A stretch of DNA of 64,000 nucleotides from Nitrosococcus watsonii C-113 (GTDB taxonomy: Bacteria > Pseudomonadota > Gammaproteobacteria > Nitrosococcales > Nitrosococcaceae): assembly GCF_000143085.1 (NCBI RefSeq), contig NC_014315.1, positions 2,014,001 through 2,078,000 of the forward strand, given 5' to 3'. The position numbers and the translations under genes are program-made. The notes under the pieces are model-generated. The model did not search any database, was not told the DNA's origin, and worked only from the letters and a program-made list of their open reading frames with translations. How positions within the stretch are numbered: the first letter of the stretch is position 1; each line of letters starts with the position of its first letter. Below are positions 1 through 64,000 of the stretch, one piece after another.

Positions 1-122
1 CAGCCTTCAAGTACAAGGCCCGCTTCATAACGCTCCTCAATGAAATAATCATGGCGCGCCTTGCGGTTCAAAGCAATGATATTACTTGGATTACCAGACG
101 GTTTCTTTTTGCTTTTAGCCAT
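1..122 (-). CDS. smpB: SsrA-binding protein SmpB, N-terminal part
   Basis: The first 40 codons of SmpB are visible; the rest lies left of the window. SmpB binds tmRNA and brings it to stalled ribosomes for trans-translation. The sequence begins [20 protein letters not shown], followed by [19 protein letters not shown], the conserved start of the SmpB beta-barrel. ATG is at 122. Its usual gammaproteobacterial neighbour, divergent ratA, is present at 2376, but an unrelated 1.6 kb gene has been inserted between them. No tmRNA gene is seen on this side. Confidence 0.93.
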
Positions 123-382
123 AACTATCAGTATAACCTAGCATTTTATTATGGCTGCTTCAAATTTAGCTGTCAGAAGAAGCGCGCTTTGATTCTGTCC
201 CCTAGGGTCTAGGTTCTCTAAATTATAACCTACCGAATACAATAAGCACTACTGCATAATTTATTATGCAAAATTCTAAATATCATTGCAGCATTATCCC
301 GTTGCTTGTCTTAGGTTGACCTTTCTGCTTGGGGAAAATTGGGTTTTCTAACAATTGCGATTAAATGAGCCCCTGTCAAGGC

Positions 383-1969
383 TTAAACCGCTTGCTGCGT
401 GGTGTTTAGTGGTTTTGAGGGGATTAAATTATGCGGTAAATCTGAATGATCAACGTCATACACATGCGCCATTTTTTCAATGGCCCATTGCAATAAATAA
501 TCATGCTCGGTGAGCGGATAAGTATAGCGAAATTCATCTAATAGACTAATTGTTCGTTTGACTATTCCTATTGTATACAACAAATTTCTTATCCGCCAAG
601 GTAAGGGTGAATGTAGAAAACGCATTAATTTAAATGAACGATTATTGAGCAATGTATCTTTACAACTTAGATTTTTTAGCCAGATCTGGAAATCTGCATA
701 CGAATTCTGGCTAAGTAGTTGTTGCAGCGGCCTGCCATGCACTAATGATACGTTGGGAGTAGCGTTGAATGGCTGCCCAACCGCTTTCTTTTCTTGACCA
801 AACATTTCTCTTGGCACACCCGCCTCTTCAACAACCCGCCTTGGAATCGGTCGATCATATGCGCCACCAACCGACCAAGGTTTCATTTCGGGTGAATTGG
901 ATATCTCCGATATTATCGTCTGACGGGTTGCACCAATACACGGTATCGGTAAATGAATAAAGCCAGTGCGAAGGCGGAATTCCAGCAAAGAAGAGCCACT
1001 GGTATCACCACGGATCATATCGCCGTCAGCTACTTTCTTTTTATTTCGTTGCCATACCTTATCACCATGGAACCCTGTAAAGAGCAATGAATTGGCCAGT
1101 TTGGGCTCAGCATCGGCAAGTATCACATCATTGCCGCCCGTTCCGGATGCAAGGAACTCAGCTTCTGGATAATCTGCTGATTTTAAATATTGATCTCTGC
1201 GAAACTCGCACACTATTAGCCCCAAACGATCGCCAATCGGTGCACCGCTATCGTCAAGGTTTGTAAATTCGTTTAAATCATCCCGTGCATTTGCGATAGT
1301 CAAGCAGGTTTTGCATCCGACCTTCTTGGCCAGAACGGCCGCAGCTGAAGAATCGTAGCCAGAAGAAATTGTCGACACAGGATGGTATTTTATTTTCCGT
1401 TTAGGGTCCCGGGCATTCTCTGCCAGCGCCGAAACAGTATTACTCAGAAAATCGCTAAAACTAGCAAAATCCTCGCCAATAACGGGAAGTTGTCTTGGGA
1501 TAACTCGCACGTCCAAGTCGGTGCTAATTTCAAGATTAGCGATACGCGCAAGGTAGATTTTGCGTTTTGAAAGGGTTTTGATCCACTTACGCATTTTATT
1601 TTTGCCGCCAATGTAGCTGGACAAGTCCCTCACATAGAAAGGGTTGCAGGGATCTAACCGGTCTCCTAGTTGATTTAGTAAGAAAACCAGTGAATTAGAT
1701 AGAATAATTGAATGTTTACATCTCGTGTAGTGGATACGATCCAGGCTGTGTGAGGGGGTCGAAACAATGAATGTCGAGCCACGGATACGCCCCCCTGTCC
1801 CCATGAAAGTATCTGTTTTATCAAAGGCGTAATCAATAAACGCACCACTCCAGGCACCTTCAACAAAACCCAAATCACTGGTTTCGACATTAGCGCCATG
1901 CAGTAAAACAGCTTGGCTATTTTTATGTATCAGCAAACACCATGCCAAAGATGGCGCCGAAACTTTCAA
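383..1969 (-). CDS. Asparagine synthase-like PP-loop protein
   Basis: A 528-residue protein with the adenylating PP-loop motif of the asparagine synthase/ATP-pyrophosphatase superfamily (SSGYDSSAAAVLAKK near residue 203). A preceding region resembles a degenerate N-terminal amidotransferase-type domain (STPSHSLDRIHY near 70). The N-terminal nucleophile cysteine of a true glutamine amidotransferase is missing, so it probably does not use glutamine and is unlikely to be a normal AsnB. The only start in frame is TTG at 1969, just after an in-frame stop. It stands alone between smpB and ratA with no partner such as a peptide precursor or glycosyltransferase. Substrate unknown: an ATP-dependent ligation or modification is inferred. 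Confidence 0.7.
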   Translation of the reverse strand: MKVSAPSLAWCLLIHKNSQAVLLHGANVETSDLGFVEGAWSGAFIDYAFDKTDTFMGTGGRIRGSTFIVSTPSHSLDRIHYTRCKHSIILSNSLVFLLNQLGDRLDPCNPFYVRDLSSYIGGKNKMRKWIKTLSKRKIYLARIANLEISTDLDVRVIPRQLPVIGEDFASFSDFLSNTVSALAENARDPKRKIKYHPVSTISSGYDSSAAAVLAKKVGCKTCLTIANARDDLNEFTNLDDSGAPIGDRLGLIVCEFRRDQYLKSADYPEAEFLASGTGGNDVILADAEPKLANSLLFTGFHGDKVWQRNKKKVADGDMIRGDTSGSSLLEFRLRTGFIHLPIPCIGATRQTIISEISNSPEMKPWSVGGAYDRPIPRRVVEEAGVPREMFGQEKKAVGQPFNATPNVSLVHGRPLQQLLSQNSYADFQIWLKNLSCKDTLLNNRSFKLMRFLHSPLPWRIRNLLYTIGIVKRTISLLDEFRYTYPLTEHDYLLQWAIEKMAHVYDVDHSDLPHNLIPSKPLNTTQQAV

Positions 1970-2218
1970 CCATCAGAGAGAATTCTTCTAGGTTAGTAAA
2001 TATTTAAGAAACAATGGGGTAAAAATAAGCGATTATTACATTAATAAAGGATAATTCAATGCTTTTGCATTGAGATTCCTGCCAAAAGTATGGCGAAATT
2101 AGGCCGGTGGAACCACCAAAATTTCATTTACCCATGCATACTTTCGCTGTAAATTAAAGAGAATAAAGCTCCTAATATTATGTTATTCTCGAAAGATATT
2201 GTCGCATTTATCGGTTAG
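1970..2218. other. AT-rich intergenic region
   Basis: No gene is visible. The stretch is AT-rich, contains a short GGTGG/CCACC inverted repeat near 2107, and probably holds the promoter of the minus-strand PP-loop gene and part of the ratA promoter region. Confidence 0.5.
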
Positions 2219-2422
2219 ATTCCGTACCCTAATTCAGGTACCGGAGGATTTAAATATGGGCGATGGGTAAGGATATCCATCCTAACTTATCTCACTCGTT
2301 TTATTACCCTGATAGTGGTTATTATTATATTTCTTGATGCGAGTGGTGCTCTAAATCGATTAAACTATACGTTCTATGACTACATTAAACCGCAGCGCGT
2401 TAGTTCCCCATTCTCCGGCTGA
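2219..2422 (+). pseudogene. Possible CHASE2-type sensor N-terminus, remnant
   Basis: An open frame of 67 codons without ATG, GTG or TTG start encodes a basic segment, a strongly hydrophobic helix (ILTYLTRFITLIVVIIIFLD) and then LNRLNYTFYDYIKPQR, which resembles the beginning of extracellular CHASE2 sensor domains (transmembrane helix, then a leucine-rich YD segment). It runs into ratA in another frame and stops at 2420-2422. I infer that a sensor gene was truncated where ratA begins, or that this is chance. Without a database comparison this stays weak. Confidence 0.25.
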
Positions 2423-2816
2423 AATGTTTGCCCTCGTGGATAATATTGAATCTTATCCAGAATTTCTTCCGTGGTGTCGCGCCACTGAAATCCACAGCCG
2501 CGATGCAGACGAAGTTTATGCTACTATTGAAATCGCCCGTGGGGCGCTCCATAAATCGTTTACCACCCATAATCGAATGCAAAAAAACAAGATTATTGAG
2601 ATGCGTTTAGTCAAGGGACCTTTCCATCATCTAGAAGGTTTTTGGCGTTTTGATCCCATCGGGGAGACCGAGGGCTGTCGGGTCTCACTTGCCATGGAAT
2701 TTGAATTCTCAAACCGGCTCATTAGTCTGGCTTTCGGTCCCATATTTAGCGAAATCACCGCATCGCTCGTTGATTCTTTCTGCAACCGGGCCAAGGATTG
2801 CTATGGTCAACGTTAA
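2376..2816 (+). CDS. ratA: RatA-type START-domain protein
   Basis: 146 residues of the polyketide cyclase/coenzyme-Q-binding family (RatA/Coq10/YfjG). The start, LNRSALVPHSPAEMFALVDNIESYPEFLPWC, followed by GPFHHLEGFWRF is diagnostic. In E. coli RatA was reported to inhibit 70S ribosome association; Coq10 relatives bind ubiquinone, and which role applies here is open. ATG 2376 fits the family start. It overlaps rnfH by 14 bases, so the two are translationally coupled, as in other gammaproteobacteria. Confidence 0.92.
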   Translation: MTTLNRSALVPHSPAEMFALVDNIESYPEFLPWCRATEIHSRDADEVYATIEIARGALHKSFTTHNRMQKNKIIEMRLVKGPFHHLEGFWRFDPIGETEGCRVSLAMEFEFSNRLISLAFGPIFSEITASLVDSFCNRAKDCYGQR

Positions 2817-3108
2817 AATGATGACCGTTGAAGTGGCCTATGCCCGTGCTGATAAGCAAGTTATCCTTAAAGCATCCGTGCCTGAAAATACCACTTTGGA
2901 AGCTGCCATCCAGGCATCAGGTATTCTGGAACAGTTCCCCGAAATCGATTTGGACAAAAATAAAGTAGGCATTTTTGGCAAATTGGCCAAGCGGGATGCA
3001 CCCCTTTGCCTCGGTAACCGGATAGAAATCTACCGGCCCCTCATTGCTGATCCCAAGCAAGCTCGCCGGGAGCGAGTCGCTAAAGCTCGGCAGGCAAAGC
3101 ACGAATAA
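2803..3108 (+). CDS. rnfH: RnfH family protein (UPF0125)
   Basis: 101 residues with the ubiquitin-like RnfH fold: TVEVAYARADKQVILKASVPEN, GILEQFPEIDL, VGIFGKLAKRDAPL and the C-terminal IEIYRPLIADPKQARRER. Despite the name it is encoded with ratA, not with rnf; the rnf cluster is 20 kb away in this window. The start is ATG 2803, overlapping the end of ratA; ATGs at 2818 and 2821 are alternatives. Function not established. Confidence 0.9.
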   Translation: MVNVKMMTVEVAYARADKQVILKASVPENTTLEAAIQASGILEQFPEIDLDKNKVGIFGKLAKRDAPLCLGNRIEIYRPLIADPKQARRERVAKARQAKHE

Positions 3109-3142
3109 TTCATTTCACACTCAGTCTAATTAGATATCTTAG

Positions 3143-3679
3143 TTAGTTGATTTCGCTCTCCAGGGCAGGCGGTAAAGCGGTGTCTTTATTACGCTTCTGC
3201 AAATTTTCTTTTGTATCCTCATCCTCAGAAGAGTCGCTAAAATCCAGCATATCCATCAAGCTTCCTAACAAGCCCTCATCCTCTTGGCGCGGCGGCACGG
3301 AGATTGACACGGGACCTTCTCTTCGTTCCTGTTGTAATCCCCTCTGGGGACCTATTTCAACGTCTCCACCTACATAGGAAAGCTTACCTTCCTCAAACCA
3401 CATAGTAATGGTGCGTTGCTTCCGGCGCTCGTTACCCGGCTTGAAGCTATAAATATAGTACCAGCGGTCGGGATGGAAGCTATCAATTAGTAGAGGATTA
3501 CCTAACACGAAGCTCACTTGCTGCTTGCTCATCCCTGGGCTTAGCTTCTCCAGCATCTCTTGAGTAATAACGTTACCTTGCTGGACATCAATTCGATAAA
3601 CACCCGGCAAACGCTCAATACTACATCCGCTCAGCACAATACTTGCACATCCAACGATAAAAATGAGAAGCTTAAACAT
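3143..3679 (-). CDS. bamE: Outer membrane assembly lipoprotein BamE (SmpA/OmlA)
   Basis: 178 residues. A lipoprotein signal peptide ends in lipobox LSGC at Cys18-19. The BamE domain follows: GNVITQEMLEKLSPGMSKQQVSFVLGNP, then WYYIYSFKPG and the beta strand RTITMWFEEGKLSYVGGD. BamE is the small lipoprotein of the BAM complex that inserts beta-barrel proteins into the outer membrane. The acidic and polar C-terminal tail (EDEGLLGSLMDMLDFSDSSEDED) is longer than in E. coli BamE (113 residues) and not conserved. It is divergent from fur, the usual arrangement. Confidence 0.95.
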   Translation of the reverse strand: MFKLLIFIVGCASIVLSGCSIERLPGVYRIDVQQGNVITQEMLEKLSPGMSKQQVSFVLGNPLLIDSFHPDRWYYIYSFKPGNERRKQRTITMWFEEGKLSYVGGDVEIGPQRGLQQERREGPVSISVPPRQEDEGLLGSLMDMLDFSDSSEDEDTKENLQKRNKDTALPPALESEIN

Positions 3680-3780
3680 TATTTATTATATAATAGACAG
3701 TTAAGGATTCGTTAACGGTTGCTGTCCTTCTAGTAACGGAGAGCGATGATATCTGGCAGTACACCCCCTAAGAACATTCT

Positions 3781-4260
3781 ATGATGAGGACCCATATCTT
3801 GGAAAGCCAAGACCTGCGCAAAGCCGGCCTTAAGGTAACCTTACCACGCCTTAAAGTGCTGGAAATCCTGGAAAGTAGTTCTCAGCGCCATATGAGCGCG
3901 GAGGATGTTTATAAAGCCTTGCTTGATCAAGGTGAAGAAATTGGGCTTGCTACCGTTTATCGCGTACTTACCCAATTCGAAGCTGCTGGCCTTGTTTCCC
4001 GTCACTATTTTGAAGGAGGCCAGAGTGGTGGCGTCCATTCCGTATTCGAAATGGATAGTGGCGAGCACCATGATCATTTATTATGTGTTCGCTGCGGTAA
4101 AATCGAAGAGTTCGTAAATGAAATTATCGAAAAGCAGCAAGAAGAACTTGCTCGTAAAGCCGGCTTCAATATGACGGATCATTGCCTCTACATTTATGGT
4201 ATCTGTGCTGACTGCCAGCAGGCTGAGTTCGGTAAGGACCAAAAAGCAAAGAAAACTTGA
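3781..4260 (+). CDS. fur: Ferric uptake regulator Fur
   Basis: 159 residues: N-terminal winged helix (DLRKAGLKVTLPRLKVLEIL, then GLATVYRVLTQFEAAGLVSRH), metal site HHDHLLCVRCGKIEEF, and C-terminal ICADCQ. It represses iron-uptake genes with Fe2+ as corepressor. Compared with the usual FEGGxSVFE turn there are about five extra residues (FEGGQSGGVHSVFE) at the hinge between the DNA-binding and dimerisation domains. ATG 3784 is an equally possible start. It is divergent from bamE across about 100 bases. Confidence 0.95.
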   Translation: MMRTHILESQDLRKAGLKVTLPRLKVLEILESSSQRHMSAEDVYKALLDQGEEIGLATVYRVLTQFEAAGLVSRHYFEGGQSGGVHSVFEMDSGEHHDHLLCVRCGKIEEFVNEIIEKQQEELARKAGFNMTDHCLYIYGICADCQQAEFGKDQKAKKT

Positions 4261-4311
4261 CGTATCGTATTCCTTTGGAAAACACAATCCCCCTGAATTT
4301 TTGCAAAAATA

Positions 4312-4923
4312 TTGGCCTCTTCTCCTCACCCTCTTCTCAACCGGGCAAGTTTTCTCACCCTAACGATGTTGTTTGAAGGTGGGCTAGCGCTTGTAGGCTG
4401 GATATTGGGATGGTTTGCCGGCATTGATCCACTTGCCCACCTTATCTTTAGCTGGCCCGCGTTTGGATTAGCGGTAGTTGGAACCCTGCCCTTGATGGTG
4501 CTCTTTTGGCTCTCCTACCACTTTCCAGTAGGGCCATTAGAGCCCATCAAGCGGTTTCTAATCGAAACTTTAGGCCCTTATCTGAATACTTGCCGCTGGT
4601 ACGATTTGCTACTCATTGCGCTGCTTGCCGGTATTTGCGAAGAATTGTTTTTTCGAGGCTTCCTGCAACCTTGGATAGAGGCCGCAGGAGGAACCACGCT
4701 AGGTTTAATAGGTAGCAATCTGATATTTGCCCTAGCCCACTTCATTACCTACGCCTACGCGCTACTAGCAGGGTTGATGGGCACTTATCTTGGTCTCTTG
4801 CTTGATGCTGGCGGGCAGCGAAATTTACTCATACCCATGCTGGTGCATACTATTTATGACTTCTTCGCTCTCCTGATCGTGGCCCGCGCCTTTCGGTTAA
4901 AACGGACAAGCCGAACCCTGTAA
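4312..4923 (+). CDS. CPBP family intramembrane metalloprotease
   Basis: 203 residues with several hydrophobic helices and the three CPBP (Abi/CAAX protease-like) motifs: EELFFRGFLQPW, FALAHF and HTIYDF. The glutamates and histidines expected for an intramembrane metal site are present. The open frame begins at TTG 4312 without a good ribosome-binding site; ATG 4366 (residue 19) is an alternative that would shorten the first hydrophobic segment. It follows fur on the same strand by 51 bases. Substrate unknown. Confidence 0.8.
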   Translation: MASSPHPLLNRASFLTLTMLFEGGLALVGWILGWFAGIDPLAHLIFSWPAFGLAVVGTLPLMVLFWLSYHFPVGPLEPIKRFLIETLGPYLNTCRWYDLLLIALLAGICEELFFRGFLQPWIEAAGGTTLGLIGSNLIFALAHFITYAYALLAGLMGTYLGLLLDAGGQRNLLIPMLVHTIYDFFALLIVARAFRLKRTSRTL

Positions 4924-5002
4924 TCCTTCCTGAGAATAATAGCTGCCCAGGCAAAAAAGAATCCGTCCGCCTGTTCACCGCTTCACGCTTACCTGAATCC
5001 CC

Positions 5003-5788
5003 CTATAGAGCAACTCCTGACACAATTGGTTCCAATCCTTCAAGGATAAGCTGAGCAGCAACCCCCGCCAGCAGCAAAGCGGAAACCCGCATCAAAGCCA
5101 AAAGTAAAGGTTTTCCAACCCGTCTCTCAAGCCAGGGACCAACACTAAGAAAACCCAGGGCAAGAAAGAGACTCAGTAATAGCACCCCGGAAAGCTGTAA
5201 AAACTCACCCCGACCCTCCGCCTTGAGGCCAAAAAGAATAGCTATGGTCAACGTCCCCGGGCCCGCCAATAAGGGAACCGCCATTGGCACTATGGTGGAA
5301 GGAAGCAAGCGCCAGGCTTAGCGTGCAGGGGAAACTCCTGGTTTTTCTTGTTCTGCAAGAGGTAGCTGATGGCTACGAAAAAAAGAAACAGCCCAAGCAA
5401 GCCTATCCCGAATGGGAGATGGCTGTATAAGCGGTAAATTTGGCTCCAATTTTCCATTCTGCGGGAGATGAAACTCTTCCCTTACTTTTCCTTCAAAGAG
5501 GGAAACCGCCGTAATAAATAGAAGGGCGCCTCCCCCCACTTCAAAAGCGGGGAGCTGAATTCCAAAAAAACTTAAAATGGACTGGCCCTGCCATAAGAAT
5601 AAGAGCGATAGTCCTGCAGCAATCAGACAATTCCATAAAGCTAACCGAAAACGAACGGGTGGGGGCAAATCACCGGTTAGATCAGACCAGACCGCAATCT
5701 TTTCAACGGGATTCAGCACCCCCACCAACGCCGCAAAAAAGCTACCCAATAATTGCCAGTTAAAATTTCCCAGCGACTCCCAGCCCAT
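5003..5788 (-). pseudogene. MarC family membrane protein interrupted by one stop codon
   Basis: Two halves of a MarC/UPF0056 protein lie in the same reading frame, separated only by a TAA codon at 5318-5320. The first half (5788-5321) carries ALVGVLNPVEKIAVWSDLTG and the early membrane helices. The second half carries STIVPMAVPLLAGPGTLTIAI and the last helices. Together they make about 261 codons, longer than typical MarC (about 200-220), mostly through a loop rich in polar residues just before the stop. A single base substitution would explain the break. It may be a real pseudogene, a sequencing error, or two separately translated pieces (TTG at 5308 could restart). It is the last member of the recJ-nadK-recN run. 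Confidence 0.75.
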
Positions 5789-5814
5789 GCGCTCATCTCC
5801 CTATCAACGGATAT

Positions 5815-7494
5815 TTACTTTATCTGCCGGACTGTTTCCAGCATTTCACGGGCGTGGGCACGGGAACGTTCAGTAATTTCCCGTCCTCCTAACATACGGG
5901 CAATCTCCTCTACTCGATCTTCCTTATCGAGACAGGTAAGCTCAACCGTTGCTGTTTTCTTTTGGTAAGATTTGCTTATCCGTATTTGAGCATGCGCTTG
6001 GGCGGCGACCTGAGGAAGATGAGTGACACAGAGTACCTGCCGATGTTTAGCAAGCTCTCGCAACCGGGCGCCCACAGTCTCTGCCACAGCCCCCCCAATG
6101 CCCACATCTACCTCATCAAAGACTAAGGTCGGAACTCTACCCCATTGGGAAGTCAACACCTGGATAGCTAGCCCGATACGTGATAACTCTCCTCCTGAAG
6201 CAACTTTGCTTAAAGAACCCGGGGGCTGACCAGGATTGGCGCTCACCTGAAACTGAATCTGTTCTGCGCCATGGGCTGAAAATTCCTGCTCTTTCAAGGA
6301 AGCCAGAATAACCTTAAAGCAGCCTCCCGGCATGGCCAGGGACTGCATCACCTCGGTGACCCCCTGGGCCAGCTTTATCGCCGCACTAGCGCGAGCCTTA
6401 CTGAGATCGGCAGCTAAAGCCTGGCATGCTTGCAAAGCAGCAGTACATTCCTCTTGCAACTCGCCTAGACGATTATCAATGTTCTCCATCTGCTCAAGCT
6501 CCGAGGCCAAATGTTCCGCCAACGTTGGAAGTTCTGCCGGTGCAACACGATGCTTGCGCGCTAAATCGTAGAAACTAGATAGACGCTCCTCAATCCACCC
6601 TAGACGCTCTGGATCAACGTCCATGGAATCCAAATAATGACGTAACCCGCCAGCGGCCTCATCTATTTGAATAGCAGCGCCTTCCAGTAACTCCACCGGA
6701 GGGTTCAATTTAGGATCGATAGCTCGCAATTGCGCCAGTTGGCGATTTACTTTTCCAAGTAACGCATAAACTGCTCCCTGCTCGTTTTGGTACAGCAAAT
6801 CCAGCGCCAGCTCAACCCCTTGCACCAGTTCAGCCCCATGGGCCAGCTGCTGCTGTTCCTGTTCTAACCGCACTAACTCTCCTGGCTCAGCCCGAAAAGC
6901 CTCCAGCTCTTCAACCTGATAGCGGAGCAATTCCAGACGAGCAACCTGTTCACCAGTGGTTTGGCTCAGATTCTCTAACGCTTGGCTAAGTCGCCGCCAA
7001 TGCCGATAGGCTTGACCCCACTCATCAAGAAGTGAGGTGTGAGCGCCATAGGCATCCAGAAGAGACCGTTGAACGCCAGGCTGCAACAGAGATTGGTGGG
7101 CATGCTGGCCATAGATGTCCACCAGATGCCTCCCCACTTCCCGCAATGTTTGGATAGGTACGGGACGCCCATTAATATAGGCCCGTGATCGACCCTCGCG
7201 ACTTAATATACGCCGTAACACGCATTCTTCATCTTGTTCCAGGTCTCGCCCCTGAAGCCAAACAGATAGGGCTTTATTAGCGCCAATCTCAAAAATAGCG
7301 CTCACTTCAGCCCGTTCTTGGCCATGGCGTATTAAACTTACATCTCCCCGGTCACCTAATACTAGCCCCAGCGCATCCACCAAGATAGATTTCCCCGCCC
7401 CGGTTTCGCCTGTCAAGGCTGTCATCCCCGCTTCCAGAGGCAGCACTAACTCAGTGATAATAGCGAGATCCCGAACAAGCAACTCTCTAATCAC
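5815..7494 (-). CDS. recN: DNA repair protein RecN
   Basis: 559 residues, the usual RecN length. SMC-like ATPase: Walker A LTGETGAGKSILVDALG near residue 29, a long coiled-coil middle, signature LSKVASGGELSRIGLAIQVL, and Walker B PTLVFDEVDVGIGG followed by VLCVTHLPQVAAQAH. RecN acts in recombinational repair of double-strand breaks. The start is GTG 7494, overlapping the nadK stop (GTGA), so the two are coupled. No LexA box is evident immediately upstream because the gene lies inside an operon. Confidence 0.96.
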   Translation of the reverse strand: MIRELLVRDLAIITELVLPLEAGMTALTGETGAGKSILVDALGLVLGDRGDVSLIRHGQERAEVSAIFEIGANKALSVWLQGRDLEQDEECVLRRILSREGRSRAYINGRPVPIQTLREVGRHLVDIYGQHAHQSLLQPGVQRSLLDAYGAHTSLLDEWGQAYRHWRRLSQALENLSQTTGEQVARLELLRYQVEELEAFRAEPGELVRLEQEQQQLAHGAELVQGVELALDLLYQNEQGAVYALLGKVNRQLAQLRAIDPKLNPPVELLEGAAIQIDEAAGGLRHYLDSMDVDPERLGWIEERLSSFYDLARKHRVAPAELPTLAEHLASELEQMENIDNRLGELQEECTAALQACQALAADLSKARASAAIKLAQGVTEVMQSLAMPGGCFKVILASLKEQEFSAHGAEQIQFQVSANPGQPPGSLSKVASGGELSRIGLAIQVLTSQWGRVPTLVFDEVDVGIGGAVAETVGARLRELAKHRQVLCVTHLPQVAAQAHAQIRISKSYQKKTATVELTCLDKEDRVEEIARMLGGREITERSRAHAREMLETVRQIK

Positions 7495-8372
7495 TCAAGC
7501 TTTCGCCCCCAGTGCAGTTTGGCACGTAAAATGGAATAGTGATCATGAGCCGCCGGATGGATCAACCGAACCTTGCCTGGCCGCTTATATATCTTGACTT
7601 TATCACCTACCGTTAAGACTATGCCAGGCTGGCCATCGCAACTCACTTGGCCCGGCGTAGTGTTATATTCGCTAATCACGATTTCAACCAAGCTATCGGC
7701 ATCAATCACAAGGGGTCTGTTGCTGAGGGCATGGGGGCAAATAGAAACCAGCACCATCGCGTTGAGATTGACATCCAAGATGGGGCCACCTGCAGAAAGC
7801 GCATAGGCGGTAGAACCGGTGGGCGTCGCTACTACCAAACCATCGGAACGCTGACTATTGAGAAAACGACCGTTGATATAAGTTTCAAACTCAATCAGGC
7901 GGACCACTTCTCGAATATGTGTGGTGATATCATTAAAAGCCGTGCCAATAAGGCAGGATTGGCTCCCTTGCTCTAGCTCCGCTTGGAGCAAAAATCTTTC
8001 CTCCTCCCGGTAGTGCCCCGCTAACACCGCAGCCAGATCCGTACCTAAGGCTTCCGGTAACACATCAGCAAGGAATCCAAGCCGGCCCAGTTTGATACCG
8101 AGCAAGGGAATTCCCGAGTCCGCTAGACTCCGTGCAACATGGAGTAAAGTCCCATCACCGCCAACAACAATCGCTAAGTCACAACACTGTCCTAATTCAT
8201 GGCGTGTTACGGCTTCCCAATGATGGCTAGGAAAAAGGGCGGCTGTCTCCTGATCAATCATAAGCGTCAGCCCTTTTGCTGCCAAAAAATCAGCAACCTG
8301 CTGTAATGACTCGGCTATCCGGGGATCCTTTTGCTTGCCGATGAGTCCAATAGTTTTAAAAGGCTTTGCCAT
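7491..8372 (-). CDS. nadK: NAD kinase
   Basis: 293 residues. It phosphorylates NAD to NADP with ATP or polyphosphate. The GGDGT motif (AIVVGGDGTLLHVAR), LGIKLGRLGFLAD, the NAD-binding region RSDGLVVATPTGSTAYALSAGGPI and the C-terminal SCDGQ segment are all intact. It lies 12 bases downstream of recJ and overlaps recN by four bases, placing it in one repair/cofactor operon. Confidence 0.97.
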   Translation of the reverse strand: MAKPFKTIGLIGKQKDPRIAESLQQVADFLAAKGLTLMIDQETAALFPSHHWEAVTRHELGQCCDLAIVVGGDGTLLHVARSLADSGIPLLGIKLGRLGFLADVLPEALGTDLAAVLAGHYREEERFLLQAELEQGSQSCLIGTAFNDITTHIREVVRLIEFETYINGRFLNSQRSDGLVVATPTGSTAYALSAGGPILDVNLNAMVLVSICPHALSNRPLVIDADSLVEIVISEYNTTPGQVSCDGQPGIVLTVGDKVKIYKRPGKVRLIHPAAHDHYSILRAKLHWGRKLE

Positions 8373-8384
8373 ATCTACCTAAAT

Positions 8385-10109
8385 TTAAATCACCTCTAAA
8401 TGTTCCACCATCAATTGCGCCGTCCGCGAACCTCGGTATATATTGACATCCAACCGATAAGCAAGCCTTATTTTTACGCCAGGCGCGAATCCATCAGGTG
8501 GAAGGCAACGAAAGGCAATCCCTTCCAATTGCTGCTGGCCATCAAGCGTAGCCAGCATCAGCTTAAGGTGAGCTTCGCCCACAATACGAAATCCTGCTAC
8601 CCGAAATACCCCATCAAACAAGGGCTCCGGAAATCCCTGCCCCCAAGGGCCTCCATCCCGCAAGGTTTCCGCCATTTCTAGATCCCACTGTTCTAAGTTG
8701 CCATCGCTGAGAATAACATCCTCTAAGGCTTCCTTATCAAGCAGAGTTTCCAGTACCTCCAAAAAAGCAACGCGGAAGGGCTCTAGATGGCCCCGCCGCA
8801 AACTTAAACCGGCAGCCATCGCATGGCCACCAAATTTAGTCAGCAAATCGGGATAGCAAGTTGCTACTCTATCCAAGGCATCCCGAATATGAAGCCCCGG
8901 AATGGAACGGGCCGATCCCTTCAACTCCTCGCTATCATGGGGGGCAAAAGCAATTACCGGGCGATAGACCCTTTCCCGAATTCGAGCAGCGAGCAAACCG
9001 ATTACGCCCTGATGCCAGCATTCATCAAATAAACAGTACCCTAGGGGCTCCTTCTCTTCCCCTTGAAAAACTAAATTTTCCAGGTGAGTCACTGCTTGTG
9101 CTTGCATAGTCGACTCAATCTCTCGCCGTTCACGGTTAAGCCTATCAAGTTGATTGGCCTGTTGCTGCGCCAGCTCCAGGGAATCGGTTAATAAACAAGC
9201 GATACCAAGGCTCATATCCTCCAAACGCCCTGCAGCATTGAGCCGTGGCCCTACCGCAAAACCCAGATCGCTGGTGGCCAAGGTCTCAAGAGGGCGTCGG
9301 GCACAAGCCACGAGCGCCTGAATACCAGCGCAGCAGCGACTCTGCCGAATCCGGGCCAGTCCTTGGGCAACCAAGATTCGATTAATCTGATCCAGCGGCA
9401 CGACATCAGCGACCGTGCCAAGCGCAACCAAGTCCAGCAAGGGGGCAAGCGCTGGTTCTTGCTCATCTCTGTGGGCGAACCAGCCTTGCTCCCTTAGGTG
9501 GGCACGTAAAGCTAGCATGACATAAAAAATAACGCCCACCCCTGCAAGGCAAGAACTGGGGAAAGGATCATTGGGAAGATTAGGGTTGACGATAGCATTC
9601 GCGGCTGGCAGGGATGCTCCGGGCAAGTGGTGATCCGTGATAAGCACGCGAATATTGGCCGCCCGCGCCGCTTGTACCCCGTCAAGACTGGATATCCCAT
9701 TGTCCACGGTAATAATGAGATCTGGCTGGCCTTGGGCTACCGCTTCCGCCACAATGGCAGGGGTAAGGCCATAGCCGTGGATAAAACGGTTGGGGACCAG
9801 ATAATCTACTTTATGAGCACCCATTAAGCGAAGCGCCCGCACCGCCACCGCGCAGCTAGTGGCGCCATCCGCATCAAAATCAGCGACTACCAAAATCCGC
9901 CAATCCCGCGCTAGGGCCTTCCTTAATAAGGTCACGGCTGTTTTGATATTGCTCAGCAACCAAGGGGAAGGTAAACGCTCCAGGGTATAGTCAAGCTCAT
10001 CCGGAGCTTTGATCCCTCGCGCACCATATACCCGGCGTAATACTGGATGGATTGCCTCTGGCCATTCAAGCTCGTTAACGGGCCGCTGTTTGAGAACCTT
10101 CTCCGCCAT
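8385..10109 (-). CDS. recJ: Single-stranded-DNA-specific exonuclease RecJ
   Basis: 574 residues. 5'-3' single-strand exonuclease of the DHH superfamily. Visible motifs: VADFDADGATSCAVAVRALR (motif I), DLIITVDNGISS (motif II), VLITDHHLPG (DHH motif III), and GTVADVVPL. The C-terminal DHHA1 region carries GSARSIPGLHIRDAL and KFGGHAMAAGLSL. The length matches the E. coli enzyme. The RpfE-like gene lies 36 bases upstream, a pairing also known from Xanthomonas. Confidence 0.97.
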   Translation of the reverse strand: MAEKVLKQRPVNELEWPEAIHPVLRRVYGARGIKAPDELDYTLERLPSPWLLSNIKTAVTLLRKALARDWRILVVADFDADGATSCAVAVRALRLMGAHKVDYLVPNRFIHGYGLTPAIVAEAVAQGQPDLIITVDNGISSLDGVQAARAANIRVLITDHHLPGASLPAANAIVNPNLPNDPFPSSCLAGVGVIFYVMLALRAHLREQGWFAHRDEQEPALAPLLDLVALGTVADVVPLDQINRILVAQGLARIRQSRCCAGIQALVACARRPLETLATSDLGFAVGPRLNAAGRLEDMSLGIACLLTDSLELAQQQANQLDRLNRERREIESTMQAQAVTHLENLVFQGEEKEPLGYCLFDECWHQGVIGLLAARIRERVYRPVIAFAPHDSEELKGSARSIPGLHIRDALDRVATCYPDLLTKFGGHAMAAGLSLRRGHLEPFRVAFLEVLETLLDKEALEDVILSDGNLEQWDLEMAETLRDGGPWGQGFPEPLFDGVFRVAGFRIVGEAHLKLMLATLDGQQQLEGIAFRCLPPDGFAPGVKIRLAYRLDVNIYRGSRTAQLMVEHLEVI

Positions 10110-10145
10110 TAATAATCGTTTAGTACTTTAATTTTTTTTATGGGC

Positions 10146-11204
10146 TTAACCCCCCGCGCTTTTTATAAGAGAGCGCGGACGCCGCCATAAACGCCAGCTT
10201 TGCAGCCAAGTTAAATGATAGCAACATCCGTTCATCGGATAGAAGGTTAAGCTGGCCAATTCTCTGTCGCGTAAGGCCGCATATAAAATACTCAACCAAT
10301 TCTCTTCCAATGCTTCCAAAGCTTCAGGACAATGAAAAAAATCGGGTACTGCCAAAAAAGAATCTAATCCCACCAGATAGTTACCCGGTATGGTTGAATT
10401 TTGTACTAGCCAAGCTTTAGCCCCTTCCGGCACGGGCCTGCTTGGAATCTCGCAATAAGCAGCCAAGGCTTGAAGAAGGGGATCCTGGCCCCAGCCAATC
10501 TGCCGCCACGGCGGCGAAATTGGGCATAATGGCGCTTCCCCCGCTCCCCAGAACCATACACTATTCACTACTGGAAGCCCCTGCTGCTCTCGTTCAAGAT
10601 TAGTAGGGCAATCATGGAGAAGCATCTGGATTTCATTAAGCAGAGTCCGCCAGCGGGAGCTATTGGGACCCGAAGGGAGTCCGGGTTCAATGTACTTTCC
10701 CTCGATCGCGGCCAAAGCGGTAAAAGTGACCTGCTCTGGCTGCTGGGGCAATCGAAGATACCAGCGATCTGGCTCTGGGGCCTCAAACTGCCAACCATAT
10801 TCAGTAAATAAGGGCGCCACCCTCTTCGCTAAGGACTGGGACTCAGTTTTGCTCAACTGTAGGTGGGAGGGTCCAAAAAGCACAAGCCGATCCCGATCAG
10901 GGTGTAAACAGACGGGATCTGCCCGTAACCACCACCCCGGCTCAGGGGAACCACCGCCCTTATCCCAGGAATACATGAGTGGTGCCACGGGAACATCCAT
11001 CGTTCCCGATTGAGAAATGCCAAATAAAGCAAAGAGCAAAGTTTCATACAGTGGTGTGGTAAGCGCCTCTACGTCTGCCTGTCCTATGATGCGTTCCAGA
11101 AAGGGTAGCCGTGCCCCCTCCCCCTCTATAACGCTTGCTGCTAGCGCCTGAGCAAGTCCTGGCACTAGAAGCGTTAAATGTAAAGGTGGAGTTCGAAACA
11201 ACAA
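10146..11204 (-). CDS. RpfE-like phosphoglycerate mutase-family protein
   Basis: 352 residues, resembling the protein encoded beside recJ in many gammaproteobacteria and called RpfE in Xanthomonas (alkaline-phosphatase-like, sometimes annotated as phosphoglycerate mutase). Recognisable features are LLVPGLAQAL at the start, WWLRADPVCLHPDRDRLVLFG, and VVNSVWFWGAGEAP. The metal-binding residues of real cofactor-independent mutases are not obvious, so catalysis is doubtful. The start is TTG at 11204 with AGGAC about nine bases upstream. Role unknown; cotranscription with recJ is likely. Confidence 0.75.
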   Translation of the reverse strand: MLFRTPPLHLTLLVPGLAQALAASVIEGEGARLPFLERIIGQADVEALTTPLYETLLFALFGISQSGTMDVPVAPLMYSWDKGGGSPEPGWWLRADPVCLHPDRDRLVLFGPSHLQLSKTESQSLAKRVAPLFTEYGWQFEAPEPDRWYLRLPQQPEQVTFTALAAIEGKYIEPGLPSGPNSSRWRTLLNEIQMLLHDCPTNLEREQQGLPVVNSVWFWGAGEAPLCPISPPWRQIGWGQDPLLQALAAYCEIPSRPVPEGAKAWLVQNSTIPGNYLVGLDSFLAVPDFFHCPEALEALEENWLSILYAALRDRELASLTFYPMNGCCYHLTWLQSWRLWRRPRSLIKSAGG

Positions 11205-11233
11205 AATGAAAAGTCCTATTGCGGTTAACGGGG

Positions 11234-11932
11234 TTATATACCTAAAACTTGCCGTACAAAAGGAACTGTCAGCCGCCTCTGAGCCGCCATGGAGGCACGC
11301 TCTAATTGTGCCAGTATACTGCTCAAAGAGTGCATATCCCGCTCACTATGGCGTAATAAAAAACCTGCCACCTCATCGGGCAACTCTAAGCCTCTTTTCG
11401 CGGCCTGGAATTGTAACGCAGCATGCTTTTGATGATCGTCCAAGGGCTGGAGCTGATAACCCACCCCCCATCCTAAGCGGGAGCGAAGATCGGGTAAAAG
11501 CCAATGGAGCGTACTAGGCTTATCGGTGGAAGCCAGCAGGAGCCGACCTTGCTCCTCCTGCAGGAGATTATAAAGGTGAAGCAAGGACTCTTCCCAATGA
11601 CGGTAACCGGCAACATGATCGATATCATCAATGGCAACGAAGGCTGCAGCCTCCAATCCTCCCAGAATCTCGGGCGCCATGATACCGACCCGTTTCAGGG
11701 GAACGTAAGCAACCCGCTCGCTCTCTTGGGCCGCGATCTGACAAGCAGCAAGCAATAAGTGAGTTTTCCCTACCCCGGAAGGTCCCCAGAGACAAAGAAA
11801 ACGTTCTCCTTTTCCTTGCCCACAGCGTTCTACCGCTGCAATAGGCTCGCGGTTAGCCGCAGCAAGGTAATAATTCTCAAAACTGGGAGCACCGGACTCG
11901 CCAATGGGCAGAGGAAGTTGCTGAGTAACCAA
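11234..11932 (-). CDS. hda: DnaA regulatory inactivator Hda
   Basis: 232 residues. An AAA+ DnaA homologue without the DNA-binding domain. It begins with the clamp-binding peptide QLPLPI (residues 5-10), which docks on the beta sliding clamp, then Walker A LWGPSGVGKTHLL and Walker B AAFVAIDDIDHVAG. Hda plus clamp-DNA stimulates ATP hydrolysis by DnaA and limits re-initiation. TTG start at 11932. It is 12 bases from the upstream PgsA-like gene, the conserved DUF2066-pgsA-hda order. Confidence 0.94.
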   Translation of the reverse strand: MVTQQLPLPIGESGAPSFENYYLAAANREPIAAVERCGQGKGERFLCLWGPSGVGKTHLLLAACQIAAQESERVAYVPLKRVGIMAPEILGGLEAAAFVAIDDIDHVAGYRHWEESLLHLYNLLQEEQGRLLLASTDKPSTLHWLLPDLRSRLGWGVGYQLQPLDDHQKHAALQFQAAKRGLELPDEVAGFLLRHSERDMHSLSSILAQLERASMAAQRRLTVPFVRQVLGI

Positions 11933-11944
11933 GCGCGAAATCCT

Positions 11945-12550
11945 TCACCCGCGATTTGTGCTTTCCGGCCGCCGCCGGTGAGATTCAGATTCTGTTTTCT
12001 GAGCTCTGCTCAACCGCCAAGCCTGTCCTCCCCAATGCCAAATATATTGCATACCGCTTAAAATAGTAGTAACCGCCACCAAATAAATAAGCCAATCCGT
12101 TAATTGGAACATGTCCAATCCTGGTAGCTGGGCGATTATAACAGCCATAATCAATAATACTTGGCATAATGTGTTCAGCTTACTGAGGGGAACGGGCTCC
12201 ATTTCAAAAGGACCAATAAAAAAATGATAGCCAACACCGCCTAGCATAATGGCAAAATCCCTGCCAAGGGCTAGCAGCATCAACCAATAGGGTAGATGGC
12301 CCAGCCAAGCTAGCATAATAAAGCTCGAGATTAACAATAGCTTATCGGCTAGAGGATCAAGAATTGAACCAAGCCGGCTCTGCCAATGGTAATGCCTGGC
12401 AAGAAATCCATCTAAACCGTCAGAAATGCTCGCCACAAAAATAATCCATAAAGCAAGCCAGTAGTTTTCCGCAAGCAATACATAGATGAGCGGCACCACT
12501 AACAAGATGCGTATTCCAGTAAGAAGGTTGGGGATATCTCTTACTTGCAT
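11945..12550 (-). CDS. CDP-alcohol phosphatidyltransferase (PgsA-like)
   Basis: 201 residues with about five hydrophobic helices and the family signature SDGLDGFLARHYHWQSRLG...LDPLADK, containing all the aspartates that coordinate metal and CDP-diacylglycerol. It begins VRDIPNLLTGIRILLVVPL, typical of phosphatidylglycerophosphate synthase. Whether it is the main PgsA or a paralogue cannot be told here. It lies between DUF2066 and hda on the minus strand; the C-terminal tail is polar. Confidence 0.88.
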   Translation of the reverse strand: MQVRDIPNLLTGIRILLVVPLIYVLLAENYWLALWIIFVASISDGLDGFLARHYHWQSRLGSILDPLADKLLLISSFIMLAWLGHLPYWLMLLALGRDFAIMLGGVGYHFFIGPFEMEPVPLSKLNTLCQVLLIMAVIIAQLPGLDMFQLTDWLIYLVAVTTILSGMQYIWHWGGQAWRLSRAQKTESESHRRRPESTNRG

Positions 12551-12681
12551 AATACCGCTATAACCTTTGCCTCAAGTCAGGAGGGCGCTCTTCCCTCCGC
12601 CATAAGCCATGAGCACCAAGTTAACATTACTCTCTGTTTCCTTTCCTTCTAGCCGGATCCAACATAAACATTCAATCAAGA

Positions 12682-13737
12682 TTAAGGTAATAACCGATAA
12701 TTCAATTCCATGGGAATCGGCTCTATTTTTGGTTCCATAACTTCCGTTGCTCGCGCTAAAACCCTTCCAAAGCGAATGGAGGTGGCTAACCCCTCGGGCT
12801 TTCCCCGTAACTCAAGCCTAAATTTTACTTCTGCCTGGGATAATTGTACCGGCTCCATGGCAATCACCTGGCTAAGGCTACTAAGATAAGAGAAGAGGCG
12901 GGCATAATCCATAAAAGAGGCTACTTCGGTCACCCTAACCTGCACCGAGGATAGGGGGTTATTTCCGCTAGCCGGCACCATCTGGGCGGCAATCGTATCC
13001 ACTGCCTTATCGATACCGGTACGCAACACTCGTGCAAACTCGCCATTAACCCGCCAGTCTCGCACTTTACCAGCGCCGTAAAGAGTCCAACGGGCCTGCC
13101 AGTCGTCCTCATTCTGGTGCGATAAACGCCCCACTAGCTGCACCGAAGCGGGATAGCGATTGGAAGCAGCCAGCATGGGCTCGGGAAAGTTACCCCAAAT
13201 ATCGCTGAAGGACAGTTGAGATTGATCCTCTAAATCCCAAAGAGGAAAAATCACGGGTATCCCCCGTACTCCCGCCTGCTCTTCCAGGATTGCAGCAGTA
13301 GGCAAACTGGCGTCTGCATCTACCAAATAGCGGCGCCTGCCTTCTTCAACCGCAACCCATAACAATACAGTAGGACGGACCCGGCCCCATACGGGCAGTG
13401 CTTTTTGCCGTAGCAATTGCTCTACGCCTAGTGGATCAAAACGAACCCAGAAGGTCGCCTCACCGTTTTCCTCATCAGAAGCATTATAGCGAAATTTCTG
13501 AACCAAGCTGGAGGACTTCTCAAGCAATGAGGCAAGGGGTGCGCGATCCAAGGTACCCTGATTTCCCATCACTTTTAATAACACCTTTTGGAAAGCCTCT
13601 TTCACCGCCCTCGCCTGCTCCTCCGGGGTTTGATTACTTACAGGCACCTGGGCTTCATAAAGATCCACCGTTCCTATCGCTTGAGCCTCTAATGGCATCC
13701 CATAAAATATCACCATTGCCAAAATAACTTGCTTCAT
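12682..13737 (-). CDS. DUF2066 domain-containing exported protein
   Basis: 351 residues. A signal peptide (VILAMVIFYGMPLEAQA) precedes a DUF2066 domain: LYEAQVPVSNQTPEEQARAVKEAFQKVLLKVMGN, FWVRFDP, and RRYLVDADA. This family is conserved next to pgsA-hda and opposite purM in gammaproteobacteria, as here. Function unknown; a periplasmic location is inferred from the signal peptide. Confidence 0.88.
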   Translation of the reverse strand: MKQVILAMVIFYGMPLEAQAIGTVDLYEAQVPVSNQTPEEQARAVKEAFQKVLLKVMGNQGTLDRAPLASLLEKSSSLVQKFRYNASDEENGEATFWVRFDPLGVEQLLRQKALPVWGRVRPTVLLWVAVEEGRRRYLVDADASLPTAAILEEQAGVRGIPVIFPLWDLEDQSQLSFSDIWGNFPEPMLAASNRYPASVQLVGRLSHQNEDDWQARWTLYGAGKVRDWRVNGEFARVLRTGIDKAVDTIAAQMVPASGNNPLSSVQVRVTEVASFMDYARLFSYLSSLSQVIAMEPVQLSQAEVKFRLELRGKPEGLATSIRFGRVLARATEVMEPKIEPIPMELNYRLLP

Positions 13738-14185
13738 CCCATTAGTTTATCATGTGGATTCAGCAACGCTAGCTCAAAGCAAAGAACTAGGGCATTCCTT
13801 AACTTTTAAATTAAATCCATCATTCTTTCATTTAGAAGCGTAACCTTGAAGAAATGCGGGAGCATACGCCGTTGTCCCCAAGCCAAGTTGTGAAGCATAA
13901 CCCGTAGAGTCGCATAAAATGCTGTTTGCGCCAACGGGTTTAGGTATAATAGGCATCGAACTAGGAGAGGGGGTCGCCGCCAAAAAGCGCACCAAAACGC
14001 AAAACCCTTCGAACAATTCTCCACCAGCCTACCATCGGGGCGGAAAACGACGATCCTTGAGCTATAAGGAGCCTCATCAAAGCAGAAAGCACGCAGAGTG
14101 CAAGCGAGCACAGCCGGCAAGCAAATAAGTTGATAATTACAATGCGTAAGCAACGTACTCAAACGGGCTAAATCAAAGTTACTCT
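13738..14185. other. Long intergenic region before purM
   Basis: A 448-base gap between divergent DUF2066 and purM. Open frames on both strands are short, overlap each other and show no family I recognise. It must contain the promoters of both units. A purine repressor operator was looked for by eye and not convincingly seen. Confidence 0.5.
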
Positions 14186-15262
14186 ATGAGTAAAAAGAAA
14201 CTGCCTCCCTCTTCCCATTCGCCTTTAAGCTACCGCGCCGCTGGCGTTGATATCGAGGCCGGTAATCAACTTATCCAGCGGATAAAGCCCGCTGCGAATC
14301 GAACCACCCGCCCTGGCGTATTAACTGGACTAGGAGGATTCGGCAGCTTATTCGAACTCCCCATCCATCGTTATCAGCATCCCATACTGGTGGCAGGCAC
14401 CGATGGCGTAGGCACAAAGCTCAAACTTGCTATTCAGCTCAATCGTCACGATAGCATTGGGATCGATCTGGTCGCTATGTGCGCCAACGACATTATCGTC
14501 CAGGGAGCCGAACCATTATTTTTTCTGGATTACTATGCTACAGGCCGATTAGACGTTGATACCGCCGCTGAAATCATCGAAGGCATTGCCTATGGCTGCG
14601 AATTAGCCGGGGCAGCGCTAGTAGGGGGAGAGACGGCGGAGATGCCAGGAATATACCAAGCAGGCGACTATGACCTAGCCGGTTTTTGTGTCGGGGTCGT
14701 AGAAAAGGAACGTCTTATTGATGGAAGTCAAGTGCAGGCTGGCGATCATCTTATTGGAATCGCCTCTTCCGGGCCTCATGCCAACGGTTATTCCCTGATC
14801 CGCAAAATTCTGGAACGCAGCCGCTGCCCATTGAATACCCCCTTGGCGGGCCAAACCCTAGGCGATGTCTTGTTGACCCCTACCCGTATCTATGTCAAGC
14901 CTCTGCTACAGCTGTTGGAAATTATTGAGATACATGCCTTAGCCCATATCACTGGGGGCGGGTTGCCAGAAAATCTACCCCGAGTGCTCCCCCCAACGGT
15001 TAGTGCTGAAATCGATGCGTCCCGCTGGCCACGCCCGCCTATTTTCGATTGGCTGCAAAAAGAAGGTAATCTCTCTGAGCAGGAACTCTATCGTACTTTT
15101 AATTGCGGAATTGGCATGGTGGCCTGCGTAGATGAAGCAGATGCCGGACAGGCCCTGGAATTTTTAAAAGACAGGGGCGAGTCCGCCTGGTTGATAGGGC
15201 GAATTATTCCTCAAGTAAGGGATGGGCAAAGGGTCATCTTTAACACAGAGCGCCCCTTGTGA
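14186..15262 (+). CDS. purM: Phosphoribosylformylglycinamidine cyclo-ligase
   Basis: 358 residues. The fifth step of purine synthesis: ATP-dependent closure of FGAM to AIR. Clear signatures: [96 protein letters not shown] and [18 protein letters not shown] at 14186. It overlaps purN by four bases, making a coupled purMN unit. Confidence 0.97.
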
Positions 15263-15891
15263 TCTCTACCCAACGCTTACCCATAGTGGTTCTCATTTCG
15301 GGGCGGGGCAGCAACCTCCAAGCTATTCTCGATCAATCTCAAACTGGACAATTACCCGTAGAAATCCGCGCCGTTATCAGTAATAACTCCCAAGCGCAGG
15401 GTCTCGAACGGGCCCATCGCGCAGGGATCGAAACCCAAGTTCTTGATCATCGCCATTATCCTAGCCGGGAAGCCTTTGACGAGGCACTAATGAAGATAAT
15501 TGACGGTTACACACCCAAATTAGTGGTGCTCGCTGGCTTTATGCGCATCTTAACCAGTAAGTTTGTCCGTCATTATCAGGGACATCTGATCAACATTCAC
15601 CCGTCCCTTTTGCCGAATTTTCCTGGCCTGGATACCCACCATCGCGTACTCCTGGCGGGCATGAGGGAACATGGCGCTAGCGTCCATTTTGTCACCGATA
15701 AAGTCGATGGAGGCCCCATTATCTTACAGGCCCGAATTTCAGTCTATCCTGAAGATACCGCCGAAACCTTAGCTGCACGGGTCTTACAAGAAGAGCATCG
15801 AATTTACCCTAAGGCGATACGGGCCTTTGCGGAGGAAAAAATACGCCTTGAAGGTGAACAAATTATTTGGATTAAGCCTTTGGAAGCGTAA
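15259..15891 (+). CDS. purN: Phosphoribosylglycinamide formyltransferase
   Basis: 210 residues. Transfers a formyl group from 10-formyl-tetrahydrofolate to GAR. Motifs: [15 protein letters not shown] (phosphate loop), [16 protein letters not shown], and [21 protein letters not shown] with the catalytic Asn-His, then [19 protein letters not shown]. The start overlaps the end of purM (GTG at 15259). Its 3' end overlaps the convergent dcd gene by 20 bases, and the nearest terminator reading in its direction lies beyond dcd. Confidence 0.97.
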
Positions 15892-16438
15892 CGCCAATTT
15901 GGCCCTGATATTTGCCGCCACGATCCCGGTACGAAGTTTCGCAAAGCTCATCCGACTCGAAAAATACCACCTGAGCGACCCCTTCGTTAGCATAAACTTT
16001 AGCCGGCAGAGGGGTTGTATTGGAAAATTCCAGGGTCACGTATCCCTCCCATTCTGGCTCCAAGGGGGTAATGTTAACAATAATCCCGCAACGGGCATAA
16101 GTCGATTTCCCCAAGCAAATGGTAAGAACGCTACGGGGAATTCGGAAGTACTCAACCGTTCGGGCTAACGCAAAAGAATTAGGGGGAATAATGCAAACAT
16201 CGGATTGCACATCCACAAAACTACTAGCGTCGAAATTCTTAGGATCTACAATAGCCGAGTTGATATTGGTAAAAATCTTAAACTCATTAGAGCACCGAAT
16301 ATCATAACCATAGCTTGAGGTACCATAAGAAATAATGCGCGCATTATTAGCTTCCCGGATCTGGCGCGGCTCGAAGGGCTCTATTATGCCGTGTTCTCGC
16401 GCCATATGACGAATCCATTTATCGGATTTAATACTCAT
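15872..16438 (-). CDS. dcd: dCTP deaminase
   Basis: 188 residues. Converts dCTP to dUTP, feeding dTMP synthesis. Signatures: [69 protein letters not shown] (with the catalytic glutamate in LEPEWEG), and [13 protein letters not shown]. It is tail to tail with purN, with a 20-base coding overlap. Confidence 0.97.
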
Positions 16439-16457
16439 TTTACGGAGCGCAACAGTA

Positions 16458-16487
16458 GGCCCGCCATTTTACCTGGCGGGCCTTTTT
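16458..16487 (+). terminator. Rho-independent terminator reading rightward
   Basis: Perfect 8-bp stem GGCCCGCC/GGCGGGCC with a 9-base loop, followed directly by five T on the plus strand. No T-run follows on the minus strand, so it should stop plus-strand transcripts, here those from purMN, after they have run antisense through dcd. It lies between the dcd start and the yajC stop. Confidence 0.8.
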
Positions 16488-16496
16488 ATGGATGGG

Positions 16497-16832
16497 CTAT
16501 AAACTCTTTGCCGTTCCCTTGGGGACCACTCTAGATACCGCGCTTTTTTCAACTTTAACTTCCATTCCTTCCGATAATTCCAGCAGTAGAAAATTATCGC
16601 CTACCTGGAGAACACGCCCTAATAAGCCCCCGTTAGTGATGATCTCATCGCCTTTATTCACGGATGCCAGCATACGAAGTCGTTCTTTATGACGCTTTAA
16701 CCGTGGCCGGATTGCAAGTAAATAATAAACGAGGAAAATGGTGGAAAATATAAGCAAGGGTACCCAAAAATCTCCAGGCGCTCCTGGCGGCGGGCTACTC
16801 TGGGCCCAAGCATCAGCAATAAAAAAATTCAC
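16497..16832 (-). CDS. yajC: Preprotein translocase accessory subunit YajC
   Basis: 111 residues with one transmembrane helix (FWVPLLIFSTIFLVYYLLAIRP) and the cytoplasmic YajC domain: KRHKERLRMLASVNKGDEIITNGGLLGRVLQVGDNFLLLEL. It associates with SecDF-SecYEG. Normally followed by secD and secF; here the next gene downstream is dcd, so secDF must be elsewhere or lost. The upstream neighbour is a small secreted protein. Confidence 0.93.
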   Translation of the reverse strand: MNFFIADAWAQSSPPPGAPGDFWVPLLIFSTIFLVYYLLAIRPRLKRHKERLRMLASVNKGDEIITNGGLLGRVLQVGDNFLLLELSEGMEVKVEKSAVSRVVPKGTAKSL

Positions 16833-16845
16833 GCTTAATTAACCT

Positions 16846-17238
16846 CTAATTCTTCTCAAAAAAATAGTATCCGTAAGGCCCCTTGAGAATCATTTCATGA
16901 TCGCCTTTTTCGACTACCCGGTATTTATTCGTCCCTAAATTATCCTTGATATGAATCGTGGAGTCCTCATCAATTTCATACGACTTAGTAAATTCAGTAT
17001 CTTTTTTAAGAAATTTATTGTAGCCTGAAATCACTACCGTTCCATCAGTATGAAAGACCCATGTTGCCACTTCTTTATTGCCGTTTTTCCCATCTTTCTT
17101 TAGGGAAGTCTTTTCTAATGCCCAGCTTCCGGCAATATCCGAGCGGTCTTTAACGACAGGCTCCGCATAAACCGCCGCGCTCATAAAAGCACAGCCGAGC
17201 AAAAGAAAAGCAAAACTAAAAATACTTTTATACTTCAT
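16846..17238 (-). CDS. Small secreted lipocalin-like protein
   Basis: 130 residues. A signal peptide (MKYKSIFSFAFLLLGCAFMSAAVYA) precedes a short beta-rich domain: SDIAGSWALEKTSL, WVFHTDGTVVISGYN, IHIKDNLGTNKYRVVEKGD. The pattern of GxW followed by strands resembles small lipocalin/DUF families but I cannot name it precisely. ATG 17238 is chosen because AGGGAG lies just upstream; a longer frame starting at 17313 lacks such a site. A Cys at residue 15 is probably not a lipobox. Confidence 0.7.
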   Translation of the reverse strand: MKYKSIFSFAFLLLGCAFMSAAVYAEPVVKDRSDIAGSWALEKTSLKKDGKNGNKEVATWVFHTDGTVVISGYNKFLKKDTEFTKSYEIDEDSTIHIKDNLGTNKYRVVEKGDHEMILKGPYGYYFFEKN

Positions 17239-17467
17239 ATATTCTCCCTTGGAACGCTCGTCATCATATGCATGAAAATGATATCCCATCGCCTCGCTCA
17301 AAAACCAATACAATGTTCAATTTAAAATCAAACCGGATAAAGATTCTCCCCCCGTAATCGCACATATTGCCACAAATTAAAGCAAGAAGGGTATAAAGAA
17401 CCGCGTTAATATCAACCCGCCGCCTTTACGTCTTCAGAAAAATCTTGAGGAAATATTACGCCGCACC

Positions 17468-18100
17468 TTATATAGCTAGGAGATCAGGGTATACTTGTTC
17501 TATCCTTTTCAGATCGTCAGGACGATCCACATCCCATCGCGGCCCTAATTCTTTCCCCTGCCAATTGAGCATTTGCAAGCGGGTACGCGTTTGCTGCAGC
17601 ACCTGATCGCTTCCCCAGCATATCCCAGAAAATAACCGCCAGCTACAGCAGCGTACTCCGATAAGGACATAACCACCGTCCTCAGCGGGCACTAAAACCA
17701 CCTCAGCACCCGCGGCTAGGGCAGCGAAAGCCCCATGCAGATCTTCGCTATTTAACCCGGGGCAATCCGTACCGATAAGCACAGCACCCTTCGCCTGCCG
17801 TAAAGCAACCGTCAAGGCTCCATACATTCGTCTGCCAAGATCTGCCCCTCGCTGGCTTTGTAAAGGTACTCCAAATTTGCGTTGACAGTGAATAAAAAAA
17901 GGGTGGCGGGTATCTGGATCACACCACAAATCCACGGGGCAAAGCTTAGCCTCGGTTGCCATTGCCAAGGTATGCTCAGCAAGCCGCCATTGCAGCAATG
18001 CGGCACGGCGGGCTCCAAGAGCCGGAATCAAGCGGGTTTTAGCTCGCCCTGGAACAGGCGCTTTCGCAAAAACCAGCAGCCGAACATCAGGGAATTCCAT
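17468..18100 (-). CDS. DUF2064/TIGR04282 glycosyltransferase-like protein
   Basis: 210 residues, nucleotidyl/glycosyltransferase-A fold: VRLLVFAKAPVPGRAKTRLIPALG at the start, GAVLIGTDCPGLNSEDL, and VVLVPAEDGGYVLIGV. The family is often annotated as arsenosugar biosynthesis because members occur beside arsenosugar genes. The adjacent gene at 18163 is the partner TIGR04283 family, so the pair fits, but no arsenite methyltransferase or radical SAM arsenosugar gene is in the window. The substrate is therefore open. Confidence 0.85.
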   Translation of the reverse strand: MEFPDVRLLVFAKAPVPGRAKTRLIPALGARRAALLQWRLAEHTLAMATEAKLCPVDLWCDPDTRHPFFIHCQRKFGVPLQSQRGADLGRRMYGALTVALRQAKGAVLIGTDCPGLNSEDLHGAFAALAAGAEVVLVPAEDGGYVLIGVRCCSWRLFSGICWGSDQVLQQTRTRLQMLNWQGKELGPRWDVDRPDDLKRIEQVYPDLLAI

Positions 18101-18162
18101 CAGCTAATCAACGTTCAACTTCGAAAAACGGATTCCTAACCTATACCCGCTAGCCGTACTTT

Positions 18163-18873
18163 CTATGCTTTAGTCCGATAGTAAATTTGCACTAGGCGTT
18201 CTGGCTTTACTCCCGAAAAATAGGCCAGCCGCAAAGCCCACATCAGTAGTATTGTACGTACGATACCCCGCTTTTCCCAGTAACGGCTAGAGCTTACCAC
18301 GGATAAGCCTAAACACAGCGGCCAGCTAAAACGTTTTAAACGCCGACTCAACTCAACATCTTCCATCAATGGGATCTCGGGGAATCCTCCGGCCGTCTCA
18401 AAGACGCCCCGCTGCATAAATAGCGCCTGATCGCCCGTAGCAATTCCAGTCAAGCGCGAGCGCCTGTTCATGCTCCATTCAATAAGCCGAAACCAGATTG
18501 AGGGGCCAGAAAGTCGCACATTAAAATACCCCCACTTGCGCTGACTTATTGAAAATCCAGTGCATATCGCGCTCTCAAAATCGCTTGGCAAACGGCTGTC
18601 AGCATGAAGAAAAAGCAATAACTTACCCTTGGCTACTTTAGCTCCAGCATTCATTTGGGCACCGCGACTTTGTTGGGTTACCAGGATATAATCAACCAAC
18701 GGCCGGGCTAAAGAGACGGTCTGATCAGAACTCCCACCATCCACGATAATAACCTCATGCCCTTTTGTTCGTAGCGGCTGTAACGGCTGGAGTGTCTCGA
18801 TAATCTCCCTTGCCTCGTTAAGGGTAGGAATAATAATGGATATCCGCACTATTGAACTATAATTAGGTAACAT
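18163..18873 (-). CDS. TIGR04283 family glycosyltransferase (GT2)
   Basis: 236 residues of glycosyltransferase family 2: ISIIIPTLNEAREI, EVIIVDGGSSDQT (nucleotide-sugar site), LVTQQSRGAQMNAGAKVAKGKLLLFLHADSRLP with a DxD-like motif, and AGGFPEIPLMEDVELSRRLKRF. It belongs to the group paired with DUF2064 proteins. Transcribed with 17468, about 60 bases apart. Acceptor unknown. Confidence 0.87.
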   Translation of the reverse strand: MLPNYSSIVRISIIIPTLNEAREIIETLQPLQPLRTKGHEVIIVDGGSSDQTVSLARPLVDYILVTQQSRGAQMNAGAKVAKGKLLLFLHADSRLPSDFESAICTGFSISQRKWGYFNVRLSGPSIWFRLIEWSMNRRSRLTGIATGDQALFMQRGVFETAGGFPEIPLMEDVELSRRLKRFSWPLCLGLSVVSSSRYWEKRGIVRTILLMWALRLAYFSGVKPERLVQIYYRTKA

Positions 18874-18962
18874 AACGGACTATTAGTATAATCTGAGCCG
18901 GCTTTAGCCGGATCGCCAAGTAGTCCTAGTATTAGTATTCATTACGATTCAAGAGCCTCCCT

Positions 18963-19151
18963 ATGACTGAACCAGTAACCGTTCTTTGCCCCTACTGTGG
19001 GGCCAGCTTTGAAACCATGGCAGACTGTTCAGCTGGCAATCAAACTTACTATGAGGATTGTACCCTTTGCTGTCACCCTATCCTCTTCCACCTTAAGGTT
19101 GACGAGAATGGAAAATTACTACATCTAGAAACCTTGCGGGATGATGAATAA
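18963..19151 (+). CDS. CPXCG motif-containing cysteine-rich protein
   Basis: 62 residues with a zinc-ribbon: CPYCGASFETMADCS near residue 9 and CTLCCHPILFHLKV near 37, ending in an acidic tail. This is the small CPXCG family common in gammaproteobacteria. A DNA- or protein-binding zinc role is inferred. ATG 18963 is the only sensible start. Confidence 0.88.
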   Translation: MTEPVTVLCPYCGASFETMADCSAGNQTYYEDCTLCCHPILFHLKVDENGKLLHLETLRDDE

Positions 19152-19241
19152 AGCACTAGAAAAATGCCTACCTGGCACTCTCTCGATCCAATAGCCGTTT
19201 AAACAGTCCACGTATTCCCCACCTCAGACGGTTTTAAATCA

Positions 19242-21011
19242 ATGAGTGCTGAAGCATGGCTGACACTAGGCATTATCGCCCTTATCCTGGGGCTATTAAT
19301 CTTCACCCGCAAACCGCCTGACGTTATTGTGGCCGGTGGAGTCACTTTGCTATTACTCAGTGGCGTGCTTACCCCGGAAGAGGCATTAGCCGGTCTATCC
19401 AATCCTGCAATGGCGGCGGTAGGGGTATTATTTATCGTCGCCGCGGGCCTGCGTGAAACCGGTAGTATCGATTGGCTGGCCCATCACCTCTTGGGCAATG
19501 GACGTTCGCTAGTTCGGCTGCAAACTAGGATTATGGTGCCCACCGTTGCCGTAAGCGCTTTTATGAACAATACCCCCGTGGTAGCCATGCTTATCCCAGC
19601 CATCAGCGATTTTGCTCGCCGCCATCGTCTCGCTACCTCAAAGCTGATGATTCCCCTCAGTTATGCAGCCATTTTAGGAGGAACCTGCACCCTCATTGGC
19701 ACCAGTACTAATTTAGTCGTTAATAGCCTGTTAATCGAGCAAACGGGGCGGGCAGAACTAGGCTTGTTTACAATTGCCTGGGTGGGACTGCCCGTTGCAA
19801 TAATGGGAATTATTTATGTACTCCTATTGGGACATTGGCTACTCCCCGATAGGAAACCCGTCTTCAGTCACTGGAACGATCCGCGAGAATATACCCTAGA
19901 AATGCTGCTCCAGCCTAATAGCCCCCTCGTGGAACGGACTATTGAGGACGCGGGACTACGTAATCTGCCAGGTATATACCTAGTCGAAATTAACCGTCAA
20001 AATCAGATAATCCCAGCGGTACGACCCAACGAGAAGCTCCAACCCCATGATCGCTTAGTCTTTGTGGGTGTCATTGATACTGTTAAGGATTTACAAAAGA
20101 TTCGCGGGTTAATGCCCGCAACCGACCAGGTCTTCAAACTCGATTCACCTCGTGCCGAACGCTGCCTAATTGAGGCGGTAGTGTCCAATACCTGCCGCTT
20201 GATTGGAACCACTATCCGCGCAGGCCAATTCCGCAGTGTCTATAATGCAGTGGTGATTGCCGCGGCTCGTAATGGGGAAAGAATAAGAGGCAAGATTGGC
20301 GATATTATTCTCCAGCCGGGGGATACACTGCTTCTAGAAACCCGCCCTTCCTTTTTAGAGCAGCAACGTAACTCACGGGATTTTTTCCTAGTCAGTGAAG
20401 TTGCCGACTCCAGCCCGCCCCGCCATGACCGGGCCTGGATAGCCCTTATTATCCTGGTACTTATGGTAATAGCCGTTACTTTACAATGGCTTAGCTTACT
20501 AGAGGCCGCCCTTACCGCCGCCGGACTCATGCTTGTAACGGGCTGCCTTCAAATCGCAACCGCACGCCGCAGCGTGGATTGGCAGGTGCTGATGGTCATC
20601 GCAGCTTCCCTTGCCCTTGGCCAAGCCTTGCAAAATACCGGCGCCGCTGCGCATATTGCCCATATCGTACTAAAGCTTATTGGCGATAACCCCTGGGGAG
20701 TGCTTGCCGCAGTGCATTTTCTCACCGCCCTCATGACGGAGCTCATCACCAACAATGCCGCTGCCGTACTCATGTTCCCTATTGCTCTGGCAGCTGCCGA
20801 TAGCCTCGGCGTTAATTTTACGCCCTTTGCTATTTCCATCATGGTCGCTGCCTCGGCCAGCTTTGCAACCCCCATAGGCTATCAAACTAATTTAATGGTG
20901 TATGGCCCTGGCGGCTATCATTTTACCGATTATCTTCGTATCGGCCTCCCTCTTAATTTTTTAGTATGGAGTATGACTGTTTTTATCGCTCCCCAAATAT
21001 GGCCGTTTTAA
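19242..21011 (+). CDS. SLC13/DASS-type permease with TrkA-C domains
   Basis: 589 residues. About a dozen transmembrane helices in two halves flank a central cytoplasmic region (roughly 205-395) with two TrkA-C-like domains (VERTIEDAGLRNLPGIYLVEINR, and GTTIRAGQFRSVYNAVVIAAARNG). The paired transport motifs are FMNNTPVVAMLIPAI and ITNNAAAVLMFPIALA. The family exports or imports anions such as sulfate, arsenite or dicarboxylates with Na+ or H+; the substrate cannot be read from sequence. Confidence 0.88.
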   Translation: MSAEAWLTLGIIALILGLLIFTRKPPDVIVAGGVTLLLLSGVLTPEEALAGLSNPAMAAVGVLFIVAAGLRETGSIDWLAHHLLGNGRSLVRLQTRIMVPTVAVSAFMNNTPVVAMLIPAISDFARRHRLATSKLMIPLSYAAILGGTCTLIGTSTNLVVNSLLIEQTGRAELGLFTIAWVGLPVAIMGIIYVLLLGHWLLPDRKPVFSHWNDPREYTLEMLLQPNSPLVERTIEDAGLRNLPGIYLVEINRQNQIIPAVRPNEKLQPHDRLVFVGVIDTVKDLQKIRGLMPATDQVFKLDSPRAERCLIEAVVSNTCRLIGTTIRAGQFRSVYNAVVIAAARNGERIRGKIGDIILQPGDTLLLETRPSFLEQQRNSRDFFLVSEVADSSPPRHDRAWIALIILVLMVIAVTLQWLSLLEAALTAAGLMLVTGCLQIATARRSVDWQVLMVIAASLALGQALQNTGAAAHIAHIVLKLIGDNPWGVLAAVHFLTALMTELITNNAAAVLMFPIALAAADSLGVNFTPFAISIMVAASASFATPIGYQTNLMVYGPGGYHFTDYLRIGLPLNFLVWSMTVFIAPQIWPF

Positions 21012-21052
21012 ATTTAAATATTAATCGAAATACTTTCCGATCACAGAAATTT

Positions 21053-21095
21053 CGGTGCGGAAGCTCCTCATTTCAGTCGAGGAGAAGAAACGCCG
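21053..21095 (+). repeat. IS200/IS605-type end hairpin (possible orphan reRNA fragment)
   Basis: GGTGCGGAAGC, then stem CTCCTC/GAGGAG around a nine-base loop ending in CAGTC, then AAGAAACG. This resembles the conserved 3' hairpin of IS605-type elements, which doubles as the TnpB guide-RNA scaffold (GGAAGCCCC..TTTAG..GGGGAG pattern). No tnpA or tnpB is nearby. It is inferred to be a relic or short derivative; chance is possible. Confidence 0.35.
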
Positions 21096-21266
21096 CCTCC
21101 AAGTCTGCAAGTGAGTAGGCGCGTTGCCTTAATACGCTACGCAAGCCCTAGCCCTTAAGTCTCTCTTAACATACGCTTTTCCATGTTTGTCAAAAAAATT
21201 TACACATTATTCCCCAACACAACACATATAGATTTTAAGTTACTGAAAATTAAATTATTAATTTAA

Positions 21267-21281
21267 TGGCATTCTATTTGC
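21267..21281 (+). promoter_or_regulatory. Sigma-54 (-24/-12) promoter
   Basis: TGGCATTCTATTTGC matches TGGCAC-N5-TTGC, with exactly ten bases between the GG and GC dinucleotides. It lies about 130 bases upstream of the PEP-CTERM gene start in an AT-rich region. Sigma-54 promoters in front of PEP-CTERM genes are a known association, with the enhancer-binding regulator PrsR. Confidence 0.7.
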
Positions 21282-21410
21282 GTTCGTTGTGACAGTGCCG
21301 AAAATCAGCGGATTTGATAAAAAATAATTACCTGCGTCGATACTCCGCCATTCGCGCACCTATTGGGCTTTCTGGCCCGTAATGTATGTAAAAAATATGG
21401 AGAGTAAAAA

Positions 21411-22175
21411 ATGAGCTATAAAAATAAAAAAGCCGGTAGACTAATGGTCATGGCTGCCGCTGCGATACTTACCCCCGGTTTGGCGTCTGCTATACCTGTT
21501 GATCTTGAGCTGTCGCTGGTGATTGATGTTTCGGGAAGCGTCAATACAAGCGAATACAATTTGCAAATGGATGGTTATGCCAACGCCTTTCGCGATTCAA
21601 GTATACAGAATAATATTTTAGGAGGGTCGGAAGGAAGCATCGCGGTGAATACTATATTTTTCTCAAGCAGCGCATTTACAACAATCCTTGACGATTTCGT
21701 ATTGCTCGATAGCAATACCACAATTAACGATTATGCTCAGCAGCTAGATGATTTTACCCGCCCCGGCTCTGGCAGCACAGACATCCAAGATGGAATGAAT
21801 AAAGCGCTTACTCTGTTGACAGGCGACAATGGCTTTGAGAGTTCGAACCTTCTTATGGACGTTTCCGGTGACGGTATCTCTAGCATTTCGGCTACGGAAA
21901 GTGCCCGGGATGCCGCCGCAGCGGCTGGCATTACCGTCAATGGTCTTCCCATCGGAGATCAGGGTATCACTGATTTTTACACAGACCATGTAATCACATC
22001 CAACGGACTCATCACAGCCGCAGCTGACTTCGACAACTTTAGTCAGGCTATTCGACAGAAGTTGCAGATTGAAACCGGTGGTCCTACCACTGTATCAGAG
22101 CCGACAACCCTCGTGCTTTTCGGCGCTGGCTTGCTGGGTTTGGTCGGTTACCGCCGGTGCTATAGAAACGTTTAG
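21411..22175 (+). CDS. DUF1194/VWA domain protein with PEP-CTERM-like tail
   Basis: 254 residues. A signal peptide (to about residue 27, LASA) precedes a von Willebrand type A domain of DUF1194 type: LSLVIDVSGSVNTSEYNLQ (MIDAS DxSxS), DFTRPGSGSTDIQDGMNKAL, MDVSGDGISS, GLPIGD. The C-terminus is SEPTTLVLFGAGLLGLVGYRRCYRN: a hydrophobic helix plus basic tail, a PEP-CTERM sorting signal with SEP in place of the usual PEP. It is probably exported and processed by an exosortase. Good ribosome-binding site GGAGAG. The acyltransferase of the same pathway is at 42456. Confidence 0.88.
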   Translation: MSYKNKKAGRLMVMAAAAILTPGLASAIPVDLELSLVIDVSGSVNTSEYNLQMDGYANAFRDSSIQNNILGGSEGSIAVNTIFFSSSAFTTILDDFVLLDSNTTINDYAQQLDDFTRPGSGSTDIQDGMNKALTLLTGDNGFESSNLLMDVSGDGISSISATESARDAAAAAGITVNGLPIGDQGITDFYTDHVITSNGLITAAADFDNFSQAIRQKLQIETGGPTTVSEPTTLVLFGAGLLGLVGYRRCYRNV

Positions 22176-22186
22176 TTTTTTTCATC

Positions 22187-22211
22187 GCGAGCGGCCATGG
22201 CTGCCGCTCGC
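22187..22211 (+). terminator. GC-rich stem-loop after PEP-CTERM gene
   Basis: Nine-base perfect stem GCGAGCGGC/GCCGCTCGC with a seven-base loop, starting 12 bases after the stop codon. No T-run follows on the plus strand, so it may act as an mRNA 3' stabiliser or a weak terminator. Confidence 0.5.
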
Positions 22212-22224
22212 TCCTTGACATGAG

Positions 22225-22690
22225 CCTCACGACAGGAAGCTTAACACCAAGATACATGTGACCGTGGATGCGCAGGGTATGCCGCTCAGAGCGATCATCA
22301 TGCAAGATACAAGAGCCGATCACGCGCAGGCCATCTGCCTAATTGAAAGGGTTGAGGCTGATCATCTGCCTGGAGATCGCGGTTATGGGAACGACGAGAT
22401 AATCAAACAAGCAGAAAAACAAGCAATGGAAACGGCCATTTCTTCAAAGAAAAATTGCACTGAACAAAAGCATTACGACAAAGAATTCTACCCATTGTAC
22501 CATCTGGTCAAAAATACTTTTCTGCATTTCAAGCGGTGGCGCACGCTATTACCACCAGATACTTCAAAATACCGCATCATTCCTTGCATATGCAAGTTGT
22601 CTTGCTTTGTGGGCTAAAATCTCGTGGCTACCATACTCACGCCCGCTTTTCTATTTTCCGGCGCGCTCAACGCCCAACGCGGGCTTGATG
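22225..22690 (+). pseudogene. IS5-family transposase remnant
   Basis: The C-terminal part of a DDE transposase: LNTKIHVTVDAQGMPLRAII, GDRGYGNDEIIKQAEKQ, then YDKEFYPLYHLVKNTFLHFKRWR. After KRWR a one-base shift moves the homology to another frame (ARYYHQILQNTASFLAYA, then SCLALWAKIS). The N-terminal half, including the first catalytic aspartate, is absent. It is therefore dead. It lies directly upstream of rnfB, where rnfA would be expected. Confidence 0.8.
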
Positions 22691-22802
22691 CTACGGCAGA
22701 AAACCCTTAAATTGGTAGTCTAACCCGTAGCTAGTGGGAAACTACTTACGCTTCTGTTTAGCGTACATACGTATCCTCTCTCCCACTGCTTACGCGAACA
22801 TC

Positions 22803-22830
22803 TTGACCCGTTATCAACTACTATCATATT
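22803..22830 (+). promoter_or_regulatory. Possible sigma-70 promoter of rnf operon
   Basis: TTGACC and CATATT separated by 16 bases, 33 bases before the rnfB start. The match is moderate; it is the best candidate in the gap between the transposase remnant and rnfB. Confidence 0.35.
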
Positions 22831-22862
22831 CAGATTTTATACCGTACTGAAAGGATAATCCC

Positions 22863-23492
22863 ATGCTGGTTGCAATTTTGGCGCTGTCCGCCTTAGCGGC
22901 ATTGTTTGGCCTTCTGTTGGGGTACGCCAACTTGCGCTTTAAAGTAGACGGCGATCCAGTAGTAGAGCAAATTGATGCGCTCCTGCCCCAAACCCAGTGC
23001 GGTCAGTGTGGTTACCCTGGCTGCCGTCCCTACGCCCAAGCCATTGCCGCCGATGAAGCGGATATCAACCGCTGCCCGCCAGGAGGAGAAGCCACCATCC
23101 TTGCCCTAGCGGATCTGCTAGGACAAGCGCCCAAGCCTCTAGACCCAGCGCGGCAGGAAAAACTCAAAGCCCTAGCAGTCATTGATGAGAACCGCTGTAT
23201 TGGCTGCACGCTTTGTATTCAGGCCTGCCCGGTAGACGCCATTCTGGGCGCGCCCAAGCAACTTCATACCGTCATTACGGCGGAATGCACCGGCTGTGAA
23301 CTGTGTGTCGCTCCCTGCCCCGTGGATTGCATTGAGATGGTTCCCGTTGCTCCTGAACCAGGGACCTGGAAATGGCCCTTTCCTGAAACTACCCACCCCC
23401 CATTGCCTATTGCTGCCCAAAAACAAAGAGAAGGAATTGATCAACCATCCCTGCCAGAAACCATTTGCTTTCAGGAAGAACGGTCTTTATGA
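22863..23492 (+). CDS. rnfB: Rnf electron transport complex subunit B
   Basis: 209 residues. An N-terminal membrane anchor ([20 protein letters not shown]), a four-cysteine [4Fe-4S] cluster motif CGQCGYPGC...C, then two 4Fe-4S ferredoxin motifs [16 protein letters not shown] and [16 protein letters not shown]. RnfB passes electrons into the ion-translocating ferredoxin:NAD oxidoreductase. It is the first gene of the cluster here, with no rnfA upstream. The stop overlaps the rnfC start (ATGA). Confidence 0.96.
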
Positions 23493-25036
23493 AAACCCAC
23501 CGGCTATGGTCGTTCTCCGGTGGCCTGAAGCTTCCCAGCCATAAGAGTCCCTCCGCGCAAATACCCATCGTGCAGGCCGCCCTGCCAAAACGACTGGTAT
23601 TGCCTCTGCAACAGCACATTGGTGAACCGGCGGAACCCGTGGTTAATAGGGGCGATCAGGTACTGAAGGGGCAAGTGATTGCCACGGCCCAAGGCTATCT
23701 CAGCGCTCCGGTGCATGCTTCCAGCTCCGGTCAGGTAGTGGCGTTAGAGAACCGGCCAATTCCCCATCCTTCCGGTCTCAGCGCCCCTTGTATCGTCATC
23801 GAAACCGATGGCAAGGACGCCTGGAGTGAGCGCCATCCGGTGGAAAATTATCAACAGCTCGATCCTAGCCATTTGCGCAACCTGATTCGCCGGGCAGGCA
23901 TTGTGGGACTGGGGGGCGCGGGTTTTCCCGCCTTTATCAAGCTCAACCCCGGTCCCCACCCCAAGGTCAAGACATTAATTCTCAACGGCGCCGAATGTGA
24001 GCCTTATATCACCTGCGATGAAGCGCTTATGAGAGAGCGGGCCGAGGAGATTATCCAGGGGGCCGCCATCATGGCCCATGCCCTTAACGTCCATCATTGC
24101 TTGATTGGCATTGAGGATGATAAACCTGAAGCCTATACGACTCTTGCCGCCGCCGCGACCGAGGGGATCGAGGCGATATCAATTCCAACCTGCTACCCGG
24201 CGGGAGGCGAGAAACAGCTCATTAAGGTTTTGACTGGCCAGGAAGTCCCGAGCAACGGCCTGCCTATTGATATCGGCGTCGTTTGCCACAACGTAGGCAC
24301 CGCGGCGGCAGTTTACCGGGCCATCCACCGAGGCGAACCCCTCCTCTCCCGGATCGTGACCGTGACCGGCAAGGCCGTGGCCCGCCCTGGTAATTTAGAA
24401 GTTTTGCTGGGCACGCCCATCCGCCATCTATTGGCGCTGCAGGATACGGATATCCAAGGCATTGACCGCCTGATCATGGGCGGTCCCATGATGGGCTTTA
24501 CGCTCCATGACGAGGAGGCACCCGTCATCAAAACCACCAACTGCCTGTTGGCGGGACTTTATGAAAACACTCACCATCCCCCGGCAATGCCTTGTATTCG
24601 CTGCGGCGCTTGCGTGGAAGCCTGTCCCGTGGGGCTACTTCCGCAACAACTCTATTGGCACACCCGGGCCAAAGAGCTGGATAAAACTCAAGACTACCAT
24701 CTTTTTGATTGCATTGAATGCGGTTGCTGCGCCTACGTCTGTCCTAGCCATATTCCCTTGGTCCAGTATTACCGTTATGCCAAAAGCGAGATCTGGACCC
24801 AGGAGCAGGCGCGGGAAAAGGCTGACTTGGCCCGCCAGCGCCATGAATTCCGGCAGCAACGGCTAACACGGGAGCAGCAACAAAAAGCGGCTCGGCAACA
24901 AGCCAGAAAGGCTCCCGTCACGCCCTCGGCCAGCAAGGCGGAGAAGCAAGCCGCCATTCAAGCGGCGGTAGAACGATCCCAGGCTAAGCGCGCCGCCCAA
25001 AAAACGGCGGAAGACGAGCCATCTTCTTCGCCATAG
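23489..25036 (+). CDS. rnfC: Rnf electron transport complex subunit C
   Basis: 515 residues from ATG 23489, inside the rnfB stop. NADH-binding and FMN region: [40 protein letters not shown], and [17 protein letters not shown]. Two 4Fe-4S motifs follow: [15 protein letters not shown] and [27 protein letters not shown]. The C-terminal tail is the usual Ala/Lys/Gln-rich helix, shorter than in E. coli RsxC. NADH oxidoreductase module of the complex. Confidence 0.96.
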
Positions 25037-25070
25037 CGCCACCGGTAACCTCCCATGTCCAGCCTTATCC

Positions 25071-26108
25071 ATGCAATTTTCGCTTTTTAGCTCGCCCCAT
25101 CTCCACCAGAAAAGCGGCGTCTCCCAGCTTATGTTCCAGGTCATTCTGGCCTTGCTGCCAGGCATCGCCGCCTATAGCTGGTATTTTGGTTACGGCGTGC
25201 TCATCAACATTGCTCTTGCTGTCACCACCGCCTTGACTACCGAGGCCCTTATATTAAGAATCCGGCGGCAACCCGTGGGCCTTTTTTTGACTGACGGCAG
25301 CGCAGTGGTGACGGCCGTGCTGCTGGCCCTCTGCCTCCCCCCCCTTGCGCCCTGGTGGGTGCCTGTTATTGGCGCTGCTTTCGCTCTTATTTTCGCCAAA
25401 CATCTGTATGGAGGGCTGGGCTATAATCCCTTCAATCCCGCCATGGTAGGCTACGTCATGCTGCTGATCTCCTTTCCCAAGGAAATGACCGCCTGGCTAC
25501 CGGCGCGGGAGCTGGCAAGCCACACGGTAGGACTACAGGAAAGCTTGGAATTAGTCTTTACTGGCGCCACCGCCGTCCAAGGAATGGCGGTTGACGCCCT
25601 CTCCGGGGCCACCCCCCTGGATTACGCCAAAACTCAGCTAGGGCTCGGCCAACCCATGATGGAAATCCTCACCCAACCCTTGTTTGGCATCGTAGGAGGC
25701 CAGGGCTGGGAGTGGATCAATACCGGCTTTCTCCTCGGGGGCCTTTGGCTGCTCTACAAGCGAGTGATTAGCTGGCATATTCCCCTTGCCATGCTGGGCA
25801 GCTTGCTAATCCTGGCCCTATGCTTCCAATGGCTGAATCCTGCCGGCTATCCCTCTGCCCTGTTCCACCTGGCCAGTGGCGGCGCTTTGCTGGGCGCTTT
25901 TTTCATCGCCACCGATCCGGTCACCGCCGCGGCTACTCCCAGAGGCCGTTTGTTTTATGGGGCGGGAATCGGCTGCCTGACCTATATCATTCGCACTTGG
26001 GGCGGTTACCCGGATGGAGTCGCCTTTGCAGTGCTGCTGATGAATATGGCCGTTCCCCTGATTGATTATTACACTCCGCCCCGGGTCTTTGGCCATAATC
26101 GGCATTAA
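25071..26108 (+). CDS. rnfD: Rnf electron transport complex subunit D
   Basis: 345 residues with nine or so membrane helices. It binds covalent FMN through the conserved threonine in SGATPLD (DALSGATPLDYAKTQ). Other motifs: GLGYNPFNPAMVGYVMLLISFP and FFIATDPVTAAATPRGRLFYGAGIGCLTYIIRTWGGYPDGVAFAVLLMN. Membrane channel part of the complex with RnfE and RnfG. 34 bases after rnfC. Confidence 0.96.
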   Translation: MQFSLFSSPHLHQKSGVSQLMFQVILALLPGIAAYSWYFGYGVLINIALAVTTALTTEALILRIRRQPVGLFLTDGSAVVTAVLLALCLPPLAPWWVPVIGAAFALIFAKHLYGGLGYNPFNPAMVGYVMLLISFPKEMTAWLPARELASHTVGLQESLELVFTGATAVQGMAVDALSGATPLDYAKTQLGLGQPMMEILTQPLFGIVGGQGWEWINTGFLLGGLWLLYKRVISWHIPLAMLGSLLILALCFQWLNPAGYPSALFHLASGGALLGAFFIATDPVTAAATPRGRLFYGAGIGCLTYIIRTWGGYPDGVAFAVLLMNMAVPLIDYYTPPRVFGHNRH

Positions 26109-26127
26109 AGTGAAGGGAAATCACGCT

Positions 26128-26760
26128 ATGCTTCGCGCCGGCCTGCTACTCGGCCTATTCGCGGTAGCCGGAACCGGTATCGTGGCCATGACGGAAACAT
26201 TTACCCAAGAACAAATTACCGCCAATGAACGGGCAGCCTTACAGCAGGCCATTACAGCGGTCCTGCCCACAACGGCCTACAATAATTCCATTCTAGAAGA
26301 TACACTCCGTATAACAGCCCCGGATCTGCTGGGAACGAAAGAGCCTTTACTGGCCTACCGAGCCCGTCAGGACGACCGGCCAGTAGCGGTAATTCTCACG
26401 GCTGTGGCGCCGGAGGGTTATAATGGGGCAATTAAGCTGCTGGTGGGAATCCGCTACGATGGAAGTCTGACAGGCGTGCGGATCGTTTCCCATACAGAAA
26501 CTCCTGGGCTAGGAGATAAAATCGAGGAAGAAAAATCCTCGTGGATTTTAAATTTTAGCGGCCGCTCCCTGGGTAACCCCCCAATAGCACAATGGCGGGT
26601 AAAACGGGATGGTGGCGTCTTCGATCAGTTTACCGGCGCCACCATTACGCCCCGGACCATCGTCAAAACTGTCCGTAACACCCTGAGATATTTTAAGAAC
26701 CACCGGGATAGGCTCTTTGCACAAAAGGAGAAACACTTAAATGGCACCCCCCCCCGTTAG
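26128..26760 (+). CDS. rnfG: Rnf electron transport complex subunit G
   Basis: 210 residues from ATG 26128, preceded by AAGGGA; GTG 26110 is an alternative. One N-terminal helix ([18 protein letters not shown]), then a periplasmic FMN-binding domain with the flavinylation motif SGAT replaced by TGATITPR ([15 protein letters not shown]), the accepted form in RnfG. Also [13 protein letters not shown]. It overlaps rnfE by 20 bases. Confidence 0.94.
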
Positions 26761-27451
26761 CTACAGCCAAATTAGCCGCGCCGGTTTATGGAATAACAAT
26801 GTCGCCTTAGTGCAGTTGCTGGGCCTCTGTCCCCTGCTGGCAGTCACCGGAACGGTGATCAATGGCCTGGGTCTGGGTCTGGCTACCTTGCTGACCCTAG
26901 TAGCCTCCAACAGCCTGGTGGCTCTCATCCGCCACTGGGTTCCCAAGGAAGTGCGCCTGCCCGTATTCGTGCTGATCATCGCTTCCATCGTGACCACTAT
27001 TGAGCTGTTGATGAATGCCTATTTTTACGATTTATATAAAGTTTTGGGCATTTTTATTCCGCTTATCGTGACCAATTGCGCTATTATCGGCCGCGCCGAA
27101 GCCTTCGCTTCCCGGCAAAAGGTGGGACGAGCCTTTACCGATGGTCTCATGATGGGCCTGGGCTTTACCCTGGTATTGATGCTCCTGGGCGGGCTGCGGG
27201 AAGCGCTGGGTCAGGGCACCTTGCTGGATCAAGCCCATCTCATGTTCGGCGAAGCCGCCCGAGATCTCAAGCTGACCCTCGTAGAAGACTATCGGGGTTT
27301 TTTGCTAGCCATCCTGCCACCAGGGGCTTTTATTGGCCTCGGATTGTTGATCGCCCTGAAGAATGTGATTGACCGCCGTCTAGCCCAACGGACCGCTGTC
27401 CAAAAAAGCCATGCCACCAAACCAATAGATGTCTTGCCCGAGCGCATTTAA
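26741..27451 (+). CDS. rnfE: Rnf electron transport complex subunit E
   Basis: 236 residues with six membrane helices: [67 protein letters not shown], and [21 protein letters not shown]. RnfE is homologous to RnfA and the two cross-pair in the membrane around an iron-sulfur centre; the Cys-containing LGLCP and IVTNC motifs are present. Since rnfA is missing from the cluster, the partner must lie elsewhere. The start is inside the end of rnfG. Confidence 0.95.
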
Positions 27452-27467
27452 AAATGTCCGCCCCAGC

Positions 27468-28139
27468 ATGAAAAAAAACGCCGACATCCAGGAAATATTT
27501 TCCCGCTTTCGGGCGGCCAACGCTAACCCTGGCACAGAGCTGAAATACCATACTCCCTTTGAACTCTTGATCGCCGTTATCCTGTCCGCCCAAGCTACCG
27601 ATAAAGGCGTTAATAAAGCCACCGCTCAGCTTTTTTCGGTAGCTAATACTCCTCAAGGAATCCTGGATCTGGGAGAAGAAGGTTTAAAAGATTACATTAA
27701 AACTATTGGTCTGTTTAATAGCAAAGCTAAAAATATTCTCCAAACTTGCCGTCTCTTACTCCAACGACACGGCGGTCAGGTACCTCATGATCGGGCTGCT
27801 TTAGAAGCCCTGGCCGGCGTGGGACGAAAAACCGCTAATGTCATGCTCAACACCGCTTTCGGCCAACCCACCATTGCCGTGGACACTCACATTTTCCGGG
27901 TGGCCAATCGCACCGGCCTGGCCTCCGGTAAAACACCGCGCCAAGTGGAGGATACCCTAACCCGTGTGGTCCCCGATGAATTTATGCACGACGCCCATCA
28001 CTGGCTCATTCTCCATGGCCGCTATGTATGCACCGCCCGCAATCCCCGCTGCCAGGAGTGTTTAATCAACGATCTGTGTGACTATTATTCAAAGATAGCA
28101 AAGGAAAAATCCCGTGGATTAAAGAAAACAGCGAGCTAA
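27468..28139 (+). CDS. nth: Endonuclease III
   Basis: 223 residues from ATG 27468. Base-excision DNA glycosylase/AP lyase for oxidised pyrimidines. Helix-hairpin-helix LEALAGVGRKTANVMLNTAFG with the catalytic lysine, then VDTHIFRVANRTGL with the catalytic aspartate, and the FeS loop C-x6-C-x2-C-x5-C (CTARNPRCQECLINDLC). The position after rnfE is conserved across gammaproteobacteria. A longer in-frame start at 27429 overlaps rnfE and is less likely. Confidence 0.96.
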   Translation: MKKNADIQEIFSRFRAANANPGTELKYHTPFELLIAVILSAQATDKGVNKATAQLFSVANTPQGILDLGEEGLKDYIKTIGLFNSKAKNILQTCRLLLQRHGGQVPHDRAALEALAGVGRKTANVMLNTAFGQPTIAVDTHIFRVANRTGLASGKTPRQVEDTLTRVVPDEFMHDAHHWLILHGRYVCTARNPRCQECLINDLCDYYSKIAKEKSRGLKKTAS

Positions 28140-28145
28140 GCAGCC

Positions 28146-28568
28146 ATGTATAGTCAAGATCGGCAACAGATGCGGCAAGTCTTCCTGGAAGTACGGAAAA
28201 AACAGCGGGAGAAAGAACCTCTCTCTCCCCTGGAGGCGCTGATGGAAAAAGTCATTGATCAGCACCCGGAATATCATCCTTTCCTCGACCACGAGGAGTC
28301 CTTACAACAAGAGTTTTCCGGTCAAAAGGGGCAGGAAAATCCTTTTTTGCATATGGCGCTCCATATCTCGCTTCAGGAGCAAATTCAGGTGGATCGTCCT
28401 CCCGGCATTCGGGAGATCTACCAAACCCTAGCCTCCCGCTCTCCCCATCTCCATCAAGCCGAGCATCGGATGATGGAATGCTTAGCCCAAATGCTCTGGC
28501 AAGCCCAAAGCAATGGGAACCCCCTGTCGGAAGAAATTTATTTGGATTGTTTGCGGCGCTTACTGTAG
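28146..28568 (+). CDS. DUF1841 family protein
   Basis: 140 residues: MYSQDRQQMRQVFLEVRKKQREKEPLSPLE, HPEYHPFLD, ENPFLHMALHISLQEQIQVDRPPGI, and MMECLAQMLWQAQ. This matches the DUF1841 family, which is often next to nth in gamma- and betaproteobacteria. Function unknown. It begins seven bases after nth, so it is probably cotranscribed. Confidence 0.88.
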   Translation: MYSQDRQQMRQVFLEVRKKQREKEPLSPLEALMEKVIDQHPEYHPFLDHEESLQQEFSGQKGQENPFLHMALHISLQEQIQVDRPPGIREIYQTLASRSPHLHQAEHRMMECLAQMLWQAQSNGNPLSEEIYLDCLRRLL

Positions 28569-28687
28569 TACACTTTTTATTTATAGGATAATCACGATTT
28601 TAAAAACTTCCCCCAAAAATAGAAAAAGCTATCGGCGTAAATAGATACATTATTTCCGCACCCTTTACAAAAATACGGATTTTACAC

Positions 28688-29911
28688 ATGGACCCCCTTC
28701 TCTCAGAGTTAAGCAGCTACCTAAGCAACCATCAACAAACGATCTTTAAGCGCTGGATGGAAGCCTGCAAGGAGGATGACGCGCTGGGCGCGGCAGCCAA
28801 ACTTACCTATACTGAATTCCGCAACAATATACCCGCCGCCCTAGAAGGGCTATGCCGAATATTGAAGCACGGAAATAGGCGAGTCTCCTCAGAGACGGTA
28901 AGGTGCGAGGTTGCCAAGCACGGGCACCACCGCTGGAAGCAGGGTTTCAGTCTCAAGGAGCTGATTCGGGACTGGGGTCACTTAAATCAGGTGCTGATCA
29001 CTACCATCGAAACTTTCTTCCAAATCCACCATCCCCATGCCACTGTTCATAGGATCAAAGCCTTAGAGCGGATGGGGGATTTTATGATCGAAGCCGCCAG
29101 TCACAGCGTGCAACGTTTTGACAACCTTCGCCAGGCCGAAGCGGCGGCCTTGACCCAAGATCTGGAATTTGCGAGAGCCCAATTTGAGCAACTAACTCAG
29201 GCTCGGGGAAAGTTGTTACGAGAAGCGGCGCATGATATACGGGGAGGATTATCGGCTATTGAAGGCGCTTCGGCTATCCTTAATATCACTAAAAACCCCC
29301 ATGAGTCCTTTACCCACATACTAGAAATTCTCAATGCGGGTATAAATTCAGTAAAAGAGATGCTGGACTCGCTACTTGAACTATCCCGGTTGGAATCAGG
29401 CGCGGACGAAGTTGAGTTACTTTCGGTTAACATTGCCGATGTGCTCCAGCAACTAGCAGCAGAATACCGGGCAGTAGCCCTAAAAAAAGACTTGCGGTTA
29501 AGCACCGACGGTCCCACGGAAATGTGGGTGCGAACCGATCCAGAAAAAGCCCGGCGTATCGCTCAAAATTTGTTGATTAACGCTTTGAAGCATACCTCTA
29601 GCGGCGAGGTTCATATGTGCTGGAGGCTAGAATCTAAACGATGGCTAATGGGTGTTAGCGACACGGGGCCGGGAATGCAGGCAGTGCTTGGCTCGCCCGT
29701 GGCCCAGGAACTGAATCATCCTGACTCCGCCCTCGGCGTCAGCGCGGATCACGCATCCTCTAGTATCAATCCGAATCATTCCCACACCGGCGAAGGAATC
29801 GGCTTGACTATTGTAAAGCGGCTGTGCGATCTATTGGATGCAGGCATTTCCCTCGAGTCTGAGGTAGGCCAGGGGACAAAATTTACTGTGGAATTTCCCC
29901 GTCATTACTAA
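28688..29911 (+). CDS. Sensor histidine kinase with RsbRD-like N-terminus
   Basis: 407 residues without membrane helices. The N-terminal 1-145 resembles the RsbRD_N sensory domain (IFKRWMEACKED, WGHLNQVLITTIETFF). A short coiled coil leads to a HisKA H-box with His182 (REAAHDIRGGLSAIEG). The HATPase domain carries N box LLINALKHTSSG, G1 VSDTGPGM and G2 GEGIGLTIVKRLCD. A linker between G1 and G2 is unusually long. No response regulator is adjacent, so it is an orphan kinase; input and partner unknown. Confidence 0.85.
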   Translation: MDPLLSELSSYLSNHQQTIFKRWMEACKEDDALGAAAKLTYTEFRNNIPAALEGLCRILKHGNRRVSSETVRCEVAKHGHHRWKQGFSLKELIRDWGHLNQVLITTIETFFQIHHPHATVHRIKALERMGDFMIEAASHSVQRFDNLRQAEAAALTQDLEFARAQFEQLTQARGKLLREAAHDIRGGLSAIEGASAILNITKNPHESFTHILEILNAGINSVKEMLDSLLELSRLESGADEVELLSVNIADVLQQLAAEYRAVALKKDLRLSTDGPTEMWVRTDPEKARRIAQNLLINALKHTSSGEVHMCWRLESKRWLMGVSDTGPGMQAVLGSPVAQELNHPDSALGVSADHASSSINPNHSHTGEGIGLTIVKRLCDLLDAGISLESEVGQGTKFTVEFPRHY

Positions 29912-29941
29912 ATACTGATCATACAATCCACGCTAGGAAAA

Positions 29942-30583
29942 CTATTTTTTAATGGCGGCATAACCACGAAAGACCTCCATCACTTCCTCACGTAATAATT
30001 CCCGTTCCGTCACCGGACGTTGTTCTGCTGGCTTGGTCAAAGCCTGATAGATGAAGGTGGCATCGAGATTCGGATCGAGGGCGGCAATGTCTCGTGCGCT
30101 GTTACCAAAAAATATCCGATTCGCACCCGCCCAGTAGATGGCAGCAATACACATGGGACACGGCTGAGCACTGGCGTAGACATCGCAACCCTCTAGACTT
30201 AGTGTATCCAGTCGCTTGCAAGCATCACGGATCGCTTCGATTTCCGCATGGGCGGACGGGTCCCTGTTGACCCAGGATCGATTCCACCCTTCACCAACGA
30301 TTTCCCCCTCCTTGGCGATCACCGAGCCAAAGGGAAAACCATCGCCCAGTTCCATGGCTTTTCTGCTCAGCTCAATCGCGCGCCGCATCCATTGGGTCGC
30401 CCTTTCCCTATTGAAAGGCTTCTCTATTTCCGTTGCCCGGCCCTCCCCCGCCAAGCTAATGACTCCCAGACCCACCAGGCCAAAACTGGCGACACTCACG
30501 GTCATAAACCGGCGCCGGGAAAGGGTTTGACAACTAGCGTGGTCTCCGGAGATTTGAGCTGGATGTTCGGGTGGGGCGTTCAT
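29942..30583 (-). CDS. Tat-exported nucleoside/guanine deaminase-like protein
   Basis: 213 residues. The N-terminus has a twin-arginine signal (SRRRFMTVSVASFGLVGLGVISL near 22). The remainder is a cytidine-deaminase-like zinc domain: PSAHAEIEAIRDACKRL (catalytic HAE) and SAQPCPMCIAAIYWAGANRIFFGNS (PCxxC). Sequence style is closest to guanine deaminase/TadA-type enzymes. These are normally cytoplasmic, so export of a folded deaminase is unusual. Alternative: the leader is not processed. Substrate unknown. Confidence 0.82.
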   Translation of the reverse strand: MNAPPEHPAQISGDHASCQTLSRRRFMTVSVASFGLVGLGVISLAGEGRATEIEKPFNRERATQWMRRAIELSRKAMELGDGFPFGSVIAKEGEIVGEGWNRSWVNRDPSAHAEIEAIRDACKRLDTLSLEGCDVYASAQPCPMCIAAIYWAGANRIFFGNSARDIAALDPNLDATFIYQALTKPAEQRPVTERELLREEVMEVFRGYAAIKK

Positions 30584-30731
30584 AATATCTTCATATCTTC
30601 CTCTCTTAATATTCCCACCCGACTGGGCAAGAGTTTACGCGGATTTTAAATACCCGAATCAACGGATATTTGTTCTGGAATTGGCGTTTCCTACCCCAAA
30701 AAAGGCTTTTATTATGATCCCATTACCGCCG

Positions 30732-32825
30732 CTAGGAAAAGTTTTTTTCTCTTTCCCAAAACCGCACTTCCCTGCACCGCTTAATGAAGTTATTTGCAGA
30801 CTTTGTATCCTCGATGAGGACACAGCCTTCATCTACTTTTTCGGCAATGCCAGCCGCTTCCAAAAGCATTTTTGCGTCTTCGACAAAACCTATGAATTTA
30901 CAATGAGCGAAGGCATCACTGACAAAATCCTTAGCCGGAGGGAACCCGGCAAGATTTGCCGCACCCTCCTTAGAGGTTAAAATCACTACCGCATCATAGA
31001 GTACGGAAGGGCCACCATCAATTTTTTGTCCCGCGCTAATTTTTTTACCTTTGCTATTCTTTACGCCACCAATTTGAGGGGCAACGACTTCAACAAGCGC
31101 GCCCTCTGATTTAGCTACTTTTTCAACTTCAGAAAAAATATCCGCAGCCGCGCCATCGGTCATTAATATACCGATTTTACGTCCCTTAAAGTTTTTCGGG
31201 CCATTTTTAATAATGCTGAGTTTATCGGAAGCTGGTAGATTTTTTTGCGTAGGCTTAGCCGCATCGGCGGGTTTAGGAAGTTTATCAAGCCCTAGCCCCC
31301 GGGCCACTCTCTTGGCTAGTTCATCGTCAATATTGAGCAAGTGGGAGACTACCCGCTCCCGAATTTCCTCCCGCTCCACTTTACTTAGCTCAAACATGAG
31401 CGCATCACCAATATGCTTCTGCTCGATGGGGGTTTGGCTGATATAAAATTGCCGGGCCTGGCTGTAATGATCCGCAAATGTTTCTGAACGAGCCCTGGTT
31501 TTTGGCCCATTCACGGAAGCACCATAGCTGATAAATCCCTTGACGGGATTTTCCCGGGGTCCACCTTCTTTGCCCCAGCTATTGGGCTCATAATTTGCCC
31601 GCCCTTTGGGATTATGCATCGCCATATGGCCATCCTGTTGAAAATGGTGCATGGGGCATTTAGGCGCATTAACGGGAATATGGGTAAAATTCGGGCTTCC
31701 CAAACGTTTGAGCTGCGTATCCAGGTAGGAAAAATTACGCCCCTGAAGTAAAGGGTCGTCCGAGTGATCGATGCCAGGAACAATATTTTGAGTACAAAAT
31801 GCAACTTGCTCCGTTTCCGCAAAAAAGTTATCCACCACCCGATCCAACACCAAGCGACCCACCACCTTCACGGGTATTTCTTCCTCCGGGATAATTTTGG
31901 TAGCGTCCAGCACATCAAAGTCAAATTTTTCGGCGAAAATTTCGTCAAAAACTTGAAGGCCCAGTTCCCACTCCGGATAGTCGCCCATGGTGATAGCATC
32001 CCATAAATCACGGCGATGGAAATCGGGATCGGCACCATTGATTTTTAACGCTTCATTCCACACGACGGACTGCAAGCCTTGCTTGGGTTTCCAGTGAAAC
32101 TTTACGAAGGTCGATTTTCCTCCTCCATTGACAAAGCGAAAGGTGTGAACGCCAAAACCTTCCATAAAACGGAATGAGCGGGGTATGGCCCGATCCGACA
32201 TGGTCCACATAATCATATTCATGCTTTCGGGCGTAAGGGATATGAAATCCCAGAAGTTATCATGGGCAGTCTGCGCCTGAGGAAAACCCCGGTCGGGTTC
32301 TTGTTTGGCGGCGTGAACTAAATCGGGAAATTTAATAGCGTCCTGGATAAAAAAAACGGGAATATTGTTGCCTACCAAATCCCAGTTGCCTTCCTTGGTG
32401 TAGAATTTAACGGCGAAACCGCGCACATCACGGGGGAGATCGGCGGAACCTTTGTTGCCGGCGACCGTGGAAAAACGCACAAAAACAGGCGTCCTCTCTC
32501 CTTTTCTCTGGAAAATATCCGCGCAAGTTAAATCGGTGAGACTCTCATATGTTTCAAAATAACCATGGGCGCCGTAACCCCGGGCATGCACCACTCGCTC
32601 TGGAATGCGTTCGTGATCGAAATGAAAGATTTTTTCACGCATTACCTGATCTTCCAGAAGCGTTGGCCCCCGTGGACCCGCCCGCAAGGAATTTTGATCA
32701 TCGGCAACGGGAACCCCTTGTTGGGTAGTCAGGGTTTCCTCGGTATTAACCGTTTGCTGGTGAAGCTCTCCACCTTGACCAAGGATGACGCCTTTTTTGG
32801 AAGATTTACTCATACCCTTATCCAT
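30732..32825 (-). CDS. katE: Large-subunit (HPII/KatE type) catalase
   Basis: 697 residues, clade 2 large catalase. Distal histidine motif [16 protein letters not shown], core [45 protein letters not shown], and proximal haem tyrosine [14 protein letters not shown]. The C-terminal 150 residues form the flavodoxin/GATase-1-like domain typical of HPII ([15 protein letters not shown]). Detoxifies hydrogen peroxide. It is monocistronic by context. ATG 32825; Met5 is an alternative. Confidence 0.96.
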
Positions 32826-32891
32826 TGCCTAAAATCCAATACCATCCTTTGATGAGATCAAGTTCACATCACTTTAAGTGAGTACAATTTA

Positions 32892-32919
32892 AGTATAGTA
32901 AAGGAATGGAAAAGGTAAA
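32892..32919 (-). promoter_or_regulatory. Probable katE promoter
   Basis: On the minus strand TTTACC and TATACT are separated by 16 bases, about 67 bases before the katE start. The -10 is near consensus. Confidence 0.45.
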
Positions 32920-33142
32920 TATCCAATAAATTATCAATTTTGCCCCCATCTATGCAGGCGCAATATGAAGCTGCTTACGCAATCAATAGAAAAAATTTTT
33001 AGGCAATGGACGGCAAAAAAAATAAGATTTTGTAATCAACTATTTTGCCCCGCTGCGGCTTTCATTTTGACTCTCTAGCCGACGTAGCGATTTCTTGCAG
33101 AAATTTTTAAACGACAATTTTCAGAATACTGGACCGTAGCCA
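32920..33142. other. AT-rich intergenic region
   Basis: No gene or clear structure is visible between the katE promoter and the restriction-locus scar. Confidence 0.4.
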
Positions 33143-33532
33143 TCAAGCCAAAGCCATTTCCAGTGTATGCTTTCTTTTCATCCAATCGGGTAGTGAGCGA
33201 TCAAGGAGTTGATAGAACTCGGGTCCATGATGGTGGTGCCGCAAATGGCAAAGCTCATGCATCAACACAGGTTCAAAGCCGCCACCCTCGGTTAAAAGCA
33301 CGTCTCCCTTTTTAAGGGAATAACATGAAACCTTTGACCGTTCAAGTTGTATAATTTTAATTTCATCTAGCAACAGATGACCATCTTGAACATTCGCAAC
33401 TCGTAGATAAGGCAACTCTACAGGTTCTTTCAATTCCCTATTTGTGCTTTTTGAAATACCTGTTTGAATTTCAGCAACCGACTCAAGCTTTGTTAACGGC
33501 CGCCCGGCCTTCTTTCGCCACCCTCGCTTCAA
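33143..33532 (-). pseudogene. HsdS fragment fused to DUF45/M48 metallopeptidase C-terminus
   Basis: An open frame of 129 codons that joins two unrelated partial proteins. Residues about 13-84 (KLESVAEIQTGISKSTNREL, PYLRVANVQDGHLLLDEIK, KGDVLLTEGG) are the start of a type I restriction specificity subunit target-recognition domain. From about 88 on (PVLMHELCHLRHHHHGPEFYQLLDRS, then LPDWMKRK) it is the end of a YgjP-like zinc peptidase with HExxH-type HELCH. Such peptidases often sit beside hsdR in type I loci. A deletion removing most of hsdS and everything up to the peptidase explains the join near 33275. The fusion is probably not functional. Confidence 0.75.
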
Positions 33533-33578
33533 TCATGTGGCTCATAAAGGCATAGTCCCCCTTGGATTTAGGCGCCAT
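33483..33578 (-). pseudogene. HsdM methyltransferase fragment
   Basis: A 31-codon piece, PKSKGDYAFMSHMIEARVAKEG, matching the conserved segment that follows the catalytic motif in type I HsdM subunits. It stops just where the family continues with VVPHGVLFRG. It overlaps the start of the HsdS fragment in another frame. Directly upstream in a third frame, 33594-33571 reads DPACGYG, close to the SAM-binding motif I of the same family. This suggests a further internal deletion, but that piece alone would be weak. Confidence 0.55.
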
Positions 33579-33594
33579 AACCACACGCCGGATC

Positions 33595-33848
33595 GCAGAT
33601 CCAAGCGCCGAGCTTTGCATAAAATTCTGGGAAACGGGCCGGTTGGTAAACCAGCACAGCTACTCGGGCACTACTTGCGGAATCACCATAGGACGAAGGT
33701 GCTCAATAAATCAAACCACCGCCTTGATGGCAAACGGGGGGAATGGAGAGAGAGGGCTAGCCCCAGACGGGTAGCCTGTTTTTACTGGCAGGCGAGAAGT
33801 ATCCCTTTACGCACCGCCTCTTACGGGGTAAGGTTTTGCTGGAGCTGG
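33595..33848. other. Non-coding stretch upstream of the restriction scar
   Basis: No recognisable gene. Frames on both strands are broken or anonymous. It probably marks the other edge of the deletion that destroyed the restriction locus. Confidence 0.4.
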
Positions 33849-35780
33849 TTAAAGATTTTCAATTGCTACCGGCTCAACCTGTTCCGCCAAGTCAAAGCCA
33901 AAAACCCGAGAGTAAAAATAAAACTCAGCCTCCAGCGCCCGTTTAATATTTTCCGCCCGTCGGAAGCCATGTTGTTCACCTTCAAAGGGAACATAGGCCA
34001 CGGGCACCCCTTTCCCACGCAACGCCTCCACCATTCCCTCTGCTTGTTCAGGGGGCACAATCTTATCTTCCAGGCCCTGAAAAAAGATAACGGGGCAAGA
34101 GAGTTTATCAACCGCGTGGATTGGCGAGCGGGCCGCGTACAGATCAGCTCGTTCCGGGTAGGGTCCAATTAGGTGATCCAGATAGCGGGACTCAAATTTA
34201 TGGGTTTCTTTTGCTAGCGCTTCCAAATCGCTGACGCCATAATAGCTCGCCCCGGCCTTAAATACCTCATGAAAAGTCAAGGCCGCCAAGGTGGTAAAAC
34301 CGCCCGCGCTGCTTCCCCGAATGGCAAGACGCTCCCCATCTACTTCTCCCCGCTGCGCTAAATACAAGGCCCCGTTGAGGCAATCCTCCACGTCGGCGCA
34401 TCCCCACTGCCCCTTCAATTGCTGGCGGTATTCCCGTCCATAGTGGCTACTGCCCCGATAATTCACATCAAGCACGGCGATGCCCCGGCTAGTCCAGTAT
34501 TGAATTTTTAAACTCAGGGTGCTATCCGTGGCCGCGGTAGGCCCCCCATGGCTGATGACCAACAAAGGAGGCCGCTCCCCCGGCAGGCCGGTAAAATCCT
34601 TATTTTTCGGCGGATAAAAGAAAGCGTGGGACTGAGCGCCCGCCGTGGTCGGGAACTGAATAGCCTCGGGAATGGAAAGATACCCGGAATCAATGCTCAT
34701 CTCGCTGGCGCGACGCAAAACTTCCACTTCTCTGGTCGCTAAGTCAAACTGGACGACAGCGGGAAATTCCGTGGGCGAGGCGGCAATAAATACGGCATAT
34801 CCAGCCCGCGCCCGCAAAGATCCTATTTCGGTATAAGGAGTCTCTAATTCTTCCAAAACGCCACTAGCGGCATCCATACTCGCTAAATGACTCACGCCAT
34901 TCCTGCTATAGGCGCAAATGATACGCTCCGCCGACTCAAAAGCATACGTGGATAAACCAAAAACCCATTGCGGCACGCCCAATTCGGCCTCCATCCGAGT
35001 AACCGATTCTGTTTTCTGCTCCCGCCAGCGATAAAGATTCCACCATCCAGTGCGGTCAGAAATAAAATACAAAGTGCCTGTAGGGGACCACTCGGGCTGA
35101 AAAATAGACTCATCCGCTGCGCCCGCAATGTGTTTGCTCTCTCCCAAGGAGCCCGCGGCCTCTACCGGGGCCAACCAGAGATCCGTGCCATCCCAGGGCA
35201 TATTGGGATGGTTCCAGGTCAACCAGGCGAGCTGACTTCCATCGGGACTAAGACGGGGCGAGGCATAAAAATCCGCTCCCGAGGCCAATACAGATATCCG
35301 CCCATTGCCGTCGAGGGGGATACTAACCAGCGTATTGACGGGCTCCCGAGTCTTATCGGTGTGGTCTTCACGAACGCAGACAAGACGATTGCGGAAGCGA
35401 TCAAAAATCGCATCGGCGTAACGATAATCTCCTTCCGGAGTAAGCGGCTCAATTGAATCATCTATCTGACGCCGATACAGCCTTTGATCTTCAAAATGGG
35501 AAAAAAACACCGAATCCCCAGCCACTAGATAAGCCCCGCCGCCATACTCATGGACTCGGGTTCTAGCATTATAAGGAGCGGGATTAATCTCTTTGACTTC
35601 TCCGTCCCTGGCGCGGCCTAGGATTACATTCCGCCCCCCTTCCGTAGGACGCATTTCCAGCCAGTAAATGGCGTCCCCGGATAGTGCTATCTGGCCTAGG
35701 CCAATGGTTTCCGAGACAATGAGATCAGCGGTAATGGGGGATAACCAAGCGCCATAGGGCTTTTCTACAGGGGCAAGCAT
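33849..35780 (-). CDS. S9 family (prolyl oligopeptidase-type) peptidase
   Basis: 643 residues. An N-terminal beta-propeller-like region (repeats such as [46 protein letters not shown]) precedes an alpha/beta-hydrolase domain: nucleophile elbow [16 protein letters not shown], acid in [14 protein letters not shown], and catalytic histidine in FEGEQHGFR. The oxyanion segment [13 protein letters not shown] and [13 protein letters not shown] are typical of dipeptidyl-aminopeptidase-like members. No signal peptide is evident, so a cytoplasmic peptidase is inferred. Confidence 0.93.
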
Positions 35781-35869
35781 CTTTTCTCCTCTTAAAATAT
35801 TTGCAAATCCCTAGCCAGCTAGGGGAGATGGAAACACGTCACAACCCACCATGCGCCTTTCCTGCTCTC

Positions 35870-36616
35870 TCAACGCTGCCTGATTAAGGTAATCAGATTC
35901 TGTTGGTCGTCAATGGTCACAAGGTAACGGCCCAGGACATTCATGCCTAAAAGGCCATTAGAGCCAAGGAGACTATCTTCTATAAAAGCCGCGTTAACAG
36001 CGTCCATCCGTTCTGAACCTATCTGGAAAGAGTCCAGTCGGCCAATTTTTGCCTGAAGCCGGCCATTAGCGGTCGCTATTTCCTGGCTTTTCAGCTCCCC
36101 AGGGGAAAAGCCCAGCTCAGAGAGCATCGAGGCAGGAAGCACCACTAGGGAAGCGCCGGTATCCACTAATAGGGAAACTTCCATGCTGGCCCCGCTCGGC
36201 CCTTGAACAATAGCTTGGACAACATGATGACCGCCCTTTCGTAGGGTATTCAAAACGATATGTTCTGGATATTGCGGTATTGCCGGCGCCGCCTTTTTCT
36301 GATTCAGAACAAATATTTTCTCAACGCTGCCATCGGCAGATTGAACCAAAACGTAATTAAAATCAAAAAGCAGTTGCCGCAACTGCTCCCGCAGGGAGCC
36401 GTGGACGGAACGGGCCGGAATGGCGCTCGTTTTCTCCAGGCCCTTGATAAGAATACCGTACTTGGCGGAGACATCTTCGAGTGCTTCTAATAGCGTCCTG
36501 CCCGGTAGCAATTCCGGATCATCGCCCGCCCCCTGAAGCGGGCCTAGAACCCCTAACGCCAGATAACCTGCCAGTATGGAACCGGCAAACCATCGGCGAT
36601 TGAATGGCTTCACCAT
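35870..36616 (-). CDS. Retropepsin-like aspartic protease, membrane-anchored
   Basis: 248 residues. N-terminal hydrophobic segment after NRRW (FAGSILAGYLALGVLG). The middle region (about 35-105, GRTLLEALEDVSAKYGILIKG) resembles secretin/STN short domains. The C-terminal half is a clan AA aspartyl protease with LLVDTGASLVVLPASML and NGLLGMNVLGRYLVTID. Such proteins work as homodimers with one DTG motif each. A periplasmic role is inferred. It ends four bases... from the next gene upstream, a GDSL hydrolase, and is probably cotranscribed with it. Confidence 0.83.
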   Translation of the reverse strand: MVKPFNRRWFAGSILAGYLALGVLGPLQGAGDDPELLPGRTLLEALEDVSAKYGILIKGLEKTSAIPARSVHGSLREQLRQLLFDFNYVLVQSADGSVEKIFVLNQKKAAPAIPQYPEHIVLNTLRKGGHHVVQAIVQGPSGASMEVSLLVDTGASLVVLPASMLSELGFSPGELKSQEIATANGRLQAKIGRLDSFQIGSERMDAVNAAFIEDSLLGSNGLLGMNVLGRYLVTIDDQQNLITLIRQR

Positions 36617-36619
36617 GAA

Positions 36620-37261
36620 TTAAAGGGCGCCCGAGCCGCGCAGCAAACGGAAAACCGCTTCCCCTAACAGGCGGTAACCTTCGCGGTTAAGATGAACCCG
36701 ATCAGATTTAAGGGCGGAGTTTTTCTCCAGGCTTACCAGGGTTTTGTTATCAACGGGAATATGATATTCCCTTGCAATCTCGGTATAAAAGCTGGCGGAT
36801 TCCATAAAAAGTAGCGTGGGCCGGGGTACCGCCAATAGGACGATTTCAATACCTCGTTCCCGCACAAGTTCTATCATCTTCTGGAGATTAGCCACAATTT
36901 GGCTGTCAGCCCGCTGACGCAGAAGATCATTGCCCCCATGACATAATATTACTAGATGAGGTTGGTATCGATCCAACACCTGGGGTAGGCGGGCCACCCC
37001 TTCCCCGCTTAACTCCCCAGGTACTCCCTCGTTAATGACTTGCCGCTCTATCTTTTCCGCGAGAATACTCGGATAGCTATACTGGGAACCCCCCGCCCCC
37101 GTACCATAGGTAAGACTATCCCCAAAAGCGAGGATAATTCCATTGGGAGACAGCTTCGATAGCTGGGTGGAATCACCAGAAGAACAGGCAATGCCGGCAA
37201 TGAGTATTGCTCCCAGAAGACTATACTTAATAAGCGCCCAGGTATGGTTTATGGTATTCAT
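36620..37261 (-). CDS. GDSL/SGNH esterase (arylesterase/TesA type), exported
   Basis: 213 residues from ATG 37261. A signal peptide or weak lipobox (LLGAILIAGIACSS) precedes an SGNH hydrolase: block I ILAFGDSLTYGTGAGG with the nucleophile serine, block III CHGGNDLLR, and block V SDRVHLNREGYRLLGEAV with Asp-x-x-His. TesA-like esterases act on acyl-CoA or aryl esters in the periplasm. The frame remains open upstream into tRNA-Gly, so a start beyond 37297 is implausible. Followed by the retropepsin gene after a gap of only a few bases. Confidence 0.88.
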   Translation of the reverse strand: MNTINHTWALIKYSLLGAILIAGIACSSGDSTQLSKLSPNGIILAFGDSLTYGTGAGGSQYSYPSILAEKIERQVINEGVPGELSGEGVARLPQVLDRYQPHLVILCHGGNDLLRQRADSQIVANLQKMIELVRERGIEIVLLAVPRPTLLFMESASFYTEIAREYHIPVDNKTLVSLEKNSALKSDRVHLNREGYRLLGEAVFRLLRGSGAL

Positions 37262-37368
37262 GATATCAGCCAATTTCCCTATTTTGGTCCTTTGCATAAA
37301 ATTACTTCGTCTGCTGTCCAAGGAACTAGAGGGCTTGGCGGAAGAGCTTAAAAACAAGGAAAAGGAAC

Positions 37369-37442
37369 TGGAGCGGGTGATGGGAATCGAACCCACGTCA
37401 TCAGCTTGGGAAGCTGAGGTTCTACCATTGAACTACACCCGC
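37369..37442 (-). tRNA. tRNA-Gly (CCC)
   Basis: A 74-base cloverleaf on the minus strand: acceptor GCGGGTG/CACCCGC, anticodon loop TTCCCAA with anticodon CCC in stem TCAGC/GCTGA, T loop GGTTCGATTCC, discriminator T and encoded CCA. Reads GGG codons. It is upstream of and co-oriented with the GDSL gene. Confidence 0.95.
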
Positions 37443-37559
37443 GGCTAGGTTAATTCTACGTACTGGAAAGCCACCTGGCAAGACTCTGCCCACTCATATC
37501 CCGCAAGCGGTAGAATACTTCGAATCAAAAACTTACATTAAGAACAGTAATAATTAATA

Positions 37560-38459
37560 ATGACTAATCTCAGCAATCAACACGTGATGCTCAAGGATAG
37601 CCGCCGGCTTGGTTATGCCGAATACGGCGATCTTCAAGGCGAACCTCTCTTTTACTGCCATGGTTTTCCGGCTTCCCGGCTGGAAGCTCGAGTCATTGAT
37701 GGGCCGGCAAGGAAGCATGGATGGCATATTATTGCTGTTGATCGCCCAGGCTATGGATTATCGGATTTCAAGCCCAAGCGGCGCATCCTTGATTGGCCAG
37801 ATGATGTGGCTGAACTCGCTCATATCCTGAATATCTCTTCTTTTTCCCTTTTAGGAATGTCAGGAGGAGGTCCCTATGCCCTCGCCTGCGCCTGGAAAAT
37901 TCCTTCCTGCCTTCGGGGAGTGAGCATTGTTAATAGCCTCGGGCCAGTGTACCAATCCTGGGCAGTCCATGAGATGAAATGGCCGGCTCGCTTAGGCTTT
38001 GGCCTAGCCAAGCGTGCATCCCGGCTCTTACCCTTCATCTATGGGGGAATTGTTGCCCGGGCGTTGTATTGGTTCCCCCGGCTGACCCGATCCTTATTGA
38101 CTATTTCTGCCCCAGAGGCAGATAGCCAAGCGCTAAAACGCCCCGATATGGAGAGATTCCACCTGGGGTCCATACAAGAAGCCTTTCGCAACGGCCCCAA
38201 AGGCGCGCTTTTAGATTTTAAACTCTATGCTCATCCTTGGGGATTCCAGTTAAAAGACATTAGTTTAAACATTCAGCTATGGCAGGGGGAAGCCGATGCA
38301 ACGGTACCCCCCTCCCATGCCCGGTACCTAGCAAAAACGCTACCCGCCGCCCAAGTTCATTATCTCCCTAATGAAGGCCATTTCTCTGTATTTGTCAACT
38401 ATATAAGCAATATTCTGGAAAACTTAAAAGAAACCCGGAAAAAGCCTATTCGCCAATAA
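37560..38459 (+). CDS. Alpha/beta hydrolase
   Basis: 299 residues. Alpha/beta hydrolase fold: oxyanion region [28 protein letters not shown], nucleophile elbow [15 protein letters not shown], acid [12 protein letters not shown] and histidine [10 protein letters not shown]. Complete triad; substrate unknown. The ATG is at 37560. The 3' end overlaps the convergent YjbQ gene by 14 bases. Confidence 0.87.
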
Positions 38460-38865
38460 TCTTGACCAAAACCCGTTTACGCCGGCGACCGTCAAACTCG
38501 CCGTAAAAAATTTGTTCCCAGGGCCCAAAATCCAAACGCCCCTCGGACACGGCAACCACAACCTCCCGCCCCATGATTTGGCGTTTCATGTGACCGTCGG
38601 CGTTATCTTCTCCGGTATCATTATGTCGATACTGCCGGATGGGCTCATGGGGCGCGAGCTTCTCTAGCCATTGTTCGTAATCATGGTGTAATCCAGACTC
38701 GTCATCATTAATAAAAACGCTGGCGGTGATATGCATGGCATTAACTAGCACCAAACCTTCCTTGACTCCGCTGTCGCCCAGGCATTCTTCCACCTGGGGC
38801 GTTATGTTGACGAACCCCCGACGGCTAGGCACATTGAACCAGAGCTCCTTACGATAACTTTTCAT
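38446..38865 (-). CDS. YjbQ family protein (UPF0047)
   Basis: 139 residues: [99 protein letters not shown]. This is the YjbQ family, some members of which are called secondary thiamine-phosphate synthases because they can complement thiE mutants when overexpressed. True role uncertain. Tail to tail overlap with the alpha/beta hydrolase gene. Confidence 0.93.
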
Positions 38866-38912
38866 TTTTTAGGCTCCTTTTAAGATCACCGTGGAATTAA
38901 ACAGAGATATTT

Positions 38913-40112
38913 TCAGCCCCGAGTCGCCCCACCCAAACCCCGCCGTAGATCCCTTTTAATATCCTCAATGGACTCCAGGCCCACGGAAATTCGCACCAAA
39001 CCATCGCTGATACCTGCTGTCAACCGTTCCTCCTCCGTTAAACGGCCATGGGTCGTGGTAGCCGGATGAGTAATAGTGGTTTTAACATCCCCAAGGTTAG
39101 CAGTAATAGAGATAAATTTAAGGGAATCGATAAGTTTCCAGGCAGCCGCCCTTCCTCCTTTCAGTTCAAATGCAACCAGGCCGCCAAAGCCCGACTGTTG
39201 CTTTGAGGCCAGCGCGTGTTGAGGATGGGAAGGCAGGCCCGCATAATACACTCTTGCAATCCCTGGCTCTGCCTCCAGCCATTCGGCTAATGTCTGAGCC
39301 TGTCGACTCAGGGCTTCCATCCGCAATTGCAAGGTTTCTAAACCTTTAAGAAAAACCCAGGCATTGAAGGGACTCATGGTAGGACCCGCGGTACGCAAAA
39401 AGCCAAAGATTTCTTCTCCTACCCGCTGCCCATCACCCACCACAGCGCCCCCCACGCACCGTCCTTGGCCATCAAGATACTTGGTGGCAGAGTGAATAAC
39501 GAGATCCGCTCCTAGCTCAAAAGGGCGCTGTAAAGCAGGGGTACAAAAACAATTATCCACCACTAATAAGCAATCATGGGCCTGCGCTAGACGGGATAGC
39601 TGAGCGATATCCGCTATCTCATTGAGAGGATTGGCGGGCGTCTCTAGGAATAGCAAGCGAGTATTGGGGCGTAAGGCGTTTTCCCAAGCTTCCATCCGAA
39701 CGAGAGGAACAAAGGTAGTTTCTACGCCAAAGCGGGCCAGATATTTGTTGAAAAGAACTCGCGTCGTTCCAAAAATATTTTCCGAGGAAACGATATGATC
39801 TCCCGCCTTCAACAGCGCCATACAAGTTGCAAGAATGGCGGCCATCCCCGATGAGGTCGCCACGCAACGCTCACCTCCTTCTAAAGCCGCGAGGCGTTGC
39901 TCAAAGGTCCGGACTGTGGGATTAGTGAAGCGGGAATAAATATTCCCTTCTTTCTCTCCCGAAAAGCAAGCCGCAGCCGCCTCGGCACTTTCAAACACAA
40001 AGCTGGAAGTAGGAAATATAGGCTCGGCATGTTCAGCCTCGCCAGTACGCTGCTGCCCTGCTCGCACTGCTAGCGTGGCAAAACCGTACTCGCCTTGGTT
40101 ATCATTCGGCAT
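38913..40112 (-). CDS. metZ: O-succinylhomoserine sulfhydrylase
   Basis: 399 residues from ATG 40112, chosen for the strong GGAGG seven bases upstream; a start at 40151 lacks this. PLP-dependent Cys/Met metabolism enzyme: NIYSRFTNPTVRTFEQRLAALEGGERCVATSSGMAAI, LFLETPANPLNEIADI, VVDNCFCTPALQRPFELGADLVIHSATKYLDGQGRCVGG (Schiff-base lysine in SATKYLDG), and the C-terminal ISITANLGDVKTTITHPATTTH. It makes homocysteine from O-succinylhomoserine and sulfide. No SAM riboswitch is visible upstream. Confidence 0.92.
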   Translation of the reverse strand: MPNDNQGEYGFATLAVRAGQQRTGEAEHAEPIFPTSSFVFESAEAAAACFSGEKEGNIYSRFTNPTVRTFEQRLAALEGGERCVATSSGMAAILATCMALLKAGDHIVSSENIFGTTRVLFNKYLARFGVETTFVPLVRMEAWENALRPNTRLLFLETPANPLNEIADIAQLSRLAQAHDCLLVVDNCFCTPALQRPFELGADLVIHSATKYLDGQGRCVGGAVVGDGQRVGEEIFGFLRTAGPTMSPFNAWVFLKGLETLQLRMEALSRQAQTLAEWLEAEPGIARVYYAGLPSHPQHALASKQQSGFGGLVAFELKGGRAAAWKLIDSLKFISITANLGDVKTTITHPATTTHGRLTEEERLTAGISDGLVRISVGLESIEDIKRDLRRGLGGATRG

Positions 40113-40645
40113 CTTTACCCTCCATAATCTATTTTTAATGCTTATGGGCACCCCAATAACAATTATGGAGCATATTACTCCCTTAACTAGCTATACGCCC
40201 ATCACGACACTTTACTTTATGCCTGGCGTTAATAGAAAAAAGGGACGGTTACAACTGCGCTGCCGAGTTGAACTCTCATAGAACGAACCGTTTTAGCTCC
40301 AATATGATCGGCTTTTGCCTATCAGAACAGTGCAAGGTATTTAAATACTGAATGGAAACTTGAATAAAAAAACAGTAGATCGGCAGAGGATAAAAAAGAA
40401 GTCGGTGAGGAGTGGAAGATAAAAATTGGCAGCACATCCCTATGCTGCCTAAACCGTCAGATAGCTACCTTCTATTAAGGTACACCTACGGAGAATCTAT
40501 TTACCTGCTGTAAATATGGAGAGGATATTCGCTAGCTCTGTGTTACACCAAATGAATATCACTCATGCACAGATTAGACTTAAGAGCGAAGGCAGTAAAT
40601 AAGTGTTTATACGTATAGAGGGGTAAAATTAAGCGGAAAAAATCT
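40113..40645. other. Long intergenic region between metZ and porin
   Basis: 533 bases without a convincing gene. It contains the metZ promoter region and, at 40421-40449, a terminator for the upstream porin gene. About 195 bases lie between the porin stop and this terminator, so the porin mRNA has a long 3' untranslated region. Confidence 0.5.
40421..40449 (-). terminator. Rho-independent terminator of porin operon
   Basis: On the minus strand a seven-base stem GGCAGCA/TGCTGCC with an eight-base loop is followed by AATTTTTATC. It is placed to end transcription from the porin/PstS-like unit. Confidence 0.7.
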
Positions 40646-41869
40646 CTAGAAACGAAATGAAACCAGAAGGGAGAACATATTCCAGTCCTCGTGGAGATCA
40701 TTAATATTTGGATTATCTTCAGTGGTTATCCAAGCAGTACCCCTAATATGGTGGAACTCTGTTCTCACCATGATGGAAGAGGTCACATCCCAACGTAGGC
40801 CTACCATCCAATCATCTGCAAACCGGCGATGTGCAGGTTGTCCGGTTTTAGCAGCAAAATCTTCTCCGTTACAATCACCAAGCTCGGTACAAAGACTATC
40901 AAAACGGGCGACAGCTGACCAGCGGGGCGTAAAACGATAGGTGGCTTGAAAATACCAGCTCAGGCCAGTGAAATCGGTATCTGGAATACGAGGTCCAAAA
41001 TCAGAATAGTTAAAATGTCTTAGAGCAACCTCGCTTGTCAGACTCAACCGCTCTCCATTATATTGGCCTGAGAATATTAAGGGAGAAAACTTGATTGAGC
41101 CAGCTCCTAGAGGTGAGTTACTCGGCACCCCTGCTGAATCGAAACTGAAATTGACCTGGAAAGAAGAAACGCCTAAACGAACAACGCCCCCATCTTTCTC
41201 ATAAAGCAGGCGCCCAGAAAAAGAGGTCCCTCCGCCAAGATCCCCTGGAAAATCACCTCCTAATAAAGCTAATTCCTCTTGCTCGCCTACTCTAGGTCTA
41301 GCAATATTAAATTGGAATAGAAAATCACCCATACGGGTACGCCGTTCACCATAAATCTGGCCTCCATCCGAGGATAGCGCCAAATCTCTAGTGCGATCAA
41401 AATAAATGGACTCGGGCAAAAAGATGCTTGGCCGGGTAAAAGCCACGTCGCGGGTATCATTATAAAAACCGAGAGGATTGATCACACGACCAAGCCGCAA
41501 GCCCCAAGTGTTTTCAGTATTACTCAAGAAGGTATAATCCACTAAGCCATAATCCAGCCTTGGATCGCCTTGGTCGTTTTTGCCGGCCCAGCGCATAACC
41601 CCCTGTGCCGCAACTTGAAGTTTAGGCATAATTCTCCACGAAGCGTTGATTCCCAGTTCTCGGAAATCAAATGACCCGTTATCCTTGCTGTCACCGAAAA
41701 AATTATTGTCCGTGGTCAATGTAAATGCTTGCGAGACAAAACCATGAATTTGCAAAGACTGGGGAAGCTTCCATTCAGCTTGTAAAGGATTCATCAGCAG
41801 GGATAACATAGTACCCAATACTACTTTCCCCCCCTTCCTATACCAGAATTTTTTAACTCCTTTAAACAC
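40646..41869 (-). CDS. Outer-membrane beta-barrel (porin-like) protein
   Basis: About 407 residues from GTG 41869, two bases after the stop of the upstream gene; an ATG at 41929 lies inside that gene and is less likely. A signal peptide (KKFWYRKGGKVVLGTMLSLLMNPLQA) precedes alternating amphipathic strands (GFVSQAFTLTTDNNFFG, WGLRLGRVINPLGFYNDTRD, YFQATYRFTPRWSAVARFD), and the protein ends in phenylalanine (LLVSFRF), the outer-membrane insertion signal. It is coupled to a small phosphate-binding-like protein; cargo unknown. Confidence 0.8.
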   Translation of the reverse strand: MFKGVKKFWYRKGGKVVLGTMLSLLMNPLQAEWKLPQSLQIHGFVSQAFTLTTDNNFFGDSKDNGSFDFRELGINASWRIMPKLQVAAQGVMRWAGKNDQGDPRLDYGLVDYTFLSNTENTWGLRLGRVINPLGFYNDTRDVAFTRPSIFLPESIYFDRTRDLALSSDGGQIYGERRTRMGDFLFQFNIARPRVGEQEELALLGGDFPGDLGGGTSFSGRLLYEKDGGVVRLGVSSFQVNFSFDSAGVPSNSPLGAGSIKFSPLIFSGQYNGERLSLTSEVALRHFNYSDFGPRIPDTDFTGLSWYFQATYRFTPRWSAVARFDSLCTELGDCNGEDFAAKTGQPAHRRFADDWMVGLRWDVTSSIMVRTEFHHIRGTAWITTEDNPNINDLHEDWNMFSLLVSFRF

Positions 41870-41870
41870 G

Positions 41871-42338
41871 CTATCGCTTGGCTCCCATTGCCTTTTCCAC
41901 CACGCGCACCCGGAAATCAGTATTTCCACCAGGCAAGTAACCGATAGCGCCCGGCGTAGAGGCTACCTTATTACCCATTTCCTTGATGGAATCCACTTCA
42001 ATAGGAGCTTGGCCAGTTCCTGAATAAACTAGCCGGTCCCATGTTCTACGAAGCTGGTAGGGAAAAATATTGAGAATTTTTTTCGAAAATTGTATGTGTA
42101 ACGGAGAGTTATCGCTCAGCACAAACACCTTGATCAGCGATCCGTCAGGCCAAGTTCGCAGGCGCATGCTAAAAATTGCCCGCAGAGTGCTGCGGGTTAA
42201 CTTCATTTCCGGAGCGTCTGGATTGACAATAACTTCCTGAGCGCCAACTTCTGGGATTACCGGGAAAATAATAGTTAGAATAAATATAAGGCGGATAACA
42301 AGCCCACACTTCCAGGGACGCGCAACAAGTAAACGCAT
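41871..42338 (-). CDS. Small PstS-like (PBP2) periplasmic protein
   Basis: 155 residues from ATG 42338. Signal peptide/helix (LVIRLIFILTIIFPVIPEVGA) then a short phosphate-ABC-transporter substrate-binding-like domain: LTRSTLRAIFSMRLRTWPDGSLIKVFVLSDNSPLHIQFSKKIL, RTWDRLVYSGTGQAP, and STPGAIGYLPGG. It is about half a normal PstS, a class often found beside porins rather than with pst permeases. The open frame extends upstream through one copy of a direct repeat; the internal ATG is preferred because it gives a proper signal peptide. Confidence 0.75.
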   Translation of the reverse strand: MRLLVARPWKCGLVIRLIFILTIIFPVIPEVGAQEVIVNPDAPEMKLTRSTLRAIFSMRLRTWPDGSLIKVFVLSDNSPLHIQFSKKILNIFPYQLRRTWDRLVYSGTGQAPIEVDSIKEMGNKVASTPGAIGYLPGGNTDFRVRVVEKAMGAKR

Positions 42339-42355
42339 TATGCTTTGTACTGGAG

Positions 42356-42446
42356 GGCTGCAGTCTGCGCGCGTACGAGACAAACGCAACAATGTCTTTG
42401 GCTCCGGCGATATCTTGGCTGCAGTCTGCGCGCGTACGAGACAAAC
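42356..42446. repeat. Two 30-base direct repeats with 31-base spacer
   Basis: Copies at 42356-42385 and 42417-42446 are identical (beginning GGCTGCAGTCTGCGCGCGTA and ending CGAGACAAAC). The period is 61 bases. Located in the leader between the acyltransferase stop and the PstS-like gene. CRISPR-like geometry, but only two copies and no cas genes. Confidence 0.85.
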
Positions 42447-42455
42447 TCCTACCTT

Positions 42456-43265
42456 TTAAAACAATCCTTGCTTAAGAATTTGTACTCTGCACTCTCTCTC
42501 ACTAAGCTTTTTTACTGAGTCTGGATAGAGCTTTCCGTGATTAGTAATTAACTCCCAGAATGCCCGGTTCTCTCGGAACATCCGCCCTAATACATTATCT
42601 ATAGTATCTAAATAAGGTCGGCGTCCTCCATGATACTCCACTAATGGACCTATCGGTTTTAGGTTAGCGCCGAATTGCCTTAGGCGCCGGTTCAGCACCG
42701 GCTCCATGCCCGCATACCAATGGGTGATCCCACATTCCGAAGACATTCGCACCAACGCTACCAAAAGACCTAATATTGGATGGGGAAATTGCCGCCGGCT
42801 ATCTGATCTACTATCCTTGATATTGGAATCATCCATCCCATGAGCGTAAAGCGCTTCCTGTCCGCGGCAACGGAAGTTCCTTGCTAACATCAAACGGGTA
42901 ATTTCAGCCGTAGTACGACGCGGTAATTGGTTAGGGACAACCAGATTCTTATCAAAGTAGTGTCCGGCATGCTCTTCAATAGGAAAGGGTTGAAGAGGAT
43001 CATCGGAATTACATAATACCAAGCGTACTCCCCCGGCTAAGTTTTTGCTTTCTCGATGGTACAAAAGGGAACATATAGACCGATTATCGTACTCATCTAT
43101 CTCGCGACCATCTGGATAGCGCCAAGCCTCAAAATCCGGTAGCTGAAGCTCCTGAGAATACACTTGATAGCGCAAACGATGGAAACGGTTTTTACTATCA
43201 ACCACATTGGCAGGAATAATCTTGAAATATTTTTCGAACGCTGTAATTAAATTGCTCATAACCAT
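42456..43265 (-). CDS. PEP-CTERM/exosortase system-associated acyltransferase
   Basis: 269 residues of the GNAT-like family TIGR03694, related to N-acyl amino acid and autoinducer synthases: FHRLRYQVYSQELQLPDFE, EIDEYDNRSICSLLYH, AGGVRLVLCN, AEITRLMLARNFRC, GLLVALVRMSSECGITHWYAGMEPVLNRRLRQFG. The family occurs only with PEP-CTERM sorting systems, in agreement with the PEP-CTERM protein at 21411. No exosortase gene is in the window. It is probably the first gene of the porin unit. Confidence 0.86.
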   Translation of the reverse strand: MVMSNLITAFEKYFKIIPANVVDSKNRFHRLRYQVYSQELQLPDFEAWRYPDGREIDEYDNRSICSLLYHRESKNLAGGVRLVLCNSDDPLQPFPIEEHAGHYFDKNLVVPNQLPRRTTAEITRLMLARNFRCRGQEALYAHGMDDSNIKDSRSDSRRQFPHPILGLLVALVRMSSECGITHWYAGMEPVLNRRLRQFGANLKPIGPLVEYHGGRRPYLDTIDNVLGRMFRENRAFWELITNHGKLYPDSVKKLSERECRVQILKQGLF

Positions 43266-43902
<637 letters not shown>

Positions 43903-43947
43903 TTATGTGCGTATGATAACTTAAAACCTTCCATAACTGAAGAAGCC

Positions 43948-44304
43948 TTAAGTTTTAAGCAAACTCATAATCTCTTCGAGCTCTAAGCGGAGCTGACGTA
44001 TAATTTGCCTACTTTGGGTACTATCCTCCCTGGCTTCAGCACCGGAAAGCTTTTGCCGGGCACCCCCTATAGTGAATCCTTGCTCGTAAAGAAGATTGCG
44101 AATCTGGCGAATCATAATGACATCTTGACGCTGATAGTAACGTCGATTGCCGCGTCGTTTCACCGGTTTAAGCTGTGGAAACTCTTGTTCCCAATAACGC
44201 AGAACATGTTGCTTTACATGACACAGCTCACTGACCTCGCCGATAGTAAAATAACGTTTTCCAGGTATCGGCGGTAATTCGTTATTATTGCTTGCCTCCA
44301 GCAT
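43948..44304 (-). CDS. MerR family transcriptional regulator
   Basis: 118 residues. Winged helix at the N-terminus: [55 protein letters not shown]. The remainder is a short helical tail; there is no effector domain. This is the conserved MerR-like protein encoded right after ihfA, and it overlaps ihfA by 20 bases. Target genes unknown. Confidence 0.9.
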
Positions 44305-44584
44305 AGGCTTCTACCCGCGCCTTAAGTTTTTGTCCAGGCCGAAAAGTTACCACGCGTCGCGCGGTGATAGGAATTTCCTCACCCGTCTTAGGATTGCGCC
44401 CCGGCCGTTCTCCTTTATCACGAAGCTCAAAATTACCAAAGCCGGAAAGCTTAACCGCTTCTCCCTGTTCTAGAGCGCAACGAATATCTTCAAAAAACAT
44501 TTCTACAATTTCCTTGGCCTCCCGCTTGTTAAGACCAAGCTCCTGGTAAAGGATTTCAGTCATATCGGCCTTGGTTAGAGCCAT
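44285..44584 (-). CDS. ihfA: Integration host factor subunit alpha
   Basis: 99 residues: [91 protein letters not shown]. It pairs with IhfB, bends DNA sharply, and among other roles assists sigma-54 promoters such as the one at 21267. It begins three bases after pheT. Confidence 0.97.
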
Positions 44585-44587
44585 AAG

Positions 44588-46966
44588 TCACTCCCTCATA
44601 ATGGCGCCTAGTTCAGCTACTAATAGCGCCACCACTCGTTCTATAAAGATATTAACCTTATCGTCTGTCAGCGTGTAGGAAGGGTGCTGCAGAATGAATT
44701 TTAAAGCAAGGCTTTTTTTATCAGGATCAATTCCCTTCCCAGTATAAACGTCAAACAATTGTAATTCTTTAAGAATATCCGATTCACACCCCTTGAGGCA
44801 ATCAAAAACTGCCTGCACGGGAATATTAGTATCCACTAAAAAGGCAATATCCCGGCGAATCGCTGGAAACTTAGATAAGGACTGAAAAACAGGCAAACTA
44901 CCCCGCTCAACCGCCTCAAGCCGAAGAGAAAACAAGTAGGCGCGGCTGCTCAAGTCCAATTTACTCTCCAACAACGGATGCAAAGCGCCTAGCCACCCCA
45001 CTACTTGGCCTTCCCGAAGAATTTGAGCACTCTGCCCTGGATGCAGAGCAGGGTGAGAGGCCGCCACGAACTCAAAGCAATTTCGCTGCCCCCCCAAAGC
45101 TAATATTGCCTCCACATCTCCCTTGAGATCAAAAAAATCGGCCGGCCGGCTCGCTAACCCCCATTGTTCTGGGTAGCTAGCCCCTGAAATAAGGCCAGCA
45201 ACCGTTCTTTCCTGTTTAAGATCAGTTAACTGGCCATTAAATGTAAGACCATGTTCAAAAAAGCGAATTCGCTCTTGCTGGCGATATGAATTATACTGCA
45301 ATGCCTGAATCAATCCTGGCCACAGGGTAGTACGCATAACTGCCATGTCCGTGGAAATCGGATTATTCAAGGCCAACGGGCTCTCATCAGGGTCCAATAA
45401 TTGCTGCAGTCCTTGGTCCACAAAACTATAAGTGATCGCCTCCTGATAGTCCCGATCTACCAGCACCTGGCGAATACGATCAATAAAAACCCCCGCTTCT
45501 GTTTTCAGCACAGGCTGGATTTGTCCCACAGGCCGAGTGCTAGGAAGGCGATCATAACCATATAAGCGTCCTAATTCCTCAATAAGGTCCACCTCTAAGG
45601 CAAGATCAAAGCGAAAACTCGGCACCTTCGCTTCCCAACCCTCTTCAATTCTTTCCACTTCTAGACCAAGACGAGTCAATTGTTCAGTAATACGGCTCTC
45701 AGCAATCTCAACTCCGAGAACCCGGTGAATGCGGGCCTTCCGCAAAATTATCGTTGCCTGAGGAGGAAGCTGGGATGAATCCACCACCTCGATGACTGGT
45801 CCCGCCTGCCCCCCTGCAATCTCTAGCAGTAAAGCCGTCGCCCGTTCCATGGCCCGCCGCGGTAATTCGGAATCAACCCCACGCTCGAAACGGTGGGAAG
45901 AATCCGTATGCAAACCATAAAAGCGGGCGCGACCTGCAATAACACTCGGGTTGAAAAAAGCGCTCTCCAAAAATAGATGCCGGGTCTGGTTATTAATTCC
46001 CGATTCCTCTCCCCCCATAATCCCTGCCAAGGCAAGTGCTCGCTGCTGATCCGCAATGACTAACGTTTCTTCATCTAACCGTAAAGGGGTGCCATCCAGC
46101 AAAGTAAGCGCCTCGTCAGCTTGCCCATAACGCACTTGAATGCCACCTTTCAGCCGTTCTAGGTCAAAAGCATGCATTGGCTGCCCCAACTCCAACATGA
46201 CATAATTAGTCACATCGACCACCAGCCCTAAACTCCGAAGACCACTACGCCGAAGCCGCTCACGGAGCCACCAAGGCGTCTGTGTTTGGGGATTAACACC
46301 CCGTAAAACCCGGCCTAAATAGCGGGGACAAGCCGCTGGCGCCGCTACAGTCACTGGGAAGATATCTTCGATTTGGGCTGTCACAGGCTCGATGGCGGGT
46401 TCCGTTACGGGAGACTGGGTGAGTACGCCCACTTCCCGGGCAATTCCGGCAACGCTTAGACAATCACTGCGGTTGGGGGTCAAGTCAATCTCAATACTGA
46501 TATCATCGAGTTGCAAGAACTCATGGAGATCGGTGCCAGGAGAGGCTCCTTCAGGTAACTCCAATAATCCTGCTGATTGCTCAGCAAGGCCCAATTCCGC
46601 CGCGGAGCAAAGCATTCCAAAAGATTTTACCCCCTGCAATGTCACCGGCTCAATCCTTATGCCAGCCGGTAATTGGGCGCCAACAATGGCAAGCGGCGCC
46701 CATAGCCCGACTCGAGCATTAGGCGCGCCGCATACTACCGTCAAAAGGGAATCACTGCCGATATCTACTTGGCAAATCTGTAGACAATGGGCGCTGGGAT
46801 GAGGCTTCACAGCTACTATTTTAGCAGCCTTAACACCTTTAAAAGTAGCTGCTACTGGCTCAGTACTCTCTACTTCTAACCCGGCCAGGGTGAGCCGTTC
46901 AACCAGATTTTCTCTACTGATATCTGGATCAACCCATGTTCGTAACCAGGCTTCACTGAATTTCAT
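44588..46966 (-). CDS. pheT: Phenylalanyl-tRNA synthetase beta subunit
   Basis: 792 residues, standard length. An N-terminal tRNA-binding EMAP-like domain (AAKIVAVKPHPSAHCLQICQVDIG, VVCGAPNAR), B3/B4 editing region, B5 domain (RIHRVLGVEI, FDLALEVDLIEELGRLYGYDRLP), and a C-terminal ferredoxin-fold anticodon-binding domain (FPAIRRDIAFLVDTNIPVQAV, LKFILQHPSYTLTDDKVN). Forms the alpha2beta2 enzyme with PheS, 24 bases upstream. Confidence 0.97.
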   Translation of the reverse strand: MKFSEAWLRTWVDPDISRENLVERLTLAGLEVESTEPVAATFKGVKAAKIVAVKPHPSAHCLQICQVDIGSDSLLTVVCGAPNARVGLWAPLAIVGAQLPAGIRIEPVTLQGVKSFGMLCSAAELGLAEQSAGLLELPEGASPGTDLHEFLQLDDISIEIDLTPNRSDCLSVAGIAREVGVLTQSPVTEPAIEPVTAQIEDIFPVTVAAPAACPRYLGRVLRGVNPQTQTPWWLRERLRRSGLRSLGLVVDVTNYVMLELGQPMHAFDLERLKGGIQVRYGQADEALTLLDGTPLRLDEETLVIADQQRALALAGIMGGEESGINNQTRHLFLESAFFNPSVIAGRARFYGLHTDSSHRFERGVDSELPRRAMERATALLLEIAGGQAGPVIEVVDSSQLPPQATIILRKARIHRVLGVEIAESRITEQLTRLGLEVERIEEGWEAKVPSFRFDLALEVDLIEELGRLYGYDRLPSTRPVGQIQPVLKTEAGVFIDRIRQVLVDRDYQEAITYSFVDQGLQQLLDPDESPLALNNPISTDMAVMRTTLWPGLIQALQYNSYRQQERIRFFEHGLTFNGQLTDLKQERTVAGLISGASYPEQWGLASRPADFFDLKGDVEAILALGGQRNCFEFVAASHPALHPGQSAQILREGQVVGWLGALHPLLESKLDLSSRAYLFSLRLEAVERGSLPVFQSLSKFPAIRRDIAFLVDTNIPVQAVFDCLKGCESDILKELQLFDVYTGKGIDPDKKSLALKFILQHPSYTLTDDKVNIFIERVVALLVAELGAIMRE

Positions 46967-46990
46967 GGTTCACTGGCAATCATTTAACTT

Positions 46991-48028
<1,038 letters not shown>

Positions 48029-48062
48029 TCACAATACAAGGGTTAAACCATCGTCAACCAAT

Positions 48063-48091
48063 AAAGGGGGAGGCAAATAGCCTCCCCCTTT
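48063..48091 (-). terminator. Strong hairpin between rplT and pheS
   Basis: A 12-base stem AAAGGGGGAGGC/GCCTCCCCCTTT with five-base loop lies midway between rplT and pheS. On the minus strand the stem ends in TTTATT, so it can act as a rho-independent terminator or attenuator separating ribosomal genes from pheST. It is in the position of the E. coli pheST attenuator. Confidence 0.7.
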
Positions 48092-48133
48092 AAATCTAAC
48101 CCTATAAGCCAGTTACCTATCTCACCAGAGAGA

Positions 48134-48493
48134 CTAATTCGCTAGCGCAGCTTTAGCTTGCTCGGCAATGGTGGTAAAGGCTGCCTTATCTCTAACAGCA
48201 AGATCGGCAAGCACCTTACGATCAATCTCAATCGCAGCCTGTTTCAATCCACTGATAAGGCGACTATAGGAAAGACCACACTCGCGGGCAGCCGCATTAA
48301 TACGCACAATCCAAAGAGCGCGAAACTGCCGTTTGCGTTGACGCCGGTCACGGTAGGCATACTGGCTAGCACGCGTGACCGCCTGGTTCGCAACCCGGTA
48401 GACGTTTTTGCGTCGGCCGCGATAACCCTTAGCCTGAGCAATCACCTTCTTATGCCGGGCGTGAGCCGTTACTCCTCGTTTTACTCTAGGCAT
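48134..48493 (-). CDS. rplT: 50S ribosomal protein L20
   Basis: 119 residues: [85 protein letters not shown]. It binds 23S rRNA early in assembly and autoregulates rpmI-rplT in E. coli. 12 bases after rpmI. Confidence 0.98.
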
Positions 48494-48505
48494 AACCCAT
48501 CTCCT

Positions 48506-48703
48506 TTAAGCGTAGGGCAACATACGATCTAGCCGAGGACCATCCGCTGCACTCACTACTGCTAAAGGACGCAGTTTACGCTTACGTTTGCTGCTCTTTT
48601 TAGTAAGAATGTGATTATGGTGGCTCTGGGCGTGTTTGAATTTCCCGCTAGCCGTGCGCTTAAAACGCTTGGCGGCACCGCGGTTGGTTTTCAGCTTAGG
48701 CAT
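48506..48703 (-). CDS. rpmI: 50S ribosomal protein L35
   Basis: 65 residues from ATG 48703 ([43 protein letters not shown]). A longer frame from 48721 would add six residues not in the family. Located between infC and rplT in the classic translation operon. Confidence 0.97.
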
Positions 48704-48727
48704 GCTTAAATTACTCCGCATTTAATT

Positions 48728-48759
48728 AAAAGAAAAGACGTCTACCTCTAGCGTAGACG
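48728..48759 (-). terminator. Terminator-like hairpin between infC and rpmI
   Basis: On the minus strand CGTCTAC/GTAGACG (seven-base loop) is followed by TCTTTTCTTTT, seven bases after the infC stop. It may reduce read-through into rpmI-rplT or serve as an attenuation element for L20 control. Confidence 0.6.
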
Positions 48760-48765
48760 CCCTCG

Positions 48766-49281
48766 TTACTTTTTAGGGGCCAAAACCATGACCATTTGCC
48801 GACCCTCCCGTTTTGGATGCTGCTCAACGACTCCATATTCCTCTAAATCGTTACGGACCCGTTCCAGCAATTTAAGTCCCAATTCTTGATGGGCCAGCTC
48901 TCGCCCGCGAAAACGCAGACTCACCTTGGTTTTATCCCCTTCTGTCAGGAAACGTACCAGGCTGCGCAGTTTGACCTGATAATCCCCTTCTTCAGTCCCT
49001 GGCCGGAACTTAACTTCTTTGATCTGTATCTGTTTTTGTTTCTTTTTAGCAGCCTGACGTTTTTTATTCTCCTCAAACAGATACTTGCCATAGTCCATAA
49101 TTCGACACACGGGGGGGTCGGCCTGTGGAGCAATCTCCACTAAATCCTCACCTGCTTCATCGGCTACATGCAACGCTTCCTCAATGGAAACAACTCCAAT
49201 TTGCTCGCCATCAACACCAATCAAGCGAACTTCCGGAGAAGTAATTTCTTCATTCAGGCGCGTGCTCTTTTTTACAGCGAT
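48766..49281 (-). CDS. infC: Translation initiation factor IF-3, AUC start
   Basis: 171 residues. IF-3 core: [100 protein letters not shown]. The start is ATC at 49281: it is two codons after the in-frame thrS stop, has AGGAGG at eight bases, and is the only position that includes the conserved N-terminus. ATT, ATC or ATA starts of infC let IF-3 repress its own translation. TTG 49224 would cut off about 19 conserved residues. Confidence 0.94.
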
Positions 49282-49284
49282 ATT

Positions 49285-51219
49285 CTAATCCTCCTCAGAA
49301 ATGTTACGACCAAGACGAGCAACGTCAACGCTAAGATGCTCCATAAAGGCATCGAGACTCATCACCCCCAGATCCTGACTGTATCGAGTACGCACGGCCA
49401 CGGTCTGGTTTGCCACCTCCCGGTCTCCAATCACTAACAGATAAGGAATCCGGCGCAAAGTATGCTCGCGGATTTTAAAACCGATTTTCTCATTTCTCAA
49501 GTCTAAAAGAGAACGAAAACCTTTATTTTTCATCGTTTCTTCCACTTGACGGGCATATCCCTCCTGGCGGTCAGTAATGCTCATCACAACGACCTGTATA
49601 GGCGCAAGCCAAGGCGGAAATTTACCCTCGTAGTGCTCGATCAGTACCCCAAAAAAACGTTCTAAGGAACCTAATACCGCTCGATGGATCATAATAGGCC
49701 GATGGCGGGCACCATCCTCGGCCACATATTCCATTGCAAAACGCTCCGGTAGATTAAAATCTAGCTGGACCGTAGAGCATTGCCATTTACGACCAATGGC
49801 ATCCTCGATTTTAATATCGATCTTGGGACCATAGAAAGCACCACCGCCTTCGTCCACGGCATAATCCAAACCTTTCTTATCCAACGCTGAACGCAACGCT
49901 TGGGTGGCCTGGTCCCAAATTGCTTCCGGCCCTACTGATTTTTCTGGCCGCGTGGAAAGATCAATTTCATAACGGTCAAAACCAAACGCCGCTAACATTT
50001 CTAAAGTCAAATCAAGGATACCCAGAATTTCATTCTCAATCTGCTCCTCGCGACAGAAAATATGCGCATCGTCCTGAGTAAACCCCCGCACCCGCATCAA
50101 CCCATGCAGGGCGCCAGACATTTCATGGCGGTAGACGGTACCCAGTTCCGCCCAGCGGATGGGCAATTCCCGGTAGGAGCGTAGCCGGCCTTGGTACACC
50201 AGCACATGAAAAGGGCAATTCATGGGCTTAAGCTGGTAAAGCTGGTGGTCGTCCTCCATGGGTTGATACATGGACTCCCGATAAAAATCCGTATGCCCGG
50301 AAGTCTGCCACAGCTCCTCATGAGCGATATGGGGCGTATAGAGCGTTTCATAGCTTGCCGCCGTATGACGCTCTTGCCAAAAGTCCTCTATCACCCGCCG
50401 GATACGCGCGCCCATAGGATGCCAAAAGACTAAGCCGCCACCCGCCTCTTCCTGAATGGAAAATAGATCCAAATCAGAGCCAATCCGGCGATGATCTCGT
50501 TTTTCCGCTTCCTCAAGACGATGAAGGTAAGCCTCAAGAGCTTTTTTGTCAGGCCAGGCAGTGCCATAAATACGCTGCAGCATCTCGTTATTGGCATCGC
50601 CCCGCCAATAAGCGCCGGCCACCTTGGTCAGCTTAAAGGCTTTGAGCTTTGCGGTCGAAGGCACATGAGGCCCGCGGCAAAGATCCACAAAATCACCTTG
50701 CCGGTAAAGAGAAATTTCCTCCTCCGAGGGAATCGAGGCAATAATCTCAGCCTTGTATTCTTCCCCCATCCGGCGGAACAAAGAGATGGCCTCCTCACGG
50801 GATTTCAATTCTCGATGAACCGCAATATCTTGCTCCACCAATTCCCGCATTTTGGCTTCAATGGCCTCAAGATCTTCTGGGGTAAACCCCTCAGGATAGG
50901 CAAAATCATAATAGAAGCCATCCTCAATCACCGGCCCAATGGTTACTTGGGCTTCCGGGTAAAGCGCTTTGACCGCCTGGGCTAGCAAGTGCGCGCAAGA
51001 ATGGCGGATAATCTCCAAGCCATCAGTATCCCGCTCAGTAATAATGGTAAGTTTCGTATCCCTCTCAAGGGGATAAGCGCTATCTACTAAGCGGCCATCG
51101 ATTTTGCCCCCAAGGGCCGCCTTCGCTAGGCCCGGGCCAATATCAGCTGCTACGTCATAAACGGTAACAGGATGGTCAAAACCGCGCTGGCTACCATCCG
51201 GAAGGGTAATAACAGGCAT
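49285..51219 (-). CDS. thrS: Threonyl-tRNA synthetase
   Basis: 644 residues. TGS domain (residues 1-60, [26 protein letters not shown]), editing domain with [16 protein letters not shown] and [15 protein letters not shown], class II core ([59 protein letters not shown]), and C-terminal anticodon-binding domain ([19 protein letters not shown]). Its stop codon lies three bases ahead of infC. Zinc-ligand MNCPFH motif present. Confidence 0.98.
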
Positions 51220-51300
51220 GTGATAAAATCCTGTTCATGGCCCATACAAGAGGCCGGTTGAACAAAAAGACACCACCGTCGCAGTGCCTTGCAAGCGTAA

Positions 51301-51377
51301 TGGTAGGCGCGATTGGACTCGAACCAACGACCCCCACCATGTCAAGGTGGTGCTCTAACCAGCTGAGCTACGCGCCT
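51301..51377 (-). tRNA. tRNA-Val (GAC)
   Basis: 77 bases on the minus strand: acceptor AGGCGCG/CGCGCCT, anticodon loop TTGACAT in stem CCACC/GGTGG giving GAC, T loop GGTTCGAGTCC, discriminator A and encoded CCA. It lies between uvrB and thrS, on the same strand as both. Confidence 0.95.
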
Positions 51378-51404
51378 GTAAAAACAGAAGATTAATTTAC
51401 CATG

Positions 51405-53510
51405 TCATACTCGGTTTCGCAACGGGCGGCGTTTATCTTCCCCTATCAAATTGCCCCCGCTTGAGAATTCCCCCCGCCTCGGAGCAGAGATGGAATCGCC
51501 TCCGTTAAAGACCCAGCCCTTAATCTTTTTGATTTCATCGCGCAACCGGGCGGCTTGTTCAAACTCTAAATTCTGAGCATGCTTGTGCATCTGCCGCTCT
51601 AGTTGTTGTAGACGTTTAGCCAATTGCTGGGGCGGCAAGCGTGTATATTCGGCGGCTTTCTCCTCCACCTGGTCAGGGGAGTGGCGGCCTCCTTTACCAG
51701 GGCTTGGCGTATAAACACCATCAATGATTTCCCGCACCGCTTTTTGTATCCCACGAGGAATAATACGATGGGTTTCATTAAAGGCAAGCTGTTTTTTCCG
51801 CCGTCTTTCTGTCTCGGCAATGGCCCGGCCCATAGAGCCTGTGACCGTATCCCCATAAAGAATGGCTCTTCCATGTAAATTGCGCGCAGCCCGTCCTATA
51901 GTCTGAATGAGCGACCGCTCCGAGCGGAGAAAACCTTCCTTGTCCGCATCCAGGATGGCCACCAAAGACACTTCTGGAATATCTAATCCTTCCCGCAGCA
52001 AGTTGATTCCCACCAACACATCAAACTTACCTAAACGCAGATCACGGATAATTTCTACCCGTTCTACCGTATCAATGTCCGAATGGAGGTAGCGCACACG
52101 AACCTCATGCTGTTCCAGATACTGAGTCAGATCCTCTGCCATACGCTTGGTAAGGACCGTTACCAATACCCGCTCATTTGCCGCCGCTCGCTGGCGGATT
52201 TCCGAAAGCAGATCATCCACCTGACTACCAGCGGGCCTTACCTCTACCGCCGGATCAACCAGACCCGTAGGACGTACTACTTGCTCAATCACGGCCCCCG
52301 AACGCTGCTGTTCATAGGGTCCAGGCGTAGCTGAAACAAAAATAATCTGGGGTGCTAACTGTTCCCATTCCTCAAATTTTAAAGGCCGGTTATCCAAGGC
52401 TGAAGGTAAGCGGAAACCGTACTCAACCAAGGTCTCTTTACGGGCTCGATCACCCCGGTACATAGCGCCCAATTGGGGCACTGTCACATGGCTTTCATCA
52501 ATAACCAGCAAAGCATTCTTGGGGAGATAATCAAACAGGGTTGGCGGCGCTTCCCCAGGCTGCCTCCGAGATAGGAAACGGGAATAATTTTCAATCCCCG
52601 CACAGTAACCTAGCTCTAATATCATCTCGATATCAAAGCAGGTCCGTTGCTCCAGGCGCTGGGCTTCAACTAATTTATTAACGCCATAAAGCTGTTCCAA
52701 TCGCTCAGCAAGCTCAATCTTAATTTCATCAACTGCTTGCAGCAGGACTTCCCGGGGAGTCACATAGTGGGTCTTTGGATAAACAGTCAAGCGGGAAACC
52801 TGGTGCAGTACTTCACCTGTTAAGGGATCAAAATAAGAGAGACTTTCTATCTCATCGTCAAAAAGCTCTACCCGGATAGCCTCTTGCTCCGATTCGGCAG
52901 GGTAGATATCAATAATTTCTCCCCGTACCCGGTAAGTGCCCCGGCGCAGTTCCGTATCATTGCGCTGATACTGCAACTCCGCCAAGCGGCGCAATATTCC
53001 CCGATGGTCTACCGTATCACCCACCATAAGGTGCAGTACCATATTCAGATAACTATCCTTATCGCCAAGACCGTAGATAGCGGAGACGCTTGCCACCACA
53101 ATGGCATCGGGCCGTTCCAGAAATGCTTTAGTTGCGGAAAGCCGCATTTGCTCTATATGATCGTTAACCGAAGCGTCTTTCCCAATATAAGTATCAGAAG
53201 CTGGCACATAGGCCTCTGGTTGGTAATAATCATAGTAAGAAACGAAGTAACCCACTGCATTGTGAGGGAAAAATTCCCGCATCTCGCTATAGAGTTGGGC
53301 CGCTAGAGTCTTATTAGGCGCTAACACAATAGTCGGTCGCTGAACCTGCTGAATCATATTGGCTATGGTGAAGGTTTTACCTGATCCGGTCACCCCCAGC
53401 AGAGTCTGATACATTTCCCCAGCCGCTAGACCTTCCGTCAGCCGCGCTATCGCCTTCGGCTGGTCGCCTGCCGGCTGATAGTCGCTTACCAGTTGAAATA
53501 CGCCCTTCAC
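51405..53510 (-). CDS. uvrB: UvrABC excinuclease subunit B
   Basis: 701 residues. Helicase-like damage-verification subunit: Q-motif [15 protein letters not shown], Walker [16 protein letters not shown], beta-hairpin [22 protein letters not shown]-box [12 protein letters not shown], motif [13 protein letters not shown] and a C-terminal UVR motif ([24 protein letters not shown]). GTG start at 53510. The C-terminal extension after the UVR motif is about 25 residues longer than usual. Divergent from the aminotransferase gene. Confidence 0.98.
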
Positions 53511-53603
53511 TGCTCTATTAAAGCCTTTCTGAAAAAATACAAATTCGCTATATTAAGATTTCAAGGTTATCGTAACATTTTCTTAAAATCAGGACGGCCC
53601 CAA

Positions 53604-54788
53604 TTGGACATTACTCTTTCTAACCGCGTTCAAAAAATTAAGCCCTCTCCTACCCTTGCCATCACTGCCCGCGCCAAAGCCCTCCGGGCCGAAGGAAAAG
53701 ATATTATCGGTCTGGGAGCCGGCGAGCCCGATTTCGATACGCCAGAGCACATCAAGGAAGCGGCTATTCAAGCCATTCGAGATGGCTTTACCAAATATAC
53801 TGCCGTTGACGGCATTCCCAGCCTGAAAGAGGCCATTATCGCCAAGTTCTCCCGAGAAAATGGCTTCCAGTACGAACTTAATCAGATTCTAGTCTCTGTG
53901 GGCGGCAAGCAGAGTTTCTATAATTTAGCCCAGGCTCTGCTGAATCCAGGGGATGAAGTTATCATTCCAGCGCCCTACTGGGTCTCTTATCCCGATATGG
54001 TCCTCCTGGCAGGAGGCATACCCGTTGTTATCGCCGCGCCCCAGGAGCAAGCGTTCAAAATTACCCCCGAGCAACTAGAAGCCGCCATCACCCCTCTTAC
54101 CCGGCTACTGGTTATCAACAGCCCCTCCAATCCAACGGGTACCGCTTATAGAAACGATGAACTCGCCGCCCTAGGAGAGGTCCTCCGCCGCCACCCCCAA
54201 ATACTTATCGCTACCGACGACATGTATGAGCATATTTATTGGGGTGAAACACCTTTTTGCAATATTCTAAATGCCTGCCCCGATCTTTATGAGCGTACCC
54301 TGGTGCTCAACGGCGTTTCCAAAGCCTATTCCATGACCGGTTGGCGCATCGGTTATGCGGCGGGCGCGCCAACACTCATCAAAGCAATGAAAGCCATTCA
54401 ATCCCAGAGCACCTCAAATCCTACCTCTATTTCTCAAGTAGCCGCGCAAGCGGCAATCGCAGGAGAGCAGGCTTGCGTTAAGGCCATGTGCCAAGAATTT
54501 AAAAACCGCCATGATTTTGTCCTCGAATACCTTAACGGTATCCCTGGAGTGCAAACCTTAGCTGGAAGCGGAACTTTTTATACCTTCCCCAATTTCCAAG
54601 CAGCTATCGCCTCACGAGAAGATATTAAAGATGACGTGGAGCTCGCGGAAAATATGCTTAATGCGGCAGGTGTTGCCGTAGTACCGGGGTCAGCCTTTGG
54701 CGCACGAGGGCATCTACGCCTTTCTTTTGCTACCAGTATGGAAAATCTGGAACAGGCCCTTGAACGTATTGCCGCCTTTCTTAGTTGA
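53604..54788 (+). CDS. Class I pyridoxal-phosphate aminotransferase (aspartate type)
   Basis: 394 residues from TTG 53604 (AGGA nine bases upstream), which gives the family start DITLSNRVQKIKPSPTLAITARAKAL. A longer frame from 53493 overlaps uvrB and adds 37 unrelated residues. Motifs: GLGAGEPDFDTPEHIKEAA, VGGKQSFYNLAQALLNPGDEVIIPAPYWVSYPDMV, INSPSNPTGT, TDDMYEHI, and NGVSKAYSMTGWRIGYAAG with the Schiff-base lysine. Subgroup I-beta aspartate/prephenate aminotransferase. The IscB element begins at its stop codon. Confidence 0.93.
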   Translation: MDITLSNRVQKIKPSPTLAITARAKALRAEGKDIIGLGAGEPDFDTPEHIKEAAIQAIRDGFTKYTAVDGIPSLKEAIIAKFSRENGFQYELNQILVSVGGKQSFYNLAQALLNPGDEVIIPAPYWVSYPDMVLLAGGIPVVIAAPQEQAFKITPEQLEAAITPLTRLLVINSPSNPTGTAYRNDELAALGEVLRRHPQILIATDDMYEHIYWGETPFCNILNACPDLYERTLVLNGVSKAYSMTGWRIGYAAGAPTLIKAMKAIQSQSTSNPTSISQVAAQAAIAGEQACVKAMCQEFKNRHDFVLEYLNGIPGVQTLAGSGTFYTFPNFQAAIASREDIKDDVELAENMLNAAGVAVVPGSAFGARGHLRLSFATSMENLEQALERIAAFLS

Positions 54789-55037
54789 GTCGTCGCCTAA
54801 CTAGCTCTTCGCGTCCTTCCCTGGACTTGTCGAGCTAGTTGGTTGGCTCAACCAGCCTGAGCCCTTCGGGGCTACGTTAGCAGTTGAAGCGAAAGCGACT
54901 CACCCTGGGGTGCATCTCCCAGCCCCAGGCTCTGAGGTCAAAGGCAATGAACTTTGGTGCGACACACGAGCGAATGCCGAGACTGAACGACCCTTCAAAC
55001 ATGGGCGAGGGAACCTTAACTTTTAGGAGTCACGAAA
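54786..55037 (+). ncRNA. Putative omega-RNA of IscB
   Basis: A 250-base GC-rich, non-coding leader in front of iscB with stacked hairpins: AACTAGCTC/GAGCTAGTT (54799-54807 with 54832-54840, containing GTCC/GGAC), GGCTCA/TGAGCC (54845-54863), GCCC-TTCG-GGGC (54861-54872), and CCTGGGG/CCCCAGG (54904-54929). In IscB systems the guide RNA lies exactly here, with the guide taken from flanking DNA at its 5' end. The flank here is the last codons of the aminotransferase gene. The exact 5' end is inferred, not seen. Confidence 0.72.
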
Positions 55038-56318
55038 GTGAATAGTGTATTTGTTTTAGACGCTAATAAAACCCCGCTCATGCCGTGCCGTCCCTCTCGG
55101 GCCAGGCGGCTACTACGGGATAGGAAGGCAGCGGTCTATCGGATGCAGCCTTTTACCCTCATGTTGAAATACCGGGTTGAAGCCAGCCCACAGCCCATTG
55201 AATTTAAGGTGGACCCCGGCAGCAAAACCACGGGGCTCGCCTTGGTGGGTAAGTTCCAGGCGCAAGGCCGGGTGGTGCTGTGGGCAGGTAATCTAACGCA
55301 CCGAGGGCAGGCTATCCGCGACAGGCTAGAGAGACGACGCGCTTTACGCCGTGGAAGACGCTACCGAAATACCCGCTACCGTGCGCCCCGGTTCTTGAAC
55401 AGAACCAAGCCCAAAGGCTGGCTGCCACCTTCGCTACGCTCACGGGTTGAGAATGTCTCGACGTGGCTGAACCGTTTACTGGATAGAGCGCCCATCAGCG
55501 AATGCCATATTGAGACCGTGCGCTTTGATATACAGAAAATCCAAAACCCTGAGATTAGCGGCGTTGAATACCAACAAGGGGAATTGCTGGGATATGAAGT
55601 GCGTGAATATCTGCTGGAGAAGTGGGGTAGGAAATGCGCTTATTGCAACAAGCAAGATATCCCGCTGGAAGTGGAGCACATTACCCCGAGGTGCCGCGGC
55701 GGCAGCCATCGGGTTTCTAATTTAACCCTCGCCTGTACGCCCTGCAACCAAAGAAAGAACCACCAAACGGCGGCTGAGTTTGGTTACCCCAAGATACAAG
55801 CCAAGGCCAAGCTACCCCTGAGAGACGCCGCCGTCAATGCGACGCGTTACGCTATAGGTCGCGCTATTCAATCGCTAAGCTTACCCACCTCCTTCTGGAG
55901 CGGAGGCAGAACCAAGAAAAACCGCCTTTCCCAAGGTTACCCCAAAGACCACTGGATAGATGCCGTGTGCGTGGGTGAGAACGGCGCGAAGGTCACTATC
56001 ACCGAGGACGTTCGGGCGCTGCACATCAAAGCCATGGGGCGCGGTGCCCGGCAAGTGGTGAGGACGGATAAACACGGCTTCCCCCGTGGCAAGGCCGGGC
56101 GGTGTAAACGGGTGAAGGGTTTTCAGACGGGTGACTTAGCAAAACTCATTCAGCCCAAAGGGAAGTATGCGGGTATCCATATAGGAATGCTCGCAGGTAT
56201 CCGGGCCAGAGGAACTTTCGATATCAAGGCCAAGGCCGGTAAGATTTCGGCCAACTGGAAGAATTTCCAACTCATTCAAAGAGGAGATGGTTATGATTAC
56301 GGACTTTTGACTGTTTAA
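55038..56318 (+). CDS. iscB: IscB RNA-guided HNH/RuvC nuclease
   Basis: 426 residues, GTG start with TAGGAG upstream. In order: PLMP domain (NKTPLMPCRPSRARRLL, 10-26), RuvC-I with Asp59 (FKVDPGSKTTGLALV), arginine-rich bridge helix (91-118), RuvC-II with Glu159, HNH with zinc cysteines C200/C203/C233/C236 and EVEHITPRCRGGSHRVSN (His214, Asn228), RuvC-III with His305 and Asp308 (KDHWIDAV), then the C-terminal RNA/target-recognition part. All catalytic residues are present, so it looks active. No TnpA is nearby, so it is a solo element. IscB is the ancestor family of Cas9. Confidence 0.93.
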   Translation: MNSVFVLDANKTPLMPCRPSRARRLLRDRKAAVYRMQPFTLMLKYRVEASPQPIEFKVDPGSKTTGLALVGKFQAQGRVVLWAGNLTHRGQAIRDRLERRRALRRGRRYRNTRYRAPRFLNRTKPKGWLPPSLRSRVENVSTWLNRLLDRAPISECHIETVRFDIQKIQNPEISGVEYQQGELLGYEVREYLLEKWGRKCAYCNKQDIPLEVEHITPRCRGGSHRVSNLTLACTPCNQRKNHQTAAEFGYPKIQAKAKLPLRDAAVNATRYAIGRAIQSLSLPTSFWSGGRTKKNRLSQGYPKDHWIDAVCVGENGAKVTITEDVRALHIKAMGRGARQVVRTDKHGFPRGKAGRCKRVKGFQTGDLAKLIQPKGKYAGIHIGMLAGIRARGTFDIKAKAGKISANWKNFQLIQRGDGYDYGLLTV

Positions 56319-56511
56319 GCGCCATCACGGCGACGACAGAACTTTATGTTGACCCTCGCGCTCGGCGCGCCCTGTCTGCATGCACCGCACAGGCAGTCAC
56401 GCTCGCTGGGGGATCGTTGCACATCCCTGTGCTCTTTCAAGGATAAGCGGCGATTGGAATAAATTGATAAGTTGACGAAAGCGGCCAGGATTATTAGGAT
56501 ATAGCTATTCT
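56319..56511 (+). other. Right flank of the IscB element
   Basis: Non-coding stretch with short hairpins (for example CCTGT/ACAGG near 56371-56395). It probably contains the right end of the element, but the exact boundary cannot be placed without an empty-site comparison. It leads into tRNA-Asn. Confidence 0.4.
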
Positions 56512-56587
56512 TCCCCGGTAGCTCAGTTGGTAGAGCGGGTGACTGTTAATCACTAGGTCGGCGGTTCGAGCCCGTCCCGGGGAGCCA
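56512..56587 (+). tRNA. tRNA-Asn (GTT)
   Basis: 76 bases: acceptor TCCCCGG/CCGGGGA, D arm TAGCTCAGTTGGTAGAGC, anticodon loop CTGTTAA giving GTT, T loop GGTTCGAGCCC, discriminator G and encoded CCA. tRNA-Asn genes are common integration sites; the Zorya operon begins about 1.2 kb downstream but no integrase is visible. Confidence 0.95.
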
Positions 56588-56756
56588 ATAATTCAAAGGC
56601 TTGCGTCTATTCGGCGTGAGCCTTTTTAGTTTGAACGTAAGCGCCAGAAGCCCCCCAAGGGTACCCAAATACCGCGTTAACGGTATGCCTTGACGATGGA
56701 AGCGGCATCCATGTTCCTTTAATAAGGCTTTTAACTCTCTCTAGTGAAACTTCCCA

Positions 56757-56996
56757 TTAAGGAGCTATGGGCAAAAGCGCCTTTCTCTTGCTTAAAACCT
56801 CAATTTGAGTTTTTTTGCCAATGCGAACACCATTCAACACCAGCAATTCCGGCACCATCATATTAAGCTTTTCCATTAAAGCCTCTTGTGTATCCGCCTC
56901 GGTTGCCAACCCCGGCACATCCTCGCTCGTGGCAACCCATACGTGGGCCTGCTCATCCCATAATGCCTCTATATGAAACTCAACCTTGTTAGGCAT
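56757..56996 (-). CDS. DUF1902 family protein
   Basis: 79 residues from ATG 56996, which has AGGAGG six bases upstream. VEFHIEALWDEQAHVWVATSEDVPGLATEADTQEALMEKLNMMVPELL is the HicB-like/DUF1902 fold often seen as an antitoxin-like partner. No HicA-like toxin is adjacent, so it is a lone gene here. A frame start at 57041 adds 15 unrelated residues. Confidence 0.83.
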   Translation of the reverse strand: MPNKVEFHIEALWDEQAHVWVATSEDVPGLATEADTQEALMEKLNMMVPELLVLNGVRIGKKTQIEVLSKRKALLPIAP

Positions 56997-57089
56997 AATG
57001 AACCTCCTCCATCCATGAGTATATATATAGCTCATCCTCAAACCATCACTAGACTTACTCGGGCTAACCCCTATGAAACAATCGGGAAA

Positions 57090-57527
57090 CTACTCCGGCA
57101 AAAACGCCATATCCAACACCTGCTCCCACGTCCAGCCAGTCTGCTCGAAGGTGGCGGGGAAGATATTTTCTTCTAATCCGGTCTCCCGTGCCGCGTCGAT
57201 AGCAGCGCTCTCGTAAGACTCCGCTAATATCGCCAAGCGTTGCGCCTTCAAACTGAGGTTGCCGCGAATTAACCGCCTAATACTTACCCGTTGCCCCTTG
57301 ATGGTGAGCTGCCAACTCCGGTTTCTGTAATTTGGTTGATGCTCCCACTTAAGCAAGTGCGTTAGTAGCACGGTTAAACGGCTCTCAAGCGCCCGGCGCT
57401 CGCTTTTGCCCATATCCTCTATTTCCTCAATCAAGTGCGCCAGATTCACTTCGCTAAACCGGCCTTGGCGTAGTTTCTCGGCGGTCTCCTGGGTCCAACC
57501 GTAAAAGTCTTTATTAGGGTCGATCAT
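57090..57527 (-). CDS. DUF29 domain-containing protein
   Basis: 145 residues: DFYGWTQETAEKLRQGRFSEVNLAHLIEEIEDMGKSERRALESRLTVLLTHLLKWEHQP, LTIKGQRVSIRRLIRGNLSLK, and FPATFEQTGWTWEQVLD. This is the DUF29 family, abundant in cyanobacteria and some proteobacteria, of unknown function, often in multicopy and horizontally spread. It sits 93 bases upstream of the DUF1902 gene on the same strand. Confidence 0.88.
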   Translation of the reverse strand: MIDPNKDFYGWTQETAEKLRQGRFSEVNLAHLIEEIEDMGKSERRALESRLTVLLTHLLKWEHQPNYRNRSWQLTIKGQRVSIRRLIRGNLSLKAQRLAILAESYESAAIDAARETGLEENIFPATFEQTGWTWEQVLDMAFLPE

Positions 57528-57840
57528 CGTCTTTGCTCCCGTGGAAACACCACCAAGGCGAACCCGTGGCGGGGTGATGGCTAGGCTTGCTCTAATTTAT
57601 CCGGCCTAGGTGAGTAACTCAAATTTTAGGCTCAAAGAGTTAGTGGTTTCCCTAGCGAGTTTGCGCGGGAACAAAAACAGTTATCTAAAGATATTCGAAA
57701 GGACTAAGAGCGGTAATTGCTAGATTTAAAGGGATTAAACTATGGGCAAATAACATCTATTACCTTTGCTATAATATTTCTTAAGAAATCTTTACTGTGA
57801 GCGCCCAAGCACATCCAATGCATCTGCTGTGACTTCTAAT
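57528..57840. other. Intergenic region between DUF29 and zorD
   Basis: 313 bases, AT-rich toward the zorD side. I see no gene and no clear terminator. It contains the DUF29 promoter region and the 3' end of the Zorya transcript. Confidence 0.4.
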
Positions 57841-60800
57841 TTACACACGAAGACGCTTTTTTTCGAGCCGATTAAGCACATCTGCGTATGTCACCGCGTG
57901 TCTGCCTAGCAGACGGGAGAGCGTCTTTCCATCTAAAATTTCAACCGAGTACTGTTTTGCGGCCTTTTGAGTTGCTGATCCTAAACACACGGCATTCGTA
58001 GCAAGTATCCAAGAATCGATCCGCTTACCGAGTTCCGCTTCGTATTTGACTGTGGCAGAGTGAACTTCAAGAATAGCCTTATAACCATCATAAGCACTAC
58101 CGCTCGTATGCTTGCACTGAATCAATAACCCAATTCCATCTTTCGTCAAAACAACATCAGCACCAAAATCCGCGCCACTGTGTGTCAACCAACAGTTATC
58201 CGCTTGATATTCTTTGTACAGCAATTCTGCGCACAGCGCCTCAAATTGTTGCCAACTCAAATTTCTCAACTCATCGAACGAAATGCGCTGACTTGAAGAC
58301 CTGCTCTCCTGAGGTAAACCTTCCGGTGAAGGCATTACCTGCACGGGAGTAACTACTGCGTCTTTCAACTGCCCTTTTCTCGACAGAAGTTGATGCAAAT
58401 TGACATCAAAAGACTGGTATTCAGGATGGTGAATCAAAGGAATAAACACATTTACCTTCCGCTTCTGTCCGATGCGGTAAACACGGTCGGTTGCCTGAGC
58501 CTCTTTCGCTGGGTTCCAATGGCGTTCCAGATGAATAACGTTATTGGCGCCGACCACGGTAAGTCCAACGCCCGCGGCTATCGGCGACATGATGATAACA
58601 TTAAATCCGTCCCTCTCCTCAAAAGCTCTTATCATGCTTTGTCGAGTGGGGCTTGCTGCCCTCTTTGCCACCGCTTTCGCATCACCATTTATGACTGAAA
58701 CAGGGGGCAGCAAATATATCTTTGCTAAGGTCAATGCGAGAAATGCTTGGAGCTTCTTATTGATTACAAAAATGATGCATTTTTCGCCCCGATCCCGAAT
58801 TTGATCCAAAATAGGCAGTAAACTACGAATTTTCCCGGATTCGTCTGTCAAATTTACCAAATCTGCTAATGGGCGCGGCGTGTCTAGCCCCCCGCCAAAT
58901 ACGAGTCGTGGATGCAAAGAAACATCTCTGAGCTTCTGCAACGCAGCCAATGCGGCATTGCTATCTGAACTGGAGGCACGCATAAGAATTGTGTTATAGG
59001 ATTCAAACTGACCCCCTTCCAGGGTGGAATGCAGCGCTGGGCAATACGCCCAAACATCATCCTTCATACCCACGAAAACGGACTTATCCGGCAGACCTTC
59101 CAGATTATCCTCTTTCACACGGCGCAACATCCAAGGTCCAACATGTTCTCGGAGCCGCCGGCCAACAATGCCCCTAACATGTTCAATTTCATCTCCAGCC
59201 GCACGCAGTATCGGCGTGATGTAAGCACTACGAAACGCTTGATAGCTATCCAAGAGCCCAGGACAGGCTGTATCCATTAGGCACCAAAAATCTGTAAGGC
59301 TGTTTTCAACCGGCGTTCCCGTGGCAATCAGCCTGAAATCTGCTTTGACTCCCTTTGCTGCCCGTGTTTGCAGGGCATTTGGATTTTTTATGTTCTGAGC
59401 TTCATCGAATACCGCTATCCCCCAGTCAATTGAGCAAAGAGAGAATTGATAGTCTCGCAGCATTTGGTAGGTGGTAATCACCAAGCGCTTCGGTAGGTCA
59501 AGTCGCTCCTGCGCAAAACCGCTACCGATCTTCAGCGAATACCGGATAGGAGCGGTTTCATCCTCAGTAATATTCTGGTTTTTCGTCTCGACGCCTCCTG
59601 CTCGGAACTCGGAAAGCCGCCCATCCGACTGCAGGATAACGATATCGTTGAAAGGCGACTCCTTAAAAGTTTGACCGACCTCATCTTTCCAGTTCTGCAA
59701 CAGGCTCAAGGGTGCAACGACAAGGCAGGGCTTCTCGGTAAGCTTTCGGTCTCGATACGATTTGTATAGATGCTCCATAGCTGCAAGGGACATGAATGTT
59801 TTTCCTAGTCCCATGTCATCCGCAAGAAGACCTCCACCGCGTCCGTCGCGATCTAATGCCAACCCCAAGATCCAGCGCGTACCCAATACCTGGTGAGGAA
59901 ACGGCAATCGCTTGAAAGTGCCCCAGTCGAGCGCAGACTCGGCGATGAGGACGTCATTAATCGCTCTATTAAGTGAAGCTGAAGGCGTTTCTAAATCTAC
60001 ATCGTTGAGCCCAATATCGACCACGGTGGGTTCCGCTTGCTCTTTCTTGCTGGCGCTATCGGCTTCAACAGCCGAAACATTTTCCCTTTTTTCTTCAATC
60101 AGTTTACGTTCAAGCTTCTCCAAGATGGAATTGACCAGCTTTGGGTTAGAAACATCGAAGATCCGGCCCCCAAATTCCATCTCCTGAGCGCCTGTTTCCG
60201 CGACATTCGCTAGCTTCTGCCGAACGTCGTCTAATTGATCTCCATCTGATATGACATCCACTAACTTTGCCGGCGCAAATACCTCCGTAGGAGAGAATTT
60301 TTTACCGAACCAATCGATGCCAGATTCATCGGTCTCACCAAAATACGCATGCCTGAATTTCGTCGCTCCCTTCACTCTAGCCGAAAAACCAAGGTCTAAG
60401 TCTACGAAGCTGGCATTGATAAATGCAGTTGGGTTTTTGAGAAAAGCGCTCACTTTATCCTTCGGTATCACGCGATTCCGAAGAATTTCCCGAACGGCCG
60501 CTAATTTTTCTTCATCGAAAAGAATAATTTCGCCGTCTACGCGGAGAGAAGTCGCGTGTTCTGCCCTCAATTGCCCAAGAACACGTTGAATACGTTCATG
60601 ACTCGCCGCCTGACCCATCCGTGGCGTAAGCACGAGGCGGCCGTGCTCGTCTAGCTCGGCTGCAACCGTAATTGATGCTGGCGCGCGAATATTAAGCTTT
60701 CCAAAATGGCCCAGAGAGATCGAAGCGCCTAGCTCTTGAGCCTTTTGCAACGAGAGAACGAGACGTAAGTCGTCATACTCCATCTTCGCGGAATGTGCAT

Positions 60801-61278
60801 GCTTCTCATATGCCTCAAATATGAGCAAATGAGCAGGAGACAGCACATAACGTTTTTCCGCCGAAAAGCGAATGACTGGCCCCTCTACTGCAAAGCCATG
60901 CGTAAATCCGCCCCCCGCATCCGCAGCGGCCAGCTCTACCTGAAAAGATGCGCTGCCCGTCTTACCCTTGATGTTTGCATTGAGGACGCCCTTCCATCGG
61001 TCGGGCAGCCCCAACAGTAGGCGGGTATTTTCATCTAGTTGTACCACAACGTCCGAAGGGACGAGCACACCGTTAGGCAACTCTTCTGCCCGCCCCTGTT
61101 CGACTAGCATGCTTAGGGCAATATATTGATGTATCAGCAGATCGCTTGCGCCACCACCATGAATTTGCGCTTCTTGTTTTTCAGTGAAGATAAAATTAAT
61201 GCCCTCGGAATCGTAATTCCAAGCGCAACCCGTCGCCTTGGCGCCAACAAGGCCCGTGATCCATTCCTTCAGGGACAT
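57841..61278 (-). CDS. zorD: Zorya effector ZorD: SNF2 ATPase with Mrr-like nuclease
   Basis: 1145 residues. Positions 1-440 have no catalytic motif and correspond to the regulatory N-terminus of ZorD. SNF2 core: LLADDMGLGKTFMSLAA (Walker A, 485-500), VFDEAQNIKNP (DEAQ box, 623-633), TGTPVENSLTDFW (653-665), and GVGLTVVGANNVIHLERHWNPAKEAQATDRVYRIGQ (903-938). The C-terminal Mrr-like endonuclease domain has Glu1013 (QFEALCAELL), Asp1041 in GADFGADVVL and QCK at 1054-1056, complete for catalysis. In Zorya it is recruited to degrade invading phage DNA. It starts two bases after zorC. Confidence 0.9.
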   Translation of the reverse strand: MSLKEWITGLVGAKATGCAWNYDSEGINFIFTEKQEAQIHGGGASDLLIHQYIALSMLVEQGRAEELPNGVLVPSDVVVQLDENTRLLLGLPDRWKGVLNANIKGKTGSASFQVELAAADAGGGFTHGFAVEGPVIRFSAEKRYVLSPAHLLIFEAYEKHAHSAKMEYDDLRLVLSLQKAQELGASISLGHFGKLNIRAPASITVAAELDEHGRLVLTPRMGQAASHERIQRVLGQLRAEHATSLRVDGEIILFDEEKLAAVREILRNRVIPKDKVSAFLKNPTAFINASFVDLDLGFSARVKGATKFRHAYFGETDESGIDWFGKKFSPTEVFAPAKLVDVISDGDQLDDVRQKLANVAETGAQEMEFGGRIFDVSNPKLVNSILEKLERKLIEEKRENVSAVEADSASKKEQAEPTVVDIGLNDVDLETPSASLNRAINDVLIAESALDWGTFKRLPFPHQVLGTRWILGLALDRDGRGGGLLADDMGLGKTFMSLAAMEHLYKSYRDRKLTEKPCLVVAPLSLLQNWKDEVGQTFKESPFNDIVILQSDGRLSEFRAGGVETKNQNITEDETAPIRYSLKIGSGFAQERLDLPKRLVITTYQMLRDYQFSLCSIDWGIAVFDEAQNIKNPNALQTRAAKGVKADFRLIATGTPVENSLTDFWCLMDTACPGLLDSYQAFRSAYITPILRAAGDEIEHVRGIVGRRLREHVGPWMLRRVKEDNLEGLPDKSVFVGMKDDVWAYCPALHSTLEGGQFESYNTILMRASSSDSNAALAALQKLRDVSLHPRLVFGGGLDTPRPLADLVNLTDESGKIRSLLPILDQIRDRGEKCIIFVINKKLQAFLALTLAKIYLLPPVSVINGDAKAVAKRAASPTRQSMIRAFEERDGFNVIIMSPIAAGVGLTVVGANNVIHLERHWNPAKEAQATDRVYRIGQKRKVNVFIPLIHHPEYQSFDVNLHQLLSRKGQLKDAVVTPVQVMPSPEGLPQESRSSSQRISFDELRNLSWQQFEALCAELLYKEYQADNCWLTHSGADFGADVVLTKDGIGLLIQCKHTSGSAYDGYKAILEVHSATVKYEAELGKRIDSWILATNAVCLGSATQKAAKQYSVEILDGKTLSRLLGRHAVTYADVLNRLEKKRLRV

Positions 61279-61280
61279 CT

Positions 61281-62714
61281 CTACGCTCCATACAACCGCT
61301 TGTATTGGCGATAATCTTCTGGCGTAAGAACGTCTTTCGCCTCAATCGGAACCTCCATCTCTTTCAGAGCAACAATCGCCTTATGTTGCCAACCAGTGCA
61401 ATGAGAAATATTGGCCTTGGGGGGCAAACCCTTTTTCCGCATTATGAGACTAAGTCCTTGGGTCAAGGAATGGTAGGTAACTCGGTTTTTAGAGTAATCG
61501 AACACGATGGCGGAGGAATCGAGAGTCTCATAGATCCATAGCTGACAATTGTGGCTGCCTTCAATCAAATGAATGCCCCCTAATTGAATATGGATTAAAG
61601 ACCTACCTCCATGATCCGTAACAACGGAATAATGGGGTAGATGCTCTGCCCTATACGCCTTTTTCAAATACGATTCGGCGCTTGGCGACAAATACAAACG
61701 CGTACCCGTTACCAGTTGTTCATTCAACAAGCCCTCTATGAAGCGCTTACGCGCGGGATACATTCGCTTTAGGTCTTCCTTGCCTGGCTGACATGAGAAA
61801 TCTTCCAAGCTCTCCAGGAAAAGTCGAAGATCCAGTTTCGAGAGCCAACCTTGTACCTTATTTTTCAGTTGAGGATCGAGTTGAGACCACCACTTCTGGT
61901 GATTGGGGTGGCAAGTAGGCACCCTCGGATCTCCCCCAATCGCCAGGACTGCATTCAACCAAGCCTCCCCCACAGCATTGACAGGAGCCTTCTCAATCAA
62001 TATGCCAAGTATTTGATGACCCAAAAGATGCCGCTCGTCGTACCGGGAGTTATAAACTGGCCGCTTTTGCATCTCATCCAGCAACGGGTGATCCTGATTG
62101 GGCTCAAGCTTGCGCAGTACGTCCAGATAATAAATATTCTTCGCAACCGTCATAAATCGACCCGAGCGAAAACGATCAAGCCCAACGCGCCCCACCTGCT
62201 CATCAAAGTCCACGCCTTGCCGGCGGGCATCTTCCGCCAACCACTTTGGGCCATTACCACCTAGAATCGCTGAAACCTCTTCGCTCAGTCTTCCCCTTCT
62301 TCCCTTAGCAACACGCAACCAGCTTTCTACAGCTACCCTGTCTGGAAGGGCGTCGTAATCAGTCAAATAGTGAGCATAAATGGCATCGACCAATAAAGCC
62401 GTAGGCTTTTGACGGATTTGGTTGATTTTTTGTAGCACGGGCTCTGTTAACCTGATTTTGGACACCCACCCTGTATTAAAAGACACTGCAAAAGCCCGCA
62501 AATCAGTCGGCGTCCGCAAAACCTCGTTCAAGTCTCGATCTTCGCTTAACGCTTTCAGCACACGTTCATACGCTTGCTTAAACGCAGCGCTTCCTGTTCC
62601 CGACCCACGTGCTAGCTGCTTAATCTCCTGCGCCGCGGCGTCGATACGCTCCTTGTATGACAAAAGAGACTCGTCAGATAAACTGAAATGGAGCTTGTTA
62701 AGAGGTAATCTCAT
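61281..62714 (-). CDS. zorC: Zorya protein ZorC (EH-signature domain)
   Basis: 477 residues, largely helical. The C-terminal EH-signature region matches ZorC: QLVTGTRLYLSPSAESYLKKAY, HYSVVTDHGGRSLIHIQLGGIHLIEGSHNCQLWIYE, and NRVTYHSLTQGLS. There are no enzyme motifs. ZorC is thought to bind DNA and link the membrane motor to ZorD. Identity rests chiefly on order between an OmpA/MotB-like gene and an SNF2-Mrr gene. The start overlaps zorB by four bases (ATGA). Confidence 0.86.
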   Translation of the reverse strand: MRLPLNKLHFSLSDESLLSYKERIDAAAQEIKQLARGSGTGSAAFKQAYERVLKALSEDRDLNEVLRTPTDLRAFAVSFNTGWVSKIRLTEPVLQKINQIRQKPTALLVDAIYAHYLTDYDALPDRVAVESWLRVAKGRRGRLSEEVSAILGGNGPKWLAEDARRQGVDFDEQVGRVGLDRFRSGRFMTVAKNIYYLDVLRKLEPNQDHPLLDEMQKRPVYNSRYDERHLLGHQILGILIEKAPVNAVGEAWLNAVLAIGGDPRVPTCHPNHQKWWSQLDPQLKNKVQGWLSKLDLRLFLESLEDFSCQPGKEDLKRMYPARKRFIEGLLNEQLVTGTRLYLSPSAESYLKKAYRAEHLPHYSVVTDHGGRSLIHIQLGGIHLIEGSHNCQLWIYETLDSSAIVFDYSKNRVTYHSLTQGLSLIMRKKGLPPKANISHCTGWQHKAIVALKEMEVPIEAKDVLTPEDYRQYKRLYGA

Positions 62715-63463
62715 TGCTCGACGATATCCTCCAGTTCAGAAATACGGGGCCGCTTAACGGTAAAGCGAATATCGATCCTTCGATTCTCTCTCCTGTCCTC
62801 ACGGGTTATTTCTGCCTCATTCACTCTTCTGGTAGCGGCATAGCCACTCACCGAAAATAGCTTATCGCCAAAAGCATTTGACATATCCGTGAGCACTGGA
62901 GAAACATCGAGCACATCGTCCCAGTACTCCCAGAGCGAAATAGCCCTGAACGTCGAAAGTCCCCAGTTCCCTTTAATACGCTTCGTAGGTCTACTATCAG
63001 TATGGCCTTCAATAAACACCGTATCTAGGTAGTCAAACCGCCTCTTTTCAGAGACACCAGGCTTGAAAGATCGGTTAATCGCCGCATGCAAGACTTGGCC
63101 GATAGCTACCACGGATGAACGTACCTTTTCGTCAGCAGGCAACGCATAGCTATTAGAAGCAAACGCCAATGTACTCTCTGGAATGCGCAACACGGTGTCG
63201 TTGTCAGCAATTAAGATTTTGATATTTCGCTTCGCCAACTCATCTCGTATTTCGTGGAGGATATCCCTCCTTGCCTGCTCCGCATTCTTGAGCTGGTCAA
63301 TGTCTTGTTCAATTTTTTTCTGTGTTTGAGTTAACTCAATGATCAGCGCCACCGCAGCTAGAATGAAGATCACCAGCAACGCCGACATTAAATCCGAGAA
63401 AGAAATCCAGTAAGGATTCTCCTCGTCCACTCTTCTTGGTTTTGGTCGAATAAGCGCATGCAT
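62711..63463 (-). CDS. zorB: Zorya motor subunit ZorB (MotB/OmpA-like)
   Basis: 250 residues. A short cytoplasmic N-terminus, one membrane helix PYWISFSDLMSALLVIFILAAV with the proton-carrying Asp24 typical of MotB-like stators, a coiled-coil linker (40-80), then an OmpA/peptidoglycan-binding domain: LDTVFIEGHTDSRPTKRIKGNWGLSTFRAISLWEYW and VSGYAATRRV...REDRRENRRIDIRF. It pairs with ZorA to make a proton-driven motor anchored to the cell wall. Start overlaps the zorA stop (TAATG). Confidence 0.92.
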   Translation of the reverse strand: MHALIRPKPRRVDEENPYWISFSDLMSALLVIFILAAVALIIELTQTQKKIEQDIDQLKNAEQARRDILHEIRDELAKRNIKILIADNDTVLRIPESTLAFASNSYALPADEKVRSSVVAIGQVLHAAINRSFKPGVSEKRRFDYLDTVFIEGHTDSRPTKRIKGNWGLSTFRAISLWEYWDDVLDVSPVLTDMSNAFGDKLFSVSGYAATRRVNEAEITREDRRENRRIDIRFTVKRPRISELEDIVEQ

Positions 63464-64000
63464 TAGTGACTCAACTTATCTTCGATTTCATCAACTACGG
63501 ACGACAATGCTCTCGCCGCGCCATTCATCTGTTCTGCATAATTAGTCGTATGCCCCGCCCATATATTCAGATGTTCTTTTGTTTGCGCATTAGCTTGCCC
63601 GGCGTAATCGCTCAACAGTTTAGCGCCCTGTTCCGACAATTCCTGCACATTCCGTTTCAGTGAATCCAAATAGCTCTTCTGGTGCACTTCCATATACTTA
63701 AATGTCGAATCAGCCGCCTGGACAACAGATTCCAGTTGCGCGGCCACCGCTTGTAATTTTTCAATACTGTGCGACATCTCCTGATGTACCTGGCCGACGG
63801 TAACTGAAGACTTCTTGTTCTCGTCCGCCAGTTTCGCTGTTGACCTAGCCGCCTCGTTGAGCGCGCCACTAAGTTGTATAGACGACTGTTTAACCCCTTC
63901 ACCGTAATCCTTGAGCTGACTCGCCGCCGAGCGCAATTCGGCTGCCCCCGCGTTAATACCGTGGGCCACCCTCTCGAAGTTCGACTGACTAGCTGCCACC
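63463..64000 (-). CDS. zorA: Zorya motor subunit ZorA, C-terminal part
   Basis: The last 179 codons of ZorA; the MotA-like membrane part lies to the right of the window. The visible piece is a continuous alpha-helical coiled coil with regular small-residue heptads (LRSAASQLKDYGEGVKQSS, VAAQLESVVQAADS, NVQELSEQGAKLLSDYAGQ), matching the long cytoplasmic tail of ZorA that relays the infection signal. No other domain is visible. Confidence 0.83.
   Translation of the reverse strand, partial: VAASQSNFERVAHGINAGAAELRSAASQLKDYGEGVKQSSIQLSGALNEAARSTAKLADENKKSSVTVGQVHQEMSHSIEKLQAVAAQLESVVQAADSTFKYMEVHQKSYLDSLKRNVQELSEQGAKLLSDYAGQANAQTKEHLNIWAGHTTNYAEQMNGAARALSSVVDEIEDKLSH

What the first reader, a model, noticed from the sequence alone, without database searches (positions are those of the whole stretch)
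54775..56320. Intact solo IscB with structured omega-RNA leader
All RuvC and HNH catalytic residues are present and the 250-base leader forms at least four strong hairpins. The element begins exactly at the aminotransferase stop codon, so the natural guide would be copied from the 3' end of that housekeeping gene (about 54770-54790) and would target element-free copies of this locus.
Basis: partly seen in the sequence, partly recalled or inferred. Interest (0 to 1): 0.8.

Follow-up and report, generated by a model that had tools for sequence, protein, structure and literature searches.

The report
IscB jumping gene with mapped ends
This is a complete small mobile element carrying an IscB enzyme (a relative of the ancestor of CRISPR-Cas9) and its guide RNA, inserted at the tail of a bacterial aminotransferase gene; the kind is known, but here both ends, the likely natural guide and the likely target motif can be read off by comparison with uninserted relatives.

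Summary
55038-56318 encodes an intact IscB (NCBIfam guided_IscB, E 2.8e-130) with the RuvC and HNH catalytic residues. The leader is an omega-RNA of the HEARO type (Rfam RF02033, 63 bits, E 6.6e-12, below the curated cut-off of 83), with covarying helices. Its first base is also the first base of the covarying terminal stem of the omega-RNA, so the guide would be 54768-54783 (ATTGCCGCCTTTCTTA), inside the aminotransferase gene. The element supplies that gene's new stop codon. The likely target-adjacent motif is the right flank, AAGG. All nine mapped IscB insertions in the genus have G at flank position 4, and eight have G at position 3. The right end is homologous to the upstream end of tnpB-only elements and short non-autonomous elements in the same genomes, so iscB lies in the opposite orientation to tnpB, and both probably use one shared transposase in trans. 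No transposase with such ends was found. New member of a known kind (OMEGA/IscB, IS200/IS605-like). RNA production and cleavage are inferred, not shown.

The parts
54784..56438 (+). Whole mobile element (1655 bp): omega-RNA, iscB and right-end hairpin
   Evidence: Empty site in L004 (91% flank identity), L005, L006; same ends in congeneric copies; precise empty sites for other copies
54768..54783 (+). Predicted natural guide, ATTGCCGCCTTTCTTA (last 16 bases of the left flank, 3' end of the aminotransferase gene)
   Evidence: Inference from the element boundary plus the known 16-17 nt 5' guide of IscB (PMC9640706)
54784..55020 (+). Omega-RNA scaffold (HEARO type)
   Evidence: Rfam RF02033 hit 54829-55020; alignment and covariation
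54784..54789 (+). 5' arm of the omega-RNA terminal stem (GTTGAG), also the element's left terminus; pairs with 54847-54852
   Evidence: Covarying helix, 4 of 6 pairs changed on both sides, 97% of cells paired
54847..54852 (+). 3' arm of the omega-RNA terminal stem (CTCAAC)
55038..56318 (+). iscB, 426 aa, PLMP, RuvC, bridge helix, HNH, RuvC and C-terminal WED/TI-like region
   Evidence: dN/dS 0.04-0.08 against congeneric copies
56365..56438 (+). Right end, homologous to the upstream end of tnpB-only elements and short non-autonomous elements; holds terminal hairpin GCACA-TCCC-TGTGC (56419-56432)
56439..56442 (+). Predicted target-adjacent motif and transposase target (AAGG)
   Evidence: Flank motif over 9 IscB and about 34 related insertions
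53604..54788 (+). Class I/II aminotransferase (aspartate-transaminase-like) whose last codons are replaced by the insertion; start codon uncertain
   Evidence: uninterrupted C-terminus in L004-L006

Best explanation
A non-autonomous IS200/IS605-like insertion element encoding an IscB-omegaRNA RNA-guided nuclease. The left terminus is the first base of the omega-RNA scaffold, so whatever lies upstream of the insertion, here the last codons of an aminotransferase gene, becomes the guide. The RNA is probably a read-through product of the aminotransferase transcript, since no promoter-like match was found at the left end. IscB loaded with this RNA is expected to cut ATTGCCGCCTTTCTTA followed by a motif of the NNGG kind, which at this locus exists only when the element is absent. 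The occupied locus is expected to be spared because the element begins GTTG where the motif would be. Cutting an empty sister copy would prompt repair from the occupied one and restore the element after single-strand excision. Excision and insertion are inferred to be done in trans by a Y1 (TnpA) transposase that also moves the tnpB-only and short elements sharing the right end; iscB is flipped relative to tnpB, so that in both the guide comes from one transposase end and the motif from the other. Shown: protein, RNA fold, exact ends, shared end, flank motif. Inferred: RNA production, cleavage, repair, transposase.
For: IscB and HEARO assignments; empty sites in three congeners and for other copies; common ends in the congeneric copies; covarying terminal stem at the element's first base; low dN/dS; right end shared with tnpB-only elements in opposite orientation and with short elements; terminal hairpin with compensatory changes, 0 of 2000 shuffles as good; flank G at position 4 in 9/9 IscB insertions and nearly all others; no second guide-plus-NNGG site with 0-1 mismatch in its own genome; mechanism precedents for TnpB and IscB (PMC8612924, PMC9640706, PMC11870625).
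Against: No RNA data; no transposase with matching ends found in four genomes, so current mobility is unproven. Only one copy in its own genome. The left termini of IscB (CTCAAC) and tnpB-only (CTCCAA) elements, read in transposase orientation, are similar but not identical. The motif rests on nine IscB insertions.
Confidence: 0.85

Rival explanations
1. A domesticated or immobile IscB: the element is fixed and the RNA-guided nuclease now serves another role (gene regulation or defence).
For: Single copy in this genome; no transposase with matching ends; a Zorya-like defence locus lies next to it.
Against: Copies at eight different sites in one congener, several 99.5-99.9% identical to each other, show recent movement of the same family; catalytic residues and element ends are kept.
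Confidence: 0.08
2. A decaying remnant: the protein is still open but the RNP is inactive (weak Rfam score, part of a long RNA stem degraded).
For: HEARO score 63 is under the curated 83; read by eye, the stem GTTAGCAG/CTTCAAAC has two mismatches where the congeneric copies L102 and L105 pair fully (sequences).
Against: dN/dS 0.04-0.08; open 426-aa frame; L099, L100, L102 and L105 also miss the Rfam cut-off, so the low score is a property of this RNA clade.
Confidence: 0.07

Closest known systems
IscB / OMEGA systems of IS200/IS605-like elements (OgeuIscB, TbaIscB; PDB 7xht, 9k30)
   Same: Domain order, catalytic residues, HEARO-type RNA directly 5' of iscB, guide at the 5' end of the RNA, purine-rich motif downstream (OgeuIscB NNRR, PMC9640706)
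   Different: About 16-21% identical in the fold alignments; inferred flank motif NNGG; first RNA stem GTTGAG...CTCAAC rather than GTCAAC...GTTGAC
HEARO RNA and ORF (Rfam RF02033)
   Same: RNA architecture, terminal stem, position upstream of an HNH protein
   Different: Scores below the Rfam cut-off; extended stem-loop inside the first stem
TnpB/reRNA elements such as ISDra2
   Same: Transposon-end RNA with a flank-derived guide; motif at the other flank; right end of this element homologous to the upstream end of tnpB-only elements in the same genus
   Different: Nuclease is IscB, the guide is at the RNA 5' end and the gene lies in the opposite orientation

Membership tests
IscB (OMEGA nuclease) | PLMP domain, split RuvC with bridge helix, inserted HNH | tested here: met
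IscB (OMEGA nuclease) | Catalytic RuvC D/E/H/D and HNH His | tested here: met
   D59, E159, H305, D308, H214
IscB (OMEGA nuclease) | Structured omega-RNA immediately upstream | tested here: met
IscB (OMEGA nuclease) | RNA-guided cleavage with target-adjacent motif | not testable with these tools
   only the flank motif was inferred
HEARO RNA RF02033 | Rfam gathering score of 83 bits | tested here: not met
   63.1 bits, E 6.6e-12; likeness argued from alignment and covariation with RNAs that do pass
IS200/IS605-like element | Precise insertion without target duplication | tested here: met
IS200/IS605-like element | Subterminal hairpins at both ends, conserved target motif next to one end only | tested here: met
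IS200/IS605-like element | Mobilised by a Y1 TnpA | tested here: inconclusive
   intact tnpA genes exist in the genome, none in an element with these ends

The most novel reading that the evidence does not exclude
IscB-carrying elements and tnpB-only or short elements of one genus share a transposase end, yet IscB insertions sit next to NNGG while the others sit next to RANG (position-3 G in 8/9 against 9/34, Fisher p 0.001). If one transposase moves both, the difference would be a footprint of RNA-guided cutting: only insertions whose flank the nuclease can recognise are retained. A second, undetected transposase with its own target preference would explain it equally well.
Probability: 0.3. 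Interest if true: 0.6.

Novelty: new member of a known kind. Interest (0 to 1): 0.38.

Why it matters
It gives a natural IscB locus with base-exact ends, a defined natural guide, a candidate motif and several empty sites, in a genus where IscB, tnpB-only and short elements share an end. That makes two questions testable: which transposase moves solo IscB elements, and whether nuclease specificity shapes where such elements survive.

Tried and rejected
Target motif inside the element (CTTC at the right terminus as part of the target): rejected because empty sites lack it. Mobilisation by the two intact tnpA-tnpB elements of this genome: their ends differ. Copy L209 was first counted as a mini IscB element, but it is an IscB left end next to a tnpB-type short element, so its flank was moved to the other set (statistics redone). 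A first RNA alignment with wrong coordinates for three loci was discarded and redone. The key IscB and transposon-retention papers (Altae-Tran 2021, Meers 2023) are not in the library, so whether the flipped shared end is already described there could not be checked; no held paper joins IscB and Nitrosococcus.

Full report
What is there. The ORF 55038-56318 is a complete IscB: NCBIfam guided_IscB E 2.8e-130, RRXRR and HNH domains, best solved relatives TbaIscB, HfmIscB and OgeuIscB, and the predicted model's best structural matches are IscB and IsrB complexes. The PLMP motif starts at residue 13. D59, E159, H214, H305 and D308 correspond to the catalytic residues named for OgeuIscB and are invariant or nearly so in 36 relatives. 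dN/dS against the four congeneric copies tested is 0.04-0.08, with dS near saturation.

The leader. Rfam HEARO matches 54829-55020 at 63.1 bits, E 6.6e-12, below the curated 83. Thirteen related loci pass the cut-off, but the copies from the same genus (L099, L100, L102, L105) do not. In a 15-sequence alignment the RNA starts at 54784. Three helices keep 94% of cells paired, with 14 of 18 pairs changed on both sides somewhere, against 22-45% when slid. Single-sequence folding gives z -2.64.

The ends. In the nearest congener the flanks match on either side of one point, with the element's 1655 bp absent; two further congeners have the site empty at the same point. This gives 54784-56438. Removing the element restores CTT AAA GGA TAA, matching the reading frame and stop position of the congeners (CTT AAG AGA TAA; CTT AAC CCC TAA). 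With the element, the gene ends CTT AGT TGA, so the element provides the stop codon. Seven copies in one congener and one in another start GTTGAGTCGTCGC and end CTTC or TTCC. Joined flanks of several copies and of related short elements match contiguous sequence in other congeners; the junctions of L099, L104 and L117 are the cleanest, others are diverged or interrupted.

The guide and the motif. IscB uses a 16-17 nt guide at the 5' end of its RNA (PMC9640706). With the RNA scaffold starting at the element's first base, the guide is 54768-54783. The motif must then be the right flank: AAGG here. Over nine IscB insertions, flank position 4 is G in 9 and position 3 is G in 8; over about 34 tnpB-only and short elements the motif is RANG (corrected). 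OgeuIscB reads NNRR. The occupied junction reads GTTG and so should be spared. In its own genome the 13-nt seed with NNGG occurs nowhere else with fewer than two mismatches. The congeners' empty sites have 1, 2 and 3 guide mismatches and flanks ACCC, AGAG and ACCC, so they are predicted not to be cut.

The shared end. The last 120 bp match many places in four genomes of the genus, including one without a full IscB. Several of these are the upstream ends of tnpB-only elements transcribed away from that end; others bound short elements without genes. In iscB elements the same end lies downstream of the gene, so the orientation is reversed. This fits a guide at the RNA 3' end for TnpB and at the 5' end for IscB: in both, the guide is taken from the same transposase end and the motif from the other. 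The terminal hairpin keeps pairing through compensatory changes. No intact tnpA lies in an element with these ends, so the mobiliser is unknown.

Function. The most likely role, by analogy with TnpB (PMC8612924, PMC11870625), is retention of the element: cutting the element-free sister and being copied back by repair. No promoter-like match was found at the left end, so the RNA is probably transcribed from the aminotransferase side. These steps are inference.

Identity of the genome. 3,373,286 bases in three contigs with a 3,328,570-base chromosome fits Nitrosococcus watsonii from memory; the collection gives no name, so genus and species here are inference.

Noticed in passing
57841-63999, minus strand: Beyond the tRNA-Asn next to the IscB element lies a locus whose 1145-aa protein matches ZorD (PADLOC PDLC00627, 1401 bits), with a 477-aa ORF and a 250-aa OmpA-like ORF beside it and a further ORF running off the window: probably a type I Zorya defence system. 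Only ZorD was tested.
   Followed up: partly
L115, L118 (G000), L112 (G003), L110, L113, L117 and L189-L216: A genus-wide family of tnpB-only and short non-autonomous elements with a common covarying terminal hairpin and flank motif RANG; 44 right-end matches in one congener that lacks a full IscB.
   Followed up: partly
L097 1501-2110 (G000:C1:1787029 region): A fragment of a Y1 transposase C-terminus beside one of the short elements; possibly a relic of the missing mobiliser.
   Followed up: no
L217, L218, L219 (G001): Omega-RNA ends followed by truncated iscB, so RNAs with other guides could act with an IscB made elsewhere in the same genome.
   Followed up: no
L209 (G001:C2:3794165-3794590): An IscB left end 96% identical to this window's joined to a tnpB-type short element: a chimera of the two element classes.
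   Followed up: partly
L057-L070, L083, L085 (Marinobacter): Multi-copy IscB elements with ends GTCAAC...ATGA, where ATGA may be the flank motif rather than element sequence.
   Followed up: no
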